From Butyricicoccus sp. Marseille-Q5471 (lineage in GTDB: Bacteria; Bacillota; Clostridia; Oscillospirales; Butyricicoccaceae): a DNA stretch of 64,000 bases. The notes under the pieces were generated by a model that saw nothing but the letters and a program-made list of their open reading frames with translations, was not told where the DNA came from and ran no database searches. The position numbers were made by a program, and so were the translations under genes. Position 1 is the first letter of the stretch, and each line of letters starts with the position of its first letter. Positions 1 to 64,000 of this stretch are shown piece after piece. The stretch is from assembly GCF_951230135.1 (NCBI RefSeq), contig NZ_CATNVC010000006.1:78865-142864 (forward strand). Reading direction: 5' to 3'.

Positions 1-431
1 TATGGACTTTCCTTGCCCGCCTCGGTCAGCGTGCCGCGATAGGCGCGCATCTCCTCCTGCGTTAAATCACAGACAAACGCTTTGCCATCCCGAATCAGCT
101 GCACTGCACACTCATAGCAGGTTTCAAAATAATCCGAACCATAGTACACGCCGCCGTTCGGCTCTTCACCGGTCAGCCACTTGATGTCCTCCCAGATTGA
201 ATCTACATACTCGGTGTCTTCTTTAACCGGGTTTGTATCGTCGTAACGAAGGTTAAACTTTCCGTTATATTTCTTTGCAATCGACCAATTGATAAAAATC
301 GCCTTGGCTGAACCGATATGCAGATAGCCGTTCGGCTCGGGCGGAAAACGGGTGTGGATGGTCTCACCAAGACCCGCCGCGATATCTTCATCAATAATTT
401 CAGTCAGAAAATTGCTTACTTCTTCCATCAT
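1..431 (-). CDS. glnS: Glutaminyl-tRNA synthetase, N-terminal part
   Basis: Charges tRNA-Gln with glutamine in the cytoplasm. The reading frame runs off the left edge, so only about 143 N-terminal residues are seen. Near residue 30 it has [17 protein letters not shown], the class I HIGH-type signature in its GlnRS form, followed by [14 protein letters not shown] and [16 protein letters not shown], all typical of GlnRS/eukaryote-like GluRS. Two ATG codons stand in tandem at 431 and 428, behind a GGGGGAA ribosome site. It lies 27 bases downstream of gltX on the same strand and probably shares its transcript. Many Firmicutes lack GlnRS and use transamidation instead; a GlnRS is known in some Clostridia. 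Confidence 0.93.
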
Positions 432-458
432 AATGCTATTATTCCCCCAAAAGGTAGA

Positions 459-2111
459 TTAGAGCGCTGCTGCGCATTTATTCAGACGGTCGAGCACACG
501 GTCGCGTCCCAAAATGCTCATGACCGTCTGCAGGTCTGGCGCATTTTGGCGGCCGGCAACCGCAATGCGAATGACCATTGAAATATCGCCCACCGCACCC
601 TTGTAGGCTTCCGGATTTGCCTTATAGACCTTAGTGTCGCTGGCAAAGCCAAACTGATCGGCAATTGACTTCATTTTTTCAAAAAAGCCGTCCGGCGTAT
701 CGTTTTCGTCGAACTGCGCAGCATATGCTGTCAGTATACCCTTTGCATCCTCTGCTGAGACATGCTCCGGCAGCGTATAGTCCGGCTGAAACAGCTCGTC
801 AAACATAAAGTCCATATAGGGCTTCGCATCCGACCAAAGTGCCAAATCCTTGCGCGGCTTCTTACCACCGCGGCCGATTGCCAGATACGCCTTAGAGAAC
901 GAAGGATTCCGCACCAATAGCTGATGAAAATCGGCATCGTTGTCTGCGCTCCACTGTGCAATATAGTCGTATACGGTGTCGGCAGACATGCGGGAAATCA
1001 CGTTTTTGGATACGTCCTTCAGCTTCTCGATGTCAAACAGCGCACCCGAACCGCTCATTTTCTTCGTCGAGAACGGGAAATCGTTCATCGGAACGTCCGG
1101 ATTTGCACGACGCCATTCCTCAAAGTTAGAATTGAGCAGTGTCATCAGATATTCCATGACGGCAGGCACTGGATATCCTTCCCGATAATAAAAATCCAGT
1201 GCAAGCTCCGGATCTTTGCGCTTAGATAACTTACGTTTGCCGCCGGTTTCGGGATCAATTTTCATCAGCTGCGCGGTGTGTGCATACTTCGGTGCCTTCC
1301 ACCCCATTGCGCGAAACAGCTGCAAATGCACGGGCAACGTTGCGAGCCATTCCTCGCCGCGCACAACGACGGTCGTGCCCATCAGATGATCATCCACTAC
1401 ATGCGCAAAGTGATAGGTCGGAATGCCATCCGATTTCAGGATAACGATATCTTGATCGTTCTCCGTAACTTCCATCTTACCCTTAACGAGGTCTTCGTGC
1501 TTTACCTTATTCTCGATGCTGCCCTCCGAACGGAAGCGGATCACATAGGGTGTTCCCTTTTGCAGCTCATTCTCGATTTCTTCCATCGTACGGTCACGCC
1601 AAACTGCATATTTACCGTAATATCCGAAATTCTCCTTGTTGGCTTCCTGTGCGGCATGGGCAGCAGACAGCTCGTCCTCTGTGCAGAAGCACGGATAGGC
1701 CAGTCCCCGTTCCACCAGTGATTTTACAAAGCACTGATAAAGCGCGGCACGCTGGGACTGTCGGTAAGGACCATAAACACCGCGTTCGCCATCCAGAGTG
1801 GCGCCTTCATCAAACTGCAGTCCAAACGAAGAGAAGGCTTCGATGATTGTTTTCACACCGCCCTCAACCTCGCGCTTTTTATCGGTATCCTCAATACGCA
1901 GATAGAACACGCCGCCCGACTGGTGAGCGAGACGCTCGTCTACCAAAGCGCCATACAAGTTACCAAGATGCATAAATCCGGTCGGGCTCGGGCCCATGCG
2001 GGTCACTTTAGCCCCTTCCGGCAGGTCACGCTTTGGGTATTGCTGTTCAATCTGCTCTGGCGAATCTGTAATGTGCGGAAAAAGACGTTCCGCCAAACGG
2101 TTATAGTCCAT
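459..2111 (-). CDS. gltX: Glutamyl-tRNA synthetase
   Basis: Charges tRNA-Glu; the product also feeds the HemA-HemL tetrapyrrole route encoded further right. 550 residues. The HIGH-type motif is MGPSPTGFMHLGNLYGAL (about residue 37), the LRIEDTDKKREVEGG stretch binds the amino acid, and KRKLSKRKDPE is the KMSKS loop. The frame is open further upstream, but the ATG at 2111 (MDYNRLAERLF) has GGAGTG 6 bases before it and matches the usual N-terminus of this long clostridial GltX type. The C-terminal anticodon-binding part is complete. Confidence 0.95.
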   Translation of the reverse strand: MDYNRLAERLFPHITDSPEQIEQQYPKRDLPEGAKVTRMGPSPTGFMHLGNLYGALVDERLAHQSGGVFYLRIEDTDKKREVEGGVKTIIEAFSSFGLQFDEGATLDGERGVYGPYRQSQRAALYQCFVKSLVERGLAYPCFCTEDELSAAHAAQEANKENFGYYGKYAVWRDRTMEEIENELQKGTPYVIRFRSEGSIENKVKHEDLVKGKMEVTENDQDIVILKSDGIPTYHFAHVVDDHLMGTTVVVRGEEWLATLPVHLQLFRAMGWKAPKYAHTAQLMKIDPETGGKRKLSKRKDPELALDFYYREGYPVPAVMEYLMTLLNSNFEEWRRANPDVPMNDFPFSTKKMSGSGALFDIEKLKDVSKNVISRMSADTVYDYIAQWSADNDADFHQLLVRNPSFSKAYLAIGRGGKKPRKDLALWSDAKPYMDFMFDELFQPDYTLPEHVSAEDAKGILTAYAAQFDENDTPDGFFEKMKSIADQFGFASDTKVYKANPEAYKGAVGDISMVIRIAVAGRQNAPDLQTVMSILGRDRVLDRLNKCAAAL

Positions 2112-2160
2112 TCTTTTCACTCCATCTATTGTTATGGGTATATTTGCCCACGATATTGTT

Positions 2161-2189
2161 ATTTTATCACACCATACAAAGGCTTGCAA
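2161..2189 (-). promoter_or_regulatory. Probable promoter of gltX-glnS
   Basis: On the minus strand TTGCAA (2189-2184) and TAAAAT (2166-2161) are separated by 17 bases, a good sigma-A type promoter about 50 bases before the gltX start codon. Confidence 0.6.
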
Positions 2190-2238
2190 GGCAACGCGAC
2201 AGATTTAGAAAATTCTTCGTTTTTTTCAGAAAAACCGC

Positions 2239-2267
2239 TTGTACTCTTTGTGCTTTTATGTTATATT
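2239..2267 (+). promoter_or_regulatory. Probable promoter reading into the tRNA-Ser locus
   Basis: TTGTAC (2239-2244) and TATATT (2262-2267) are 17 bases apart on the plus strand. The predicted start lies about 30 bases before the partial tRNA-Ser copy at 2306, so this may be the original promoter of the tRNA gene. Confidence 0.5.
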
Positions 2268-2305
2268 ATATAGGCACTTGTAAAACAGGCGCAAATATGA
2301 CCAAT

Positions 2306-2347
2306 GGAGAAGTATCGAAGTGGTCATAACGAGCCGCACTCGAAATC
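2306..2347 (+). pseudogene. 5' half of a tRNA-Ser(CGA) gene, broken after the anticodon loop
   Basis: These 42 bases match the first 42 bases of the intact tRNA-Ser at 2498 at 38 positions, through D-arm and anticodon loop (ACTCGAAATC). After 2347 the similarity stops: no variable arm, T-arm or acceptor 3' strand follows. The anticodon stem is also altered. It cannot fold as a tRNA. It sits between a good promoter and the intact gene, as expected of a scar left by integration or by a partial tandem duplication. Confidence 0.75.
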
Positions 2348-2497
2348 CACTCGGTCAGTTGCCTTGATAATGTCGGAAACCCTTGAGTTTCCGTGGGTTT
2401 GCGGGATTTTGAAAAATTAGCTTTTTACCGATTTCTACGGTTTTTCTACACTTTGCCTTGACTTCTACGAAAGGCTTTGTGTGTTAAAATAAAATAT

Positions 2498-2586
2498 GGA
2501 GGCGTATCGAAGTGGTCATAACGAGCCTGACTCGAAATCAGGTTGTCCTCACGGGCACGTGAGTTCGAATCTCACCGCCTCCGCCA
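2498..2586 (+). tRNA. tRNA-Ser (anticodon CGA)
   Basis: Complete class II tRNA with acceptor stem GGAGGCG/CGCCTCC, D-arm, anticodon stem CCTGA/TCAGG around loop CTCGAAA (anticodon CGA, reads UCG), a long variable arm (TGTCCTCACGGGCAC region), T-arm GTTCGAATC and encoded CCA at 2584-2586. It borders the integrase-bearing element and is the likely attachment site. Confidence 0.96.
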
Positions 2587-2587
2587 G

Positions 2588-2632
2588 GGGCCTGTTTGCG
2601 GTCAATGTCCGCAACAGGCCCTCCATTTTTTT
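2588..2632 (+). terminator. Terminator after tRNA-Ser
   Basis: Inverted repeat GGGCCTGTTTGCGG / CCGCAACAGGCCC with a 7-base loop, followed by TCCATTTTTTT. It starts 2 bases after the CCA of the tRNA. Confidence 0.85.
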
Positions 2633-2641
2633 GCCTTTTCT

Positions 2642-2668
2642 ACGCTCTCTTTTGAGGGCGTTTTTTTT
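2642..2668 (+). terminator. Second, shorter terminator-like hairpin
   Basis: ACGCTCTC / GAGGGCGT stem with a TTTT loop and eight T residues after it, on the plus strand. It follows the tRNA terminator and faces the convergent integrase gene. Confidence 0.6.
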
Positions 2669-2747
2669 GTTTGTGTAGAAAACGGATATGCCTGAGCCCT
2701 TGCCCTATAAGGCTTTTCCGTATTCCCATAAGGCAGTCCGTAGAAAA

Positions 2748-3995
2748 TTAGTTGATTGCTGCAAGTCCAGTAGGTTCTGCCACTCGGTTTCTTTCAAACA
2801 TCCCATCCATAACCAATCCAGATTCGATCTGTGCGTGGAAGTCCAGATGAGAATAAATGTCTGCTGTGGTCGAAAAGGTGCTATGCCCCAGCCATATCTG
2901 GATTTGTTTCATTGATATCCCATTTGCAAGCAGTAAGCTGGCGCAGGAATGTCTTAAATCGTGGAAACGGATTTTTTTGAGGTCGGTTTTTTCAAGCACC
3001 CAGCTAAAGTGATCCGTTACATAATTAGGGCGCATGAGCTTCCCTGTTTGGTCGAGGCAGATGTAGTCGAGATAATCCCGGCAGTAAGAGCGTTTGAATA
3101 GCTTTCGGTACATTTCCTGCTTTTCCTTTTCTGCAAGCAGTAGCTTTTCCACCGATGTCAGCAACGGAAGGGTGCGGAAGCTGGATTTGGTTTTCAGTAC
3201 ATCTTCCCCGACCGTTATGGTTTTGCCATCTACCGTGTCCTCAATCACCTTGTGCTTGATGGAGATGGTTTTTTGTTCAAGGTTGATCGCGTCCCACTTT
3301 AATCCGAGAACTTCGCTTCGGCGTAAGCCATAGTAAGCTGCCAGCTTCACACAAATCTCCAAGGGATCATCTGATATCGCATCAAACAGTGCCATCATTT
3401 CCTCTGCGGAATAAAACTGAGCCTGATATATATTCTTTTTTGGTCTGTCTACCCGGTCAGCAGGGTTACTGTCGATGATCTCCTTTTTCACCGCATTCTG
3501 TAGTGCTCTGCGGAGGACTGCGTGATAATGGATAACCGTATTCGGTGTGTGGCCCTCATCAAAAATTGATTGATGGAAGTCCTGAATATGCTGTGGAGTA
3601 ACCTCCGCTAAGGTGATGTCCAGTTCGGTAAAGTATCGGCTGATGCGCCCATCCAGCATGGTTTGATAGCCTTTAAATGTTGTTTTAGCTATCGTGGGTT
3701 TTGCTTGTATCAGCCATTTTTGAAGGTAGTCAGTAAACAGTACCTCTGCTTGGGGATTCCGTTTGCCCTCGATTAGTTCTCTGGCACGTTCCTCGGCTTC
3801 CCGACGCCCCTTTTCTTCCTGCTCCTGTTCGTATTCCAACCGGATCTGGTCAAAGGCTTTCTTCGCTTTCCTGTCGCTGGTTCCCGCTACCGGCAATCCG
3901 GTCGGAATCCATTTGCTTTTTCTTTTGCCGTCCACCTTAATGTATAAAACGGCGTAATAAGTATTATTTTTTTCTTGTAGGCAGCCTGTTATCAT
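2748..3995 (-). CDS. Tyrosine-type site-specific integrase
   Basis: Catalyses integration and excision of the element. 415 residues with an N-terminal arm-binding region (to about 65), a core-binding SAM-like domain (about 95-185) and the catalytic domain. All active residues are visible: Arg in YYGLRRSEVLGL, Lys in LKTKSSFRTLPL, HDLRHSCASLLL, LGHSTFSTTADIYSHL with the nucleophile Tyr. Start ATG follows AAAGGAGGATAACA. Similar proteins are found in Tn916/Tn1549-like elements. It points towards the tRNA-Ser gene, the usual orientation for a tRNA-targeting element. Confidence 0.95.
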   Translation of the reverse strand: MITGCLQEKNNTYYAVLYIKVDGKRKSKWIPTGLPVAGTSDRKAKKAFDQIRLEYEQEQEEKGRREAEERARELIEGKRNPQAEVLFTDYLQKWLIQAKPTIAKTTFKGYQTMLDGRISRYFTELDITLAEVTPQHIQDFHQSIFDEGHTPNTVIHYHAVLRRALQNAVKKEIIDSNPADRVDRPKKNIYQAQFYSAEEMMALFDAISDDPLEICVKLAAYYGLRRSEVLGLKWDAINLEQKTISIKHKVIEDTVDGKTITVGEDVLKTKSSFRTLPLLTSVEKLLLAEKEKQEMYRKLFKRSYCRDYLDYICLDQTGKLMRPNYVTDHFSWVLEKTDLKKIRFHDLRHSCASLLLANGISMKQIQIWLGHSTFSTTADIYSHLDFHAQIESGLVMDGMFERNRVAEPTGLAAIN

Positions 3996-4143
3996 TGTTA
4001 TCCTCCTTTGAAATAACAGCGTTTTTGCCTACCATTGACAACATCACAATACCATAGAAAGCATAGGATAGCTATTGATTTACGCGGAAACAATCCAACG
4101 GATTTTTCTACGGTTTTGGGCCAATAATAAGCAAAAAGCCATA

Positions 4144-4362
4144 TCAACCAATCTTGATATGGCACATTTCTTCACTCAATAAATATTCGATAACGCATGC
4201 CTTAGGAATTTTATAGGTTCGTCCAATGCGAACGCTATGTATCTCTTTTTCCGAAAGCAATTTATAAGCCAGTTTTCGACTAATGCCGCCAAGCATTTCC
4301 CGCAATTGATTTACCTCGACTACATCGGGGTATTTTTCAAACATGGTTGTTTTGTTACTCAT
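4144..4362 (-). CDS. Excisionase-like helix-turn-helix protein
   Basis: A 72-residue protein with a winged-helix/HTH of the excisionase family: VNQLREMLGGISRKLAYKLL then SVRIGRTYKIPKACVIEYL. Proteins of this size next to an integrase bend DNA at the attachment site and favour excision. The start ATG at 4362 has GGGGGAG five bases upstream; a longer in-frame opening without this site is rejected. It lies between the integrase and the MazF-like gene, a common int-xis-mazF module of clostridial elements. Confidence 0.85.
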   Translation of the reverse strand: MSNKTTMFEKYPDVVEVNQLREMLGGISRKLAYKLLSEKEIHSVRIGRTYKIPKACVIEYLLSEEMCHIKIG

Positions 4363-4378
4363 AAAAACTCCCCCTTCG

Positions 4379-4744
4379 TTAAAAAAACGCCGGATCAAGT
4401 CCGACGCTGATTGTTAGGGCCTGATTGATTTCTTCCATCTCCTGTTGCCCCAACCTGCCAACCCTTTCCCGGAGCCGTATCCGGTCGATGGTGCGTATCT
4501 GCTCCAGAAGTGCAAATGACTCCCTGGACAACCTTCCCACTCCGGCAATGACCGCATGGGTGGGTAGAGGCTTTTTCGGCTTGCCGGTGATGGCACAGAC
4601 GATGGTGGTGGGGCTGTGGCGGTTTCCGATGTCGTTTTGCAGGATAAGTACGGGACGGACGCCCCCTTGTTCACAGCCCACAACGGGGCTTAAGTCGGCA
4701 TAGAAAATATCGCCGCGGCTGATGCCTTGTTTTATCGTGTTCAA
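4379..4744 (-). CDS. MazF/PemK-family endoribonuclease toxin
   Basis: About 121 residues with the MazF fold signatures: RGDIFYADLSPVVGCEQGG near the N-terminus, RPVLILQND, then TTIVCAITGK and LEQIRTIDRIRLRERVG. Family members cut mRNA at short sequences. The best start is TTG at 4744, eight bases after AGGAGG; a GTG at 4753 overlaps the ribosome site. No MazE-like antitoxin gene lies upstream in the next 600 bases; the neighbour downstream is the excisionase-like gene. Whether it is an active toxin cannot be told from sequence. Confidence 0.88.
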   Translation of the reverse strand: MNTIKQGISRGDIFYADLSPVVGCEQGGVRPVLILQNDIGNRHSPTTIVCAITGKPKKPLPTHAVIAGVGRLSRESFALLEQIRTIDRIRLRERVGRLGQQEMEEINQALTISVGLDPAFF

Positions 4745-5336
4745 ATTTTGCACCTCCTTGGTTTTGACTTCCTTTGTTTTTTCTTAATGGCACAAATATA
4801 GGGACCGCACTGCTGTGATTGCTTCCACGGGCAGAACGGTCCCCATCGCTTCTGACATTAAGTCTTTTTTCTATAATAACGGTGCTTAATTCGACACTAC
4901 TCCCCAAGCACTCTGTACAGAGCATATGGTGCTTTGCACAATAAAGGCGACGGCCTGAACTGCGGCTGGCTTCACCGCATCATGGGAATCTCACCCCCGC
5001 CAGGATCTCTGCCGGCTGCCCTCATTGCGTGATTCCCCGGTCAGGGGGGCTGTGACTGGACAGAAGTATCAATATAGGCTGACGGAGTCATTGCGAGACA
5101 GGCTGCCACAGCCTGTTTTCCGGTCGGATGGGTACCGCTCTGCACCTTATTTGGCCGTCTTTGATAGGAGCAGAAAGAAACGAGCGAATAAAAAAATAAG
5201 TGATTTCACTTTTCTTGCTGCCTGCCTACAGGTGGTCTTGGCGCATCCTCCGGGGTCGCTTTTCCCTTTCAGGGTCCATCAGCTAATGTATTCAGGTCAT
5301 CGGATATGAAATTTTCAAAGTACGATTGGGGGAATG
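4745..5336. other. Intergenic stretch of the element without a recognised gene
   Basis: About 590 bases separate the sigma-factor terminator from the MazF-like gene. Open frames here (for example 5025-5309 plus, 4671-4925 minus) have no recognisable domain, no convincing ribosome site, or overlap mazF. The mazF promoter and possibly decayed element sequence are expected here. Confidence 0.4.
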
Positions 5337-5375
5337 AGAAAAACCCCCTCACTACTAATCCGGTTTCGTGAGGGG
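5337..5375 (-). terminator. Terminator after the element sigma factor
   Basis: Stem CCCCCTCAC / GTGAGGGGG with a 15-base loop and a TTTTT tail on the minus strand, 18 bases after the stop codon at 5393. Confidence 0.85.
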
Positions 5376-5392
5376 GTCTACAAAAAATATTT

Positions 5393-5812
5393 TTACTTTT
5401 CCATCATTTTTTTTAGCTTCAGCCGAATCTGACGGTCCCGATAGCTGATGGTCTGCTGCTTGATTCCGGTTTCTCTCTCCAGCTCCATCTGCGTTTTTCC
5501 TTGATAATACAGGGCAAAAATCAGATTCTGTTCATCTTTGGAAAGTTGTGCTATGCATTGACGGAGCCGCTGTGACATGAGTTTGTCCACTACCATATCC
5601 TCCACACGGGGCGAAAGCAAATCAGGGATTGCATCCTCACCGTTGGTTTCCTCCGTATCCAAGGCACTATAATAAAACACACCATGTGCTGTGTCTTTTT
5701 CCTCCAGATGTAGTTCACGGCGCTTCATGCGGTAATAGGTTAGATAGATTTCCTCGGTGACAGGGACGAGCTGCCCCTGCACCTTGATTCGATATTCCTT
5801 CTTTTCTGCCAT
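5393..5812 (-). CDS. Small sigma-70-like factor of the mobile element
   Basis: 139 residues. The C-terminal third (QCIAQLSKDEQNLIFALYY then KTQMELERETGIKQQTISYR) is a sigma region 4 helix-turn-helix; the N-terminal part with YLTYYRMKRRELHLEEKD is the conserved head of the short sigma-like proteins of Tn1549-type elements, thought to direct transcription of element genes. Start ATG at 5812 has GGAGGACAAGCCAT before it; an upstream in-frame codon is rejected. No region 2 is evident, so it may act as a regulator rather than a full sigma factor. Confidence 0.85.
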   Translation of the reverse strand: MAEKKEYRIKVQGQLVPVTEEIYLTYYRMKRRELHLEEKDTAHGVFYYSALDTEETNGEDAIPDLLSPRVEDMVVDKLMSQRLRQCIAQLSKDEQNLIFALYYQGKTQMELERETGIKQQTISYRDRQIRLKLKKMMEK

Positions 5813-5970
5813 ATGGCTTGTCCTCCATTTTCTGAGATTTTGATGGTGAGTCAAAATGTCAGAAACGGAGGAGAACGGCAGCGTGGGTTCGACACGCTTA
5901 TATATAAAACAACTCCTAAATTCCCTCCTTTTGGAAAATTCAGTCGTTGTATCAGTTTTCTTGTCGAAAG

Positions 5971-6013
5971 AAAAAAGTCAGTACGTTGCCCTTGGCAAAA
6001 TACTGACTTTTTT
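5971..6013. terminator. Bidirectional terminator-like inverted repeat
   Basis: AAAAAAGTCAGTA and TACTGACTTTTTT form a long stem around a 17-base loop; both strands end in a T run. It lies alone upstream of the sigma factor, in a gene-poor part of the element. Confidence 0.65.
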
Positions 6014-6328
6014 AGAATAGAATTATGAAATTGTCCGAGTAAAAGGTGATATGTACAGATTGCGCCGTCTTTAGTTCCACCTCCTATAAAAGGGAATGCA
6101 GATAATGCCCATACGGATACCCCCCTTCACCACGGCGCATAGCGAAAGCCGGTATCCTGATACCCCAAAAAGCCATAAAAGATGGCAAGGGCCTGCCCTC
6201 TTGGGAGAGGGCAGACCCTTTGCGGTTTTGGCAGCCAGACTATCATAGCGCATAAGCGCCTTAGATCCTCAGCTTTGCGTCCCCGGCTTTTGCCGGGTTT
6301 GCCCTTGGCCGTATTTATTTTGTAGCCA
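6014..6328. other. Gene-poor stretch with GC-rich inverted repeats
   Basis: No supported gene. It contains the inverted repeat GGGCCTGCCCTCTT / GGGAGAGGGCAGACCC at 6190-6222 and a GCGTCCCCGGCTTTTGCCGGG hairpin region near 6278-6300. Probably decayed element sequence. Confidence 0.35.
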
Positions 6329-6590
6329 CTATTTTGTTTTTCTGGTGCCTGCGGAGTAGAAGTAATACCACTTGCCAACAATCTGGAGCCACTTGCCTGA
6401 TACCAGAACACCGTCTGAGGTGAAATAGTATGTGGCATCGTCCTTTGTAAGCCAACCAGTCACTACCTTACCGTTTTCGTTGGCAAAGACAAACATTATC
6501 GGTAGATATCCATTCGTCAAAAGCCTTGTCGTTTGGAGCTGTACTTGCAGTAATCGCCACAACAACGGTTCATAATTGTTCGTCTGCTAC
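6329..6590 (-). pseudogene. Fragment of a cell-wall-binding repeat protein
   Basis: The frame ending at 6329 encodes GKVVTGWLTKDDATYYF and GVLVSGKWLQIVGKWYYF, the aromatic-rich repeat of choline/cell-wall-binding surface proteins. Upstream of about 6490 the homologous reading continues in another frame as TASTAPNDKAFDEW, a typical repeat of such surface proteins. So this is the frameshifted C-terminal end of a larger extracellular protein with no start. It follows the primase-UvrA chimera on the same strand. Confidence 0.7.
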
Positions 6591-6598
6591 CCCAATAT

Positions 6599-7675
6599 TT
6601 ATCTTTGATCACCTAAATACCGTTTTAGGTAGATACCCGTAACGGACTGTTTGCAGTTAAGTAATTCTTGCGGGGTGCCTTCAAAAATAATTTTTCCGCC
6701 TTGCTCACCAGCTCCGGGACCTAAATCAATTAACCAATCCCCATGACAAATCATCTCCAAGTTGTGTTCAATCACAATTAAGGTATCCTCGTTCCAGTCC
6801 TTGTGTATGGGCAAATCCCTATAACATGAGCCCCCCTTTTCTAAGAGCAGATCGTGATATTTCTCCGAGGCTTCGATCCCCGCCTCGTCATGATCCAGAC
6901 ATAGGACTACATGGTTTAGGTTCGGATGCAGCTCCAGCATCTTCAGCATGGCGTATTCAGAAACACCGCAGAGTGCCACATAGCTGTGGTTCTGCCAGCC
7001 CTTGGGATGCAGGGTGATGTAAGATAGCAAGTCGATGGGAGCCTCAAACACGAAGAGGCGGTTGCCTGTGCCGATATGGTGGAAGCTGTATGCCGGATCG
7101 CAGCTATCCACATTTCCCTTGAAGCCGGTTCCCTCGGTGTAGAGCCCTCGTTTATGGGCATGGCGGGGAACTCCGTTTTCATCGTATCCCACAAAGACCG
7201 CATTATGGTATTCTTTCATGCCATCCTTGGATTTTTCGCAGCTCTCATACAGGAGCTTTGCTCTGGCAAAGTAACTGACCACATCACGGTCGATGAGCCG
7301 GGTTTTAGTAAGGTAGGCATAGACACGGCGCATATCACTGTGGGGATTCGGCAGGGCAAAGGGCTGTTTCGGCTCCTGTTTCTTTTGCGAGGCGGGCCTG
7401 TAGACTTCGCCCTGCTCACCGCCCAGCAGCATAGTCACCGCTTCAGGGAAAGACAGCCCATAGAACTGCCGCACGAAGTCAATGGCATACCCGCCGCTCT
7501 CTGCGGAGTGATCGTACCACTCGTTACCACGGACGGTGATGCTATGGTCGGCCTCCAGCCGCTTATCACGGCCGCTGGAGATCAGCTTCTCACCCCGCCG
7601 CTGGAGAAAGTCCACAAGGTCCACATTGTTGGCACGGTATTTCTGGTCATCCGTAAAATGCACATATACACCCAT
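6599..7675 (-). CDS. Toprim primase-like element protein with a UvrA C-terminal tail (chimera)
   Basis: 358 residues. Residues 1-295 are the DUF3991/toprim protein of Tn1549-like elements: MGVYVHFTDDQKYRANNVDL, VRGNEWYDHSAESGGYAIDF, then the toprim part VFEAPIDLLSYITL and VVLCLDHDEAGIEASEKY, ending at PIHKDWNED. From about residue 297 the sequence changes to TLIVIEHNLEMICHGDWLID, LGPGAGEQGG and EGTPQELL, the extreme C-terminus of a UvrA-family ABC excinuclease, up to the stop. The switch is near base 6787. Start ATG follows GGAG. The usual primase end and the whole UvrA ATPase core are missing, so both parents were cut; function is doubtful. Confidence 0.85.
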   Translation of the reverse strand: MGVYVHFTDDQKYRANNVDLVDFLQRRGEKLISSGRDKRLEADHSITVRGNEWYDHSAESGGYAIDFVRQFYGLSFPEAVTMLLGGEQGEVYRPASQKKQEPKQPFALPNPHSDMRRVYAYLTKTRLIDRDVVSYFARAKLLYESCEKSKDGMKEYHNAVFVGYDENGVPRHAHKRGLYTEGTGFKGNVDSCDPAYSFHHIGTGNRLFVFEAPIDLLSYITLHPKGWQNHSYVALCGVSEYAMLKMLELHPNLNHVVLCLDHDEAGIEASEKYHDLLLEKGGSCYRDLPIHKDWNEDTLIVIEHNLEMICHGDWLIDLGPGAGEQGGKIIFEGTPQELLNCKQSVTGIYLKRYLGDQR

Positions 7676-7686
7676 GGGCGCATCTC

Positions 7687-7806
7687 CTATCTATGGCGAG
7701 TGCCGATTCTATGAAAAAAAGCCGCCCTTTTTACAGGACGGCAATGGCCTTGAAGCAATTTTTCCTTGATGGGTGGCTGCTTGATTTTCTTTTTCTGTTT
7801 CTTCAC
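7687..7806 (-). CDS. Possible 39-residue lysine-rich peptide
   Basis: A GTG at 7806 with an excellent GGAGGATAACC ribosome site opens a short frame rich in Lys (KKQKKKIKQPPIKEKLLQ). The second half runs through a terminator-like hairpin, so the gene may be a decayed start of a longer element gene. No family recognised. Confidence 0.35.
   Translation of the reverse strand: MKKQKKKIKQPPIKEKLLQGHCRPVKRAAFFHRIGTRHR
7713..7742 (-). terminator. Terminator-like hairpin upstream of the primase gene
   Basis: GCCGTCC / GGGCGGC stem, loop TGTAAAAA, then a T run of eight on the minus strand. It would end transcription coming from the relaxase side. Confidence 0.6.
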
Positions 7807-7822
7807 GGTTATCCTCCAATCG

Positions 7823-8021
7823 TTATAATGACATGGTCTGCTCATGGTCATCCCTCGCATGGCCCTGCGCCTGCTTTTTCTCACGAAGCTTGCGGAGGAG
7901 CTTGCGGTCGGTTCGCTGACCGGGCGGTTTCAGCGGCAGAGCGTTGTCTGCAAAAACACGGCTCATGTGATGCAGGAGCCGTGTTCCCACCAGCAGGACA
8001 GAGGGGTCTTTGAAATCGTCC
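7823..8021 (-). pseudogene. C-terminal tail of a relaxase-like mobilisation protein
   Basis: The frame reads DDFKDPSVLLVGTRLL then RTDRKLLRKLREKKQAQGH and stops at 7823. The charged RKLLRKLREKK...GH end resembles the C-terminus of relaxases of Tn1549-like elements, and its place upstream of the toprim gene agrees; this is inference from resemblance. Everything 5' of about 8021 is missing and replaced by the reductase gene. Confidence 0.45.
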
Positions 8022-8354
8022 ATACGTCAGCGTACTGTCCTCCCAGCCCAGTCTGCCGGATGGGTCAATGGAAACATAGTACATCGCCGCATTTCGGGCT
8101 ACAAAATCTCCCTCCGGTACCGGCGCCGCATTTTCTTCAAGCGCAGGCTTGCGGTACAGCGTAAAGTTATCATCTGTTGTCACTCTGCCCGACAGCCATC
8201 CCTGATGGTGATACTTGGGTTGTTTTCCGAAAGCAATCTGATAAAAAGCATTGCTCGCCGCGCCGCTCTCCGGCGCATCCATATACTTTCCCATAATCTT
8301 TCCATCCAGCGAGGTCATCATGTGACAGAAGATATAAGGTCTTCCAACATTCAT
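7881..8354 (-). pseudogene. RibD-type reductase, truncated by the mobile element
   Basis: From the ATG at 8354 (MNVGRPYIFCHMMTSLDGKI) the protein matches the RibD C-terminal/dihydrofolate reductase-like NAD(P)H oxidoreductases of about 230 residues: GWLSGRVTTDDNF, APVPEGDF, MYYVSIDPSGRLGW. After LTY at about 8021 the family sequence stops and the frame continues as nonsense through element DNA to 7881. Only the first 110 or so residues remain. The ATG overlaps the flavodoxin stop (ATGA), which implies translational coupling in the original operon. Confidence 0.85.
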
Positions 8355-8830
8355 CCCTCCTTTATCTGCGCAATCCACCGGTCAATGTGCGCTGTTGACG
8401 TCTGCAAGCTATCTTCATCGAAGCGGATGTTCAAACCGTTCTTCACAGCTGCACCAGCGCAGGTTCTTTCAATATCCTTGAAGGTGTGTCCAATCCACCC
8501 GCCGTTGGTCGCAAAGGGATATATCGTTTTACCACTCCAATCGCAGGCAGAAAGCACGGTTTTGACAGCCGGCGCAAAGGTGTGCCACCAAACCGGCGTA
8601 CCCAAAATGACGGTATCGTATTCACCCGGATTTTTATCAAGCGGCCGGACAGGCGGTTCAAAGCCGGAATCAGCCTCCCGCTGTCCCTGATTCACTACAT
8701 CATCGTAGCTGCCGGTATAGGGCGTCACGGTTGCTATTTCGGCAATATCACAGTTGAGTGCCTGCTGAATCTGTTCTGCAATACGGCGGGTGTTGCCGCC
8801 GTAGGAATAATACAGCACCAGTGTTTTCAT
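8351..8830 (-). CDS. Flavodoxin
   Basis: 159 residues, FMN-binding electron carrier of the cytosol. The phosphate loop is YYSYGGNTRRIA at residue 8; GTPVWWHTFAPAV and FATNGGWIGHTFKDIE form the isoalloxazine site. Start ATG at 8830 follows AAGGAGAGCAAC. Flavodoxins with this sequence commonly travel with MerR regulators, alcohol dehydrogenases and RibD-like reductases in small redox cassettes, as here. It is the only intact enzyme gene of this operon. Confidence 0.92.
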   Translation of the reverse strand: MKTLVLYYSYGGNTRRIAEQIQQALNCDIAEIATVTPYTGSYDDVVNQGQREADSGFEPPVRPLDKNPGEYDTVILGTPVWWHTFAPAVKTVLSACDWSGKTIYPFATNGGWIGHTFKDIERTCAGAAVKNGLNIRFDEDSLQTSTAHIDRWIAQIKEG

Positions 8831-8863
8831 GTTGCTCTCCTTATTCAGTCCCAATAGAATTGA

Positions 8864-10035
8864 TCAGTGATACGATTTTTCATAGATTGCAGCGCACTCC
8901 TCATCGGCCAGCGGCACACGGTCACAGGCAAACAGGCCGCCCATGGTGGCACGAGCATTTTTTGCCAAGGCCATGGCTTCGTTCACTTCGATTCCATAGT
9001 CGCTCATTTTCAGGCCGTCCACGCCACAGGCTTTCTGCAAGCAATCCAGCGCCGCGATAAAATCCATCGGTTCTTTCGCTTCAGCCATGCCAAGCATTTT
9101 CGCCATCTCCACGAACCGCTCGTCACAGACGTGTTTGCCGATAAAATGGGTAAAGTATGCCTTGGAAATCAAAATCAGCCCGGCGCCATGGGGCAACTCA
9201 GGATGATAGGCACTCATGGCGTGTTCCATAGAATGTTCACTGGTGCAGGAGCCTGTCACCATCGACCAGCCAGACAGCGTGTTTGCAAAGGCCATGTTTT
9301 CTCTTGCTTCCAAATCACCACCGTTTTGCACAGCGCGGGCCAAATACTTACCAACCCGTGTGATGGACGCCGCTTGCACCATATCACTCATAGGATTCGC
9401 AAAAGCGGAAATGTAACCTTCCACCGCGTGGAACAGCGTGTCAAATCCCTGATAGGCAGTGAATTCAGGCGGCACGGTGGTCATCAGCTCGGCATCCACT
9501 ACGGCCAGCACCGGGAACAGACTGTCCATGCCGCCGCAGCCGATTTTCTCGTTGGTTTCGGGATTTGTGACAACGCCCACTGGTCAACCTCAGAGCCGGT
9601 TCCCGCCGTTGTGGTGATTGCAACAACCGGAAGCGGCGCATGGACGAGCGGCAGATTTTTCCCGGTCGCTCCCGCCACGTAGTCCCACAGTTCACCGGGT
9701 TGAGGAGCATACATCGCCATGATTTTGGCGGCGTCCATTACGCTGCCGCCGCCCAGTGCAACAACAAAGTCACAGCCATTGGTACGGGCAAATGCCGCGC
9801 CTTCCTCGACCACAGACTTGAGGGGGTTGGCACCAACCTTGTCAAACAGCACTGTTTCCACACCCGGCATGCGCAGCTGCTCCTCCGTTCGGGCAAGTGC
9901 ACCGCTCTTACGGGTAGATTTGCCATTGGAAATCACGATCATTGCCTTTTTCCCCGGCATGGTCTGTGTGTGCAGATCATTCAGCCGTCCGGCACCAAAG
10001 AGAACGCGGGTCGGAATATACACGTTAAAATTCAT
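8864..10035 (-). pseudogene. Iron-containing alcohol dehydrogenase, frameshifted
   Basis: The two halves of one group III (iron) alcohol dehydrogenase lie in different frames. The N-terminal half (10035 to about 9577) has the NAD site VVALGGGSVMDAAKIMA and AGTGSEVDQW; the C-terminal half (about 9580 to 8864) has TNPETNEKIG, the metal-binding HAVEGY, HSMEHAMSAYHPELPHG and ends normally. Homologues read W-G-V-V-T-N-P across the break, which needs one more G in the TGGGCG run (plus strand CCC at 9576-9578). A single-base loss, real or a sequencing error in a G run, explains it. Confidence 0.9.
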
Positions 10036-10100
10036 TTTTGTTTCCTCCGTATTGACATTATTGTTTACAGATGTTACGCTTTGCTTGTAAGCTCTATTAG

Positions 10101-10131
10101 ACTATACAACTTGAAGTTAGGTTTAAGTCAA
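10101..10131 (-). promoter_or_regulatory. MerR-type promoter/operator of the redox operon
   Basis: On the minus strand TTGACT (10131-10126) and TATAGT (10106-10101) are 19 bases apart, the overlong spacer of MerR-activated promoters, and the spacer contains the dyad AACTTCAAGTT. A weaker plus-strand pair (TTGCTT at 10081, TATACA at 10103) could drive the regulator gene and would be blocked by the same binding. Confidence 0.8.
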
Positions 10132-10164
10132 TACCAAAACAGAATTTTTTTTACGGAGGAAACC

Positions 10165-10614
10165 ATGTTTTACACGATAGGTGAAATGGCCGAAAAGCTG
10201 AAGGTTGCGCCGTCTACCTTGCGCTACTATGATAAAGAAGGGCTGCTGCCCTTTGTGGAACGCTCCAGCGGCGGTATCCGTATGTTCAACGAAAAAGATT
10301 TCATGTGGTTAACCACCATTGAATGTTTGAAAAAAACCGGACTGCCCATCAAGGAAATCAAAATCTTCATTGACTGGTGTATGGAAGGTGACAGCACCAT
10401 TGAGCAGCGGTTGACTTTGATGGAGGAACAGCGTCGAATCGTGCAGGCGCAAATCTCGCAGATGCAGGATACGCTGGCTGTTTTGGACTACAAGTGCTGG
10501 TACTATGAAAAAGCAAAAGAGGCAGGCACTTGTGCCATCCACGATACTTTGACGAATGAAAATATCCCGCCGCAATTTAGAGCAGCAAAAGAAAAAACAG
10601 TAACCTTGAAATGA
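10165..10614 (+). CDS. MerR-family transcriptional regulator
   Basis: 149 residues. N-terminal winged helix-turn-helix (MFYTIGEMAEKLKVAPSTLR, then GLLPFVERSSGGIRMF), a linker helix and a long coiled coil (about 80-125). The C-terminal part YKCWYYEKAKEAGTC is typical of the MerR group that controls aldo/keto reductase, alcohol dehydrogenase and flavodoxin genes. Start ATG at 10165 follows ACGGAGGAAACC. Divergent from the redox operon across a 19-bp-spacer promoter, so it most likely activates it. Signal unknown. Confidence 0.93.
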   Translation: MFYTIGEMAEKLKVAPSTLRYYDKEGLLPFVERSSGGIRMFNEKDFMWLTTIECLKKTGLPIKEIKIFIDWCMEGDSTIEQRLTLMEEQRRIVQAQISQMQDTLAVLDYKCWYYEKAKEAGTCAIHDTLTNENIPPQFRAAKEKTVTLK

Positions 10615-10670
10615 GAACAGCTTCTTACACGTGGCTGATTTTACGGCAAGTTTACTTTGCTTAAATGTTT

Positions 10671-10702
10671 AAAAAAGGAGGATCTTTCGATCCTCCTTTT
10701 TT
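10671..10702. terminator. Bidirectional terminator between merR and cbiK
   Basis: AAAAAAGGAGGATC / GATCCTCCTTTTTT around loop TTTC. It closes the B12 operon on the minus strand and the regulator gene on the plus strand. Confidence 0.85.
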
Positions 10703-10706
10703 CAGT

Positions 10707-11486
10707 TTATTCTATTTTCTCCGCTTGGGCACAATGTGCAACAAACAGTTCGCCCACTGCGTCCAACTCTCCTAAACCGCAAAGCTCTGTCTGCACGGCA
10801 TACCCTGCCGACTTGAGCGCAGTTTTCCAACTATCCTCATCCCCCGCGAGGTCGTTTTGTGCATGATCCCCCGCCACGATCATAAACGGCGCGAGCGTGA
10901 CTCGTTTGATTCCTCGCTTTAATAGACGGCTTTCCACATAGGCCAAATCCGGAAAGCCTTCGACTGTGCCAACATAGACATGCTCTGCGCCCAGCGACCG
11001 GAACATATTTTCAACCTGACTATAGGCTGCATTGGCAAAATGTGTTGTGCCGTGCCCCATGTACACATACGCTGCATCCTCATCAAGTACACCGATTTGG
11101 TCAAGTAGACTTTTACAAATCGCCTCATAATCCGAGGCTTCAAACAGCATCGGCCTGCCAATGCGCAAGCATGCAAAGCGATCCCGATACGACGCGAGCT
11201 GACCTAGCATTTTCTCATATTCCACGCCCGGAATGACATGCAGACTTTGACAAAGCACTTCCTCATAGCCTTCCGCAGCCAACTGCTCCATCAGCTCCGC
11301 AGGATTCGGAATTTTGATGTTTTCTTCTCTTTCAATCTTGCGAATGACCATCCCCGAGGTGAATGCGCGATAGAAATCATACTCCGGGAACGCCTGACGC
11401 AAACGGTTTTCAATGCAAACAATCGCTTCGCGCGCCTGCGGATAGGTTGTCCCGAAGCTGATAATTGCCAGTGCTTTTTTGCCCAT
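10707..11486 (-). CDS. cbiK: Sirohydrochlorin cobaltochelatase
   Basis: Inserts Co2+ into sirohydrochlorin, the step that defines the anaerobic B12 route. 259 residues: KALAIISFGTTYPQAREAI at the N-terminus, catalytic His regions in CQSLHVIPGVEY and YVYMGHGTTHFANA, and LAPFMIVAGDHAQNDLAG, all family signatures of CbiK. No signal peptide is seen, so it is the cytosolic form. It is the last gene of the long B12 operon and ends 5 bases before the terminator. Confidence 0.95.
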   Translation of the reverse strand: MGKKALAIISFGTTYPQAREAIVCIENRLRQAFPEYDFYRAFTSGMVIRKIEREENIKIPNPAELMEQLAAEGYEEVLCQSLHVIPGVEYEKMLGQLASYRDRFACLRIGRPMLFEASDYEAICKSLLDQIGVLDEDAAYVYMGHGTTHFANAAYSQVENMFRSLGAEHVYVGTVEGFPDLAYVESRLLKRGIKRVTLAPFMIVAGDHAQNDLAGDEDSWKTALKSAGYAVQTELCGLGELDAVGELFVAHCAQAEKIE

Positions 11487-12122
11487 TTAAAAGCCCTCCC
11501 GCTCGATCATTTGGTAGAGCAGTGCATTGACGATAGCCGCTGCCACATTAGATCCGCCCTTGCGTCCGCGTGCGATGATGTAAGGTGTTTTTCCGTGAAG
11601 GAACAGTTCCTTGGATTCAACCACATTGACAAAGCCAACCGGCACACCAATGACCAACGCCGGTGCAAGCTCCCCTGCCCCAATCATTTCATGCAGACGA
11701 ATCAGCGCCGTGGGCGCATTTCCAATCGCAAAAATCAGCGGACCTTCCAGTCTTGCCGCCTGTTCCATCGAAACCACAGCACGCGTTACGCCGCGCGACT
11801 TGGACTCCTGTGCAACTGCTTCGTCTGCCATAAAGCATACGGCTCGACCGCCGAATTTTGCAAGTGTCGCTTTACTGATTCCCGCAAGCGCCATGTTGGT
11901 ATCGGTCACAATCGTTGCGCCCGCCGCAATGGCTGTCTTCGCCTGTTCGATTACCCCATCCGAAAAGCAAAGTGTTTCCGCGTAATCAAAATCCGCACTG
12001 GTATGGATGACACGCTTGACTACCTCGGCAATGCCCGGTGCAAACACCCGCTCGCCCAGTTCCTCCGTGATGATGCCAAAACTCCGCTTTTCAATTTCCG
12101 CCGGCTTCATAATTTCGCTCAT
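11487..12122 (-). CDS. cbiC: Precorrin-8X / cobalt-precorrin-8 methylmutase
   Basis: Moves the methyl group from C11 to C12 to give (cobalt-)hydrogenobyrinate. 211 residues; KPAEIEKRSFGIITEEL at the start, RVIHTSADFDYAETL with the active-site His, TDTNMALAGI and GVPVGFVNVVESKE are diagnostic. Its ATG overlaps the cobO stop (ATGA), and its own stop abuts cbiK. Confidence 0.96.
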   Translation of the reverse strand: MSEIMKPAEIEKRSFGIITEELGERVFAPGIAEVVKRVIHTSADFDYAETLCFSDGVIEQAKTAIAAGATIVTDTNMALAGISKATLAKFGGRAVCFMADEAVAQESKSRGVTRAVVSMEQAARLEGPLIFAIGNAPTALIRLHEMIGAGELAPALVIGVPVGFVNVVESKELFLHGKTPYIIARGRKGGSNVAAAIVNALLYQMIEREGF

Positions 12123-12649
12123 ACTTCAATATCCTCCCGCGCCGTGATTCCTTTGTCAAAGGGATGACGGTGCTTTTTCATCTCCGAAATATAGTCTGCT
12201 GCGTCTTGCAGGCGTTTCGATGGATCTCGTCCGGTTAAAACCACCTCAAGCTCTGCAGGCTTCTCTGCGAGAAAGCGCAGCACCTCATCCTCGTCCAAAA
12301 ATCCGCCTGTAATCGCTGCACAGACTTCATCCAGGACCAACATACGCGCCTTTGTGCGCCCAGCAAACTCAGTCGCTGCACGAAAGGTTCGGCTGACGGC
12401 TTCGGCCGTATGTGTCCGCTCCTCTTCATTGAGGGCGTGCGAAAACTTGCCGTAGGGATTGGCCGCAAGCATCGTCACCTTGTCCAGTTTGGCAAACGCC
12501 CGGCATTCGCCTGACAAGCCGTCTTTTAAAAACTGCGCAATCACAACCGCTTTCCTATGCCCCACACATCGCAGCGCAAGACCCATGGCGGCTGTTGTTT
12601 TTCCCTTGCCATCGCCGCAGTATAAATGAACCAGACCAATATCGTTCAT
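12119..12649 (-). CDS. cobO: Corrinoid adenosyltransferase
   Basis: Transfers the 5'-deoxyadenosyl group of ATP to Co(I) of the corrinoid. 176 residues of the CobA/CobO/BtuR type: P-loop YCGDGKGKTTAAMGLALR, VIAQFLKDG, LVLDEVCAAI, and the C-terminal ITAREDIEV end. Overlaps cbiP by ATGA. Confidence 0.96.
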   Translation of the reverse strand: MNDIGLVHLYCGDGKGKTTAAMGLALRCVGHRKAVVIAQFLKDGLSGECRAFAKLDKVTMLAANPYGKFSHALNEEERTHTAEAVSRTFRAATEFAGRTKARMLVLDEVCAAITGGFLDEDEVLRFLAEKPAELEVVLTGRDPSKRLQDAADYISEMKKHRHPFDKGITAREDIEV

Positions 12650-14145
12650 GCTCTGCCCTCCAGAATTCGGTACACCAGCTCCATATCGAGTGCCTTGCGC
12701 ACGATATCGGCCAATTTATCATATTGCTTCTCTTTGTAGCTTGCCGCATCACAGGCTTCCGCATCCAATGTCACGCCCTTGTGTGCGGCCAGTGCCTCAA
12801 TTAAGTGAGACGCAACCGCAGCATCATCAAACACGCCGTGCAGATAAGTGCCGTATGCGTTTCCCGCCTGACAGCCATCCTCCACCTGTTTGTCACCGCG
12901 CCAAAGCAGCTGCAGCGGCTTTGCCCCCGAAAGCAGCTTGGTATCGCCCATATGTATCTCATAACCCGTCGTTTCCGTTCCGCTCAAAGCGGAAAGAACG
13001 CCCTCTATTTTGCCGATACACCCGCGGGCCTGCACAGTTGTCTTGTCCGCGCGGAAGACAGTTTCTGTCGGCAGCAGCCCCATGCCGCGCATCTCGCCGC
13101 CGCCCTCACTGTTCTCGGGATCGGAAATGCGCTGTCCCATCATCTGATACCCGCCGCAGACGCCAAACACCACCGTACCCGCTGCGTGCAGTTTTAGAAT
13201 CTGCGCTTCCATACCGCTTTCACGCAGCCATTTCAGGTCGCCCATCGTATTTTTCGTGCCGGGCAGCAAAATGAGGTCTGCCCCCTCCAGCTGTTTGGGG
13301 TTTTCAACGTAACGAACGCCAACGCCCGGAATCCGCGACAGCGCCGCAAAATCGGTAAAATTGGACAGCCGCGGCAATCGAACGACTGCAAAATCAAGCA
13401 GTGCCGGGCCTCCGGTGTGTTCGAGTCGTTCGGACAGGCTGTCCTCATCATCGATATCCAGCTTTGCGTAGGGCACGACCCCTGCCACCGGCTTTCCGGT
13501 CAATTCCTCGAGCATATTCAGGCCGGGTCGGAGGATTTCTGCATCACCACGGAATTTATTGATGACCAGTGCGCGGATTCGTTCCTGCTCATCCGGCTCC
13601 ATCAGCTTAACTGTACCGTAGAGGCTTGCAAACACGCCGCCGCGATCAATATCGCCCACGAGCAGCACCGGCGCATCGGCCAGCTTCGCCATGCCCATAT
13701 TGACGATGTCATCTGCTTTCAGGTTGATTTCAGCCGGACTTCCTGCACCCTCAATCACAATAATATCATATTCGGCGGCAAGGCTCTCATAAGCCTGCTG
13801 CACGACCGGAATCAGTGCTTTTTTATCGCCCCAGTACTCCCGCGCGGTGCGGTTTCCTGTGGCAATGCCATTTAGTATGACCTGTGAGCCCACATCGCTC
13901 GTCGGCTTGAGCAGAATGGGATTCATGCGCACGTCGGGTGGGATGCCTGCCGCCTCGGCCTGCACCACCTGTGCACGCCCCATCTCCAATCCGTCCGCCG
14001 TGATAAAGGAATTGAGCGCCATGTTCTGTGATTTAAACGGTGCAACACGGTAGCCATCCTGCTTGAATATTCGGCAAAGCGCGGCCGCAATCAGACTTTT
14101 TCCCGCGTTGGACGCCGTTCCCTGCACCATAATTGCCTTTGCCAT
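12646..14145 (-). CDS. cbiP: Cobyric acid synthase
   Basis: Amidates side chains b, d, e and g of adenosylcobyrinate diamide using glutamine and ATP. 499 residues. N-terminal dethiobiotin synthetase-like ATPase (MVQGTASNAGKSLIAAALC, IIVIEGAGSPAEINL) and C-terminal class I glutamine amidotransferase with nucleophile Cys in VVFGVCGGYQMMG and His in YGTYLHGVFDD. ATG overlaps the preceding stop by one base (TGATG). Confidence 0.96.
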   Translation of the reverse strand: MAKAIMVQGTASNAGKSLIAAALCRIFKQDGYRVAPFKSQNMALNSFITADGLEMGRAQVVQAEAAGIPPDVRMNPILLKPTSDVGSQVILNGIATGNRTAREYWGDKKALIPVVQQAYESLAAEYDIIVIEGAGSPAEINLKADDIVNMGMAKLADAPVLLVGDIDRGGVFASLYGTVKLMEPDEQERIRALVINKFRGDAEILRPGLNMLEELTGKPVAGVVPYAKLDIDDEDSLSERLEHTGGPALLDFAVVRLPRLSNFTDFAALSRIPGVGVRYVENPKQLEGADLILLPGTKNTMGDLKWLRESGMEAQILKLHAAGTVVFGVCGGYQMMGQRISDPENSEGGGEMRGMGLLPTETVFRADKTTVQARGCIGKIEGVLSALSGTETTGYEIHMGDTKLLSGAKPLQLLWRGDKQVEDGCQAGNAYGTYLHGVFDDAAVASHLIEALAAHKGVTLDAEACDAASYKEKQYDKLADIVRKALDMELVYRILEGRA

Positions 14146-15200
14146 CAGTTCAATACCTCCCGCATTGCCGCCGTGAGCAGCTTGTTTTCTTGTTCTCCGC
14201 GAATCGCTACGCGGAAATACCCTTGTTTTAGACCACGATAATTGGCGCAGTCCCGAATCATAATGCCGCGCGGCAGCAACGCCTTACCGAAATCCACATA
14301 CTCGGTTTCAAACAGCAGGTAGTTTACCTCGCTCGGAATGACCCGCAGACCCAGTTGAGTCAGTTCTGCAGCCAATTTACTGCGCCGCATGGCTACAAAT
14401 TGCGCCACCTGCTCCTCAAATCCATGCATACCCAGAGCGGCAACACCCGCTGCCTGCGCGATAGACGAAACATTCCATGGCTGCCCGGCTGCATGCAGCG
14501 CATCTGTCAGTTTTGCATCCGCGCACATGCACCATCCGAGCCGCACACCGGGAATGGCGTACATTTTTGTAAATGCGCGCACGATAATCAGCCGATCATT
14601 CTCGTGCAGCATAGGGCGCATCGTGTGCAACGGTGCATCGGTTAGGAAATCACCGAAACACTCATCCACAATCAGCCACGCGCCAATCTCCTGACAGCGC
14701 TTTAAAATGTCTGAGAGCAGTGTGGGCTCAATGGTCCGCCCCGTCGGGTTGTTTGGACTGCATAGCCAGACGCTTGCAGTGTCGTCGCTTATCTCGTCTA
14801 AAATCCGTTCGGTCACGGCAAAGCCTTCGTCTGCACGCAGCGTGTGAAACCGAAGCTGACAACCCGTGCGAGAGAGCGCCGCTTCATACTCGCCAAATGT
14901 TGGTGCAAGCAGTAGCGCGTTTTGGGGGTGCAGTACATCGGCCAATCGAAAGAAGACCTCCGCTGCGCCATTGGCACAGAAAAAGTGTTCCGCCGGCAGC
15001 TTCCAGTGCGCTGCCAAGGCGTTTCGCAGCGCACGGCAAAACGGATCGGGATAGCGCACACAGGATTCGACCGCATCGTGCATCGCGTCCCTCACCGGGG
15101 CGGGAAGTCCCAACGGATTGATGTTTGCCGAAAAATCGAGCGCTTCACGCCCAAATTGTTCGGCATAACTGTATATATCGCCGCCATGGCTGTATTGCAT
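14145..15200 (-). CDS. cobD: Threonine-phosphate decarboxylase-like aminotransferase-fold enzyme
   Basis: Probably makes (R)-1-amino-2-propanol phosphate, the linker of the nucleotide loop. 351 residues, PLP fold type I: HGGDIYSYAEQFG, DFSANINPLG, CSPNNPTGRTI, VDECFGDF, RAFTKMYAIPGVRLGW with the PLP Lys. It resembles HisC but the HGGD start and the setting between cbiB and cbiP point to CobD. ATG at 15200 has AAAGGGG upstream and lies 20 bases after the cbiB stop; a longer frame is rejected. No threonine kinase gene (PduX) is seen nearby. Confidence 0.9.
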   Translation of the reverse strand: MQYSHGGDIYSYAEQFGREALDFSANINPLGLPAPVRDAMHDAVESCVRYPDPFCRALRNALAAHWKLPAEHFFCANGAAEVFFRLADVLHPQNALLLAPTFGEYEAALSRTGCQLRFHTLRADEGFAVTERILDEISDDTASVWLCSPNNPTGRTIEPTLLSDILKRCQEIGAWLIVDECFGDFLTDAPLHTMRPMLHENDRLIIVRAFTKMYAIPGVRLGWCMCADAKLTDALHAAGQPWNVSSIAQAAGVAALGMHGFEEQVAQFVAMRRSKLAAELTQLGLRVIPSEVNYLLFETEYVDFGKALLPRGIMIRDCANYRGLKQGYFRVAIRGEQENKLLTAAMREVLN

Positions 15201-15220
15201 TGCGGTCGTTCCCCTTTCTG

Positions 15221-16189
15221 TTAGAATTGCAGCGGCCAAGCCACCAACAGTCGCGCAGCAGACAGTAGCAGCAGTGCCAACACTGCCGCCGCAGTCATTA
15301 AATCAGCGGAGCGGCCGATATCCGCACGTACAATCGGTCGATCCGGGTCACCCAGCGTTGCCTTTTGCACGCGTTTCCCGAAATAAGTGGCATCTCCCGC
15401 AAGCTGTACATGCAGCGCACCTGCACAGACAGACTCCGTCTGTCCGGCGTTCGGACTTTTGTGCCTGTTTCGGTCGCGTCGGAATACGCGCAGTGCATTT
15501 GCGCTATCATATCTCAACAGTCCCGCGCCCGCAATCATGCAGACAGCAGACAGACGCGCCGGAATAAAATTGAACGCATCGTCCATTTTTGCGGAGAAAC
15601 GCCCAAAATACTCGTATTTCTCATTGTGGTAACCAACCATCGAATCGAGTGTATTGACCGCCTTATACAAAAATCCCAGCGGTGCACCGCCAATCAGCAG
15701 AAAGCACATGGGTGCAATGACCCCATCCGATGCATTCTCTGCAATCGTTTCGACCGTTGCCTTGATGACCCCTGTTTCATCCAATTCCGATGTATCGCGG
15801 CCGACATACATGCCAACCGCCTTACGCCCTTCGTCAAGCGACTTACTCAGTGCCTGCTGCACCTGTGTTCCCGCGTCTGCCAAGCATTTTCTCGCCAGAA
15901 TTTGATAGCACATGATGGTTTCGGCTGCAAACGAAAGCCAGAAGTTGACCCGTCTCAGCAGCAGCAAGAGCATCAGTGGGATGCCGAAACTGATGCCGCA
16001 TACAATCACCCAAAGTAAAATACCGCCGAACCGTTCACCACCCTTTGTTTTAGGCAGAATGCACCGCAGGATTTTCTCGGTGCGTGAAATCAGCTTACCA
16101 ATTGCGCAAATCGGATGCCAAAGCCAGGACGGATCACCGAACACCCAATCGAGCAAAAAGCCAATCAGCACAGCAAATGTCAGTTCCAC
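15221..16189 (-). CDS. cbiB: Adenosylcobinamide-phosphate synthase
   Basis: Membrane enzyme that attaches aminopropanol phosphate to cobyric acid. 322 residues from the GTG at 16189, which has AAGGGGAG five bases upstream and overlaps the previous gene by 10 bases. Signatures: LLDWVFGDPSWLWHPICAIG, DETGVIKATVETIAENASDG, APMCFLLIGGAPLGFLYKAVNTLDSM, GYHNEKYEYFGR. Several hydrophobic segments. The upstream in-frame extension is Arg-rich noise from the overlapping frame. Confidence 0.94.
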   Translation of the reverse strand: MELTFAVLIGFLLDWVFGDPSWLWHPICAIGKLISRTEKILRCILPKTKGGERFGGILLWVIVCGISFGIPLMLLLLLRRVNFWLSFAAETIMCYQILARKCLADAGTQVQQALSKSLDEGRKAVGMYVGRDTSELDETGVIKATVETIAENASDGVIAPMCFLLIGGAPLGFLYKAVNTLDSMVGYHNEKYEYFGRFSAKMDDAFNFIPARLSAVCMIAGAGLLRYDSANALRVFRRDRNRHKSPNAGQTESVCAGALHVQLAGDATYFGKRVQKATLGDPDRPIVRADIGRSADLMTAAAVLALLLLSAARLLVAWPLQF

Positions 16190-16554
16190 GGCAGCTCCCC
16201 TTTGATGACCTGCGGTACGCCGGCAAGTACCCGCACCACCGCGTCGGCTTCGGCTGCTATATCGCACAGCAGACGGCCGGTTGTCTCACGCCAAGCATCG
16301 TCGGCACAGTCTGCCGGCACGACACCGCAGCCAATTTCATCGCACAAGATGATTTTTCCGCGCAGCAATGCTCGAAAATCCGTCTCCGGATAGCGGCGGG
16401 TCAGACAATGCAGCTTGTCTACCGCACGCGTCTGCCCAATTGTTTCCGGTGTGCATATCTGTCCGTCAGCAATATCGCTGCGCGACAGGCCAAATACCCG
16501 CTGTGCCAAGGCACGCTTTCCCTGATGCGCACCGCCTATTATCAAAACTGTCAT
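16180..16554 (-). CDS. Short CobU-like protein
   Basis: Only 124 residues against about 180 for CobU. It has an altered P-loop (LIIGGAHQGKRALA, ending GKR rather than GKS/T) and a well-kept second half (CDEIGCGVVPADCADDAW, ETTGRLLCDIAAEADAVVRV, AGVPQVIKG), but lacks the stretch with the guanylylated His. It is intact, with start coupled to cobS (ATGA) and end overlapping cbiB. A full-length CobU lies two genes upstream, so this may be a partner subunit or a specialised kinase; its exact role is not known to me. Confidence 0.8.
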   Translation of the reverse strand: MTVLIIGGAHQGKRALAQRVFGLSRSDIADGQICTPETIGQTRAVDKLHCLTRRYPETDFRALLRGKIILCDEIGCGVVPADCADDAWRETTGRLLCDIAAEADAVVRVLAGVPQVIKGELPWN

Positions 16555-17330
16555 ATCACCAATCCCCCAAATGCGGCGGCGGCAAGGGCAAGCAGTTCAA
16601 CCGTTGAGATGAAGAAACCGGCCAAATCGCCTGTGATGCCGCCAAAAACACGTCTGCACAGCCGCGCGTGCAGCTGATGCCAAATGCCAATCAGGCAAAG
16701 TGCAATCAGCACCGTCCAAAGCTGTCGAAGCAGCAGGAATGCGATTCCCGCCGCAAGGACGATTGCCTCCATCAGCATTGTAATCGCAACTGTTTTTTTA
16801 TCGCTGCCCTCTGCGAACAAATAGGCAAGCCCTGAATCTTTCGCGCATGGCAGCGTCACAATTTTGCGGCCGCCCAACGCGCGGGCCAGTGCAAATCCCA
16901 ACAACGCCAGCGGCAGCATTGCCGCTGTTTCATAAAGCTGTGCAAACAATGCTCCTTCGAGCAGCAAAAAAACCGTTTGCCACATTACTCCGAATGCGCC
17001 CACATGAGGGTCTTTTAAAATCTCCAGCTTTTTATCGCGGTCGGCATGTGAGCACAGCGCATCACAGGTATCTGTCAGTCCGTCCAGATGGATACCGCCC
17101 GAAACGGCAACCGGAATGAGCACCGCGCCGATGCTGTACAGTAAACTCGCCGCACCGAATCGCTTGCAAAACCAAAACCAAAGCAGTTCTACTCCGCCAA
17201 TGATGAGACCAATGAGCGGTAAGAAGGATAAGGCCCAACGCATTGTGCGCTTTTCCCAGTTTACCTGCGGCATGGGAATGGCCGAATACAGAGAAAACGC
17301 GACGCATAAGCCGCTCCAGATATCTTTCAT
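16551..17330 (-). CDS. cobS: Adenosylcobinamide-GDP ribazoletransferase
   Basis: Joins adenosylcobinamide-GDP with alpha-ribazole at the membrane. 259 residues; motifs FSLYSAIPMPQVNW, GGIHLDGLTDTCDALCSHAD with the metal-binding Asp residues, KLEILKDPHVGAFGVM and GGITGDLAGF. About six hydrophobic helices. ATG at 17330 overlaps the cobU stop as ATGA and follows GAGGAG; a longer upstream frame is rejected. Confidence 0.95.
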   Translation of the reverse strand: MKDIWSGLCVAFSLYSAIPMPQVNWEKRTMRWALSFLPLIGLIIGGVELLWFWFCKRFGAASLLYSIGAVLIPVAVSGGIHLDGLTDTCDALCSHADRDKKLEILKDPHVGAFGVMWQTVFLLLEGALFAQLYETAAMLPLALLGFALARALGGRKIVTLPCAKDSGLAYLFAEGSDKKTVAITMLMEAIVLAAGIAFLLLRQLWTVLIALCLIGIWHQLHARLCRRVFGGITGDLAGFFISTVELLALAAAAFGGLVI

Positions 17331-17860
17331 GCCTGCTCCTCTCTGACTGTCAGCAAAATGCCGCAAACCGATTCCAGTACCACATCCGCACGCTCTGCCA
17401 CGGCCTTATTTACCGCAGCAAGCTGCCTGACGAAGCACGTTGTTTCCGGTGCATAGGCAACACCATCGGAGAAGATTTCATTGGCGACAACCACCAGGGT
17501 ATCAACCTGCTCCGCAAGCGCCGCAACCCCATCCACAACGGCCTGCACCGCTGCATTTGTACCCGCCCCCTCCGGTGAAAAATGTTCGTTGGCAAGCAGG
17601 TTGGACAGATCTTCCAACAGCGCACCCTCATACCGTTGGGAGAGATGCAGTCCGGCCAAATCTGTATAACGCTCCGCGGTCTCAAAGCCTTTTCCCGCAC
17701 GCAATTCCCGATGCCGCTCAATGCGCTTGGCCGCAGCCTTTTCAAACGGCTGCATCGTTGCAATATACAAGCGGGATGCCCTCTGCGCGTGTTCGCACAA
17801 AATCCTTTCCGCATGCGCAGATTTACCGGACGCCGCGCCGCCCGTCACCATAATTAGCAT
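17327..17860 (-). CDS. cobU: Adenosylcobinamide kinase / guanylyltransferase
   Basis: Phosphorylates and then guanylylates adenosylcobinamide. 177 residues: P-loop MVTGGAASGKSAHAERIL, the catalytic-His region AAKRIERHRELRAGKGFETAE, LLEDLSNLLAN, and VVANEIFSDGVAYAPET, where other CobU proteins have NEVGxGIVP. The ribosome site GAGGAG lies 10 bases after the cobT stop. A second, shorter CobU-like protein is encoded beyond cobS. Confidence 0.93.
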   Translation of the reverse strand: MLIMVTGGAASGKSAHAERILCEHAQRASRLYIATMQPFEKAAAKRIERHRELRAGKGFETAERYTDLAGLHLSQRYEGALLEDLSNLLANEHFSPEGAGTNAAVQAVVDGVAALAEQVDTLVVVANEIFSDGVAYAPETTCFVRQLAAVNKAVAERADVVLESVCGILLTVREEQA

Positions 17861-17870
17861 ATTGTTCTCC

Positions 17871-18929
17871 TCAGGTCAGCGGCTGATAAGCTTCAATACC
17901 CGCATCATCAAAGCTGACCATGCCCAGATAGGCTGCAAGCGCCAAATCCAATAAGGACACTGCCGCCGCCGCGCCCGTGCCTTCACCCAGCCGCATGCCA
18001 GCTGTGATGAACGGCTTTGCTTCAAGCGCTTCGAGCAGCAGCTTGCCTGCCGGCTCCTCAGAGCAGTGTGACGCAAGCATATAGTCGCGCGCACCCGGGC
18101 ACAGCCGTACCGCAAGCAGCGCTGCCGCACAGGCAATTACGCCGTCAATCATAACCGGCAGACCGCAGGCCGCACCGCCCAGATACAGCCCCACCATGCC
18201 TGCAATGTCAAATCCGCCAACCTTGGACAGCACATCAACGGGGTCGCTGCCATCTGGCTTATGCAGCGTCAGCGCCGCCGAAATCGCAGTGATTTTTCGA
18301 GCTAACCCCTCGCTTGATAATCCGGCACCGCGTCCTGTCACCGTCTCCACCGGCAGACCGAGCAGCGCTGCCGTAACTGCCGCACTCGTCGTTGTATTGC
18401 CAATGCCCATTTCGCCCACGCACAGCAGCTCCATCCCGTTTTTCGCGCAGGTTTCCGCCATCTCAATGCCGATTTCAATTGCACGCACCGCTTCTTCGCG
18501 TGTCATGGCAGGCGCTGCCGTAATATCCTTGGTGCCGTACGCAATCTTGCGATGAACAATTTTATCACCTGCCACATCACGTGCCACGCCGATATCGACC
18601 GGAACAACCTCGATGCCCAAATGCTTTGCCATCAGGCATACCGTACTTTCTCCCCGGTTCATGTTTTCGGTCACAATTGCGGTGACCTCCTGCCCGCACT
18701 GGGTCACACCTTGGGCGACCACACCATTGTCCGCACAAAACACAACGACCGCACGCCTGCCAATGGTCGGCTTTACCGTTTTACGGATGCCTGCCAGCTG
18801 AATAATGGCATCCTCGAGCAGTCCCAGACTGCCCAGCGGAATCGCAATATTGGTAAAACGTCGGCGTGCGCCGTCCATGCTTTCTGCGCACAGCGGTTTG
18901 ATGGACTGAATTGTTTGTTCAAGATTCAT
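17871..18929 (-). CDS. cobT: Nicotinate-nucleotide-dimethylbenzimidazole phosphoribosyltransferase
   Basis: Activates the lower ligand base to its alpha-ribotide. 352 residues; PLGSLGLLEDAIIQLAGI, VVFCADNGVVAQGVTQC, EMGIGNTTTSAAVTAALLG, TGRGAGLSSEGLA, and the catalytic Glu in MRLGEGTGAAAAV. The ATG at 18929 begins one base after the cbiA stop. No bluB or bza genes for making a lower base occur in the window, so the base may be imported or made elsewhere. Confidence 0.96.
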   Translation of the reverse strand: MNLEQTIQSIKPLCAESMDGARRRFTNIAIPLGSLGLLEDAIIQLAGIRKTVKPTIGRRAVVVFCADNGVVAQGVTQCGQEVTAIVTENMNRGESTVCLMAKHLGIEVVPVDIGVARDVAGDKIVHRKIAYGTKDITAAPAMTREEAVRAIEIGIEMAETCAKNGMELLCVGEMGIGNTTTSAAVTAALLGLPVETVTGRGAGLSSEGLARKITAISAALTLHKPDGSDPVDVLSKVGGFDIAGMVGLYLGGAACGLPVMIDGVIACAAALLAVRLCPGARDYMLASHCSEEPAGKLLLEALEAKPFITAGMRLGEGTGAAAAVSLLDLALAAYLGMVSFDDAGIEAYQPLT

Positions 18930-18930
18930 G

Positions 18931-20292
18931 TCATTCACCTCGTGATGTACATTTGCGAACGAAATTTGCCGCAAGTGAGGGATTGGATCGAAAATACAGA
19001 TGAGGATAACCCGCATACAGCGTTTCCGATGCGTGAACACACGGCCAGCTGCGGCCGTTAGGCTTTTGTGCAGTAAAGTCAGCGCCCTCGTCACTCGACG
19101 CGGCATAATGAAATACATGGGCGTGTGCAGACTCCCCTGCGCGGCACAACAGGTTATCGTGCCCCGCTGTGAGCGTCACGTAACCGAACTTTTGCAGGCG
19201 CGCGGTCAAACGAGCCGTGCCCGGAATCACGCCGACCATCGGATGGCGTGCACCATCTTGCAGCTCAATGTACTCGTGCAGATACATGAAGCCGCCACAC
19301 TCGACGATTGTCGGCAGACCGGAGCGGATTTCGCGTGCAATCTGCTCCCGCAGCGCATGGTTTTCACTCAGCTGCGCGGCATAAAGCTCCGGATAGCCGC
19401 CACCAAGATACAAACCATCGATATTTTCGGGCAGGCTGCCGTCCGAAAGCGGAGAAAACCACACAAGCTCTGCGCCCAATTCACGCAAAACATCAAAGTT
19501 GTCTTCATAGTAGAAGCAAAACGCCTTATCTCTGGCTATCGCAATGCGCACCGGTCGATTGCAAGCAACGAAGGACGCCTTTGGTTCTGCATCAAGAGAG
19601 GGCGCACGGGTCGCCAGTGCAAGCAGACCGTCCAAATCAATTCCCTGTTCTGCCGCATCGGCCAGCAAATCCAGTTTGCGCTGCAAATCACCGATTTCAG
19701 CCGCTGTTACAAGCCCCAAATGCCGATCAGGTATCTCCGCTGCCGGTACCGGCGGCAGATACCCATACACTTTAAGACCCGAGCGTTCAGCAATTTCCCG
19801 GTAAAATGGATACATCGCCGCGGATATATCGTTTAAAATCACGCCGGACAGCGTATTCGGTGCAAAATTTCGAAACCCGCTGAGCAGCGCGGCCAGAGAC
19901 AGCGACTGGCCCTTTGGACGGACGACCAGAACGGCAGGCGTCTCCGTTGCACGAGCAAGATGCGCCGCCGACGCGGCATCGGTGTTGCCCGAAACGCCGT
20001 CATAAAACCCCATCACGCCCTCAATTACGCCAATGCCATTTTGCGGAATGTGTGCGGCCAAGTCGACCCTTACCTGCGTTTCGCTTACAAAAAACAGGTC
20101 CAGGTTTCGGCTCGGCACACCGAGCACTGCGGTATGAAACATGGGATCAATATAATCCGGGCCGCATTTGAAGGCAGACAGTGCTTGTCCGCGGCGCTGC
20201 AGCGCGCGCAAAATCGCGCTTGACACCGTCGTCTTACCACAGCCACTGCCCGTACCGCCGATGAGCAGGCGCGGCGCATCATGCTTCATCAT
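18931..20292 (-). CDS. cbiA: Cobyrinate a,c-diamide synthase
   Basis: Amidates side chains a and c of cobyrinate. 453 residues: ATPase part with LLIGGTGSGCGKTTVSSAIL and FKCGPDYIDPMFH, IEGVMGFYDG, and a C-terminal class I amidotransferase with Cys in PTIVECGGFMYLHEY. Start chosen at 20292 behind GGGAGGCGGAA, overlapping the cbiET end by 14 bases; an ATG three bases later is also possible. Confidence 0.95.
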   Translation of the reverse strand: MMKHDAPRLLIGGTGSGCGKTTVSSAILRALQRRGQALSAFKCGPDYIDPMFHTAVLGVPSRNLDLFFVSETQVRVDLAAHIPQNGIGVIEGVMGFYDGVSGNTDAASAAHLARATETPAVLVVRPKGQSLSLAALLSGFRNFAPNTLSGVILNDISAAMYPFYREIAERSGLKVYGYLPPVPAAEIPDRHLGLVTAAEIGDLQRKLDLLADAAEQGIDLDGLLALATRAPSLDAEPKASFVACNRPVRIAIARDKAFCFYYEDNFDVLRELGAELVWFSPLSDGSLPENIDGLYLGGGYPELYAAQLSENHALREQIAREIRSGLPTIVECGGFMYLHEYIELQDGARHPMVGVIPGTARLTARLQKFGYVTLTAGHDNLLCRAGESAHAHVFHYAASSDEGADFTAQKPNGRSWPCVHASETLYAGYPHLYFRSNPSLAANFVRKCTSRGE

Positions 20293-21481
20293 TTCCGCCT
20301 CCCGCAAGCAAAAACACAGGGTTGTTTGCCGTCATCAGCGTATAACCGCCGACCTTGCGTCCGCGTGCTGCACTGAGCTGCACGATTTCCAGATCCTCAA
20401 ATCCCTGCTCCTTCATCGTCTGCTGTGCAAGCGCCAGTGTCTCTACCGCGATTGCGCTGACCACAACGCGCACATGCGGGTTTCGCGCCCTGAGCATGCT
20501 CAGGATTTCCGGCAATTCGCCGCCGCTTCCCCCAATGAACACCGCATCCGGCGTTGGCAGTGCTTCGAGCGCATCCGGCGCGAGTCCGGCAACCGGAATC
20601 ACATTATAACAGCCAAGCGCTACTCGGTTCTGCTCAATTAGTGCCAAGCCTTCGGGCTTGCGTTCAATCGCGTAGACCATCCCCTCCGGTGCGCGGCGCG
20701 CCAGTTCCATCGAAACTGATCCCGTGCCTGCGCCGATATCGTACACGATATCACGCGGTTTCACGCTGAGCATGCTCGCCGCGACCCATCGCACCTCCTG
20801 CTTGGTCATGGGGACATCGCCGCGCGTCATATCCCGGTCAAACACCGGCTGATACGGTTCGGAAGCATGCTCATTTTCCACCAACAGCACCGCCAGACTG
20901 CCGCAAGATACCTGTGCCAGCTCTGCGGTAGTGCCGCTCAGAATGCGTTCATCCCCCGTGCCCAGATTCTCTCCAATCACCGCGCGTGCATCGCCGAGTC
21001 CCGCCCGCGCAAGCTCTGCACATAGACCCGAAGCCGACCACGCGCCCCCCGTCAGCGCGAAGACCTTTTTATGAAAACTAACAGGGCCTAAAATACTGCC
21101 CTGTCTGCCGTGCAGGCTGAGAAAATACACATCGTCATAGCTCGTTCCGAGCCGCGCGCAAAGATACTGCATGCTGCTTTGCCCACAGTACATTTCCACC
21201 GCACCGAACGGCGCCAGCGCATCGCACAGCGTGCGTGCGGCACTGAAGAATCCCGTATCACCGGAAACAAGAATGGCCGCATGAGCCGCGTTCGACGAGA
21301 TCGCACGTGCTGCCATCTCCCTCATTGCACAGGCTTCAACCGGGCGAATCGCCGATAGATTCTGCGCCAACCGCTCGGTTGACAGGGCGATTTCCGCATT
21401 CTCTAGCGCGGTGCGCGCCTGCCCTGTCAGGCTCTGGGGCTGCCCCATGCCTGCGCCGATAATCGAAAAGCGACGGTTCAT
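20279..21481 (-). CDS. cbiET: Fused cobalt-precorrin-6B C5-methyltransferase / C15-methyltransferase-decarboxylase
   Basis: 400 residues joining CbiE (1 to about 210) and CbiT (about 215-395), the CobL arrangement. CbiE part: RRFSIIGAGMGQPQSLTG, LVSGDTGFFSAA, GENLGTGDERI. CbiT part: DVPMTKQEVRWVAASML, DIVYDIGAGTGSVSMELA (SAM site), FIGGSGGELPEIL. ATG at 21481 follows GAGG and lies 23 bases after hemL. Confidence 0.95.
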   Translation of the reverse strand: MNRRFSIIGAGMGQPQSLTGQARTALENAEIALSTERLAQNLSAIRPVEACAMREMAARAISSNAAHAAILVSGDTGFFSAARTLCDALAPFGAVEMYCGQSSMQYLCARLGTSYDDVYFLSLHGRQGSILGPVSFHKKVFALTGGAWSASGLCAELARAGLGDARAVIGENLGTGDERILSGTTAELAQVSCGSLAVLLVENEHASEPYQPVFDRDMTRGDVPMTKQEVRWVAASMLSVKPRDIVYDIGAGTGSVSMELARRAPEGMVYAIERKPEGLALIEQNRVALGCYNVIPVAGLAPDALEALPTPDAVFIGGSGGELPEILSMLRARNPHVRVVVSAIAVETLALAQQTMKEQGFEDLEIVQLSAARGRKVGGYTLMTANNPVFLLAGGGNDEA

Positions 21482-21504
21482 TGCGGTATCCTCCTCAAAA
21501 TTAC

Positions 21505-22791
21505 TCAAAGGGACGCGAGCACCTCATCCGCTGCCTGACAGGCTGCGGCGATGTCGTCATCCGTGTGGCTGACGTTCAGGAACGTTGCCTCAAACTGGCT
21601 CGGCGCAAGGTAGATGCCTCGTGCAAGCATGCCATTAAAATAAGACGAAAACAGGGTCAAATCGCTCGCCTTGGTCTCCGCGTAGCTTTTGACCGCTTTG
21701 TCCGTAAAGTACGGGCAGAGCAGCGCACCCATCTGGTTGACCTGCATCGGCACGCCGTGCTTTGCGGCGCTGTTCCGCATTGCGTCCGCCATTGTTTTCG
21801 CCTTGGCTTCAATCTGCGTATAGTATTCGGGGTGTTCGTTCAGAATGCGCAGCTGCGCAAGGCCTGCTGCCATTGCAACCGGATTACCCGATAGCGTGCC
21901 CGCCTGATAAATCGGGCCAACCGGCGCGACCTGCTCCATGATTTCCCGTCGGCCTGCATAAGCGCCAACCGGCATACCACCGCCGATAATCTTACCAAAG
22001 GTGACCAAATCGGCGCGCACGTCAAAGAATTCCTGCGCACCGCCGCGCGCCAAACGAAATCCTGTGATAACCTCATCAAAGATAAGCAGCGCACCATATG
22101 CGTCACACAGCTGCCGCAGCCCCTGCAGGAATCCCGTTTCCGGGGCAACAACGCCCATATTCGCCGCAATCGGTTCGACAATCACTGCCGCGATCTGTTC
22201 CGCGTTTGCGGCGAACAGCTCGCGCACGGATTCCAAATCATTGTACTGCGCAGTCAGCGTATCGCCTGCGGCGGCTTTTGGTACGCCCGCCGAATCCGGC
22301 ACGCCCTGCGTCAGTGCGCCCGAGCCGGCCGCAACCAGCATCGCGTCCGAATGGCCGTGATAACAGCCCGCGAATTTTATAATTTTGTCGCGTCCGGTCA
22401 CGCCACGGGCAACGCGCACCGCGCTCATCACGGCTTCGGTACCGGAATTCACCATGCGCACCATGTCAACGTTCGGTACCATCGAAACCAACAGCTCGGC
22501 AACATCGACCTCAACCGCGGTCGGTGCGCCGAATGACAGACCGTTCTGCATTGCGTCTGACACTGCGTTCAGCACAGGTGGATAGCTGTGCCCAAGAATC
22601 AGCGGGCCCCATGAACCGACAAAATCAATATATTCGTTTCCATCTTCATCCCAAATGTGGCAGCCCTTGCCGCGCACGATGAACGGCGGGTTGCCGCCAA
22701 CCGCGCGATATGCGCGCACCGGAGAATTCACACCGCCGGGAAGGACTTTTTTCGCACGTTCAAAGAGTTTTTCAGAACTTTTGCGTTCCAT
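21505..22791 (-). CDS. hemL: Glutamate-1-semialdehyde 2,1-aminomutase
   Basis: Makes 5-aminolevulinate, last step of the C5 route begun by HemA. 428 residues, PLP fold type I: FERAKKVLPGGVNSPVRAYR, FVGSWGPLILGHS, KFAGCYHGHSDAMLVAAGSG, LIFDEVITGFRLARGGAQE, TFGKIIGGGMPVGAYAGRR with the PLP Lys. ATG overlaps the hemB stop by one base (TGATG); the open frame upstream is discarded. Confidence 0.97.
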   Translation of the reverse strand: MERKSSEKLFERAKKVLPGGVNSPVRAYRAVGGNPPFIVRGKGCHIWDEDGNEYIDFVGSWGPLILGHSYPPVLNAVSDAMQNGLSFGAPTAVEVDVAELLVSMVPNVDMVRMVNSGTEAVMSAVRVARGVTGRDKIIKFAGCYHGHSDAMLVAAGSGALTQGVPDSAGVPKAAAGDTLTAQYNDLESVRELFAANAEQIAAVIVEPIAANMGVVAPETGFLQGLRQLCDAYGALLIFDEVITGFRLARGGAQEFFDVRADLVTFGKIIGGGMPVGAYAGRREIMEQVAPVGPIYQAGTLSGNPVAMAAGLAQLRILNEHPEYYTQIEAKAKTMADAMRNSAAKHGVPMQVNQMGALLCPYFTDKAVKSYAETKASDLTLFSSYFNGMLARGIYLAPSQFEATFLNVSHTDDDIAAACQAADEVLASL

Positions 22792-23777
22792 CAGCCGATA
22801 TCCCCCTTTCGAATTGCGTCCGCCAGCTCGCAGGCAAAATAAGTAATCAGAATGTCCGCGCCCGCGCGATAAATGCTGACAGCGGACTCGCACATCACAC
22901 CGTATTCGTCGATGAGACCGGCCTTTGCCGTCGCCTTAATCATTGCATATTCGCCGGATACCGCATACGCCGCGACCGGCAAATCAAATCTCTGCTTGCA
23001 CTGGTAAACCAAATCGAGATAGCTCAGCGCAGGCTTAATCATTAGAATATCCGCGCCCTCCTGCACGTCCAGCTCGCACTCGCGCATGGCTTCACGGCCG
23101 TTGTGCCAATCCATCTGATAGGAACGGCGATCTCCAAAGGATGGCGCAGAGCCTGCCGCATCTCGGAACGGACCATAGAAGAAGGAGGCATATTTGGCGG
23201 CATAGGACATAATCGGCACGTTGACAAAGCCGTTTGCATCCAGTTTTTCACGGATGGCGGCGACGCGCCCATCCATCATATCGCTCGGCGCAACCATGTC
23301 CGCACCCGCCTCGGCGTGCGACAAAGCAATCTGCGCCAACCGCTCGATGGTCTGGTCGTTGTCGACGTAGTGGTCGCACAGAATGCCGCAATGACCGTGC
23401 GAGGTATACTCGCACATGCACACGTCGGTCACAACATACATCTCAGGTGCAAGCTCCTTGATTTTGCGGATGCCCTGCTGGACGATGCCGTCCGTCGCCC
23501 ACGCGCCCGAGCCGATTTCGTCCTTGTCCTTGGGTAGACCGAACAAAATCACGCGAGTGACGCCGTGCGCCTTCGCACGCTCGACCATGCGGTAGAGCTG
23601 ATCTGGCGAATAATGATACTGGCCGGGCAGTGAGGGAATTTCCTCATAAATATTCTCGCCTTCGACGACAAAAATCGGCCAAATCAGGCTTTCGGGCGAG
23701 ATACGCGTCTCGCGCACAAGCTTACGTAAGCCTGCCGATGTGCGCAGGCGACGCGGACGAATAGTTTGATTAAACAT
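22791..23777 (-). CDS. hemB: Porphobilinogen synthase (5-aminolevulinate dehydratase)
   Basis: Condenses two 5-aminolevulinates. 328 residues: RRLRTSAGLRKLVRET, a zinc-type Cys cluster DVCMCEYTSHGHCGI, the first Schiff-base Lys in MSYAAKYASFFYGPFRDAA and the second in ADILMIKPALSYLD. Overlaps the end of cobA/hemD by eight bases. Confidence 0.97.
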   Translation of the reverse strand: MFNQTIRPRRLRTSAGLRKLVRETRISPESLIWPIFVVEGENIYEEIPSLPGQYHYSPDQLYRMVERAKAHGVTRVILFGLPKDKDEIGSGAWATDGIVQQGIRKIKELAPEMYVVTDVCMCEYTSHGHCGILCDHYVDNDQTIERLAQIALSHAEAGADMVAPSDMMDGRVAAIREKLDANGFVNVPIMSYAAKYASFFYGPFRDAAGSAPSFGDRRSYQMDWHNGREAMRECELDVQEGADILMIKPALSYLDLVYQCKQRFDLPVAAYAVSGEYAMIKATAKAGLIDEYGVMCESAVSIYRAGADILITYFACELADAIRKGDIG

Positions 23778-25266
23778 GATCTGATTCCTCCAGTAAACAG
23801 GCGATCATATCGTCAATGGTCGCATTTTTTGCAATTTTTACGCGCATTCCATGTGCACGTGCGGCGGCAGCAGTCTGCTCGCCGATACACAGCGCGGTAA
23901 AGTCTGTGTAATCCGCAGCGCCTACCGCCTGCACGAAGCCTTCAACAGTGGAAAGGCTGGTAAAGGTCACACAGTCGAGCGTGCCCTCGCTCAGCATTTC
24001 ACGGAGCTGCTCGCCTTTATCGGTGCGATAAATGGTCTCATAGGTTGCAATATCGGCAAAAGGCACGCCACGCTCCGAAAGAATCTGCGTCAGCTCCTGT
24101 GCGCCCTGTTCTGCACGCAGGATGAGCACGCGCTCACTGGGCTTCGCTGAATCTGCCAGTGCCTTCGCCAAATGTGCCCCGTCAAACACGGCGGGACAAA
24201 GGTCGGCAGAAATGCCGTAGGCTTCGAGCGCTTTCTTCGTGCCGCTGCCAATGACCGCAAACTTGGAGCCATACAGTGCACGCATGTCGTGCCCCGCTGC
24301 ACGCAGAGCGTGCACCATGGCAGGCACGCCTGCCGGGCTGGTCAGCGCGACCCAGTCCCAGTGCTGGGCCAACACGGCTTTGAGCGCGGCAGAATTGTCT
24401 ATCTCATGCGTTTCGATGCAGGGGCATTCCACAACATTTGCGCCCAGATCGCGCAGCTTGTCGGCGAGCGTGCCCGCACGTTCGCGCGGGCGAGTGACCG
24501 CGATGGTCTTTCCATGCAGCGGCAGCGGTGTGAACCAATCAAGCGAGTCCGACAGGCTGCACACACGGCCAACAATAATAATTGCCGGGCTGTGCAGTCC
24601 CGCCGCGCGCACTTTCTCAGTCAAATCAGCAACGGTCGACACGACCTTGCGCTGATTGCCACGCGTGCCGTTTTCCACGACCGCCGCCGGCGTTTCGGGG
24701 GCAATACCCGCTTTGCGCAGTCCGCTCAGCACCTGCTCAAGTGCCGTCAAACCCATCAGGAATACAAGCGTTGCATTCAGCTTGACCAGACTGTCAAAAT
24801 CGATTTCCAACGCCTTGCCCGCCCGCGCGTGCGCCGTGATGATATGCACGGACGAACAGTAGTCCCGATGTGTCACCGGAATGCCCGCAAAGGCAGGTGC
24901 AGCAAGCGCGCTTGTCACGCCCGGAACAACCGCAAACGGCACGCCGTTTTTCAGCAGGTGCTCACATTCCTCGCCGCCGCGGCCAAACAGATAACAGTCG
25001 CCGCCCTTAAGCCGCACGGTATTCTTTCCCGCTTTGGCGCAGCGCACAAGAATCTCGTTGATTTCATGCTGCGGCACAGGATGATGGTTATTTTCCTTGC
25101 CAACATTGATGCGCTCAGCCTCAGGCGGGATGAGATCGAGAATATCCTCACCCACCAAGCGGTCGTAAACGACGGCGTCGGCCTTTTGAATCGCCTCAGC
25201 GCCCTTGAGCGTGAGCAGCCATTTGCCGCTCGGCCCCGCGCCGACCAGCGTTACTTTTCCGATCAT
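23770..25266 (-). CDS. cobA/hemD: Fused uroporphyrinogen-III C-methyltransferase and uroporphyrinogen-III synthase
   Basis: 498 residues. N-terminal methyltransferase (1 to about 240; RLKGGDCYLFGRGGEECEHL, PGVTSALAAPAFAGIPVTHR, TLVFLMGLTALEQ) makes precorrin-2; C-terminal HemD (about 250-498; GKTIAVTRPRERAGTLADKL, DWVALTSPAGVPAMV) closes the ring first. The fusion is common in Clostridia. Odd: the N-terminal SAM loop, normally GAGPGDPxLLT, reads GAGPSGKWLLT. ATG overlaps the hemC stop (ATGA). Confidence 0.95.
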   Translation of the reverse strand: MIGKVTLVGAGPSGKWLLTLKGAEAIQKADAVVYDRLVGEDILDLIPPEAERINVGKENNHHPVPQHEINEILVRCAKAGKNTVRLKGGDCYLFGRGGEECEHLLKNGVPFAVVPGVTSALAAPAFAGIPVTHRDYCSSVHIITAHARAGKALEIDFDSLVKLNATLVFLMGLTALEQVLSGLRKAGIAPETPAAVVENGTRGNQRKVVSTVADLTEKVRAAGLHSPAIIIVGRVCSLSDSLDWFTPLPLHGKTIAVTRPRERAGTLADKLRDLGANVVECPCIETHEIDNSAALKAVLAQHWDWVALTSPAGVPAMVHALRAAGHDMRALYGSKFAVIGSGTKKALEAYGISADLCPAVFDGAHLAKALADSAKPSERVLILRAEQGAQELTQILSERGVPFADIATYETIYRTDKGEQLREMLSEGTLDCVTFTSLSTVEGFVQAVGAADYTDFTALCIGEQTAAAARAHGMRVKIAKNATIDDMIACLLEESDHV

Positions 25267-26132
25267 AGCATTTCCTCCGCCTGTTGTTTCAGCTGCAGCG
25301 CGAGCGTTCTGCCGAGCGACTCGGCTTGTGCGCATGCGCCGGTGACGCTGCCGCGCACGACCGTTTGTTCATCCGCTGTCGCATAAAGCCCACGCAGCAG
25401 CAGCATTTCATCCTCTATTTCGGCATAGGCCGCAATCGGCGCAAAACAGCCGCCGTCCAGCGTGCGTACGAAGGCACGTTCAGCCAGTGCGCAAATGCGT
25501 GCGTCTATGTTGTCCAATCCACGAATTTCCTTTTGGAGTTCGCCCTCCCTGCCCTGAATTGCAAGGATGGCCTGCCCTGCCGCCGGAATCATCTCATCGG
25601 GTGAGAAATAACGAAAAATCCGCTCCCGCAGTCCCAGACGGTGCAATCCGGCTGCCGCTAGTACGAGCGCACCATATTCGCCGTCCTCCAACTTGCGCAG
25701 GCGGGTCTGCACGTTGCCGCGCACAGGTTTGACCTCAACCTCCGGAAACAGCGCTTTCAGCTGAATGCGCCGCCGCGCAGACGAACAGCCAATGGGTTTG
25801 GATTGATCCCAAACACCGTTTTCCGGCAGCACGAGCGCGTCCCGCGCATCCTCCCGCTTGGAAAAGGCCACCAACGGCATGCCCTCCGGCTGCTCCATCG
25901 GCACATCCTTCAGGCTGTGCACAGTCAGGTCAACCTCGCCCGAAGCAAGCGCACGATCGAGTTCCTTAACAAACAGTCCCTTTCCACCCACCTTGTCAAG
26001 CGTGCGGTCAAGCACCATGTCGCCTGTGGTTTTCATCGTGACGAGCACACAGTCATTCAGCTGCGCCATCACCTGCTCCGCCTGCACGACGGCAAGCTTG
26101 CTGTCGCGGCTGCCAATTTTAATCGGTTCCAT
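25263..26132 (-). CDS. hemC: Hydroxymethylbilane synthase (porphobilinogen deaminase)
   Basis: Polymerises four porphobilinogens. 289 residues: IKIGSRDSKLAVVQAEQV, GKGLFVKELDRALASGEVDL, HSLKDVPME, RRRIQLKALFPEVEV, and the dipyrromethane cofactor Cys in FVRTLDGGCFAPIAAYA. ATG at 26132 has GGAGGAAGAGC before it and overlaps the preceding gene by 14 bases. A longer open frame upstream is rejected. Confidence 0.96.
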   Translation of the reverse strand: MEPIKIGSRDSKLAVVQAEQVMAQLNDCVLVTMKTTGDMVLDRTLDKVGGKGLFVKELDRALASGEVDLTVHSLKDVPMEQPEGMPLVAFSKREDARDALVLPENGVWDQSKPIGCSSARRRIQLKALFPEVEVKPVRGNVQTRLRKLEDGEYGALVLAAAGLHRLGLRERIFRYFSPDEMIPAAGQAILAIQGREGELQKEIRGLDNIDARICALAERAFVRTLDGGCFAPIAAYAEIEDEMLLLRGLYATADEQTVVRGSVTGACAQAESLGRTLALQLKQQAEEML

Positions 26133-27342
26133 GCTCTTCCTCCAATACCGTGCGAATGCGTTTTGCGGCCTGCCGCACCGCGCCGTGCGCCGTACCGTCG
26201 GATACAACACCGGCAATTAAGCCCTGTCCCTCGCACACGGCGGGGAAAAAGAAGGTTGATTCCACTGCACTGTCAGCCACGCTGCACAGGATGCCCTGCT
26301 GTGCACATTCCGCCGCGATTTCATGATTGACCGTTCGATCATCCGTCGCCGCGACTGCCAGAAAAACGCCCGAAAGATCGCTCTTCTCCCATCCGCGTAC
26401 ATGCAGTTCCACTTCCGCTTCACTGTCAATCACACCGCGCACTTCAGGTGCAACAACGCGCACCCGTGCGCCAAACCGGCACAGCACTGCAATGCGGCGT
26501 GATGCGATTTTCCCCGCGCCCGCGACCAGCACCGTTTTCCCTGCAAGATTGATGAACAACGGAAATCGCGGCGGCGCGCTTTTTTGCTGCTCTGCCGACA
26601 GGCCGAGCCGTTCGGTCAAATATGCCTTCATTTCTTCAAGCGTGCGTCCGCTTTCCTCAGTCGGCCGCGCGATGACCAACACCTGTACATCGGTCTCGCA
26701 TGCTGCCGAAAGCTTTTCAGCAAATCCACCTGTGCGCCCTGTGTCCTTGGTGACCAGAATATCCGCACCCACGCGGTCCAGCAGGGCGACGTTCATCTCG
26801 TGCGAAAACGGCCCCTGCATGGCAATCACCGACGCGCCGGGAAATCCCAGTGCTTCGCACTTGGCGAGCACGGATGCCGTTGGCAGCACCCGCGGAAAAA
26901 TGCGCTCCCGGTAGTCTTCAATCGCGGTGTATGCGTCCAGCTCCTTGCTGCCGGTGGTTAACAGCACACGCCCCGGATGCGCTTTCAGCCACACCACCGC
27001 CGCTGCGGTATCGGGCACCGTCTCCACGCCGGTACGCTCAATCGGCGGTCTTGTCAGCCGCAGATATTCACTGCCCGCTGTCTCACAGGCGGCGCAGATG
27101 TTCTGCGACACCACATCGGCATAGGGATGTGTTGCGTCAATAACCAGCGTACCCTTGCCCATCTCATCGACCATTTCCTCTGCCGCAAGACGTCCCGTAT
27201 GTACCGTGATGCCGTCCATCGGCTCGAGCACCTGCTCCCCGTATTCGGTCGCAACATAAGCGTCCGCCGGAACACCGTGGCGGGACAAAAACCGGCACAG
27301 GGCATGCCCCTCGCTTGTACCGGAAAATACGACAGTTTTCAT
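26119..27342 (-). CDS. cbiJ/sirC: Fused cobalt-precorrin-6A reductase (CobK/CbiJ) and precorrin-2 dehydrogenase (SirC)
   Basis: 407 residues with two Rossmann enzymes. Residues 1-250 are CbiJ/CobK: VVFSGTSEGHALCRFL, VIDATHPYADVVSQNI, LLTTGSKELDAY, ILVTKDTGRTGGFAEKL. Residues about 262-400 are the NAD part of CysG/SirC: FPLFINLAGKTVLVAGAGKI, ASRRIAVLCRFGA, FLAVAATDDRTVNHEIA, AVCEGQGLIAGVVSDGTA. The fusion couples oxidation of precorrin-2 with a later ring reduction; the two steps are not consecutive. Overlaps cbiH by ATGA. Confidence 0.93.
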   Translation of the reverse strand: MKTVVFSGTSEGHALCRFLSRHGVPADAYVATEYGEQVLEPMDGITVHTGRLAAEEMVDEMGKGTLVIDATHPYADVVSQNICAACETAGSEYLRLTRPPIERTGVETVPDTAAAVVWLKAHPGRVLLTTGSKELDAYTAIEDYRERIFPRVLPTASVLAKCEALGFPGASVIAMQGPFSHEMNVALLDRVGADILVTKDTGRTGGFAEKLSAACETDVQVLVIARPTEESGRTLEEMKAYLTERLGLSAEQQKSAPPRFPLFINLAGKTVLVAGAGKIASRRIAVLCRFGARVRVVAPEVRGVIDSEAEVELHVRGWEKSDLSGVFLAVAATDDRTVNHEIAAECAQQGILCSVADSAVESTFFFPAVCEGQGLIAGVVSDGTAHGAVRQAAKRIRTVLEEEHGTD

Positions 27343-28067
27343 ACGCCGCGATACCCTCTCGGGGTCACCATCCGGCCGTTTACAGTTCTCGTGCGCGAAT
27401 TTCCGATGAATACCGTGGTCAGCATATCGACCTGTGTATCACGCAGTGCACCGAGGGTCGTCAGCGTAAATTCCTCGCCCTCGCGCCCGATGTTGCGCAC
27501 CAAACCGCACACGATTTCCGACGGCTGGCTTTCCAGTAAAATGTCGCAGGCCTTTTGTAGGTGATCCGTGCGCTTTTTGCTGGCGGGATTGTAGAGTGTC
27601 AGGCAAAGATCGCCCTGCGCCGCCGCACGAACACGCTTTTCAATGACCTCCCACGGGGTGAGCAGATCGCTCAACGAAACAACCGCAAAATCGCAGGTGA
27701 GCGGCGAGCCGAGCACCGCGCCGCCCGAGCAGGCCGCCGTGATGCCCGGAATGATTTCGACCTCAATTTCAGGATGCGCCTCACACACCTCAAGCGTCAG
27801 TCCCGCCATACCGTAAACGCCTGCATCACCGGACGAAACCACTGCAACCGTTTTGCCCGAAAGCGCTGCGTCCCGCGCGGCGATACATCGGTCGACCTCT
27901 CTCGTCATGCCCGTCATAATCCGTTCCTTGCCTTCGATCAGCTCTGCGACCAAATCAAGATACAGGCTGTAGCCCGCGACACAATCACACGACTGCAGGG
28001 CGCGCACCGCACGCAGCGTCATCTGATCCTCTCCACCCGGGCCGATGCCGATTACATATAATTTCAT
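27339..28067 (-). CDS. cbiH: Cobalt-precorrin-3B C17-methyltransferase
   Basis: Ring-contracting methyltransferase. 242 residues: MKLYVIGIGPGGEDQMTLRA, VAVVSSGDAGVYGMAGL, IPGITAACSGGAVLGSPLTC, DFAVVSLSDLLTPWEVIE, TLYNPASKKRTDHL. No extra Fe-S domain. ATG overlaps the hemA stop (ATGA). Confidence 0.96.
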   Translation of the reverse strand: MKLYVIGIGPGGEDQMTLRAVRALQSCDCVAGYSLYLDLVAELIEGKERIMTGMTREVDRCIAARDAALSGKTVAVVSSGDAGVYGMAGLTLEVCEAHPEIEVEIIPGITAACSGGAVLGSPLTCDFAVVSLSDLLTPWEVIEKRVRAAAQGDLCLTLYNPASKKRTDHLQKACDILLESQPSEIVCGLVRNIGREGEEFTLTTLGALRDTQVDMLTTVFIGNSRTRTVNGRMVTPRGYRGV

Positions 28068-29263
28068 TTGCCGCATCCTTTTCTCATTCGTCCCAGACAG
28101 GAATTCATCCGATCGGGACTTACAATTTCCTTCATGCCGCCAAGCAGCATATCTACCGTTTTATTGACAGCGAGTTCCAGCAGTCCGTCAACGTCATTTT
28201 CTTCGTACAGCGCTTCGTATGCATGGTCGTACTGCACGCGCTCCCGCGCCGCATCCTTCAGGGATGCAATCAGCGGCAGCGACTGTCGATAGCGATACCA
28301 TTCCTCAAACTCCGCCTGTTCTTCCTTCAGAATACAGGCGGCAATCGCACGGTTGGAGGCGTTTTCATCCCCGAGTTGTCCCAAATCGTCCAAATTCCAA
28401 ACCGTAAAGCATCCATCTTCCGCTGCAGAAGCCTCGATGTCTCGCGGCATCGCCAAATCAACCAATAGACGCGGCGGGTGTTTCAGTGCAGCCACCTGCG
28501 CAGCTGTAATGGTAAAGTGCGGACTGGTCGTTGCGCTGAACACCAAATCCGCTCCGTCGACTACCGCAAAGCGCTCCTCATACGGATGCGTTGCGCAGCC
28601 GGCCGGAACAACGGTTTCCCCGTGGCGATAAGTACGCAGCGTCACCGTAACGCGGCAACCCTTCTGCCGCAGCAGCGAGGCCGCGAGCCGTCCCATCTCG
28701 CCGTTGCCGATTACAACCGCGTGCCTGCCCTCAAGCGAGCCGAACAGTGCTTCCGCCTTCCGCACGCCGCTGTCCGCCGCCGATGCCGGCACGCCGGCCA
28801 AATGCGTTTCGGTCTTGACGCGCTTACCTGCCGTCACTGCGCGGCGAAACACCGTACCGAGCACCGAATCCGCCGCATCGGCCTCTCGTGCGAGCGCAAC
28901 CGCATCTTTCACCTGCGAAACAATCTGATCATCTCCGAAAATCTGCGATTCCAAGCCCGCTGCGACCGTCATCAAGTGCTCCACGACCGCGCTGTCTGTG
29001 CGCGTGACGCTGATAGACCGGTACACTTCCGCGGACACCCCGGCAGCGGTAGCCAATGCCGTGAGCGGATCGATTTGTGAGCCATCGGTATGCAGGTACA
29101 GCTCCGTGCGGTTGCAGGTCGCCAGCAGCACGCAGCCCGAAACACCGCTCAGCGTTTTGAGCCGCGGCAACATCTGCACGACCTGTCCGCGTGTAAAAGA
29201 AACCGGCTCGCGCTGCGCAATTGACGCACGCTGAAAATCGATTCCCACCATATAGAGATTCAA
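28064..29263 (-). CDS. hemA: Glutamyl-tRNA reductase
   Basis: Reduces glutamyl-tRNA to glutamate-1-semialdehyde, first step of the C5 route. 399 residues: GCVLLATCNRTELYLHTDG with the catalytic Cys, FGDDQIVSQVKDAVALA, VIGNGEMGRLAASLL, RLLVDLAMPRDIEA. The best start is TTG at 29263, seven bases after GGAGGG and overlapping the cbiG stop as TTGA; the first ATG (29251) would leave less of the N-terminus. The C-terminal helix is complete. Confidence 0.95.
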   Translation of the reverse strand: MNLYMVGIDFQRASIAQREPVSFTRGQVVQMLPRLKTLSGVSGCVLLATCNRTELYLHTDGSQIDPLTALATAAGVSAEVYRSISVTRTDSAVVEHLMTVAAGLESQIFGDDQIVSQVKDAVALAREADAADSVLGTVFRRAVTAGKRVKTETHLAGVPASAADSGVRKAEALFGSLEGRHAVVIGNGEMGRLAASLLRQKGCRVTVTLRTYRHGETVVPAGCATHPYEERFAVVDGADLVFSATTSPHFTITAAQVAALKHPPRLLVDLAMPRDIEASAAEDGCFTVWNLDDLGQLGDENASNRAIAACILKEEQAEFEEWYRYRQSLPLIASLKDAARERVQYDHAYEALYEENDVDGLLELAVNKTVDMLLGGMKEIVSPDRMNSCLGRMRKGCGK

Positions 29264-30279
29264 AATGAAACCCTCCAATATTCTTCCGCCAGAGCAACAG
29301 TCACTCCGTCAAGCGCCATTTTCCGGAGTCGGATTTTCCCTCCGTCCGACGAGCGCACCGCCGCCCGTTCGCATACATTGTCCACCCCGACCGTCTGCGC
29401 GACAAAGCCGGATGAAGTAAAATCGCCGGGCACTGCCCCAAGCTCTTCTGCCGTGTAGGTAACAAAGGGCAGTTGATGCTGCTCACAAAACAGGCACAGG
29501 CCCAGTTCATTCTTCTTTAGGTCGATGGATGCCGTCTGACGGATTGCCTCCATCGGAATACCGGCCTGCAGCAGGGCAGCTTCAACCGCTCGCTCAACCG
29601 CTTTGGCCGCAGTGCCTTTGCGGCAGCCAATCCCCAAATGCACAATGCGCGGAACAAGATGCAGCGTATTTGCAAACGGCACGCAGGCGGTGTCATATGA
29701 GATGGCAAAACCGCTCTCGGCCTGTATCTGAGCGCTGATGTGCGGCGGAATCACGCCGTCTACCTCCCAATCGGCTTTCAGGCCGACGGTTTCATTGCGC
29801 AGCAATGCGCCCGACACATGCTTGATGTTTTGCGGGTCAACGACCGCGCAGTCGTGCTCCTTCGCCCAGTTATCAACCGCGAACACGCTGCGGCCGTCGG
29901 TCGCAGTGGTAATCACTGCAGTCGCGCCCAAACCGTCCGCCAAGCGAACAGCCAGTTCGTTCGCTCCGCCCAGATGTCCGGATAGCAGCGAAATTACAAA
30001 TTTGCCGCCCTCGTCGACGACCAGAACCGCCGGATCAAAGGTCTTTCCCGCAAGATAGGGCGCAATCGCACGCACCGCGATGCCTGTCGCACCGATGAAC
30101 ACGAGCAAATCGCAGTCCACCATCGCCTGCTGTGCAAAGCGTGTCAGCGCCGTGCCGCCAAGTGAGGTGTCAACCGTGCGCGCATAGCGCTCAATGTGCT
30201 CATCCGCGAGCAGCGCTGCAATCCGCGCGGCAACTTCACTGCCGCGATCGGTAAACGACACCAGTTTTCCGTGAATCAC
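29260..30279 (-). CDS. cbiG: Cobalt-precorrin-5A hydrolase
   Basis: Opens the delta-lactone and releases acetaldehyde. 339 residues with CbiG N-terminal (KLVSFTDRGSEVAARIAALL, FIGATGIAVRAIAPYL, FVISLLSGHLGGANELA), central (ATDGRSVFAVDNWA) and C-terminal domains (VHLGIGCRKGTAAKAVERAV, IDLKKNELGLCLF). Overlaps cbiF by ATGA. Confidence 0.96.
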   Translation of the reverse strand: MIHGKLVSFTDRGSEVAARIAALLADEHIERYARTVDTSLGGTALTRFAQQAMVDCDLLVFIGATGIAVRAIAPYLAGKTFDPAVLVVDEGGKFVISLLSGHLGGANELAVRLADGLGATAVITTATDGRSVFAVDNWAKEHDCAVVDPQNIKHVSGALLRNETVGLKADWEVDGVIPPHISAQIQAESGFAISYDTACVPFANTLHLVPRIVHLGIGCRKGTAAKAVERAVEAALLQAGIPMEAIRQTASIDLKKNELGLCLFCEQHQLPFVTYTAEELGAVPGDFTSSGFVAQTVGVDNVCERAAVRSSDGGKIRLRKMALDGVTVALAEEYWRVSF

Positions 30280-31031
30280 TTGCTGGCCTCACGAAACTCG
30301 GTCGTAAAGGTCGGATCGTAGAGCTTGGAACGTTCGTATTCATTGCCCAAAAAGCCGCCGACTGTAATCAGCGCGGTCTTGGTAATGCCCTCTGCCTTTG
30401 CGGCCGCGGAAAGCCCCGCAACTGTTGTACGGACGGTCTTTTCATCCGGCCAAGTCGCTTTGTAGACGATTGCAGCCGGTGTTTCGGGGGCATAGCCGCC
30501 CGCGATAAGCCGTTCGGACAGCCGCTCCAACTGACCCGCCGAGAGGAAGATGACCATCGTTGCACCGTGTGCGGCAAGCAGCTCAATCTGCTCCTTTTCC
30601 GGCACGGGGGTGCGCCCCTCCATGCGGGTCAGAATGACGGTCTGGCTGACCGTCGGCAGTGTATATTCGGCCTTCAGTGCCGCCGCTGCGCCACAGAACG
30701 AGGATACGCCCGGGCAGACCTCATAAGAAAGGTTCAGCTTGTCAAGTTCATCCATCTGCTCGCGGTGTGCGCCGTAAACACAGGGGTCGCCCGTGTGCAG
30801 TCGTACAACAGTCTTACCTGCCTGCGCCGCGGGCGCCATGACCTCGATTACCTCTTCAAGCGTCATCTTCGCGCTGTCATAGACCGCGCAGTCCTCTTTT
30901 TTATACTCCAACAGTGCCGGATTGACCAGCGAGCCTGCATAGACAATCACATCCGCCTCACCGAGCAGCTTTGCGCCGCGCACAGTAATTAAATCAGGTG
31001 CGCCCGAGCCGGCGCCGACAAAATAAATCAT
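30276..31031 (-). CDS. cbiF: Cobalt-precorrin-4 C11-methyltransferase
   Basis: 251 residues: MIYFVGAGSGAPDLITVRGA, DVIVYAGSLVNPALLEY, VRLHTGDPCVYGAHREQMD, PGVSSFCGAAAALKAEYTLP, TVSQTVILTRMEGRTPVP. All are CbiF/CobM signatures. Overlaps cbiL by ATGA. Confidence 0.96.
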   Translation of the reverse strand: MIYFVGAGSGAPDLITVRGAKLLGEADVIVYAGSLVNPALLEYKKEDCAVYDSAKMTLEEVIEVMAPAAQAGKTVVRLHTGDPCVYGAHREQMDELDKLNLSYEVCPGVSSFCGAAAALKAEYTLPTVSQTVILTRMEGRTPVPEKEQIELLAAHGATMVIFLSAGQLERLSERLIAGGYAPETPAAIVYKATWPDEKTVRTTVAGLSAAAKAEGITKTALITVGGFLGNEYERSKLYDPTFTTEFREASK

Positions 31032-31720
31032 TGTCCATCCTCCTTGACGAGAATAATCGAGAAATATCCTGTGGGGTCATCCAGCTCACGCAAATCGGTC
31101 ACGATACGCTCGCCTTCCATACCACAGCGTTCCACCAGTGCAGCCTCCTCCAACTTACCCTGCGCTTCGAGTTTCTCCCGCACATCCAGAATCGCCCGGC
31201 CTGCCTTCATCAGCACCTTGTTGCCCGGCAGCGCAAGGCCGTCGTCGGTTGAGGTATGTGACGCGGGAATGATGTGCAGCATCTCATTGTCCTCACACAG
31301 CGCGCGCCCAAGTGCCGCTGCCGCCGCACAGAACGAGGGCACGCCCGGCACGAGCCGTGCGTCGTATCCACGCTCCGCCACACGTTTGTGCACATACCAA
31401 TAGGTTGAGTAGACCGTCGGGTCGCCCAACGTCAAAAATGCGACCGTTTTGCCCGCGTCCAACAGGGCGCAGATTTCGTCCGCCGCCTTGTCATGGCATG
31501 CGTCTCTCTGTGCACGGTCGCGCGTCATCGGCATGTCGCAATACAGCACCGGCTTGTCTTCAATATACACGGATGCTATTTTAAGCGCTGTTTTTTCACT
31601 CTCTCCCGCCTGCGGCCCTGCTACGACATCGCATTCCCGCAAAATACGAACGGCCTTCACCGTCATCAGTTCCGGATCACCCGGGCCGACACCCAGACCG
31701 TACAGAATACCCTTTTCCAT
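31028..31720 (-). CDS. cbiL: Cobalt-precorrin-2 C20-methyltransferase
   Basis: 230 residues: GILYGLGVGPGDPELMTVKA, VAFLTLGDPTVYSTYWYVHK, LVPGVPSFCAAAAALGRAL, KVLMKAGRAILDV. Start ATG at 31720 follows GGGAGAAGCT; an ATG at 31735 overlaps the cbiD stop (ATGA) and is the alternative. Confidence 0.95.
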   Translation of the reverse strand: MEKGILYGLGVGPGDPELMTVKAVRILRECDVVAGPQAGESEKTALKIASVYIEDKPVLYCDMPMTRDRAQRDACHDKAADEICALLDAGKTVAFLTLGDPTVYSTYWYVHKRVAERGYDARLVPGVPSFCAAAAALGRALCEDNEMLHIIPASHTSTDDGLALPGNKVLMKAGRAILDVREKLEAQGKLEEAALVERCGMEGERIVTDLRELDDPTGYFSIILVKEDGQ

Positions 31721-31731
31721 AGCTTCTCCCG

Positions 31732-32856
31732 TCATTTCCTTAGTTTTTCACAAAGTTCCTCTGCCCCGGCCGACTGCGCGAGCAGTCCGTACCGACTCGT
31801 GAACATAATATACTGAATATTGGCTCTGCCACGCAGACGCAGACGCAGTTTTTGCTCAATCGCCGCAGCGATGTGCTGCATGACCGGCTCACGCAGTCCG
31901 GCTTCGTCCAGAATTGCAATGCATGCATCGACCGAAATCGCCTGCATCAGCTGCTCGAGCACTGGCTTCGATGCACCGCAGAGAGCGGCATGGGCGGTAA
32001 ATACCTCCTGCCTACCGTCTGCAACCGACGAATGCGTATTCATCACCCCCGCCGCAAGCTTAACCAGTTTGCCTGCATGTCCGACCAGCAGAATCTCGGG
32101 AAATCCCTTCCACGCCGCATAATCCAATGCGTCTCCGATAAAATTGGAGCACTTGACCGCCTGTTCCAAATCCAGACCCAGTGTATCTCGTCCAAAATCC
32201 GCGCCGTAGTTTCCCGGGCACAAAAACGCAATGCGCTGCCCCTGCGCCAGCAGGCTGTCCAGCTCCAGATGTGTGGTTTCCATCAGTGCTGCCTCGCTCA
32301 TCGGCTCGACAATGCCGCTTGTCCCAAGGATTGAAATACCGCCCAACACGCCAAGATGCGCGTTATACGTTTGCTCTGCAATGGCTTCTCCGTTTTCAGC
32401 CGAAATTGTCACAGCAAATCCGCCCGGATAGCCGCAGCCTGCCGCCGCCGCTTCGAGCGCTGCGATAATCTGTGCGCGAGGTCCGGGATTGATTGCCGCT
32501 TTGCCGACCGCACAGGCCAAACCCGGCTTGGTCACACGTCCCACGCCCGTACCTCCTGCAATCTCAATTCCCGACGGTCTTTTTTCCACCCGCGCAAAAA
32601 TGCGAATGCCGTTGGTCACGTCCGGATCGTCACCGCTATCCTTGCGAATCGCGCAGACAGCCGCATCCTGCTCCAAGCAGGTCTGCTCCGGCGTCAGCGA
32701 AAGCGCCACGCCGGAAGGCGTGATATGCCGTACCTCTTGCGGCGCCTTCCCCGTCAGCAGCAGCAGTGCTGCGGCCTGTGCCGCCGCTGCCGCGCAGGTG
32801 CCGGTTGTATAGCCCCGCCGCATTTCGCTTTGATTTCGGTATACCAATTGTCCCAT
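31732..32856 (-). CDS. cbiD: Cobalt-precorrin-5B C1-methyltransferase
   Basis: 374 residues: RRGYTTGTCAAAAAQAAALL at the N-terminus, DDPDVTNGIRIFARV, GGTGVGRVTKPGLACAVG, AINPGPRAQI, GGISILGTSGIVEPMSE, CPGNYGADFGRDTLG, LLVGHAGKLVKLAAGVMNTH. ATG at 32856 has AAAGGCGG about 8 bases upstream. It opens the long biosynthetic part, after two hairpins that follow cbiN. Confidence 0.95.
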   Translation of the reverse strand: MGQLVYRNQSEMRRGYTTGTCAAAAAQAAALLLLTGKAPQEVRHITPSGVALSLTPEQTCLEQDAAVCAIRKDSGDDPDVTNGIRIFARVEKRPSGIEIAGGTGVGRVTKPGLACAVGKAAINPGPRAQIIAALEAAAAGCGYPGGFAVTISAENGEAIAEQTYNAHLGVLGGISILGTSGIVEPMSEAALMETTHLELDSLLAQGQRIAFLCPGNYGADFGRDTLGLDLEQAVKCSNFIGDALDYAAWKGFPEILLVGHAGKLVKLAAGVMNTHSSVADGRQEVFTAHAALCGASKPVLEQLMQAISVDACIAILDEAGLREPVMQHIAAAIEQKLRLRLRGRANIQYIMFTSRYGLLAQSAGAEELCEKLRK

Positions 32857-32886
32857 CAAATTTTCCGCCTTTCCGCACGACGTAGG

Positions 32887-32910
32887 CAAAAAGGAATGCG
32901 CCGCCATTCC
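32887..32910 (-). terminator. Second intra-operon hairpin, before cbiD
   Basis: On the minus strand GGAATG / CATTCC around loop GCGGCG, followed by TTTTTG. Short stem; it may stop part of the transcription that escapes the preceding hairpin. Confidence 0.5.
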
Positions 32911-32934
32911 CTTTTGTCTGCGCCGTCCAAGAGT

Positions 32935-32970
32935 ATAAAAGCAGAGCGGAACGTTGTTGTCCCGCTCTGC
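32935..32970 (-). terminator. Hairpin after cbiN inside the B12 operon
   Basis: On the minus strand GCAGAGCGG / CCGCTCTGC with a 12-base loop, then CTTTTATAC. It starts 9 bases after the cbiN stop, so it may lower read-through from cbiMN into cbiD and the rest. Confidence 0.6.
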
Positions 32971-32978
32971 CTGCGACT

Positions 32979-33329
32979 TTATGTATGCGAATGCGAAACC
33001 TTTTTGCTTGTGCCGGCCGTCTCATTTTCAATCTTCTTGCGCTCGACAAAACGCCCGAGAAGGAACGCGATTACACCCACACCAATGCCGGTCTGCACGC
33101 AGAACAGCAGACTCTCCAGTTCACCCGGAAGCTCGGCGCCGAACATTTGCTCAAACACGGGCGTAAACCACGGCTCATATTCTGTGCCGGTGACCTCTGC
33201 GACCATTTCGCTGCCCGCACCGTCCGATCCACCGAACTCCGCGCCGCGCAGCGCGAACACAGGCGCTACAATAAGAACCGCACAAAGCAGAAGCAGTATA
33301 ATGACAGTGGTCTTATTCTTTTTGGTCAT
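32979..33329 (-). CDS. cbiN: Cobalt ECF transporter, auxiliary membrane subunit CbiN
   Basis: 116 residues, two membrane helices (about 8-26 and 73-91) with a loop rich in Gly and acidic residues (RGAEFGGSDGAGSEM, TEYEPWFTPVF), as in CbiN. It assists CbiM in loading Co2+. The C-terminal His-Ser-His may add metal contacts. It follows cbiM by three bases. Confidence 0.9.
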   Translation of the reverse strand: MTKKNKTTVIILLLLCAVLIVAPVFALRGAEFGGSDGAGSEMVAEVTGTEYEPWFTPVFEQMFGAELPGELESLLFCVQTGIGVGVIAFLLGRFVERKKIENETAGTSKKVSHSHT

Positions 33330-33332
33330 AGC

Positions 33333-34076
33333 TTACACCTCCTCAAAGCCGAGCGACCGCAGTTCAGGACGCGCATAGGATTCGAGCGCAATCATGATGA
33401 CAACGGTCAAAATGCCTTCAACAATGGCCAGCGGCAGCTGCGTCGGCGCAAACACGCCGAGGAATTTGGCCGCCGAAACCGCCACGCCGCCATCGGGCGA
33501 CGGATATGCAACCGCAAGCTGCAGGCTGGTCACACAGTAGGTAAACAAATCGCCGAGCGTTGCCGCAGCAAAAACGCTGACCATTTTATTCACCTTCAGC
33601 TTTTGCAGCAGCTTGTAAATACCGAAGGATACGAACGGACCTGCAATTGCCATCGAAAAGGTATTTGCACCAAGCGTGGTCAGGCCGCCGTGCGCAAGCA
33701 TAATGGCCTGAAACAGCAGGACGATTACGCCGAGAATGGAAACTGCCGACGGGCCAAACAGCAGTGCGCCCAGACCGGTGCCTGTCATGTGGGAACACGA
33801 ACCGGTGACCGAGGGGATTTTGAGCGACGAAATCACGAAAATGAATGCACCTGCCATTGCCAGCAGCGTGATTGCTTTACGATCACGCGTGAGCGTCTTC
33901 TTGATTGAGAAAAAGCCTGCGATCAGAAACGGCAGCGCCAACACACCCCAGATTGCACACCACCTGGGCGACAGATAGCCCTCCATAATGTGCATGGCGC
34001 CTGCTGCCGGCAGAGTCCCGGCTATCAGCGCAAACGATGCCGCAAGGCTTACAATCTTCTTTTGTTTGCTTGTCAT
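33333..34076 (-). CDS. cbiM: Cobalt ECF transporter, substrate-binding subunit CbiM
   Basis: 247 residues. A signal-like N-terminus ends at [13 protein letters not shown], whose exposed Met-His-Ile-Met-Glu-Gly is the Co2+-binding head after cleavage; further [39 protein letters not shown], and six or seven helices. ATG at 34076 follows AGGAG; longer frames run into the riboswitch region. First gene behind the cobalamin riboswitch. Confidence 0.95.
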
Positions 34077-34240
34077 AAATATTTCTCCTTTCTTCCCCAA
34101 AGCATGGGGCATAAAAAAACACCGTGCCCGTGTGATTCCCACTCACCGGACCGGCGTTCAGTGCGCTTCTCCCGCCCCAAAAGGACGAAAGAAGCGACTC
34201 CTGCACACCGGTCATCTCTCGTAACCGTCATGCACTTCCA
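34077..34240 (-). promoter_or_regulatory. Leader between riboswitch and cbiM (probable expression platform)
   Basis: About 160 bases on the minus strand between the aptamer and the cbiM start hold GC-rich inverted repeats, including CCGGTGA / TCACACGG around 34132-34151, and a run of seven T (34113-34119) before the ribosome site. A B12-dependent terminator or ribosome-site mask probably forms here, but I could not resolve the alternative folds. Confidence 0.45.
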
Positions 34241-34242
34241 TC

Positions 34243-34420
34243 CAAAAAGGCAGGTCTTCTGGCTTGGGCCTCATTGTCCTCAGCCGGTCTTCCCAGTATC
34301 AACCAGTGACCATGTAATTGGCGTCGGACTCTTCCCTTACAGCGGCGGGACCGCAGGGGCATCGCACCCCTTTCCCTATTATCCTGCGGAGAAAAAGCAG
34401 GAACCTTTTTATATCCTCAG
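34243..34420 (-). ncRNA. Cobalamin riboswitch
   Basis: On the minus strand the leader carries the B12 box AGCCAGAAGACCTGCC (34264-34249) and, before it, the conserved core elements GGGAA...GGGGTGCGATGCCCC, GCTGTAAGGGAAG and CACTGGTTGATACTGGGAAG in the right order. These are the hallmarks of the adenosylcobalamin aptamer. When B12 is bound, expression of cbiM and the genes after it should fall. Confidence 0.95.
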
Positions 34421-34455
34421 GCGGCAAAATGCCTCCTTCGGAAGAAGTTATCTCT

Positions 34456-34484
34456 ATTATAAACTCTGCCCAATGCACTGTCAA
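34456..34484 (-). promoter_or_regulatory. Promoter of the cbiM-to-cbiK operon
   Basis: Perfect TTGACA (34484-34479) and TATAAT (34461-34456) with a 17-base spacer on the minus strand, 30 bases after the cbiO stop. Transcription should begin near 34449, just before the riboswitch. Confidence 0.85.
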
Positions 34485-34513
34485 GAAGCGGCGGGCACTT
34501 TAGCATTTTTGTC

Positions 34514-35353
34514 CTAATCCACCCGATGATTTTCCAAAAGCCGCTCCAATTCGACCGGCGTTTTCGGACAGGCCGCGTCGCGCGGCACCAAGCCTCTGCG
34601 CGACAGGCTTTCAAAGACATCAAGCATGGCAGGACGACGCAGACGTGCGCGCTCTATGATTTCGTCATCCCGGAACACATTGAGCGGTGTGCCGTCCGCG
34701 ATCACTTCCCCTTCGCAGAACACGACCGCGCGGTCGGCCCATCGAAAGGCAAAATCCATATCGTGCGTCGAAATGAGCAGCGTTTTCCCTTCCTCCGTCA
34801 AACGCCGCAGCACGTCCTCCAGCATGCATGTGCCCGCGGGATCGAGCGAAGCCGCCGGTTCGTCAAACAAAATCACCTCTGACTCCATTGCGATGATATC
34901 CGCAATGGAAACCCGCTTTTTTTCACCGCCCGACAGATAATGCGGCGGGCGCGTGCGAAACGCCTCGAGCGCCATATAGTCGACAGCGCGGTCCACTCTC
35001 CGGCGCACTTCCTCCTTGGGCAATCGCAGGTTCATCGGGCCAAAGGAAACCTCGGCCTGCACGGTCGATGCAATAATCTGATCATCCGCATTTTGAAATA
35101 CGATGCCGACATGCTCACGCAGCAAATTGCGTTCTTTTGCACCAACCTCTCTGCCGTGCAGCGATACAGTTCCGCCCTGCGGAGTCAGCACACCGTTCAG
35201 GCACAGAAAGAATGTGGATTTACCCGCGCCGTTCGAGCCGAGCACGGCAACGCGTTCGCCCGCACGCACCGCAAGTGACGCATGCTGCAGCGCATATTTT
35301 TCTCCGTCATAGGCATAGCGCAGACCTTGTGTCTGCAAAATATACTCTTCCAT
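34514..35353 (-). CDS. cbiO: Cobalt ECF transporter ATPase CbiO
   Basis: 279 residues, ABC ATPase energising the T-component. Walker A GSNGAGKSTFF, Q-loop IVFQNADDQIIAST, signature LSGGEKKRVSIA, Walker B VILFDEPAASLDPAG, His switch ISTHDMDFA. Starts 11 bases after the EamA/CbiQ fusion with AGGGAGG before the ATG. The C-terminal tail of about 50 residues is longer than the bare ATPase. It belongs to the csoR transcription unit, not to the riboswitch unit. Confidence 0.95.
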   Translation of the reverse strand: MEEYILQTQGLRYAYDGEKYALQHASLAVRAGERVAVLGSNGAGKSTFFLCLNGVLTPQGGTVSLHGREVGAKERNLLREHVGIVFQNADDQIIASTVQAEVSFGPMNLRLPKEEVRRRVDRAVDYMALEAFRTRPPHYLSGGEKKRVSIADIIAMESEVILFDEPAASLDPAGTCMLEDVLRRLTEEGKTLLISTHDMDFAFRWADRAVVFCEGEVIADGTPLNVFRDDEIIERARLRRPAMLDVFESLSRRGLVPRDAACPKTPVELERLLENHRVD

Positions 35354-35364
35354 TCATATCCTCC

Positions 35365-37023
35365 CTAGATTAGCCACAGCACGATCAATGCACCCCAAAA
35401 CGCAGCCACTGCCAGTATCTGATGACGCTGCAGCGGCTTGTCCTCCTCCAAGAATCCGAGTGAACCGTCATAGCAGCGTGAAAGCATCGCGTCATAATAA
35501 ACGCCCGATTTGCGCAGCGCAACCACAAGCAGATTGCCCGCCGAACCGCCGAACGAGCGAATCGACGTGCGAAAATCCCGATAGCCCATCCGTGACTCTG
35601 CGGCATCGTGCATACGGCTGTGTGCGTCAAGCAGGATGAAAATGAATCGGTAAATCAGGTACATGAGTTCGGTCAGCAAAGCGGGCAGCTTTGCGCGGCG
35701 CAGCACGCCGACCAATTCACTCGCCGGCGTCGAAAGTGCCAGCAGATACATGGCGCTGACCGCGCCGAGAGCCTTGAGTGTGAGCAGCAGCGCAAAGCGC
35801 AGACTCTCTCCGGTTATGCAGACATAAAACCAGCGCAGCGACAGATTCCAGTCCCCAATCGGCTGCGCGGAAAGATCGCAGGCGACCGCAATGCCGCTCA
35901 CCAACAGAAAAAACAGCGGGATACGCAGCATGGATAAGTACGCGTGCAGTTCCAATCCGCCCTTGTATACGATGAGGCTTGCGCAAACCAGAATCACCGC
36001 TACGGATACCAACGGGTCGTTCGCCGCGATGCAGAGGATGAGCGTTCCGACCGAAAGCAATACTTTAAACGTCGGATTCCAGCGATTCATGCCCGAGGTG
36101 TATGCAAAATAATCAATCGACCGTACGCCCGCATGACTGTGTGCACCATCGGCCGAAGCATAATACACGCCGAGCGCCATGACCGCCAACGCCAGCCAAT
36201 ACAGTCCGTCCGGTTTCTCCCGCAGCAGCACGAGCGAAAGCGCACTACCAAGAAACGGTGCGATTGCATAGAACGCACCGGTCTTGGCCGCGCCAAGCGT
36301 GCGCTGCGCACGGATATAAAAATAAATACTCAGTCCGTAGGCGGCAAATCCCAGGCACAGTCCGTATAGCAGAATACCGGCAGTCGGCAAGCGTTCTCCC
36401 AGTGCAAACGCAATCAGCAGCGAGCCGGTGCCCGAACACAAGCCCTTGACCACCACAATCTCAAGCGGATCTTTATGGGACAGCTTGCGTGTGCAATTGT
36501 TTTCCAATCCCCAGCAAATGCAGGCTCCGAGCACAAACAGCGAACCCGCCGAAAAGTTCATGCTTCCTCCGATATCCTCGCAGGACAGCAACACACTTGC
36601 CGCGGTGACCAACCCAATGGCACACCACAACCGGCGCGATACCGCTTCATGGAATAGGGTCAGCGCAATCAGCGCAGTGGCAACAATTTCAAAGTTGTTG
36701 AGCAACGCCGCATTGGCAGCGGTTGTTCGTGACAGACCGCACAGCAGCAGAATCGGTGCAGCGATATCCAACACAATCATTGCGATTGTATAAGGCAAAT
36801 CTTCGCGCGTAAGCGGCTGTTCTCGCCCCTCGTGCCCGCTTGCGCGGCGCAGACCGCCAATCAGCATGAGTCCCAGTCCCGCACCCAGATACAGCAGCGC
36901 CGCCAACACGGTCGGCTGCACGCCGCCCAACAGCAGCTTGGAGCCGGGCACGCTCAGTGCATACAGCGCGGCGGCCAGTACTGCACACAGAATTGCACCG
37001 CTCGGGTGTTTTTTATCTTCCAT
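35365..37023 (-). CDS. EamA drug/metabolite transporter fused to CbiQ (cobalt ECF T-component)
   Basis: 552 residues in one frame without a break. Residues about 8-290 are a whole ten-helix EamA/DMT transporter with two repeats (ALYALSVPGSKLLLGG, LCGLSRTTAANAALLNNFE, then FYIRAQRTLGAAKTGAFYAI, APFLGSALSLVLLREKPDG). Residues about 305-552 are CbiQ: SIDYFAYTSGMNRWNP, LALSTPASELVGVLRRAKLP, LTELMYLIYRFIFILLDAH, SRMGYRDFRTSIRSFGG, and YYDAMLSRCYDG in place of the usual AxxARGY coupling motif. ATG at 37023 follows AGGTGA; a GTG at 37032 is possible. The DMT half might carry metal or a chelate; this is unknown. Confidence 0.9.
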   Translation of the reverse strand: MEDKKHPSGAILCAVLAAALYALSVPGSKLLLGGVQPTVLAALLYLGAGLGLMLIGGLRRASGHEGREQPLTREDLPYTIAMIVLDIAAPILLLCGLSRTTAANAALLNNFEIVATALIALTLFHEAVSRRLWCAIGLVTAASVLLSCEDIGGSMNFSAGSLFVLGACICWGLENNCTRKLSHKDPLEIVVVKGLCSGTGSLLIAFALGERLPTAGILLYGLCLGFAAYGLSIYFYIRAQRTLGAAKTGAFYAIAPFLGSALSLVLLREKPDGLYWLALAVMALGVYYASADGAHSHAGVRSIDYFAYTSGMNRWNPTFKVLLSVGTLILCIAANDPLVSVAVILVCASLIVYKGGLELHAYLSMLRIPLFFLLVSGIAVACDLSAQPIGDWNLSLRWFYVCITGESLRFALLLTLKALGAVSAMYLLALSTPASELVGVLRRAKLPALLTELMYLIYRFIFILLDAHSRMHDAAESRMGYRDFRTSIRSFGGSAGNLLVVALRKSGVYYDAMLSRCYDGSLGFLEEDKPLQRHQILAVAAFWGALIVLWLI

Positions 37024-37032
37024 GCGCTTCAC

Positions 37033-37302
37033 CTACTTTACGAACCGCGTCACCGCTGTTTCCAAATCATCCAGTGCCTGCTGATCGCCGTTTTCCACCG
37101 CTTCGGTCACACAGTGCTGAATATGGTCAAGCAGGATGATACGCCCCACATTGTTAACGGCAGTGCGCACGGCAGCAATCTGAATCAGCACCTCGCTGCA
37201 ATCACGGTCGTCCTCCACCATGCGGCGAATCGCCTCCAAGTGTCCGATTGCCCGACCCAGACGGTCAAGCACCTTCTTTTTCTCGGTGTGATGATGCTCC
37301 AT
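37033..37302 (-). CDS. CsoR/RcnR-family metal-sensing repressor
   Basis: 89 residues, all-helical DUF156 fold: LDRLGRAIGHLEAIRRMVED, CSEVLIQIAAVRTAVNNVG, LLDHIQHCV. The ligand positions Cys35, His60 and Cys64 follow the copper CsoR pattern, but the N-terminus is MEHHH with a His at position 3 as in the cobalt/nickel sensor RcnR. The next genes are the CbiQ fusion and cbiO, so cobalt is the likely signal. ATG at 37302 with GGAAGGA upstream; a longer frame would run through the operator. Confidence 0.9.
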   Translation of the reverse strand: MEHHHTEKKKVLDRLGRAIGHLEAIRRMVEDDRDCSEVLIQIAAVRTAVNNVGRIILLDHIQHCVTEAVENGDQQALDDLETAVTRFVK

Positions 37303-37319
37303 CTTTACGCGTCCTTCCC

Positions 37320-37336
37320 ATCCCCCGGTAGGGGAT
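37320..37336 (-). promoter_or_regulatory. CsoR/RcnR-type operator
   Basis: ATCCCC-CGGTA-GGGGAT, a perfect 6-bp inverted repeat with G/C tracts as in known operators of this family. It lies just after the -10 box, over the expected start of transcription, 18 bases before the repressor's ATG, and so fits autorepression. Confidence 0.8.
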
Positions 37337-37342
37337 ATTTTC

Positions 37343-37371
37343 ATTCTATCTCAGTGCATCCCACTTGTCAA
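37343..37371 (-). promoter_or_regulatory. Promoter of csoR-eamA/cbiQ-cbiO
   Basis: TTGACA (37371-37366) and TAGAAT (37348-37343) with a 17-base spacer on the minus strand. Confidence 0.85.
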
Positions 37372-37504
37372 CCGAAGTTGATACAGCCGAAACAAAAGTG
37401 CGAAAATTGTCAAACCAGTGATAAGCGCCGAATAGATACTGCTATACATTTCCGCCCGTATATCGTATAATAAAAGCAGAAATTTTACCTTGGAGGAACC
37501 CGCC

Positions 37505-38803
37505 ATGCAACCAGCCTGCATTCAATTGCCCCGCCTGCTCCTGCCTGCCGACCGGGCGACGCTGAGCCACTGGGCCGTGATCGCTTGCGACCAGTTCACC
37601 GCCGAACCCTCCTACTGGGCGCAAATCGAAGCATTGGTCGGCACAGATCCATCATGTCTGCGCCTGACACTGCCCGAAGTCTATTTGTCTGCGGATGATA
37701 CCCCCCGTATCACGGCGATTCACCAAACGATGGACACCTATTTGTCCGCCGGACTGCTGCAGGAACTGGATGACGGTCTCATGCTGATTGAGCGGGACTG
37801 CGACCGTGGAAGTCCGCGCCGCGGGGTGCTGCTGGCCTTCGATCTTGATACTTACGACGAGCGCCCGGGTGCCCGGACTCCGATTCGTCCGACCGAATCT
37901 ACCGTGACTGAACGCGTGCCCGCTCGCCTAGCCATCCGCGCGCAGGCTCCGTTTGAGCTGCCGCATATTTTGCTGTTTGTAGACGATCCCGCACACACTT
38001 TGCTGGAACCGCTCTTTTCTGCGTGCGCAGATATGCCGGTTTGCTATGATTTTACGCTGATGCAGGGCGGCGGACACATCAAAAGCCGCTTTGTGCCGAT
38101 CGGCGATGCTGTTGACGCATTTCTTACCCGTTTGTCTGAACATGCTGCGCCGGAAGCCTGCCGCGCCCGCTATGGTTTTTCGGAAAACCAAGCACCGCTC
38201 GTCTTTGCCACCGGAGACGGCAATCACTCAATGGCGGCAGCCAAGGCCCATTGGGAGCAAGTCAAACGTGGGTTGACCGCCGAGCAGGCGCTGACTCACC
38301 CCGCTCGCTTTGTGCTGGCAGAGTTGGTCAATTTACAGGATGAAAGCATCTGCTTTGAGGCGGTACACCGTTTGCTGCTGAACGTCCACGCGGACGATGC
38401 CCTCGCGTTTCTGTGTGCCTATTTCAGCAGTGCAGGTTTATCCTGCTCGCTGGATGGACATGCAAAACCCAAAACGCTCCTGCTGCCCTTCTATACGCAG
38501 GGACGCAGCGGTGCGCTGTCGATATCCGGCGCAGAGGATGCGCTGCCTGTGGCACTGCTGCAAGAGGCAATAGATGCCTTTCTCCGCGCTCGCCCAGAGG
38601 TGCAGATTGATTTTATCCATGGTACCGATACGCTGCTGGCACTGTCCGATGCGCCCGCACGACTTGGATTTCTCCTACCCGATTTTGGCAAGGATTTGCT
38701 GTTTCCCTATGTTCTGAACCATGGCGTACTACCGCGTAAAACCTTTTCGATGGGAACTGCACTGGAGAAGCGCTATTACCTGGAAGGGCGCATGATTCGG
38801 TAA
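37505..38803 (+). CDS. DUF1015 family protein
   Basis: 432 residues. The family, of unknown function, is cytosolic and widespread in anaerobes. Family features: HWAVIACDQFTAEPSYWAQI near the start, EVYLSADDTPRI, FATGDGNHSMAAAKAHWEQ with a conserved GDGNHS, ALTHPARFVLAELVNLQD, and a C-terminal LPDFGKDLLFPYVLNHGVLP, PRKTFSMGTALEKRYYLEGR. ATG at 37505 follows TTGGAGGAACCCGCC. A TATAAT box stands at 37466, with only a weak -35. It is divergent from csoR and followed by a terminator. Confidence 0.88.
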   Translation: MQPACIQLPRLLLPADRATLSHWAVIACDQFTAEPSYWAQIEALVGTDPSCLRLTLPEVYLSADDTPRITAIHQTMDTYLSAGLLQELDDGLMLIERDCDRGSPRRGVLLAFDLDTYDERPGARTPIRPTESTVTERVPARLAIRAQAPFELPHILLFVDDPAHTLLEPLFSACADMPVCYDFTLMQGGGHIKSRFVPIGDAVDAFLTRLSEHAAPEACRARYGFSENQAPLVFATGDGNHSMAAAKAHWEQVKRGLTAEQALTHPARFVLAELVNLQDESICFEAVHRLLLNVHADDALAFLCAYFSSAGLSCSLDGHAKPKTLLLPFYTQGRSGALSISGAEDALPVALLQEAIDAFLRARPEVQIDFIHGTDTLLALSDAPARLGFLLPDFGKDLLFPYVLNHGVLPRKTFSMGTALEKRYYLEGRMIR

Positions 38804-38861
38804 CTCTTGTAATCCCGCCCGGAATATGGTATGCTGTGCACGGCATATATTCTGCACACAA

Positions 38862-38889
38862 AAGGCTGCATGAATATGCAGCCTTTTTT
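38862..38889 (+). terminator. Terminator after the DUF1015 gene
   Basis: AAAGGCTGCAT / ATGCAGCCTTTTTT hairpin on the plus strand, 20 bases before the chromate transporter gene. Confidence 0.8.
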
Positions 38890-38908
38890 CTTGAAAGGAG
38901 TCTGATGA

Positions 38909-39451
38909 ATGAACCTCTGTCTTGATTTGTTTCTCACCTTTGCACGAATCGGCGTCTGCACTTTTGGCGGCGGCTATGCGATGCTTCCCATTCTCCAACG
39001 TGAAGTCGTAGATCGGCGCGGGTGGGCAACCGAAACCGAGCTCATGGATTATTACGCCATCGGCCAGTGTACCCCCGGTGTCATCGCGGTGAATACTGCG
39101 ACCTTTGTCGGCTACAAAATCCGAGGGATTGCCGGTGCAATCTGTGCCACGGCCGGGATTGTATTTCCGTCGCTCGTGATTATCACGATAATTGCTGCCT
39201 TCGTGCAGCAGTTTGCTCACATGGTCGTCGTGCAGCATGCATTTTCCGGTGTACGCGTCGCAGTGTGCGCCCTCGTTTTGCATTCGGTATATCAGATGGC
39301 GAAAAAGGGCGTTGTCGATCGAATCACTGCAGCTATTCTTCTGGTGACCTTCCTCGCTGTCGCCTTTTTTGGTGTTTCGCCTGTGCTGATGCTCGTGCTC
39401 GCAGCCGCATCCGGTGTGTTTTCCCAAATGCTAAAGGAGCGGAACAAATGA
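38909..39451 (+). CDS. Chromate transporter, first half (ChrA domain)
   Basis: 180 residues, one CHR domain with six hydrophobic segments: FARIGVCTFGGGYAMLPILQ, ELMDYYAIGQCTPGVIAVNT, ATFVGYKIRGIAGAICATAG. Two half-size proteins together make the transporter in this group; substrates may be chromate or another oxyanion. ATG at 38909 has GAAAGGAG; its stop overlaps the second gene (ATGA). Confidence 0.92.
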   Translation: MNLCLDLFLTFARIGVCTFGGGYAMLPILQREVVDRRGWATETELMDYYAIGQCTPGVIAVNTATFVGYKIRGIAGAICATAGIVFPSLVIITIIAAFVQQFAHMVVVQHAFSGVRVAVCALVLHSVYQMAKKGVVDRITAAILLVTFLAVAFFGVSPVLMLVLAAASGVFSQMLKERNK

Positions 39452-40014
39452 TTTTTTTGCAGCTATTCTGGGAGTTTTTTAAAACAGGTCTCTTTGCTGT
39501 CGGCGGCGGACTTGCGACCATTCCCTTTCTGAAGGAAATCTCACTCAAATACCCATGGTTCACGCCGCAGGACTTAATGGACATGATTGCAATTTCGGAA
39601 TCCACACCGGGTCCAATCGGCGTCAACACCGCAACTTATGCGGGCTTTCATGCCGCCGGACTGCCCGGAGCGCTGATGGCAACCTTTGCATTGGTGCTGC
39701 CCTCGGTGGTCATTATCATTTTCATCAGCCGCGCCCTTGAGCGCTTCCGTGATTCTAAATTGGTGCAGCGCGCGTTTTACGGCCTGCGTCCCGCCTCTGC
39801 CGGTCTGATTCTGGGCGCAATGTTTGAGGTTTTTCTCGTTTCCCTCTTTCATCCGGCAGCATATCACGGCCTTGCAACGCTGGGCGATTTTCTAAATCTC
39901 CCCGCGATTGTGTTATTTCTGGCGGTACTCGCTGCAATCCGCAAATTCTCCTCTGTGCATCCAATTTTTTTCATCCTCGCCGGCGGCATATGTGGCGTCG
40001 TTTTTCAGCTATAA
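39448..40014 (+). CDS. Chromate transporter, second half (ChrA domain)
   Basis: 188 residues, the partner CHR domain: FKTGLFAVGGGLATIPFLKE, DLMDMIAISESTPGPIGVNT, ATYAGFHAAGLPGALMATFA. ATG at 39448 follows AAGGAGCGG and overlaps the first gene by ATGA, which suggests 1:1 production. An open frame in another phase further upstream is not real. Confidence 0.92.
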   Translation: MIFLQLFWEFFKTGLFAVGGGLATIPFLKEISLKYPWFTPQDLMDMIAISESTPGPIGVNTATYAGFHAAGLPGALMATFALVLPSVVIIIFISRALERFRDSKLVQRAFYGLRPASAGLILGAMFEVFLVSLFHPAAYHGLATLGDFLNLPAIVLFLAVLAAIRKFSSVHPIFFILAGGICGVVFQL

Positions 40015-40015
40015 G

Positions 40016-40043
40016 AAAAAGCACCGAATAATCGGTGCTTTTT
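40016..40043. terminator. Bidirectional terminator
   Basis: AAAAAGCACCGA / TCGGTGCTTTTT with a 4-base loop, between the convergent chromate and DUF6514-like genes. Confidence 0.8.
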
Positions 40044-40053
40044 CTCTTCCCCA

Positions 40054-40266
40054 TCAGGCACGAACGACAATATAATCCAAAACCACGTCGCGAAACTGTT
40101 CTGATGCTACTCCGCACCGCTGCAACAGCGCGGCTAACCGCATCACCTCCGTCATCGTCGGGGCGATATCCGCGATGTGATCCACCATCTCGTCTTTCTC
40201 CCAAACTGCGATGCCAAACTGTATTTCATCTGTCCCGATCTTTTCGGTCACGACATATTGAGCCAC
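40054..40266 (-). CDS. Small conserved protein, DUF6514-like
   Basis: 70 residues, acidic, no membrane segment: YVVTEKIGTDEIQFGIAVWE, then TEVMRLAALLQRCGVASEQF and RDVVLDYIV. It resembles the DUF6514 group of Clostridia (beta-rich start, then helices, ending LRDVVEDF-like). Function unknown. GGGAGG lies upstream of the ATG at a rather long distance. Confidence 0.65.
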   Translation of the reverse strand: MAQYVVTEKIGTDEIQFGIAVWEKDEMVDHIADIAPTMTEVMRLAALLQRCGVASEQFRDVVLDYIVVRA

Positions 40267-40358
40267 CGTCTCAAACCTCCCTCTTCGTACCGACTGTGTT
40301 TATTGTAGTCGGTTGGTTCGAAACAGGCAGTCGAATTTCGTCGAGAATCCTTTAAAAT

Positions 40359-40392
40359 AATTGCCGCGGAAGTGTTGACATCCGCGGCAATT
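40359..40392 (-). terminator. Terminator after the C_GCAxxG_C_C gene
   Basis: AATTGCCGCGGA / TCCGCGGCAATT with a 10-base loop and ATTTTAAAG tail on the minus strand, two bases after the stop codon. Confidence 0.7.
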
Positions 40393-40394
40393 GT

Positions 40395-40799
40395 TTAATC
40401 TATCAAAAATTTTTCAACGATTGCACATGCATCTTCAATACATCCGGCACAGGAGCGAAGCGGCGTTCCCGATGCAACACCCTTCAATTCACGACACAAA
40501 AGTGAACCGTTCTTGTCCTGAAACGCCTTGCAAAGTTCCCGATTGGTTGCATAGGTTTTGGCCTTTGTTGCGCCCGGCGCTTCAACGCCTGCGCTGCCCT
40601 TAAGACCCGCGAGCATGAACGCACCGCTCATCGCGCCGCAAACCTCCATCATGCCCATGCCCAAGCCAAAGCCTTCCGACATGCGGTACATCGTTTGCTC
40701 ATCCACCTCAAAAAGGTCGCAATAAGCACATGCCACCGCCTGTGCGCAGTTATATCCCTTGTCATGCAGGCGCATCGCCTGTTCTGCTCTGTTATTCAT
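40395..40799 (-). CDS. C_GCAxxG_C_C family redox-type protein
   Basis: 134 residues with the family pattern: KGYNCAQAVACAYCDLF, MMEVCGAMSGAFMLAGL, CRELKG and SCAGCIEDACAIVEKFL. The conserved cysteines probably bind metal or take part in redox chemistry; function unproven. ATG follows AAGGAG, 11 bases after the amidase stop, so the two may be cotranscribed. Confidence 0.88.
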   Translation of the reverse strand: MNNRAEQAMRLHDKGYNCAQAVACAYCDLFEVDEQTMYRMSEGFGLGMGMMEVCGAMSGAFMLAGLKGSAGVEAPGATKAKTYATNRELCKAFQDKNGSLLCRELKGVASGTPLRSCAGCIEDACAIVEKFLID

Positions 40800-40810
40800 T
40801 ATTTAGCTCC

Positions 40811-42034
40811 TTAATATTCAACCTGTGAGAAATATTTTATGATTGCATTGCACTGCGCCTGCGCTTCTGCACGCCAGTCTGCATCGCTGTCGATAAACAG
40901 TACGTCCTCATCATTATCAATGAAACAGTATTCGCTGATAACCGCCGTGATTCCCAGCTCCGCCGCAAATCGATTGGTATAATAGTAATCGCCGTTTGAG
41001 CCTTCGCGGAACCAAGTCGGGCGAATGGTCAGCCCAACTTTTGCATATTCCCCTTCCAGCTCGTTTGCCAAAAGCTTGCTCGGTCCACCGTTTTTGTCTG
41101 CAACCTGAGCCAACACCTGCGCGCCGCGCGCCTGCGTATTGGCTGCATTATGATGAATGCCAAAAAACAAATCAACCGTTTCTACATATTTCTCCATCAC
41201 TGTACCGCGCGAAGAAAGAGAAGCGCCGCTGTCCAGCGAATCACGCACCATGATAACCTCCACGCCCTGCGCTTCCAGCATATCTCGCAGATAACGTGCT
41301 ACATACAGGTTGACGCGCTTCTCATCCAAATCAAGCGTCGGATGCTTCGCGCCGATATCCGAACCGCCGTGCCCTGCATCCAGAATTACCGTCATTTTGC
41401 CGTCCAAATGTGAAGTGCGCTGTGTGGGCTCCGGTTCGGGTTCGGGCTTGGGCTCAGGCTCCGGTTCCGGCTCGGGGGTAGGTTCCGGCTCCGGTGTGAC
41501 AATTCGCACGGTCTGCGAATCCTCATCAAAAGTGGCGGCAAAGCCAAGTTCAGAGGATAAATCAGCTATTTTATAATAATTATTCCCGTTAATATTAAAT
41601 CCGCTGACCGAAGCGGCACTTCCATCTATACGCATGCTTACGGTTGATGCCTGTACCTTCAGGCCACTGGTCGCCTGCACCGACATCTCGCCACCGACCG
41701 TTGTATATTTTGCGCCGGATACCAGATTAATCCGCTGTGCCGTGTTGTCCCACTCGACCTCAAACGTACTTGTACTGCCGCTGAGCAGGTAGGCAATATC
41801 ACGCAGCTTGAAATAATTGTAGCCGTCGATATTATAGGCCTGCGGCTTCGCTGCCGTACCATTGACGGTCAAATTGTGGGTGGATGAGACAACTCGGTTG
41901 CTTGCCCGCACGACGCTCACCTGCTGTGTCTCGCCCAGCTCGGGATCGGTTGACAAGTCGCCCGCTGCGAGCGCCGTTACCGAACTCATCCATATCAACG
42001 CACAAAAAAGTGCAAAAAAACGTTTAAACCGCAT
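40811..42034 (-). CDS. Secreted N-acetylmuramoyl-L-alanine amidase with stalk domains
   Basis: 407 residues. Signal peptide (FKRFFALFCALIWMSSVTAL then AAG), two copper-amine-oxidase-like N-terminal stalk repeats (NIDGYNYFKLRDIAYLL about 75 and NINGNNYYKIADLSSELGF about 150), an (EP)n/PEPKPEP linker at about 205-232, and a zinc Amidase_3 domain: MTVILDAGHGGSDIGAKHP, DLFFGIHHNAANTQARG, ISEYCFIDNDEDV with the catalytic Glu. Start ATG at 42034 follows GGAGGATTATAT. Cleaves peptidoglycan stems outside the cell. Confidence 0.93.
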   Translation of the reverse strand: MRFKRFFALFCALIWMSSVTALAAGDLSTDPELGETQQVSVVRASNRVVSSTHNLTVNGTAAKPQAYNIDGYNYFKLRDIAYLLSGSTSTFEVEWDNTAQRINLVSGAKYTTVGGEMSVQATSGLKVQASTVSMRIDGSAASVSGFNINGNNYYKIADLSSELGFAATFDEDSQTVRIVTPEPEPTPEPEPEPEPKPEPEPEPTQRTSHLDGKMTVILDAGHGGSDIGAKHPTLDLDEKRVNLYVARYLRDMLEAQGVEVIMVRDSLDSGASLSSRGTVMEKYVETVDLFFGIHHNAANTQARGAQVLAQVADKNGGPSKLLANELEGEYAKVGLTIRPTWFREGSNGDYYYTNRFAAELGITAVISEYCFIDNDEDVLFIDSDADWRAEAQAQCNAIIKYFSQVEY

Positions 42035-42154
42035 ATATAATCCTCCGCAGCACTCAGGTTCATGCCTTATGACACAGGTGATTATACCATTAAATCCTAC
42101 ATTTTTCAATGGATTTCGCGCGGATGCGGCAGAATTGTAATATTACATCTGCGT

Positions 42155-42182
42155 AAAAAAGAGCCACCCGAAGGCGGCTCTT
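42155..42182 (-). terminator. Terminator after the ROK kinase gene
   Basis: AAGAGCCGCC / GGTGGCTCTTTTTT hairpin on the minus strand with a TTCG-type loop, 8 bases after the stop. Confidence 0.85.
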
Positions 42183-42189
42183 GTAACCG

Positions 42190-43110
42190 TTACAGCATGG
42201 CGGCACCGATCAAGCCTGCGTCATTTCCCAGGGTTGCAGTGACAATCTCCGTGTTTTTTGTCTCGCACCGGAATATCTCCGGTATGGTCAGCCGACGCAG
42301 CGGTTCAAGCAGCTTTTCGCCGTATCCGGCCAGACCGCCGCCCAGAACAACACAGTCCGGCTGAAAGATGTTGATGAAATTCGCCAAACCGCAGGACAGG
42401 TTGCGGCAATACTCCTCAAACAGTTCAGTCGCCAAGGGGTCGCCCGCGTCAACCGCATCGCAAATCATCTTGGCATTCAAATGTCCGCGATCGGAAGCGA
42501 GCATGCTTTCGCGTCCCTCAGCCAATGCCCGCTCGGCAAACTTGACGAAGTGCGAAGCCGAAGCATATGCCTCCAAGCACCCTCTGCGGCCACAATTGCA
42601 CGCCTCGCCGCCCTGACGAATGACCATATGCCCCAGTTCGCCGGCAATATCGTTGCAGCCGGTGTACAGCTTACCATTGATGACAATGCCGCCGCCAACG
42701 CCTGTGCCCAGTGTAATCATAATCATATTTTGCACGTGACTGGCGGCGCCTGCAGTCGCTTCGCCAAGCGCCGCACAGTTTGCATCGTTATCCAGCTGCA
42801 CCGCGCAGCCAAACTCCGGCTGAAATGCGCGGGCGAACTCCACATCGTTCATGCCCAGATTGGTGCCGAAAATCAGGCGGCAGCCCTTTTTGTCCAGCGA
42901 GCCGGGCACGCCGATGCCGATACTGCTTACTTCATCCGGCGACACACCCTGCGCCGCGCATAAATCCAGTGCCAGCTGCTTCATATCGCCGCGCAGTCCG
43001 TCCGCGTCTCCTATTTTGGTTGGGACTGCCTGCTTACGAAGGATTGCTCCGCTTTCTGAGCACAGCGCGGCTTTTACACTCGTGCCGCCAAGATCAATGC
43101 CAATTCTCAT
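42190..43110 (-). CDS. ROK family glucokinase
   Basis: 306 residues. Phosphate loop MRIGIDLGGTSVKAALC, DNDANCAALGEATAGA, MITLGTGVGGGIVINGKLYT, catalytic/zinc region GELGHMVIRQGGEACNCGRRGCLE, and PDCVVLGGGLAGYGEKL. The zinc motif GHM...C-C-GRRGC-LE marks ROK kinases; the set fits a glucokinase. ATG at 43110 follows AAGGAGAGAAAGGGT. It follows the PHP gene. Confidence 0.92.
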   Translation of the reverse strand: MRIGIDLGGTSVKAALCSESGAILRKQAVPTKIGDADGLRGDMKQLALDLCAAQGVSPDEVSSIGIGVPGSLDKKGCRLIFGTNLGMNDVEFARAFQPEFGCAVQLDNDANCAALGEATAGAASHVQNMIMITLGTGVGGGIVINGKLYTGCNDIAGELGHMVIRQGGEACNCGRRGCLEAYASASHFVKFAERALAEGRESMLASDRGHLNAKMICDAVDAGDPLATELFEEYCRNLSCGLANFINIFQPDCVVLGGGLAGYGEKLLEPLRRLTIPEIFRCETKNTEIVTATLGNDAGLIGAAML

Positions 43111-43126
43111 ACCCTTTCTCTCCTTA

Positions 43127-43852
43127 TCAGTCGAACAGGTTGATTCCTCTTCCCGTGAAATACGCATTCAGACGATCAATACTGCTGTTGATGACGAGCT
43201 CCTCCGGGAAATCAATTTCCTCAAGCATCGCAAGTGCACCTTCCACGTGGCCAACTCGGTATTCAATGTGACTGTCGCTGTCAACCGAAATCGGCACCTC
43301 ATACTTTTTGCACAGGCGCGCAATATCCGCACAGTTTTGCCGACTGCCTGCACGGATATTCAAAGATGCGTTATTAATTTCAACAATCTTACCACAATCG
43401 TTACACTTGCTGATAATATATTCATGGTCGAAATCAAAATTTGCGTTGCCCAAATGACCGAATGCATTTACATACGGATTATGAAGAATGGCCTCGAGCG
43501 CTGCCGTATGAATTTCCTTGGTCGCCGGGGGGAACAGGCATTCATGGAAGGAGGCGAGCGCAAACTCAATTGGTCGGAGACACTTATTGGCGATTACGTT
43601 AATACCGCCCGCGGGTGCTGTAATATCAAATTCAATCCCCCGAATCACGGTCACGCCATCAATTTGCCGCGGGATTAGATCCATGTTAGCAAAATGCCAT
43701 TCGTGCGGTCCATCGGGATTTGTCGGTCCGTGATTTGTGATAGCGATAGCGGCCAGTCCCGCATCCTGTGCGCCACGTACCATTTCCGTCAAGGAACTGA
43801 ACGCGTGATGCGTCACACTTGTATGCATATGCAAATCTGCAACGATTTTCAA
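43127..43852 (-). CDS. PHP-domain phosphoesterase (YcdX-like)
   Basis: 241 residues. Metal-binding His/Asp set of the PHP superfamily: VADLHMHTSVTHHAFSSLTE, AIAITNHGP, GIEFDI, NAFGHLGNANFDFD, VEINNASL, SVDSDSHIEYRVG. Family members hydrolyse phosphates or phosphate esters; substrate unknown. Lies between hprK and the ROK kinase, all on the minus strand. Confidence 0.9.
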   Translation of the reverse strand: MKIVADLHMHTSVTHHAFSSLTEMVRGAQDAGLAAIAITNHGPTNPDGPHEWHFANMDLIPRQIDGVTVIRGIEFDITAPAGGINVIANKCLRPIEFALASFHECLFPPATKEIHTAALEAILHNPYVNAFGHLGNANFDFDHEYIISKCNDCGKIVEINNASLNIRAGSRQNCADIARLCKKYEVPISVDSDSHIEYRVGHVEGALAMLEEIDFPEELVINSSIDRLNAYFTGRGINLFD

Positions 43853-43909
43853 TAGTCTCTCTCCTTAAAAATTGGCGAGGCCGTACAACACGGCATCGCC
43901 AATCTGATT

Positions 43910-44842
43910 TTAGTTCCCGTATTGCTTGAGCATGCGCTCCTGCAGCTCCTGCGCGGCGTTATAGCCCATTTTCTTTTGGCGGTTGTTCATAGCGGCTACT
44001 TCGATAATGACCGCAAGGTTACGACCGGGCTTGACCGGTATGGTCAGACTCGGTACGGAAATATCCAGAATAGAGGTGGTTTGTCCGTCAAGTCCCAGAC
44101 GGTCGTACTGCTTGCCGTCTTCCCACGGTTCAAGGTTAATGACAAGTTCTACCTTTTCCGTCAGCTTAATCGAGCCAACGCCAAAGATACGGCGCACATC
44201 GACAATTCCAATGCCGCGCAGCTCAATAAAGTGACGGATGACCTCCGGCGCAGTACCGACCAGAGTCTTGTCCGATACGCGCTTAATCTCAACCGCGTCA
44301 TCCGCAATCAGACGGTGTCCGCGCTTAACCAGCTCAATTGCCGTCTCCGACTTACCCACACCGGAATCGCCCAGCAGCAGCACGCCCTCACCGTAGATTT
44401 CAATCAAGACGCCGTGCAGTGTGATGCGGGGTGCGAGACTTACCTTTAATGAGGCGATGATTGCGCTCATAATGGTCGATGTGAATTCATTGGTGCGCAG
44501 CAGCGGCACCTTATATTTTTGCGCTGCTTCCAGACACTCCGGGAATACATCAATGTTGCGTGAAATAATCATCGTCGGGATGCCGGTTGAAAACAGGCGG
44601 TCAAAGCTTGCGCGGCGTGTCTCCGGATCGAGCTGTTCGACATAGCTGCTTTCGACCTTGCCCATGATCTGAATGCGATTGGGATCGAAATAATCGAAAA
44701 ATCCGGCAAGCTGCAGACCGGGGCGGCTGACATCATCCTTGGTAATTTCAATTTTTTCGAAATTTTCGGGGCCGAAAATGACCTCAAACTTAAATTCCTG
44801 CACTAAATCGCCCAGACTTACGCCGAATTCCTTTAACTGCAT
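43910..44842 (-). CDS. hprK: HPr kinase/phosphorylase
   Basis: 310 residues. Phosphorylates Ser46 of HPr and so sets catabolite repression in low-GC Gram-positives. C-terminal catalytic domain with P-loop LLGDSGVGKSETAIELVKRG, DDAVEIKR, and the signature LRGIGIVDVRRIFGVGSI; the N-terminal domain (1-130) is complete. Two ATG codons; 44842 has AGGAG at the right distance, 44848 is too close. Confidence 0.96.
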   Translation of the reverse strand: MQLKEFGVSLGDLVQEFKFEVIFGPENFEKIEITKDDVSRPGLQLAGFFDYFDPNRIQIMGKVESSYVEQLDPETRRASFDRLFSTGIPTMIISRNIDVFPECLEAAQKYKVPLLRTNEFTSTIMSAIIASLKVSLAPRITLHGVLIEIYGEGVLLLGDSGVGKSETAIELVKRGHRLIADDAVEIKRVSDKTLVGTAPEVIRHFIELRGIGIVDVRRIFGVGSIKLTEKVELVINLEPWEDGKQYDRLGLDGQTTSILDISVPSLTIPVKPGRNLAVIIEVAAMNNRQKKMGYNAAQELQERMLKQYGN

Positions 44843-45058
44843 ATACATACTCCTTTCTGCTAAAGCAGAAAATGATAATCAAATTCAAAATATATGCCTA
44901 TATTATACCCCGCAAAGTCCATTTTTTCAATCTTTTTCCGTATGCACCCAATAAAACTTAAATCTCTCGACTTTTTTTCACAAACCACTTGCATTCCCCC
45001 ACCCTTTGTGGTACTATAATATGCGTTACGCAATGTTTGGAAAAGGAGGTGCAGGAAA

Positions 45059-45247
45059 ATGGCAAAGTGCGATATTTGCGGTAAGGGCGTGACCTTTGGA
45101 ATTCAGGTCTCTCACTCCCATCGTCGTTCCAACCGAACTTGGAAGCCGAACGTACGTCGTGTGAAGGCTCTGGTCGAAGGTACTCCTCGCCATATTAACG
45201 TATGTACTCGATGCCTCCGCTCCGGCAAGGTTACGCGTGCTGTCTAA
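45059..45247 (+). CDS. rpmB: 50S ribosomal protein L28
   Basis: 62 residues: MAKCDICGKGVTFGIQVSHS, RRSNRTWKPNVRRVKA, HINVCTRCLRSGKVTRAV. Two CxxC pairs make it a zinc-type L28. AAAAGGAGGTG precedes the ATG. A TATAAT box (45015-45020) stands upstream, the matching -35 (around TTGCAT) is loosely spaced. Confidence 0.97.
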   Translation: MAKCDICGKGVTFGIQVSHSHRRSNRTWKPNVRRVKALVEGTPRHINVCTRCLRSGKVTRAV

Positions 45248-45279
45248 TTAATTAGGCGACGTTAATGCATTCAAAATGG

Positions 45280-45304
45280 GCGCTCTGCTTGCAGAGCGCT
45301 TTTC
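45280..45304 (+). terminator. Terminator after rpmB
   Basis: GCGCTCTGC / GCAGAGCGC around a TT loop, then TTTTC. Confidence 0.8.
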
Positions 45305-45330
45305 TATTGAGTAAATGTAGGTGATCTCTT

Positions 45331-46020
45331 ATGAAAAAGGCACTGCGGCCCGCGTTTACCGCGACGATTCCGGTGCTTTGCGGCTATCTGTTCATCGGCT
45401 TTGCCTTTGGCGTGATGCTGCGCGACGCGGGCTATGCCCCGCCCTGGGCGTTCCTCAGCAGCCTGACCATCTATGCAGGCTCGGGACAGTACTTACTGGT
45501 TTCTCTGTTAGCGTCCGGCGCGTCGCTCGCAACGGTTGCTGTGATGACGCTGCTGCTTAATTGCCGCCATATTTTTTACGGACTGTCCTTTTTGGAGCAG
45601 TTTCATCAGATGGGAAACGCAAAGCCCTATATGATTTTTTCGCTGACCGATGAAACCTATTCGCTGCTCTGCTCACTCAAAACGCCCGAAGGGGTCGACC
45701 CGAACGCCATGCGCCTTTTAGTTGCCATACTGGATCATTCCTATTGGATTCTCGGTTCGGTCATTGGTGCGATTGCCGGCGGTATGCTGCCGTTTGATTC
45801 GACCGGCATTGATTTTGCGATGACCGCGCTGTTTGTTGTCATCTTTGTGGAGCAGTGGAAGAGCAGCAAACATCATGTCCCCGCCTTTCTGGGCCTGGGC
45901 GCTGCCGCTCTGTCCCTCGTGCTGCTTGGCCCGCAGAATTTCATCATGCCCGCCATGATTGCAATCTGCGTGCTTCTGGTTGCACTGCGCAGCCGTCTTG
46001 GCGAGGAGGTGGCGCAATGA
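45331..46020 (+). CDS. azlC: Branched-chain amino acid exporter, large subunit AzlC
   Basis: 229 residues with about six membrane segments; PAFTATIPVLCGYLFIGFAF, SLTIYAGSGQYLLVSLLA, LLLNCRHIFYGLSFLE and FSLTDETYSLL are AzlC signatures. Exports branched-chain amino acids or analogues together with AzlD. Its stop overlaps the azlD start (ATGA). Confidence 0.94.
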   Translation: MKKALRPAFTATIPVLCGYLFIGFAFGVMLRDAGYAPPWAFLSSLTIYAGSGQYLLVSLLASGASLATVAVMTLLLNCRHIFYGLSFLEQFHQMGNAKPYMIFSLTDETYSLLCSLKTPEGVDPNAMRLLVAILDHSYWILGSVIGAIAGGMLPFDSTGIDFAMTALFVVIFVEQWKSSKHHVPAFLGLGAAALSLVLLGPQNFIMPAMIAICVLLVALRSRLGEEVAQ

Positions 46021-46346
46021 GTGCAGGAAGAACGCTTGCCATGATTGCCGTCGCCGCGGTGTGCACCTTTGCAACCCGCGTTGCGCCGTTTCTGCTGTTT
46101 AACGGCAAACGACCGATTCCGCCGATTGTCCGCTACCTCGGCACGGTGCTGCCCCCTGCCGTCATTGCACTTTTGGTGGTGTACTGCCTTAAAAACGTCA
46201 CTTGGCTGGGGTATCCGCACGGCATTCCCGAAATGATTTCGATTGTGGTGGTTGCTGTACTCCATCTCTGGAAGCGCAACAATCTGCTGTCGATCGGCGT
46301 AGGCACCGCATTGTACATGATACTGGTGCAATCGGTATTTATTTGA
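46017..46346 (+). CDS. azlD: Branched-chain amino acid exporter, small subunit AzlD
   Basis: 109 residues, four hydrophobic segments: VCTFATRVAPFLLFNGKRPI, RYLGTVLPPAVIALLVVYCL, and LHLWKRNNLLSIGVGTALYM. ATG at 46017 in the ATGA overlap with azlC. The upstream continuation of this frame is the shadow of azlC. Confidence 0.93.
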   Translation: MSAGRTLAMIAVAAVCTFATRVAPFLLFNGKRPIPPIVRYLGTVLPPAVIALLVVYCLKNVTWLGYPHGIPEMISIVVVAVLHLWKRNNLLSIGVGTALYMILVQSVFI

Positions 46347-46351
46347 AATGG

Positions 46352-46382
46352 AAGGCATGGTAGGTTTACCATGCCTTTTCTT
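46352..46382 (+). terminator. Terminator after azlCD
   Basis: AAGGCATGGTA / TACCATGCCTTTTCTTT hairpin. Confidence 0.8.
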
Positions 46383-46420
46383 TCTGGTAGAATAAGAATA
46401 CATTGTTAAAGGAGACTGCC

Positions 46421-48577
46421 ATGGAAACCATGATTCAGATTCTGGCCCGCGAGCTAGACCAGAAAGAGACATATGTTGAAAATGTCGTCAAGCTGTTAGA
46501 TGAAGGCAACACCGTGCCTTTTATTGCGCGCTATCGCAAGGAAATGCACGGTACGATGGACGATCAGACCATCCGCGTGCTGGCCGACCGGCTGGCCTAT
46601 CTGCGCAGTCTGGACGAGCGCCGCACCGAAGTGCGCGAGGCCATTGCCGCGCAGGACAAGCTGACTGACGCACTCTCCCGCGCCATCGACGAAGCGCAGA
46701 CGCTCGCCGCACTCGATGATATTTACCGCCCTTATCGCCCCAAGCGCCGCACCCGTGCCTCGATGGCACGGGAAAAGGGACTTGCACCGCTTGCCGACGC
46801 GCTGTGCGAAGCGCGTACGCCTACCCCTTCTGCGGAAGCCCTTGCGCAGCCGTATATCGACCCTGCAAAGGGCGTGGAAAGCGCTGCTGATGCGCTCGCC
46901 GGTGCGTGCGATATCATCGCCGAAACGCTGTCGGATGATGCAGCGCTTCGCGGCAAGCTGCGCGCCTTGCTGAATCGTACCGGTGTGCTGCGCACGGTAG
47001 GCACGGACGCGGAGGATACCGTCTATCAGATGTACCACGATTTTTCCGAGCCGCTGCGCAGGCTGCAAAGCCATCGCGTACTCGCCGTCAACCGCGGCGA
47101 AAAGGAAGGCAAACTCAAGGTATCGCTCGAATGTGATGAGAACGAAGCTCTGGTTACGCTAAACCGCGCTGTTCTGCATCCCAAGAATCCCTTTGGTGCT
47201 CTGCTGCGGGATACCTGTGCTGATGCTTGGAGCCGTCTTCTCTTCCCCTCTTTGGAGCGAGAAGCACGTGCAGAGCTGACCGATTTGGCGAACGAGCAAT
47301 CCATCAAAACATTTGCGCTCAATCTGCGCCCGCTGCTGATGCAGCCGCCGGTGAAGAACCGCGTCACGCTCGGTTTCGACCCCGCTTATCGAACCGGGTG
47401 TAAGCTTGCCGTCGTCGACGGTACGGGCAAAGTTCTTGAAACAGGTGTGATTTATCCGACACCGCCGCACAAGAAAATTGACGAGGCAAAGAAAACCCTC
47501 ACGCGCATGTGTGAGCAGCACCACATCACCTGCATTGCAATTGGCAACGGTACAGCATCCAAGGAAAGCGAAATTTTCGTCGCTGATTTTATTCGGGAAC
47601 GCGGCGGCGGCATCGAATATATGATGGTGTCCGAGGCAGGTGCATCGGTCTATTCCGCGTCCAAGCTTGGCGCGGAGGAATTTCCGACGTTTGACGTCTC
47701 TCTTCGCTCCGCTGTATCTATCGCACGACGCTTGCAGGATCCGTTGGCAGAACTGGTCAAAATCGACCCGAAGGCCATCGGCGTTGGCCAGTATCAGCAC
47801 GATATGCCGCAGGCGCGCCTGTCCGATGCGCTGGACGGCGTGGTCGAGGACTGTGTTAACGCAGTCGGTGTGGATTTGAACACCGCCTCTCCTGCTCTGC
47901 TCAGCCGCGTTGCGGGCATTTCCGCGACTGTATCAAAGAATATCACGGCTTTTCGCGAAGATAACGGCCGCTTTGCAAGCCGCAAGCAGCTGTTGAAGGT
48001 CAAGGGACTTGGCCCCAAGGCCTTTGAACAGTGCGCAGGCTTTTTGCGTGTGCCGGACAGCGATAATCTGCTCGACCACACCGGCGTACACCCGGAATCC
48101 CATCCCGCGGCGCAGACGCTGCTCACACTGTGCGGCTATTCGACTGAGGATGCTGCCGGTGGTCAAATCAGCGAACTTGGCGCACGTGTCAAACAGCTCG
48201 GTGCGGAAAATGCAGCCGCGCGCTGCGGCGTCGGTGTGCCGACACTGCTCGACATCGTATCCGAGCTGCAAAAGCCCGGCCGCGACCCGCGCGACGAGCT
48301 GCCGCCCCCGATGCTGCGATCCGACGTAATGGATCTGAACGATCTCAAACCCGGCATGCAGCTGCAGGGCACCGTGCGCAATGTTACGGATTTCGGTGCG
48401 TTTGTTGATATCGGTGTGCATCAGGACGGTCTGGTGCATGTCTCGCAAATTTGCACCCGCTTTATCAAGCATCCCTCCGAAGCGGTCAAGGTCGGCGACG
48501 TGGTCAATACCGTTGTCCTGTCCGTCGATTCCAAAAGCCACCGCATTTCACTTTCCATCAAGCAGGCAAAGGTATAA
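46421..48577 (+). CDS. tex: Tex family RNA-binding transcription accessory protein
   Basis: 718 residues. N-terminal HTH part (NVVKLLDEGNTVPFIARYRK), IYRPYRPKRRTRASMAREKG, YqgF/RNase H-like domain near residues 325-450 (RVTLGFDPAYRTGCKLAVVD, IAIGNGTASKESEIF), helix-hairpin-helix part (VNAVGVDLNTASPALLSRV, KQLLKVKGLGPKAFEQCAGF) and a C-terminal S1 domain (GTVRNVTDFGAFVDIGVHQD). ATG at 46421 follows AAAGGAGACTGCC. Confidence 0.96.
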   Translation: METMIQILARELDQKETYVENVVKLLDEGNTVPFIARYRKEMHGTMDDQTIRVLADRLAYLRSLDERRTEVREAIAAQDKLTDALSRAIDEAQTLAALDDIYRPYRPKRRTRASMAREKGLAPLADALCEARTPTPSAEALAQPYIDPAKGVESAADALAGACDIIAETLSDDAALRGKLRALLNRTGVLRTVGTDAEDTVYQMYHDFSEPLRRLQSHRVLAVNRGEKEGKLKVSLECDENEALVTLNRAVLHPKNPFGALLRDTCADAWSRLLFPSLEREARAELTDLANEQSIKTFALNLRPLLMQPPVKNRVTLGFDPAYRTGCKLAVVDGTGKVLETGVIYPTPPHKKIDEAKKTLTRMCEQHHITCIAIGNGTASKESEIFVADFIRERGGGIEYMMVSEAGASVYSASKLGAEEFPTFDVSLRSAVSIARRLQDPLAELVKIDPKAIGVGQYQHDMPQARLSDALDGVVEDCVNAVGVDLNTASPALLSRVAGISATVSKNITAFREDNGRFASRKQLLKVKGLGPKAFEQCAGFLRVPDSDNLLDHTGVHPESHPAAQTLLTLCGYSTEDAAGGQISELGARVKQLGAENAAARCGVGVPTLLDIVSELQKPGRDPRDELPPPMLRSDVMDLNDLKPGMQLQGTVRNVTDFGAFVDIGVHQDGLVHVSQICTRFIKHPSEAVKVGDVVNTVVLSVDSKSHRISLSIKQAKV

Positions 48578-48614
48578 AAAAGCAGGACTGGTGACAAACC
48601 AGTCCTGCTTTTTT
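48576..48614. terminator. Bidirectional terminator between tex and the DUF1275 gene
   Basis: AAAAAGCAGGACTGG / CCAGTCCTGCTTTTTT with a short loop. Confidence 0.85.
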
Positions 48615-49314
48615 ACATACGGTACCGTCGTTTTTCTCCCTGTTCTTCTTCAGCGAACATAATCGCATAGACAACCAGCAGTAGGATGCAGCACAGCAAA
48701 ATCGATTTTTCACCCAATTTTGCCGCAGATATACCGCCCAGTACCGCACCAATGCTAAAAAGCAACAGAATCGCTCCATATATTCCCGCCCGACGACCCG
48801 CTTTGGCATCCCTGCTTCGCAACCAAATCATCAGCTGCTCCGTGCCCGACCGCAGATTACCCGTGCACATCGTTGTCGCAAACGCGCTCCCCCTCACCTT
48901 GCGGAAGCTATGCACCTGCAGCGCACAGACACAGGAAATCACCGCATCAACCAAGGTGTTCATCCGCTGTGGCAGGAAGGCAACCATGGCAAGCAGTACA
49001 ATTTCCGCCAGTATCACAATCTGCCGCCAGTGCATCCCTACTTCGCTCTGCGGCATCCGGCGGTAGCGTTCGCGAATCAATTCAGCTAATATTACACCGA
49101 CCGCAAACGATAGAATCGGCAGCAGATACCGCACCGCTGTGCTCCATCGCCGTTCCGCTACGCTCAGGCCGAGCAGCACGATATTACCTGTCTGCGCATT
49201 GGCAAATACGCCGCCGCGGCAAATGTAAGTATACGCGTCCAAAAATCCGCCGACTATGGTCAGCAGTGCACTGAGCGCGAAGGATTCGGACATTTGTCCA
49301 TGTGTCTTTTTCAC
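48613..49314 (-). CDS. YoaK/DUF1275 family membrane protein
   Basis: 233 residues, about six hydrophobic helices: TIVGGFLDAYTYICRGGVFA, NAQTGNIVLLGLSVA, ALQVHSFRKVRGSAFATTMC, TGNLRSGTEQLM. These match the YoaK family, of unknown transport role. The start is a GTG at 49314 behind AGGGGGACAGCT; ATG codons further in would remove part of helix 1. Confidence 0.88.
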   Translation of the reverse strand: MKKTHGQMSESFALSALLTIVGGFLDAYTYICRGGVFANAQTGNIVLLGLSVAERRWSTAVRYLLPILSFAVGVILAELIRERYRRMPQSEVGMHWRQIVILAEIVLLAMVAFLPQRMNTLVDAVISCVCALQVHSFRKVRGSAFATTMCTGNLRSGTEQLMIWLRSRDAKAGRRAGIYGAILLLFSIGAVLGGISAAKLGEKSILLCCILLLVVYAIMFAEEEQGEKRRYRM

Positions 49315-49418
49315 AGCTGTCCCCCTCTTGTATGCCTGAGCATGCTCACGCTTTTGTTTTCTCTGCTTCTAGTATAGCATTTCCCGCGCGCTGCTTCAAG
49401 CCGTGCGCACTGACAGCA

Positions 49419-49455
49419 AAAAGCCGGTCATTCGGATGGAATGACCGGCTTTTTC
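49419..49455 (-). terminator. Terminator of the ATP synthase operon
   Basis: AAAAAGCCGGTCATTC / GAATGACCGGCTTTTT, strong stem 2 bases after the atpC stop; it would also work on the plus strand. Confidence 0.88.
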
Positions 49456-49457
49456 AT

Positions 49458-49859
49458 TTACTTTTCTTCCGCAATACGCATGCGATTGATTGCCTTTTTC
49501 AGCTTGAGCTGAGCAATATCATGCTCATGCTCGCTCTCCTGCTGATGCAGCCTTGCTTTTGCTCGCTCAGCCGCCTCGCGGGCGCGGTTGATGTCAATCT
49601 CATTCGCCCACTCGCAGGTGCGTGCCAGCACAACAGTGCCCTCCTTGGAACAGTCCACAAAGCCGCCCGCAATTGCTGCGACATGCTCCTGACCGTCCCT
49701 GATAATCGTCAGACCGCCGATTCCCAGTGCCGCAATATACGGCACATGACCCGGCAGGATGCCGACGTCGCCCTGCGTCGTACGCACGACAATGCGATCC
49801 ACATCATCGTCGTAGAAGCTGCGCTCTGTCGTCAGCACCTTAAGATGGAAGGTAGACAT
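49458..49859 (-). CDS. atpC: F-type ATP synthase epsilon subunit
   Basis: 133 residues. N-terminal beta sandwich (FHLKVLTTERSFYDDDVDRI, GDVGILPGHVPYIAALG, FVDCSKEGTVVLARTCEWA) and a C-terminal helical hairpin (INRAREAAERAKARLHQQ). Central stalk of F1. Last gene of the operon. Confidence 0.96.
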   Translation of the reverse strand: MSTFHLKVLTTERSFYDDDVDRIVVRTTQGDVGILPGHVPYIAALGIGGLTIIRDGQEHVAAIAGGFVDCSKEGTVVLARTCEWANEIDINRAREAAERAKARLHQQESEHEHDIAQLKLKKAINRMRIAEEK

Positions 49860-49862
49860 AAC

Positions 49863-51272
<1,410 letters not shown>

Positions 51273-51290
51273 CTAATTTCGTGAATGTCC

Positions 51291-52160
51291 TCAGCCAACC
51301 TGGCCCGAACCGGCCACAATCTCGGTGATTTCCTGGGTAATGGCCGCCTGACGGGCGCGGTTGTAGGACAGATTCAAGTTTTCAATCATTTCACCGGCAT
51401 TGTCCGCGGCAGCTTCCATCGCCATACGTCGAGCCGACTGCTCAGAGCAGAAGCTCTCGACGACCGCGCCGTACAGCACGCCGTACAAATACTCGGGGAT
51501 GATTGCGTCGAACACCGCCTCAGGCGACGGGTCATATTCAGTCAGCACACCCGCACCATTTTTATCCGCTGTTTGCCCGCCCTGCTTTTTAAAGTTGACA
51601 GGCAGCAGCTGAATGCATTTTGCGTCCTGCTGTAGCGGCGAAACGAACTCGGTATAGCACAGGAATACCTCATCAATCTCACCCTTTTTGAAAAGGTCGA
51701 TTGTCTGATGGATAATCGGGTGCGTATCGCTGATTTTCATCGTCTCGGCAATGCCCGGATAGTTTCCGAGCACCGGCCAATCGCGCTTGGAATAATGCTC
51801 CTGCGCTTTCTTGCCGATTGTCAGCACATGCGCGTTCTTACCGCCCATTTGTGCCGCGCCGAGTTTGAAGATGCTCGAGTTAAAACCGCCTGCCAGACCG
51901 CGGTCACCCGCGATGACAATATACAGGCTGTTCTTCACTTCCCGCTTCTGGGTAAAGACGGAATCAGCGTCCCGCGTGACCGAAGCCAAACGGGTAATCG
52001 TCGAGTACATCGTATTAAAGTACGGACGAGACTGCGAGACACGCTCCTTGGCGTGGCGCAGCTTGGAGGACGCGACCAGCTCCATCGCCTTGGTAATCTG
52101 CATGGTCGACTGCACGCTCTTAATGCGGCGCTTGATGTCTTTCATGTTGCCGGAAGCCAT
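51291..52160 (-). CDS. atpG: F-type ATP synthase gamma subunit
   Basis: 289 residues, rotor shaft of F1: MKDIKRRIKSVQSTMQITKA, MELVASSKLRHAKERV, IVIAGDRGLAGGFNSSIFKL, and the C-terminal MEAAADNAGEMIENLNLSYN, RARQAAITQEITEIVAGSGQ. Confidence 0.97.
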   Translation of the reverse strand: MASGNMKDIKRRIKSVQSTMQITKAMELVASSKLRHAKERVSQSRPYFNTMYSTITRLASVTRDADSVFTQKREVKNSLYIVIAGDRGLAGGFNSSIFKLGAAQMGGKNAHVLTIGKKAQEHYSKRDWPVLGNYPGIAETMKISDTHPIIHQTIDLFKKGEIDEVFLCYTEFVSPLQQDAKCIQLLPVNFKKQGGQTADKNGAGVLTEYDPSPEAVFDAIIPEYLYGVLYGAVVESFCSEQSARRMAMEAAADNAGEMIENLNLSYNRARQAAITQEITEIVAGSGQVG

Positions 52161-52194
52161 TGTTCAATCCTCCTTCCTTCCGAGCAAGATATCG

Positions 52195-53706
<1,512 letters not shown>

Positions 53707-53718
53707 TCACCTACTTCC

Positions 53719-54261
53719 TTACGCTATCGTATTGGATAATTGCTGCGCCATTTCGGAAAGGCGTGTGCGCAGGCTTGTGTCAAACTGCTTGTTGTCCACC
53801 TTGACCACGATGCCGCCCAGCAGCGTCGGATCGACGGCAGTCTTGAGTACGACCTTCTTGCCTGTCACCTTGCACATCTTTTGACGCAGTTTCTCGGTCA
53901 GGGCCTCGCTCATCGGCTGCGCGGTCACCGCGCAAACTTCGGCAATACCATTTTCGAGATAGTACATTTCCTTATAAGCCTCACACATATCAGAAACCAA
54001 ACCGATGCGGTTTTTTTCCGTAATGAGCATGAGAAAATTGAGCAGGAACGGTTCCATGCGCTCTGCAAAAACGTTTTTGAGTACGGTTTGCTTTTCCTCG
54101 AGCGCAATCGATGGGGTGGACAGTACCTTTAAAAAGTCCGGATTCTGGGCGAAAATTTCGCAGACCGCGGTCAGCTCGCTCAGAAACAGCTCGTCTTTTT
54201 TCGCGTCCTTTGCCACCTCATACAGGCTCAGAGCATAGCGTTCGCTTACAATATTGGCCAC
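53719..54261 (-). CDS. atpH: F-type ATP synthase delta subunit
   Basis: 180 residues, stator cap linking F1 and the b dimer: VSERYALSLYEVAKDAKKDE at the start, FLLNFLMLITEKNRIGLVSD, and VDPTLLGGIVVKVDNKQFD, SLRTRLSEMAQQL at the end. Confidence 0.95.
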   Translation of the reverse strand: MANIVSERYALSLYEVAKDAKKDELFLSELTAVCEIFAQNPDFLKVLSTPSIALEEKQTVLKNVFAERMEPFLLNFLMLITEKNRIGLVSDMCEAYKEMYYLENGIAEVCAVTAQPMSEALTEKLRQKMCKVTGKKVVLKTAVDPTLLGGIVVKVDNKQFDTSLRTRLSEMAQQLSNTIA

Positions 54262-54267
54262 TTACGC

Positions 54268-54765
54268 TCACCCTACCTTATCGATAAAATCTTCGATCAG
54301 TCGCTCGTGATCGGCCACATTGATGTCCTTTTCGACAACCTTAGAGGCGATCATGACCGACAGTCCGGCGATCTCATCCTTGATTTCGTTCATCGCCTTC
54401 TGGCGTTCCAGTGCGATGTTGGTCTCGGCCTTTTTGACCATCGCGGTTGCCTGCTGCGAGGATTCCTTCAGGATTTCTTCGCTGCGGACAGTGGCGCGGC
54501 GAGTGGCGCTCGAAACGATTTCGTTCGCCTCTTCCTTAGCTTTGGCCAGACGTCCGGTGTACTCGCTGCGGAGCTGTTCCGCTTCGGTCTGCGTTTTTTC
54601 CGCGACAGCGTACATATCCTGCACTTCCTCCTCACGCGCGGCCATCATTTTGCGCACCGGTTTAAAGAGGAACTTCTTAACGATCAGAAATGTAATGAGC
54701 GTATTGCAAATGGTTACGCAGATTTCCCAAGGCGTAAAGCCTACAAATGGTAAAAATTCTCCCAC
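54268..54765 (-). CDS. atpF: F-type ATP synthase b subunit
   Basis: 165 residues: one N-terminal membrane helix (WEICVTICNTLITFLIVKKF) followed by FKPVRKMMAAREEEVQDMYA and a long coiled coil, the outer stalk of the enzyme. Confidence 0.95.
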   Translation of the reverse strand: MGEFLPFVGFTPWEICVTICNTLITFLIVKKFLFKPVRKMMAAREEEVQDMYAVAEKTQTEAEQLRSEYTGRLAKAKEEANEIVSSATRRATVRSEEILKESSQQATAMVKKAETNIALERQKAMNEIKDEIAGLSVMIASKVVEKDINVADHERLIEDFIDKVG

Positions 54766-54810
54766 AGGTTTACCCTCCTTCCTGCTGGAAGTCTGATAAG
54801 TCCCTGCCGA

Positions 54811-55119
<309 letters not shown>

Positions 55120-55851
55120 TTACGCTTCTCGTGCGTTGCCTACATAAGCCATCGTCAGCATACTAAAGATGAATGCCTGCATGGCCGAGGTGAATAGGTC
55201 GAAATACAGCGACAAAATGCCGGGCAGACCGACCTGCAGCAGCGGTACCGGCAAAAAGCCGACCACCAGATTGGAGAGCGCTTGCAGCGCGCCCAGAATT
55301 AACGTTGAAATAACAAGTCCGCCTGCGATGTTGCCGAAATGACGGAAGGACATCGAAACCGGCGTTGCAATTTCACTGAGCACATTGAGCGGCGCCATAA
55401 CGAAAACGGGCTCTAAAAATCCCTTCAGGTAACCGCCGAATCCCTTATACTTGATGTTATTGAACGTGATGAGAACAAATGTCATCAGCGCCCAGCCCAA
55501 CGTCGTATTCAAATCGCCCGTAACCGGACGCATAAAGAACAGCGACGCCAGCGAGCCAAAGAATGAAAACATCAAAAGTGTTGCAATGTACGGAGAAAAA
55601 CTGTGACAGCCTTCTCCCATGCTCGTATCAACCAGATTATCAATCATCAATACGGCTTTTTCGGCGAGAACCTGCTTGCCTTTTGGGATTTTTTTCATGT
55701 GCCATGTCAACGTTACGCAGAGAATCAGGATAAACAGCATCACAATCCATGCATTACGCATGGTTTCGGTAATTGGCTGTCCGCCGATCAACGGAATTGA
55801 TTCTGGCAGCTCCCATAGCACTTTAGGGCCATTGATTGCTATTTCGCCCAC
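55120..55851 (-). CDS. atpB: F-type ATP synthase a subunit
   Basis: 243 residues, stator channel with about six helices. The essential Arg lies in VSMSFRHFGNIAGGLVISTL; LPVPLLQVGLPGILSLYFDL and TSAMQAFIFSMLTMAYVG form the C-terminal helices. Follows atpI by three bases. Confidence 0.96.
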   Translation of the reverse strand: MGEIAINGPKVLWELPESIPLIGGQPITETMRNAWIVMLFILILCVTLTWHMKKIPKGKQVLAEKAVLMIDNLVDTSMGEGCHSFSPYIATLLMFSFFGSLASLFFMRPVTGDLNTTLGWALMTFVLITFNNIKYKGFGGYLKGFLEPVFVMAPLNVLSEIATPVSMSFRHFGNIAGGLVISTLILGALQALSNLVVGFLPVPLLQVGLPGILSLYFDLFTSAMQAFIFSMLTMAYVGNAREA

Positions 55852-55854
55852 GTT

Positions 55855-56241
55855 TTAACCTCCTTTCCTGCGAAATATGCTGCCAAGCAGCAACGTGACT
55901 TTGGGGAAAAACAGTGGTACAACCACTGCACCCGGATTGAAAAAAGGAATTTTAATGGCCAGAATAATAACTGCCGCCGTCATCACATACCGCAGCATGT
56001 ACCCGCGCACGATAGCTGCTGTTCCCTTTTCGGGTGCAAGCATCACGGCTTTCGCAGCGCTGTTGCCCATCATCCGAAACAACGTCATCGTATAGGCCGC
56101 ACCAATCAACAAGCTGATTGCCGTTTGTATGCCGCCATATCCGAAAATTGTGAATACGCCAAAGGCAATCACTGTCAGCGGAATCACGCCACGCAGGATG
56201 CGGAGTGTTTCTTCCCGAACAATTTCTTGTGGTGTTGTCAT
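55855..56241 (-). CDS. atpI: ATP synthase subunit I-like membrane protein
   Basis: 128 residues with four hydrophobic segments (GVIPLTVIAFGVFTIFGYGG, IQTAISLLIGAAYTMTLF, MTAAVIILAIKIPFFNPGAV). Position directly before atpB and the YTMTLFRMMG stretch mark it as the AtpI-type assembly/ion-transport helper. Overlaps atpZ by ATGA. Confidence 0.88.
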   Translation of the reverse strand: MTTPQEIVREETLRILRGVIPLTVIAFGVFTIFGYGGIQTAISLLIGAAYTMTLFRMMGNSAAKAVMLAPEKGTAAIVRGYMLRYVMTAAVIILAIKIPFFNPGAVVVPLFFPKVTLLLGSIFRRKGG

Positions 56242-56498
56242 GGGAGCTTGTCCTCCTCCTGCTGGCTTTTCCGTGCCTGTTTTTCGGTAAAGCGCATAAA
56301 ATCACGCAGACCGCAGGCCGCAACCGCGATTCCGAGCAGAATTCCCACAATTACAACGCCGTTGCCCCAACCGAACCGTTTTGCCAGCCAGAACGAACCA
56401 TACGCAAAAATCAGCGGCGGTGTAACCATGGTAACGCCAAACTGGGTGAAATAAATCAGATAGCGCAGCGCCGACCACTTATTCTTCTTTTTTTTCAA
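56238..56498 (-). CDS. atpZ: AtpZ/AtpI-family small membrane protein
   Basis: 86 residues from the TTG at 56498, which follows GGGGTGGGG and gives the usual Lys-rich N-terminus; an ATG at 56522 is the alternative. Two helices (IYFTQFGVTMVTPPLIFAYG and VVIVGILLGIAVAACGLRDF) with a WLAKRFG turn, as in AtpZ, which helps Na+/Mg2+ handling by the synthase. First gene of the operon. Confidence 0.82.
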   Translation of the reverse strand: MKKKKNKWSALRYLIYFTQFGVTMVTPPLIFAYGSFWLAKRFGWGNGVVIVGILLGIAVAACGLRDFMRFTEKQARKSQQEEDKLP

Positions 56499-56591
56499 TC
56501 GCACCCCACCCCAAATAATCATTGATGTTACCAGGTCTGTTCGACTTTTGTAAAAAAAGCCAGAACTTTCCCACTCCCTCACATCATTTCT

Positions 56592-56620
56592 ATTATACCT
56601 AACTTAACCAGAAAGTGAAA
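56592..56620 (-). promoter_or_regulatory. Probable promoter of the ATP synthase operon
   Basis: Perfect TATAAT (56597-56592) with a weak TTTCAC at the -35 position (56620-56615), 17 bases apart, 90 bases before the atpZ start. Confidence 0.55.
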
Positions 56621-56683
56621 CACTTTTTATCATAATAACATATAAATTTTTCGTCATTTTCCGCCACGCTATACATAATCCAC

Positions 56684-56719
56684 AAAAAAATAGACGCAAT
56701 CTTATTGATTGCGTCTATT
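56684..56719 (-). terminator. Terminator after the small P-loop gene
   Basis: AATAGACGCAAT / ATTGCGTCTATT hairpin with a TTTTTTT tail on the minus strand. Confidence 0.85.
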
Positions 56720-56751
56720 GCGATTTTCTCTGCTTCAGAGATAAGTAGCCG

Positions 56752-57162
56752 TTACAGGAACCGCTTCATTCCTTCGGTCGCTTCGGCAACATCCTGGCTC
56801 AGCGATACGGTGAATTTGATGCCGTGCTTCTCGGCCAGAACAGCCAAATCACTCAGAAAAGTCTCTGCCGCAGCGGAGTCCTTCGTGCCGGCAATCTTGT
56901 ACAGACCGTCGATAAAAATACGGGTGATATCATAATTTCCCGCATGGATACCGCACAGGAAGCCGAGCAGGCTGTTATAATCCTGTACCGCGTAATCGGT
57001 AGCGTCAATCAGACGCGCGTCATGCGAGATGTCAAACGTCAGCTTGCTGCCACGGGATACACAAACCACGCTGCCCTTTTCTTCCTTTACCGCAGCATTA
57101 ACCTGATCAATCAGTTCTTTGGTCTTGCCAGATCCAGTGCCGCCAATAATAAGTTTTACCAT
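56752..57162 (-). CDS. Small P-loop NTPase of unknown function
   Basis: 136 residues. Walker A LIIGGTGSGKTKELIDQVNA at the N-terminus; a Walker B-like ITRIFIDGLYKIAG near residue 82. Relatives in Clostridia are stand-alone NTPases, sometimes labelled PilT-like, without known role. ATG at 57162 follows GGGAGGAATTTAAT; the longer open frame is rejected. It lies between the D,D-carboxypeptidase gene and the ATP synthase operon with its own terminator. Confidence 0.8.
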   Translation of the reverse strand: MVKLIIGGTGSGKTKELIDQVNAAVKEEKGSVVCVSRGSKLTFDISHDARLIDATDYAVQDYNSLLGFLCGIHAGNYDITRIFIDGLYKIAGTKDSAAAETFLSDLAVLAEKHGIKFTVSLSQDVAEATEGMKRFL

Positions 57163-57255
57163 ATTAAATTCCTCCCAACCTTTGAGGTTACATTCAGTGT
57201 ACCATAGGTTGCACAAAATCACAAGCACGATTTCCAAATTTCCTGCTACTTTGTC

Positions 57256-58398
57256 TCAAATGTTAGAAGTATCTTGATGATATAGCAGACTTCCCCAGAA
57301 CTCTCCGAGGATGTCGCGAAGGCCTTTGGCTCCTACCTCTTCCGTTGCGGTCAGCGGCACGGTGAGCACCGTTTCTCCGCCGTCCAGTACGGTCAGCTCG
57401 CCCAGTTTCTGCCCCTTCTCAATTGGAGCCGGCAGGGATTCCGGCAGACTAATCTTGGTTTCCAGTTCGCCTACTCGTGCTTTTTCCACAACCAGACTGC
57501 CCTGCTCAAGTTGTGGCGTGACCGTCTTCACCTTGCCAAGCGTAACAGGAATGGGTGTCAAATCTTCGTCGGTGGGTGTATATACGGCAAAGTTTGCAAA
57601 GCCGTAGTTGAGCAGCGCTGTCGCATCAGCCATGCGATCCTCCTTGGTGGGGGCCGCCATAACCGTTGCAATCAATCCCAGTCCCTCCCGCTCGGCAGTT
57701 GCTGAGATACAAAACCCTGCTTCTGAAATATACCCAGTTTTTAGGCCGGTCATACCCGGATAGCTTTTCAGCATCTTGTTGGTGTTCGCCAGTGAAAAAG
57801 CTCCGCCGCGAATGCTGTCCATCCAAATGCCGGTATACTCCAGAATTTTCGGATGATGCAGCAGCTCTACTGAAATAAGCGCGAGATCCCGTGCAGACGT
57901 AAGTGTTTTCTGACCTGCCGCATCTAGTCCGTTTGCATTCACAAACTGCGTATTGGTGCAGCCCAGTTCCTTTGCGCGCGTATTCATTTTCTCCACAAAA
58001 GCTGCTTCCGTGCCCGCCAAATGCTCTGCTACCGCGACTGCGCAGTCGTTCGCCGAACCGACCGCAATCGCCTTGAGCATATCATTGAGCGGCATTTGCT
58101 CCCCCGGCTCAAGCCACACCTGCGTACCGCCCATAGAACAGGCGTATTCGCTGCCGGTAATCATCGTATCCAGAGTAACATCGCCCCGTTCGAGCGCCTC
58201 CATGGCCAGCAGCATCGTCATGATCTTGGTTACCGAAGCCGGCTGCAGCGGCTCATCGGCATTAAACTCGTAAAGCAATTGTCCGTTCGCCGCGTATAGC
58301 GCAGCACTTTTTGCGTGCAGCGCCCCCATTTCGGGCAGCGCGAAGGCCGCACTTGTCATCATCGCTGCGCTCAGGAGCGCGCACAGCATTCGTTTCAT
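57256..58398 (-). CDS. dacF: D-alanyl-D-alanine carboxypeptidase (DacF/PBP5 type)
   Basis: 380 residues, secreted and membrane-anchored. Signal peptide (MKRMLCALLSAAMMTSAAFA), serine peptidase S11 active site PASVTKIMTMLLAMEAL (Ser-x-x-Lys), VGSANDCAVAVAEHL (Ser-x-Asn), MTGLKTGYISEAGFC (Lys-Thr-Gly), then a C-terminal PBP5 beta domain (about 275-350) and an amphipathic tail. Trims peptidoglycan stem peptides. Confidence 0.95.
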   Translation of the reverse strand: MKRMLCALLSAAMMTSAAFALPEMGALHAKSAALYAANGQLLYEFNADEPLQPASVTKIMTMLLAMEALERGDVTLDTMITGSEYACSMGGTQVWLEPGEQMPLNDMLKAIAVGSANDCAVAVAEHLAGTEAAFVEKMNTRAKELGCTNTQFVNANGLDAAGQKTLTSARDLALISVELLHHPKILEYTGIWMDSIRGGAFSLANTNKMLKSYPGMTGLKTGYISEAGFCISATAEREGLGLIATVMAAPTKEDRMADATALLNYGFANFAVYTPTDEDLTPIPVTLGKVKTVTPQLEQGSLVVEKARVGELETKISLPESLPAPIEKGQKLGELTVLDGGETVLTVPLTATEEVGAKGLRDILGEFWGSLLYHQDTSNI

Positions 58399-58457
58399 TT
58401 GGTATGCCTCCCCTCTCGTCCTACTGTATGTACAGCATTAGAAAAACATGCCGAGCA

Positions 58458-58486
58458 TTGACAAGGTGTTGCTTGTACCTTATGAT
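58458..58486 (+). promoter_or_regulatory. Promoter of the AEC transporter gene
   Basis: TTGACA (58458-58463) and TATGAT (58481-58486) with a 17-base spacer, 25 bases before the start codon. Confidence 0.85.
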
Positions 58487-58511
58487 GGATACATTAAGGG
58501 GGATTGTTTCC

Positions 58512-59450
58512 ATGCTGGAAAACTGCCGCATCCTGATTTCGCAAATTGCTGTCATGTTTGCACTCATGGGCATAGGCTACCTGTGCGTGCGGCTCAAATA
58601 TTTGGATACCGGTGGCGCCGGTCAACTGTCACTGGTGCTGACGCGTATCGTCGCGCCCTGTGTGATTATCGATTCCTTTCAGCGGGCATTTGATCCCGCA
58701 CTCGGCAGTGCGCTGCTGATTTCTGCCGGCTGTGCGCTGCTGAGCATGGGGCTTTCCATCGTGGTGGCACATCTGCTGTTCCGCAAGAACGGTTCACACC
58801 CGAATTTTGCCGATCAGCGCATGTGTGTTGTCTTTACCAACTGTGGTTTCATGGCGCTGCCGCTGCTTGATGCGCTGTACGGTTCCTATGGTATTTTTCT
58901 CGCGTCCTCCTTTATTGCAGCCAACAACCTGCTTCTGTGGAGCTATGGCATCGCGCAGCTTTCATCTGACGATATGCCTCGCGCCAGTCGCGTGCGCAGC
59001 ATTTTAATCAACCCCGGAACGGTTTCTGTCGTGATTGGATTGCTGTTTTTCCTAACGCCGCTCAACCTGCCGGCCATGCCGGCCAAGGTGGTTTCTTATA
59101 TGGCCTCATTGAATACGCCGGTGGCCATGATTATTCTGGGCGCGTTTTTAGCGCAGTGTGACCTGCGAGCCTGTTTTCGGGACAAGCAGGTGCAATTCGT
59201 TACCGCCCTGCGCCTGATTATCATGCCGCTGATCACCCTTTCCATTTTCTTGATTCTACCGCTTGAATCTACGCTGCGGCACTCCATGCTGGTCAGTGCC
59301 TCCGCACCGGTCGCCATGGTCTGTTCGATGTTTGCGCAGGTTTACGGAACGGATTATCTGTTTTCGACCCGTGCCGTCGCCCTATCCACTCTGCTGTCCG
59401 CGATTACAATTCCGGCTATGATTGCACTGTGCACGCTGCTCGGCGGGTAA
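58512..59450 (+). CDS. AEC (auxin efflux carrier) family transporter
   Basis: 312 residues, about ten membrane helices: LISQIAVMFALMGIGYLCVR, LSLVLTRIVAPCVIIDSFQ, VVFTNCGFMALPLLDALYG, LNTPVAMIILGAFLAQCDL, FAQVYGTDYLFSTRAVALS. Members carry organic acids such as malate; the substrate here is unknown. ATG at 58512 has AGGGGG nine bases upstream and lies just behind the promoter; the longer frame would begin before it. Confidence 0.93.
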   Translation: MLENCRILISQIAVMFALMGIGYLCVRLKYLDTGGAGQLSLVLTRIVAPCVIIDSFQRAFDPALGSALLISAGCALLSMGLSIVVAHLLFRKNGSHPNFADQRMCVVFTNCGFMALPLLDALYGSYGIFLASSFIAANNLLLWSYGIAQLSSDDMPRASRVRSILINPGTVSVVIGLLFFLTPLNLPAMPAKVVSYMASLNTPVAMIILGAFLAQCDLRACFRDKQVQFVTALRLIIMPLITLSIFLILPLESTLRHSMLVSASAPVAMVCSMFAQVYGTDYLFSTRAVALSTLLSAITIPAMIALCTLLGG

Positions 59451-59460
59451 ATCATAAGGA

Positions 59461-59500
59461 AAAAGCGTCCTGCGAATTCGTTCGCGGGACGCTTTCTTTA
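59461..59500. terminator. Bidirectional terminator
   Basis: AAAAAGCGTCCTGCGAA / TTCGCGGGACGCTTTCTTT between the convergent AEC and CPCC genes. Its right arm overlaps the last codons of the CPCC gene. Confidence 0.8.
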
Positions 59501-59758
59501 TTCTGTTTCTCTCCAAGGTGTCGGAATGGCGGTGCCAAAGGTCTGAAAATTCAGGCGTGCCTCCATCAGGCACAGACCGTCATTATAGATACTTAGCGCA
59601 AACTCATCCTTCGAGGCCGTATCATACGACCAACCGCAGATTGGGCAGCACATACCATCGCGCGGAGGCTGCAGCATTGACGCGACACCGCAGCAGTCGC
59701 ATGCGCCATACTCCACATATAAACTGTCCATATCCATTGGGAGAAGTGTGTATGACAC
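59498..59758 (-). CDS. CPCC-type cysteine-rich small protein
   Basis: 86 residues with a zinc-ribbon-like set: YGACDCCGVASML and DGMCCPICGWSYDTASKDEF, followed by LCLMEARLNFQTFGT. This is the CPCC family of unknown function. The likely start is GTG at 59758, three bases after the exoA stop, with GAGG at a long distance; an ATG at 59737 would also keep the cysteines. Confidence 0.85.
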   Translation of the reverse strand: MSYTLLPMDMDSLYVEYGACDCCGVASMLQPPRDGMCCPICGWSYDTASKDEFALSIYNDGLCLMEARLNFQTFGTAIPTPWRETE

Positions 59759-59760
59759 GC

Positions 59761-60513
59761 TTATTCTACCTCAATCAGTACAGGGCAGTGGTCTGAGCCG
59801 AACACGTCGGACAGGATTTTCGCCTGTTTTACACGATCTGCAAAGCGCTCGGACACCAAGAAGTAGTCAATCCGCCATCCTGCATTTTTCTCCCGCGCCT
59901 TAAAACGGTAGCTCCACCAAGAGTATGCACCTTCCAAGTCAGGATAAAAGCGACGGAATGTGTCGGCAAAGCCAGCGTTCAGCAACTCCGTCATTTTGGC
60001 ACGCTCTTCATCACTGAAACCGGCATTCTTACGATTCGTTTTAGGATTTTTCAGGTCAATTTCCTGGTGTGCTACATTTAAATCACCGCAGATAATGACC
60101 GGTTTTATCTCATCCAGTTTGCAGACATAATCGCGGAACGCATCCTCCCATGTCATACGGTAATCCAGACGCTTCAGCTCATCCTGCGAGTTGGGCGTAT
60201 AAACTGTAACCAGATAAAAATCTTCATATTCAGCTGTGATGACACGTCCCTCATGGTCGTGTTCGTCAATCCCAAGGCCAAGAACAACCGATAATGGCTC
60301 ACTCTTGGTAAATAGCGCTACACCCGAATATCCCTTTTTCTCTGCCGAGTTCCAATACTCCCGATAGCCGTCGAGCGGTACATCGGCCTGTCCCGGCTGC
60401 ATTTTTGTCTCCTGCAAGCAAAGCATGTCCGGTTGTTCGGACGCGATAAAATCCAAAAAGCCCTTGCCCATGCAGGCGCGCAGGCCGTTTACATTCCAAG
60501 AAATCAGTTTCAT
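59761..60513 (-). CDS. exoA: Exodeoxyribonuclease III
   Basis: 250 residues, AP endonuclease / 3'-5' exonuclease of base-excision repair: [108 protein letters not shown]. All catalytic residues of the ExoIII family are present. GAGGG precedes the ATG. Confidence 0.97.
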
Positions 60514-60522
60514 GTATCCCTC

Positions 60523-60609
60523 TTACTTTCTGGCCAGAAGCACCGCTGCGATAATCAGTCCGAGCACAACGATTCCACCGCCGACCATAATCAAAAACAT
60601 CATCGACAT
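60523..60609 (-). CDS. 28-residue single-helix membrane peptide
   Basis: Below the usual length limit for gene calling. From the ATG at 60609, behind GGGAGGGTAGCGT, the frame reads MSMMFLIMVGGGIVVLGLII then AAVLLARK and stops at 60523: one perfect membrane helix with a positive end. Its start overlaps the aminotransferase stop and its stop is 9 bases from the exoA start, so it fits exactly into the operon. No known family. Confidence 0.6.
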   Translation of the reverse strand: MSMMFLIMVGGGIVVLGLIIAAVLLARK

Positions 60610-61793
60610 ACGCTACCCTCCCGCAACAACTTACTTTCTTCTATGCGCCGTACCGCCTCTTCCATACGCTCAGGCGGCACGACGAGCGCAAAGCGCACAT
60701 ACCCTTGTCCCCGTGCGCCGAAGCTGTCTCCCGGTACGCAAATAACGCCCGTTTTCTCCATCAGCTGCATGACAAAATCTACCGTGCTGCTAAAATGGGG
60801 AGGGATCTTCGCCCAGACAAACATAGTGCCTTCAGCATCTGGCACATCCCATCCAATCCGGCGCAAACCGCCGCACAGCGCGTCACGCCGCGCCATGTAG
60901 CCTTCCCGATTTCGCTGCACAATATCCTGCGATCCATTCAGTGCAGCGACAGCACCGGCTTGCACAGGATAAAACATTCCATAGTCAATCTGCGAGCGAA
61001 ATGCGCGGAACTTTGCGAGCATCTCCCGGTTACCCAATGCAAAGGAAACGCGCATACCGGTGAGGTTGTAGGTCTTAGACAAGGAGTTAAACTCAATGCC
61101 GACTTCCTTCGCCCCCGGAATCGACAGAAAAGAGATGCCCTGCTTTTCGCATAGCATTAAATCGGAATAAGCATTGTCATGGATAATCAAAATATCGTGC
61201 TGCTTTGCAAAAGCAACCAACGCTTCATAAAAAGAAACATCGGCAACGGCAGTTGTGGGATTGTTGGGATAAGAGACAATCATCGCCTTGGCGCGGTCTG
61301 CAACATCATCCGGAATATCTGCAAAATCCAACTGCCAGCCATTTTCCTCGCGCAGTGGATAAAGGCCAATCGTCGCACCAGTCAGCATCGGGCCAAATGA
61401 GAAAATCGGGTATCCGGGATCAGGTGCCAACACCAAATCCCCCTCACCCGCAATGGCAAAGCCTATGTGCGCAATCCCTTCCTGCGAGCCGCAGACCGCC
61501 ATAATTTCATTGTCCGCCAGTGTCACGTCATATCTGCGCTTGTACCAATTCTGCACCGCATCCAAAAGATCGCGGGTTTCCGTCAAGGAGTACCGATACT
61601 GCTGAGGATCCAGGGCCGCTCGGCTGACCGCCTCCATAACATGCCGATCGGGCTCAAAATCAGGTGTACCGATCGACAGATTAATGACATCCTTGCCGCT
61701 TGCAAGCAGCTGGTGCCTTTTTTCATCAAGTTGATTAAAAATATTGCTTTCGGCGATTTCGCCGGCTTTGATAAACTGCATGCTGTCTTTCAT
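60600..61793 (-). CDS. PLP-dependent class I/II aminotransferase
   Basis: 397 residues, fold type I: VINLSIGTPDFEPDRHVMEA, CGSQEGIAHIGFAIAGEGDL, APDPGYPIFSFG, VSYPNNPTTAVADVSFYEAL, IHDNAYSDLM, EFNSLSKTYNLTGMRVSFAL with the PLP Lys, and Arg in GYVRFALVVPPERM. It resembles the LL-diaminopimelate aminotransferase / aspartate aminotransferase branch; the exact substrate cannot be fixed. Start coupled to the hydrolase stop (ATGA). Confidence 0.9.
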   Translation of the reverse strand: MKDSMQFIKAGEIAESNIFNQLDEKRHQLLASGKDVINLSIGTPDFEPDRHVMEAVSRAALDPQQYRYSLTETRDLLDAVQNWYKRRYDVTLADNEIMAVCGSQEGIAHIGFAIAGEGDLVLAPDPGYPIFSFGPMLTGATIGLYPLREENGWQLDFADIPDDVADRAKAMIVSYPNNPTTAVADVSFYEALVAFAKQHDILIIHDNAYSDLMLCEKQGISFLSIPGAKEVGIEFNSLSKTYNLTGMRVSFALGNREMLAKFRAFRSQIDYGMFYPVQAGAVAALNGSQDIVQRNREGYMARRDALCGGLRRIGWDVPDAEGTMFVWAKIPPHFSSTVDFVMQLMEKTGVICVPGDSFGARGQGYVRFALVVPPERMEEAVRRIEESKLLREGSVCR

Positions 61794-62512
61794 CTTCCCA
61801 TCAAAAATTCTATTACTGTCCGATTGAATCGCGCCGGTTGCTTTGCAGCTACGAAATGATCTCCATCCCGAAATATCTCAACCCGGCAGTGCGGCATACG
61901 TGCCGCCATTTCTTTCGTCTGTTTTTCACGAATCATATCATGCTCGCCAACGATAATCAGCGTCGGCATTGTAATTCTCGATAAATCATCCATGCTCACG
62001 CCATAGGGGTGAATCATCAGGCCCAATACATCACGCCGATGTGCTGTCTTCGCCCCAAAGCGTGAGAAAACGCGCAGCAGCCCGTACACCGGGTAAAGCG
62101 GCAGCTGCGTCGAAGGTTTCACACCGCGAAACATCTCAACATTTGCTCCGTTTAAAATCAGCCGATCCACATAATCGGGATAAGTCAATGCGAACTTAAT
62201 CGCCAGATTGCCGCCATCGGAAAAGCCCAGGATGTGCGCTTTCTTTATTCTCAGTGCATCCAGCACAGTTTTCAGATCGTTTGCCATGAGTTCAAAAGAG
62301 AGTCCCTGCTCACCGCTGTCGGACTTTCCATGTCCGCGACTATCAATCGCAACCACGCGACAAAAACGAGTCAGCTCAGGAATCTGTGCGGCCCAATAGC
62401 TGCTGTCCTCACCGTTACCATGCAGCAATATCAATGTTTGCCCATGCCCTACATCGTAATATGCGATGCGTGCATCGCCGCATGTGACATATTCGGGCTC
62501 ATAACCGAACAT
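61790..62512 (-). CDS. Alpha/beta hydrolase
   Basis: 240 residues. Oxyanion part LILLHGNGEDSSYW, AIDSRGHGKSDSGEQG, nucleophile elbow HILGFSDGGNLAIKFA, acid in LIIVGEHDMIREKQTK, His in FRDGDHFVAAKQ. No signal peptide, so cytosolic esterase or lipase-like hydrolase; substrate unknown. First gene of a unit with the aminotransferase, the small peptide, exoA and the CPCC gene. Confidence 0.9.
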   Translation of the reverse strand: MFGYEPEYVTCGDARIAYYDVGHGQTLILLHGNGEDSSYWAAQIPELTRFCRVVAIDSRGHGKSDSGEQGLSFELMANDLKTVLDALRIKKAHILGFSDGGNLAIKFALTYPDYVDRLILNGANVEMFRGVKPSTQLPLYPVYGLLRVFSRFGAKTAHRRDVLGLMIHPYGVSMDDLSRITMPTLIIVGEHDMIREKQTKEMAARMPHCRVEIFRDGDHFVAAKQPARFNRTVIEFLMGR

Positions 62513-62683
62513 CTATGCTCACTCCATACCTTTCTTGCTATACCATACAAATGCAATATGCCAATGTACCACCTGGTCTTATAAAATCCTTCAAAATACA
62601 TCTTCGAGGGTCGGAAGGCTTTTATATGGTACTATCATAGCACAAAATATAGCGTAGGACAATGGACACGACACAAACAAATA

Positions 62684-62722
62684 GAAAAGGCGAGAGACCG
62701 ACATAACCCATCGGTCTCTCGC
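62684..62722 (-). terminator. Terminator after the HAD phosphatase gene
   Basis: GCGAGAGACCGA / TCGGTCTCTCGC with a 9-base loop, then CTTTTCT on the minus strand, 4 bases after the stop. Confidence 0.85.
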
Positions 62723-62725
62723 TCT

Positions 62726-63376
62726 TTACTTTTCCAATAGGACTTCCTGCAGTTCCGACATCGTGTCGACAACCCTAGCTGCACCAGCCTGCTCTAATTC
62801 CTCTCTACCGCCAAATCCAAATGTGACGCCAATACAAGAGATGCCGTTCTGCGCAGCACCCTCCACATCATGAAATCGATCCCCGACCAGAACCGCGCTC
62901 GAAAGATCCGTTACGCCAAGCTGCTCCAAAGCGTTCTGCACGACCTGCGCCTTTTTCCCGATTGTTCCATCGAGGGTAGCACCTGAAACCACATCAAAGT
63001 ATACATCAATTTCAAAAAGGTGCAGAATTTTTTCAATAAATACCGTGGGTTTAGACGATGCAATTGCCAACCGTTTACCATTTTCTTTCAGTTTAGACAG
63101 CAATGCCGGCACACCGTCAAACAGCATATTTTCCTGCCATCCGGAAACAGAAAAACGCTCTCTGTAATACGCCGTTGCCAATTCTGCCGCAGACTCGTCC
63201 ATTCCGTAAGAACGTGCAAATTCTTCCCGAAGCGGCGGACCGATGAAGTGCTCCAACGCAGTAATATCCGGTTCATCAATAGACATCTTGTGCAGTGCAT
63301 ACTGTACCGATTTGGTAATTCCCTCACGCGGATCGGTCAGGGTGCCATCTAAATCAAACAAAACATACGAAAACAT
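62726..63376 (-). CDS. HAD-family hydrolase (phosphoglycolate phosphatase-like)
   Basis: 216 residues. HAD motif I YVLFDLDGTLTDPREGI, cap with FIGPPLREEFARSYGMD, motif II LAIASSKPT, motif III region GTIGKKAQVVQNALEQLG, motif IV AVLVGDRFHDVEGAAQNGI. Similar to PpaX/Gph; substrate not certain. ATG at 63376 follows AAGGAGTTTCGT. Confidence 0.9.
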   Translation of the reverse strand: MFSYVLFDLDGTLTDPREGITKSVQYALHKMSIDEPDITALEHFIGPPLREEFARSYGMDESAAELATAYYRERFSVSGWQENMLFDGVPALLSKLKENGKRLAIASSKPTVFIEKILHLFEIDVYFDVVSGATLDGTIGKKAQVVQNALEQLGVTDLSSAVLVGDRFHDVEGAAQNGISCIGVTFGFGGREELEQAGAARVVDTMSELQEVLLEK

Positions 63377-63401
63377 ACGAAACTCCTTACTCAAACAAAT
63401 A

Positions 63402-63434
63402 AAAAAGCATAGTCACATAAGCGACCATGCTTTT
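63402..63434 (-). terminator. Terminator of the rRNA operon
   Basis: AAAAGCATGGTCGC / GACTATGCTTTTTT hairpin on the minus strand directly after the 5S rRNA. Confidence 0.75.
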
Positions 63435-63439
63435 AAAGT

Positions 63440-63555
<116 letters not shown>

Positions 63556-63628
63556 TATATTGAGAACGCTTTTCACGTTGCTCGCTTTGTATCATACCAC
63601 ACAGCCTCACCACTTGTCAACAGATAAA

Positions 63629-63703
63629 TGGTGACCCGTGGGAGAATCGAACTCCCGTTTGCGGCGTGAGAGGCCGCCGTCTTGACCGCTTGACCAACGG
63701 GCC
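63629..63703 (-). tRNA. tRNA-Glu (anticodon CTC)
   Basis: Cloverleaf on the minus strand: acceptor GGCCCGT / ACGGGTC, anticodon stem GGCGG / CCGCC region with loop CCTCTCA (anticodon CTC), T-arm GTTCGATTC, encoded CCA. Lies between 23S and 5S rRNA. Confidence 0.95.
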
Positions 63704-63739
63704 ATTTCAAGACTGCGCTTGGTATGTCGGTTTCACCCT

Positions 63740-63761
63740 GGGACCAGTTAAGTCCGGTCCC
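63740..63761. repeat. Short inverted repeat between the two tRNA genes
   Basis: GGGACC / GGTCCC arms with a 10-base loop. Possibly a processing stem in the rRNA-tRNA precursor; no T tail, so not a terminator. Confidence 0.5.
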
Positions 63762-63773
63762 AAGGCTTCCCTT

Positions 63774-63849
63774 TGGTACACCATCACGGGCTCGAACCGT
63801 GGACCCACTGATTAAGAGTCAGTTGCTCTACCAACTGAGCTAATGGTGC
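63774..63849 (-). tRNA. tRNA-Lys (anticodon CTT)
   Basis: Cloverleaf on the minus strand: acceptor GCACCAT / ATGGTGT with a G-U first pair, D-arm TAGCTCAGTTGGTAGAGCA, anticodon stem CTGA / TCAG around loop CTCTTAA (anticodon CTT), T-arm GTTCGAGCC, encoded CCA. Confidence 0.95.
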
Positions 63850-63928
63850 ATTCCTCAAGGCTATTATACCCTGAAAACTGAACAACAACTACTTGCAAGC
63901 TTCAAGTAAGAGATTACCCTTTATAATA

Positions 63929-64000
63929 AAGGTCAAGCCCTCGGCCTATTAGTATCAGTCCGCTGCACGCATTACTGCGCTTCCACTCCTGACCTATCAA
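63929..64000 (-). rRNA. rrl: 23S ribosomal RNA, 3' end only
   Basis: The minus strand reads GATAGGTCAGGAGTGGAAGC, GCAGTAATGCGTGCAGCGGA, CTGATACTAATAGGCCGAGG and GCTTGACC, the last bases of a bacterial 23S rRNA. The rest lies beyond the right edge. Confidence 0.95.

Follow-up and report, generated by a model that had tools for sequence, protein, structure and literature searches.

A drug/metabolite transporter fused to the cobalt ECF component CbiQ in Butyricicoccus sp. Marseille-Q5471, encoded behind a likely metal-sensing repressor gene

Among the closest described systems are the CbiMNQO cobalt importer, represented by the CbiQ of CbiMQO (PDB 5x3x), the DMT/EamA carriers (YddG-type 5i20 and LicB 7paf), the repressor-transporter pairs InrS-nrsD and RcnR-rcnA, and the EamA-family protein CntI. 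According to the accessible part of PMC7689651, cobalt importers are regulated through a cobalt-derived product, adenosylcobalamin for example, and sensors of the CsoR/RcnR family are repressors that are released from DNA by metal and typically guard exporters. A 2009 survey gave CbtAB to CbtX as candidate cobalt transporters, the word "fusion" being absent from its main text (PMC2667541), and an EamA protein was tied to choline in the available portion of PMC12155760. In the literature within reach, with most subscription papers lying outside it, no description of an EamA-CbiQ pairing with cobalt was found, nor any work tying EamA to cobalamin riboswitches, nor, judged by titles, any on csoR-linked EamA carriers.

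The DNA analysed here (the window) is a stretch of 64,000 nucleotides from Butyricicoccus sp. Marseille-Q5471 (contig NZ_CATNVC010000006.1, positions 78,865 to 142,864). The features of the locus listed below are all on its minus strand and are given in the direction of reading, with profile scores and their cutoffs in bits.

37343..37371 (-): promoter-like site for the operon led by csoR, TTGACA-17-TAGAAT (11 of 12), recognised by consensus only
37320..37336 (-): candidate CsoR-type operator ATCCCCTACCGGGGGAT, a palindrome match between the -10 and the csoR start
37033..37302 (-): InrS-like metal sensor of the CsoR/RcnR family (PF02583, 94.6; cutoff 22.8)
35365..37023 (-): DMT::CbiQ fusion, 552 aa, one frame
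36142..37023 (-): DMT half (two EamA repeats), residues 1-294, from profile matches and a model
36121..36159 (-): His-containing junction ASADGAHSHAGVR, residues 289-301
35365..36141 (-): CbiQ half, residues 295-552, and stop, from profile matches and fold
34514..35353 (-): cbiO, ECF ATPase (TIGR01166, 219.4; cutoff 211.8)
34456..34484 (-): second promoter-like site, TTGACA-17-TATAAT (12 of 12), preceding the riboswitch, recognised by consensus only
34232..34423 (-): cobalamin riboswitch between cbiO and cbiM (RF00174, 118.2)
33333..34142 (-): cbiM, cobalt S component (TIGR00123, 282.1; cutoff 184.15)
32979..33329 (-): cbiN (PF02553, 75.9; cutoff 25)
31732..32907 (-): cbiD, the first downstream B12-synthesis gene (TIGR00312, 398; cutoff 200)

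The locus resembles the CbiMNQO importer in the score of its CbiQ above the cutoff of the CbiQ model, in the fold of that half and in the adjacent cbiO, cbiM and cbiN; here, however, the T-component carries a whole DMT at its N-terminus, and cbiQO lies behind a CsoR-type site. The DMT half differs from the YddG-type and LicB carriers in a signature of its own (D86, N110-x-E112, CWGxENNCT and K193), in the csoR partner or His-rich tail of many of its relatives, and in the fusion to CbiQ. As with InrS-nrsD and RcnR-rcnA, there is a CsoR/RcnR repressor with the W-X-Y-Z residues of InrS, a palindrome at its own promoter and an adjoining transporter, but the transporter is a DMT and cbiQO comes next in the same predicted transcription unit. 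CntI, which reportedly exports pseudopaline, is likewise an EamA-family protein in metal biology, whereas no metallophore-synthesis gene was found among the 18 neighbour genes scanned here (8 of the window and 10 of relatives).

The fused gene was read as a single frame holding two EamA halves and a complete CbiQ. The EamA repeats were matched in two stretches at 90.5 bits (cutoff 28.2), and the half that they cover is predicted by modelling to take the ten-helix DMT fold. The CbiQ half matched the equivalog TIGR02454 at 151.9 bits (cutoff 111.8) over the full model (1-200) and has the CbiQ fold. When the fusion was compared with Pfam at E-values up to 0.01, EamA and CbiQ were the only matches, and none to RcnA, CDF, P1B ATPase or RND was obtained. 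The original prediction, that one unbroken 552-residue frame joins a complete ten-helix DMT to a complete CbiQ with neither stop nor frameshift at the junction, is borne out by the agreement of profiles, fold and frame, and the fusion is confirmed as genuine, with both domains complete. A sequencing or frame error at the junction was ruled out by the clean frame and by the existence of other fused clusters, described below. The prediction had also called the coupling motif of CbiQ altered (AMLSRCYDG). As a sign of specialisation this had to be abandoned: RCY is read in 68 of 120 standalone CbiQs and is ordinary.

At the junction, in-frame ATG, GTG and TTG codons are absent between codons 286 and 312, the former a GTG within the last helix of the DMT and the latter already in the beginning of CbiQ, and internal initiation releasing a separate CbiQ is therefore unlikely. 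End to end, the fusion reads ASADG-AHSHAGVRSID. A standalone csoR-linked DMT (locus L083) terminates in ASTDG, and the standalone CbiQs of the family start with a short His-containing stretch followed by GVRSID; at least two His lie within the first 30 residues in 97 of 120 standalone CbiQs. Some standalone CbiQs are about 300 residues long. One of these, P0222, can be read as having an additional hydrophobic segment at its N-terminus together with a stretch rich in His; at the loci L183, L185, L187 and L192 the match to the fusion profile starts in the region of the last DMT helix (262-271).

The genes around the fusion are closely spaced, with 9 bp between csoR and the fused gene and 11 bp between the stop of the latter and the start of cbiO. 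The cbiM product is the only PF01891 match of the genome, and the cbiN product scored below the cutoffs of the NCBIfam CbiN models. A riboswitch between cbiO and cbiM is usual: of the family's short loci, 15 were scanned and all 15 have it, and the exact operator is present in none of them. Since no terminator-like site was found on the same strand between cbiO and the riboswitch, transcription may read through. Three CbiQ-family proteins of the genome passed the Pfam cutoff. The gene of the second adjoins one for an ECF ATPase; this protein shares 26% identity with the fusion and scored 96.1 bits against the equivalog cutoff of 111.8, and the third had no NCBIfam match at 1e-10, which leaves the fused CbiQ as the only T-component above that cutoff. 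With one CbiM in the genome and the other T-components below the equivalog cutoff, the fused CbiQ is, judged by these scores, very likely the sole partner of CbiMN.

The start of csoR was set at the ATG of M15 (the longest frame is 37033-37344), and the order on this side is the promoter-like site, at once ATCCCCTACCGGGGGAT, and then the csoR start. Promoter-like sites of such quality numbered 6 in the 3.6 kb scanned, against 1.9 expected. The palindrome matches ATCCCC-N5-GGGGAT exactly, as no other site in the 2.94 Mb genome does, and at up to one mismatch the operator is expected 0.05 times per window. The repressor scored below the NCBIfam cutoffs for RicR (58.2 against 175 bits), FrmR (53.1 against 133) and RcnR (41.9 against 138), by which it is a member of the CsoR/RcnR family and none of these three. 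Its best solved relative was InrS (E 1.4e-18), in a near tie with 6ahx, a putative cytosolic protein (E 3.8e-18), and its W-X-Y-Z residues H17/C49/H74/C78 were aligned on H21/C53/H78/C82 of InrS. In relatives these were kept in 20 of 23 (H17), 23 of 24 (C49), 25 of 30 (H74) and 30 of 31 (C78) csoR rows, only rows with a residue at the site being counted out of 34, some of which are truncated or misread. The accessible part of PMC4235346 reports that InrS requires C53, H78 and C82 to bind Ni(II), H21 being non-essential, that copper CsoR likewise has a Cys-His-Cys ligand set, and that second-shell residues predict the metal better than ligands do. Residue 48, beside the Cys, is Asp in the window repressor versus Tyr in the copper CsoRs 4m1p and 2hh7. 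Because the residues align with those of a Ni(II) sensor and an Asp stands next to the Cys, the predicted metal is likely divalent, although copper CsoR has the same ligand set and one copper CsoR, 7mq1, also has Asp at position 48.

Legible in the DNA itself are the fusion, the order csoR-DMT::cbiQ-cbiO, a palindrome at the promoter-like site of csoR, and a riboswitch that separates cbiO from cbiM-cbiN. With the carrier and CbiQ encoded by one gene, directly behind that of a likely metal-sensing repressor, the importer's engine and what is likely its safety valve would be produced as a single chain. The reading tentatively preferred here is that the ten-helix DMT is a Co2+/Ni2+ exporter fused to CbiQ, in one predicted operon behind the InrS-like repressor and ahead of cbiO. 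Binding of metal to the repressor would free the operator, and the valve and the energising module (CbiQ and CbiO) would then be made when cobalt or nickel is present, while CbiM and CbiN, the substrate-binding part, would, to go by the sites, be made only when B12 is low. With both units on, CbiQ would drive cobalt import; when B12 is ample, CbiMN would fall away and the DMT half would keep exporting surplus metal, the His-containing junction keeping the valve close to the site of Co2+ entry into the cytoplasm. Least secure in this scheme are the direction in which the DMT transports and the identity of its substrate as the free ion. The suggestion made in the original prediction of a second path, import plus export, is favoured to this extent, with regulatory and family evidence added to it and with its substrate and direction presumptive.

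The evidence from the family was collected at 166 distinct loci of DMT relatives, excluding the window, which were picked by similarity to the query and not at random. A CsoR-family gene was found directly upstream on the same strand at 38 of them, and within 120 bp before these csoR genes the operator ATCCCC-N5-GGGGAT was exact in 24 of 38 and present with at most one mismatch in 34 of 38. Every one of the 28 exact operator sites in the 1.375 Mb of DMT loci precedes a DMT start, at a distance of 10-471 bp; for 24 the distance is 275-357 bp, where the csoR promoter lies. A looser search for any C/G-tract palindrome gave 31 of 44 rows, among which there are duplicates and the window itself appears three times; with shuffled sequence the figure was 12 of 880. 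Four loci (L076, L078, L088 and L133) carry the operator, with at most one mismatch, within 250 bp before the DMT and had no csoR directly upstream, which suggests control from elsewhere.

A C-terminal tail with at least 8 His was present in 65 of 146 unique DMT relatives, for instance 23 His in 65 residues in the DMT of L141; the last 45 residues hold 0-3 His in each of the six remaining EamA proteins encoded by the genome of the window. Only 7 of the 146 combine a His tail with csoR, and the two therefore look like alternative metal features. Among 223 non-redundant DMT sequences, the fusion included, D86, E112, E174, N175, N176, T178 and K193 were kept in at least 222, and N110, C170 and C177 in 96-98%; in the model they are placed on the helices 73-97, 102-122, 159-180 and 186-207 and may bind metal. 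The csoR partners, the operator and the His tails link the DMT family to metal; the direction and substrate of its transport we infer. The family itself was matched at 432 places in one genome scan.

Several observations stand against the exporter reading. The solved DMTs that match in structure move organic molecules (choline in LicB, and nucleotide sugars). There is no csoR directly upstream at 128 of the 166 loci, tails are shorter than 20 residues in 72 of the 146 relatives, and the two metal features are combined in so few. A metal-induced promoter before cbiQO is odd for an importer, and the sensed metal might be copper, given the Cys-His-Cys set of copper CsoR and the Asp48 of 7mq1. At 80 named DMT loci, no relative of cbiQ, cbiM, cbiN or cbiD was detected within up to 8 kb on each side, and the cobalt link is therefore confined to few lineages. 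Finally, in another genome of family f79, a His-tailed DMT follows genes for hydroxyethylthiazole kinase and phosphomethylpyrimidine kinase (L206:3914-7927), a thiamine context that does not fit a metal-only story.

The cobalt context of unfused DMTs was found in family f79, where the order cbiQ-cbiO-cbiM-cbiN-DMT occurs on one strand, with a His-tailed DMT, in four of the 18 genomes that had at least two matches there (L198 in G994, L199 in G1001, L200 in G1002 and L201 in G995). Two of the four, L199 and L200, were scanned, and in both a cobalamin riboswitch heads the unit, with a precorrin-6A reductase gene between it and the cbi genes. Such riboswitch-led DMT operons fit an import-side role equally well, because cobalt importers are the B12-controlled class (in the part of PMC7689651 available), and this bears on a different reading, in which the DMT half is a second, secondary-active entry for Co2+ or a cobalt chelate, so that the protein would serve two import paths. 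The last place of the unfused DMT in the import operons of L199 and L200 speaks for it, as does LicB, an importer among the nearest solved folds. It is nevertheless considered quite unlikely, given that repressors of the CsoR/RcnR type are released by metal and typically guard exporters, as already cited, and that csoR is directly upstream in the window as well as at 38 of the 166 relatives.

Other features were recorded near the unfused DMTs. At the 60 DMT loci scanned with gathering scores, no NiCo or cobalamin riboswitch was found directly before a DMT, and the sole cobalamin riboswitch, at L150, lies downstream of the DMT. Past the DMT of L199, a second cobalamin riboswitch (5629-5826) stands ahead of genes that include a FecCD permease. 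Genes of metal or oxyanion ABC systems lie near the DMT in f79 genomes, namely ZnuA (L200:11527-12528), SBP_bac_11 with a permease (L201:11654-13278) and an ABC-3 permease (L182:622-1443). An azaaromatic (yjdF) riboswitch (L186:3707-3807, -) and a guanidine-I riboswitch (L161:3117-3212, +) were located in DMT flanks, neither directly before the DMT.

Two further readings keep an export or pumping role for the DMT half and change its substrate or its energy source. In the first, it would export a metal-binding small molecule in the manner of CntI, and the ECF importer would be unrelated to the return of that molecule. Pseudopaline, CntI and EamA are named together in the literature, but the lack of a metallophore-synthesis enzyme in the 8 window genes and the 10 neighbour genes of relatives scanned, together with the long His tails, which fit a free ion better, makes this decidedly improbable. 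In the second, which the original prediction had raised, the DMT would borrow the ECF ATPase (CbiO via CbiQ) and become an ATP-driven pump. Apart from the covalent link to the T-component nothing was found for this. CbiM, the normal partner of CbiQ, is present, and the flanks of the 80 named loci hold no cbiQ, cbiM or cbiN relative, so that the DMT ordinarily works without this ECF module; the pump is barely credible.

The spread of the fusion was determined by a search of about 5.8 billion proteins, as the original prediction had proposed for the two-domain architecture. Ten fused clusters were found among the matches listed (the best 120 of 5059): the window's own (14 members) plus nine more that share 49-62% identity with it, one of these bearing the name Butyricicoccus sp. 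The hits listed after the ten are DMTs alone, and a profile search gave the same ten fused clusters and no other among its best 120. Seven whole-genome profile scans were also performed, covering 87 genomes of the family, 394 of the order, 391 of the class, 398 of the phylum, 68 of one genus, and 194 and 40 from two other families of the class. The sets overlap (1,572 entries, with genome ids up to at least G1404), and up to three candidates per genome were scored in the order, class and phylum scans. In these seven scans of 40-398 genomes, the fusion was found in the window's own genome only. Of 24 genomes of the same genus, 18 matched the CbiQ half only and 6 had no match. In the 16 same-genus loci that were read, cbiQ is followed by cbiO in each, and csoR and DMT were not seen within up to about 1.5 kb on either side of cbiQ. 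Fused genes are rare, and close relatives are no exception to this. The possibility that close relatives all have two separate genes, which was to count against the fusion, thus came out in between: the 16 loci have cbiQ-cbiO without a DMT seen beside it, rather than both halves as separate neighbours, and other fused proteins exist.

In the tree of CbiQ halves, fused and standalone proteins are interspersed (9 changes, of which starred branches force at least 4), and a single clade of fused halves was rejected (p-AU 0.0005). In the tree of DMT halves they occupy at least two places (4 changes, 2 forced), and a single clade was rejected narrowly (p-AU 0.040) in a test in which the bootstrap had not settled and FUS_P0005 formed a long branch. 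P0007-P0009 stand apart from P0001-P0006 and P0010 in both trees. One origin of all fusions is rejected in this way for the CbiQ halves and only narrowly for the DMT halves, and fusion, or splitting, therefore took place more than once; repeated fusion and an old fusion with repeated splitting both fit the trees.

These results also bear on whether the halves act together at all. They might act independently, two neighbouring genes of a metal operon having merged into a state that is tolerated and involves no joint mechanism. The junction itself contributes next to nothing, as the standalone ends (ASTDG, and the His stretch with GVRSID) are the same letters that meet in the fusion, and the rarity of the fused form among close relatives points the same way. 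However, the ten fused clusters do not form one clade in either half, and the unfused DMT is also associated with a cobalt operon, so that the pairing itself looks selected, and independent halves appear unlikely.

On the preferred reading, that of an exporter joined to the import module, a wider proposal can be put forward, although it is less likely than not, namely that the DMTs form a hitherto undescribed subfamily that is the Co2+/Ni2+ exporter class of many Clostridia, held under InrS-like repressors acting on ATCCCC-N5-GGGGAT or under B12 riboswitches, and welded to CbiQ in at least two lineages as a two-way cobalt machine with a metal-induced engine and a B12-repressed cobalt-binding part. 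What the fusion reveals concerns the DMT family more than CbiQ. It is a Rosetta-stone hint to the substrate of that family, and the fused gene, the operator and the unfused relatives form a directly testable set. If the DMT half exports cobalt or nickel, the energy module of an importer would be joined physically to an exit valve of its own, and a very large, mostly unassigned carrier superfamily would gain a metal-exporting branch in gut Clostridia, which, if true, would be the larger discovery.

Some minor features of the window were recorded as well. A gene for a DUF1015 protein (37490-38803, +) is divergent from csoR, and the candidate operator lies within their common intergenic region. 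Beyond it, a half-gene of the chromate transporter family is found at 38909-39451 (+), and the next frame looks like its partner. Two RNA elements were located on the minus strand, a c-di-GMP-I riboswitch at 6227-6313 (83.1 bits) and a pemK RNA motif at 4980-5075 (67.1 bits).
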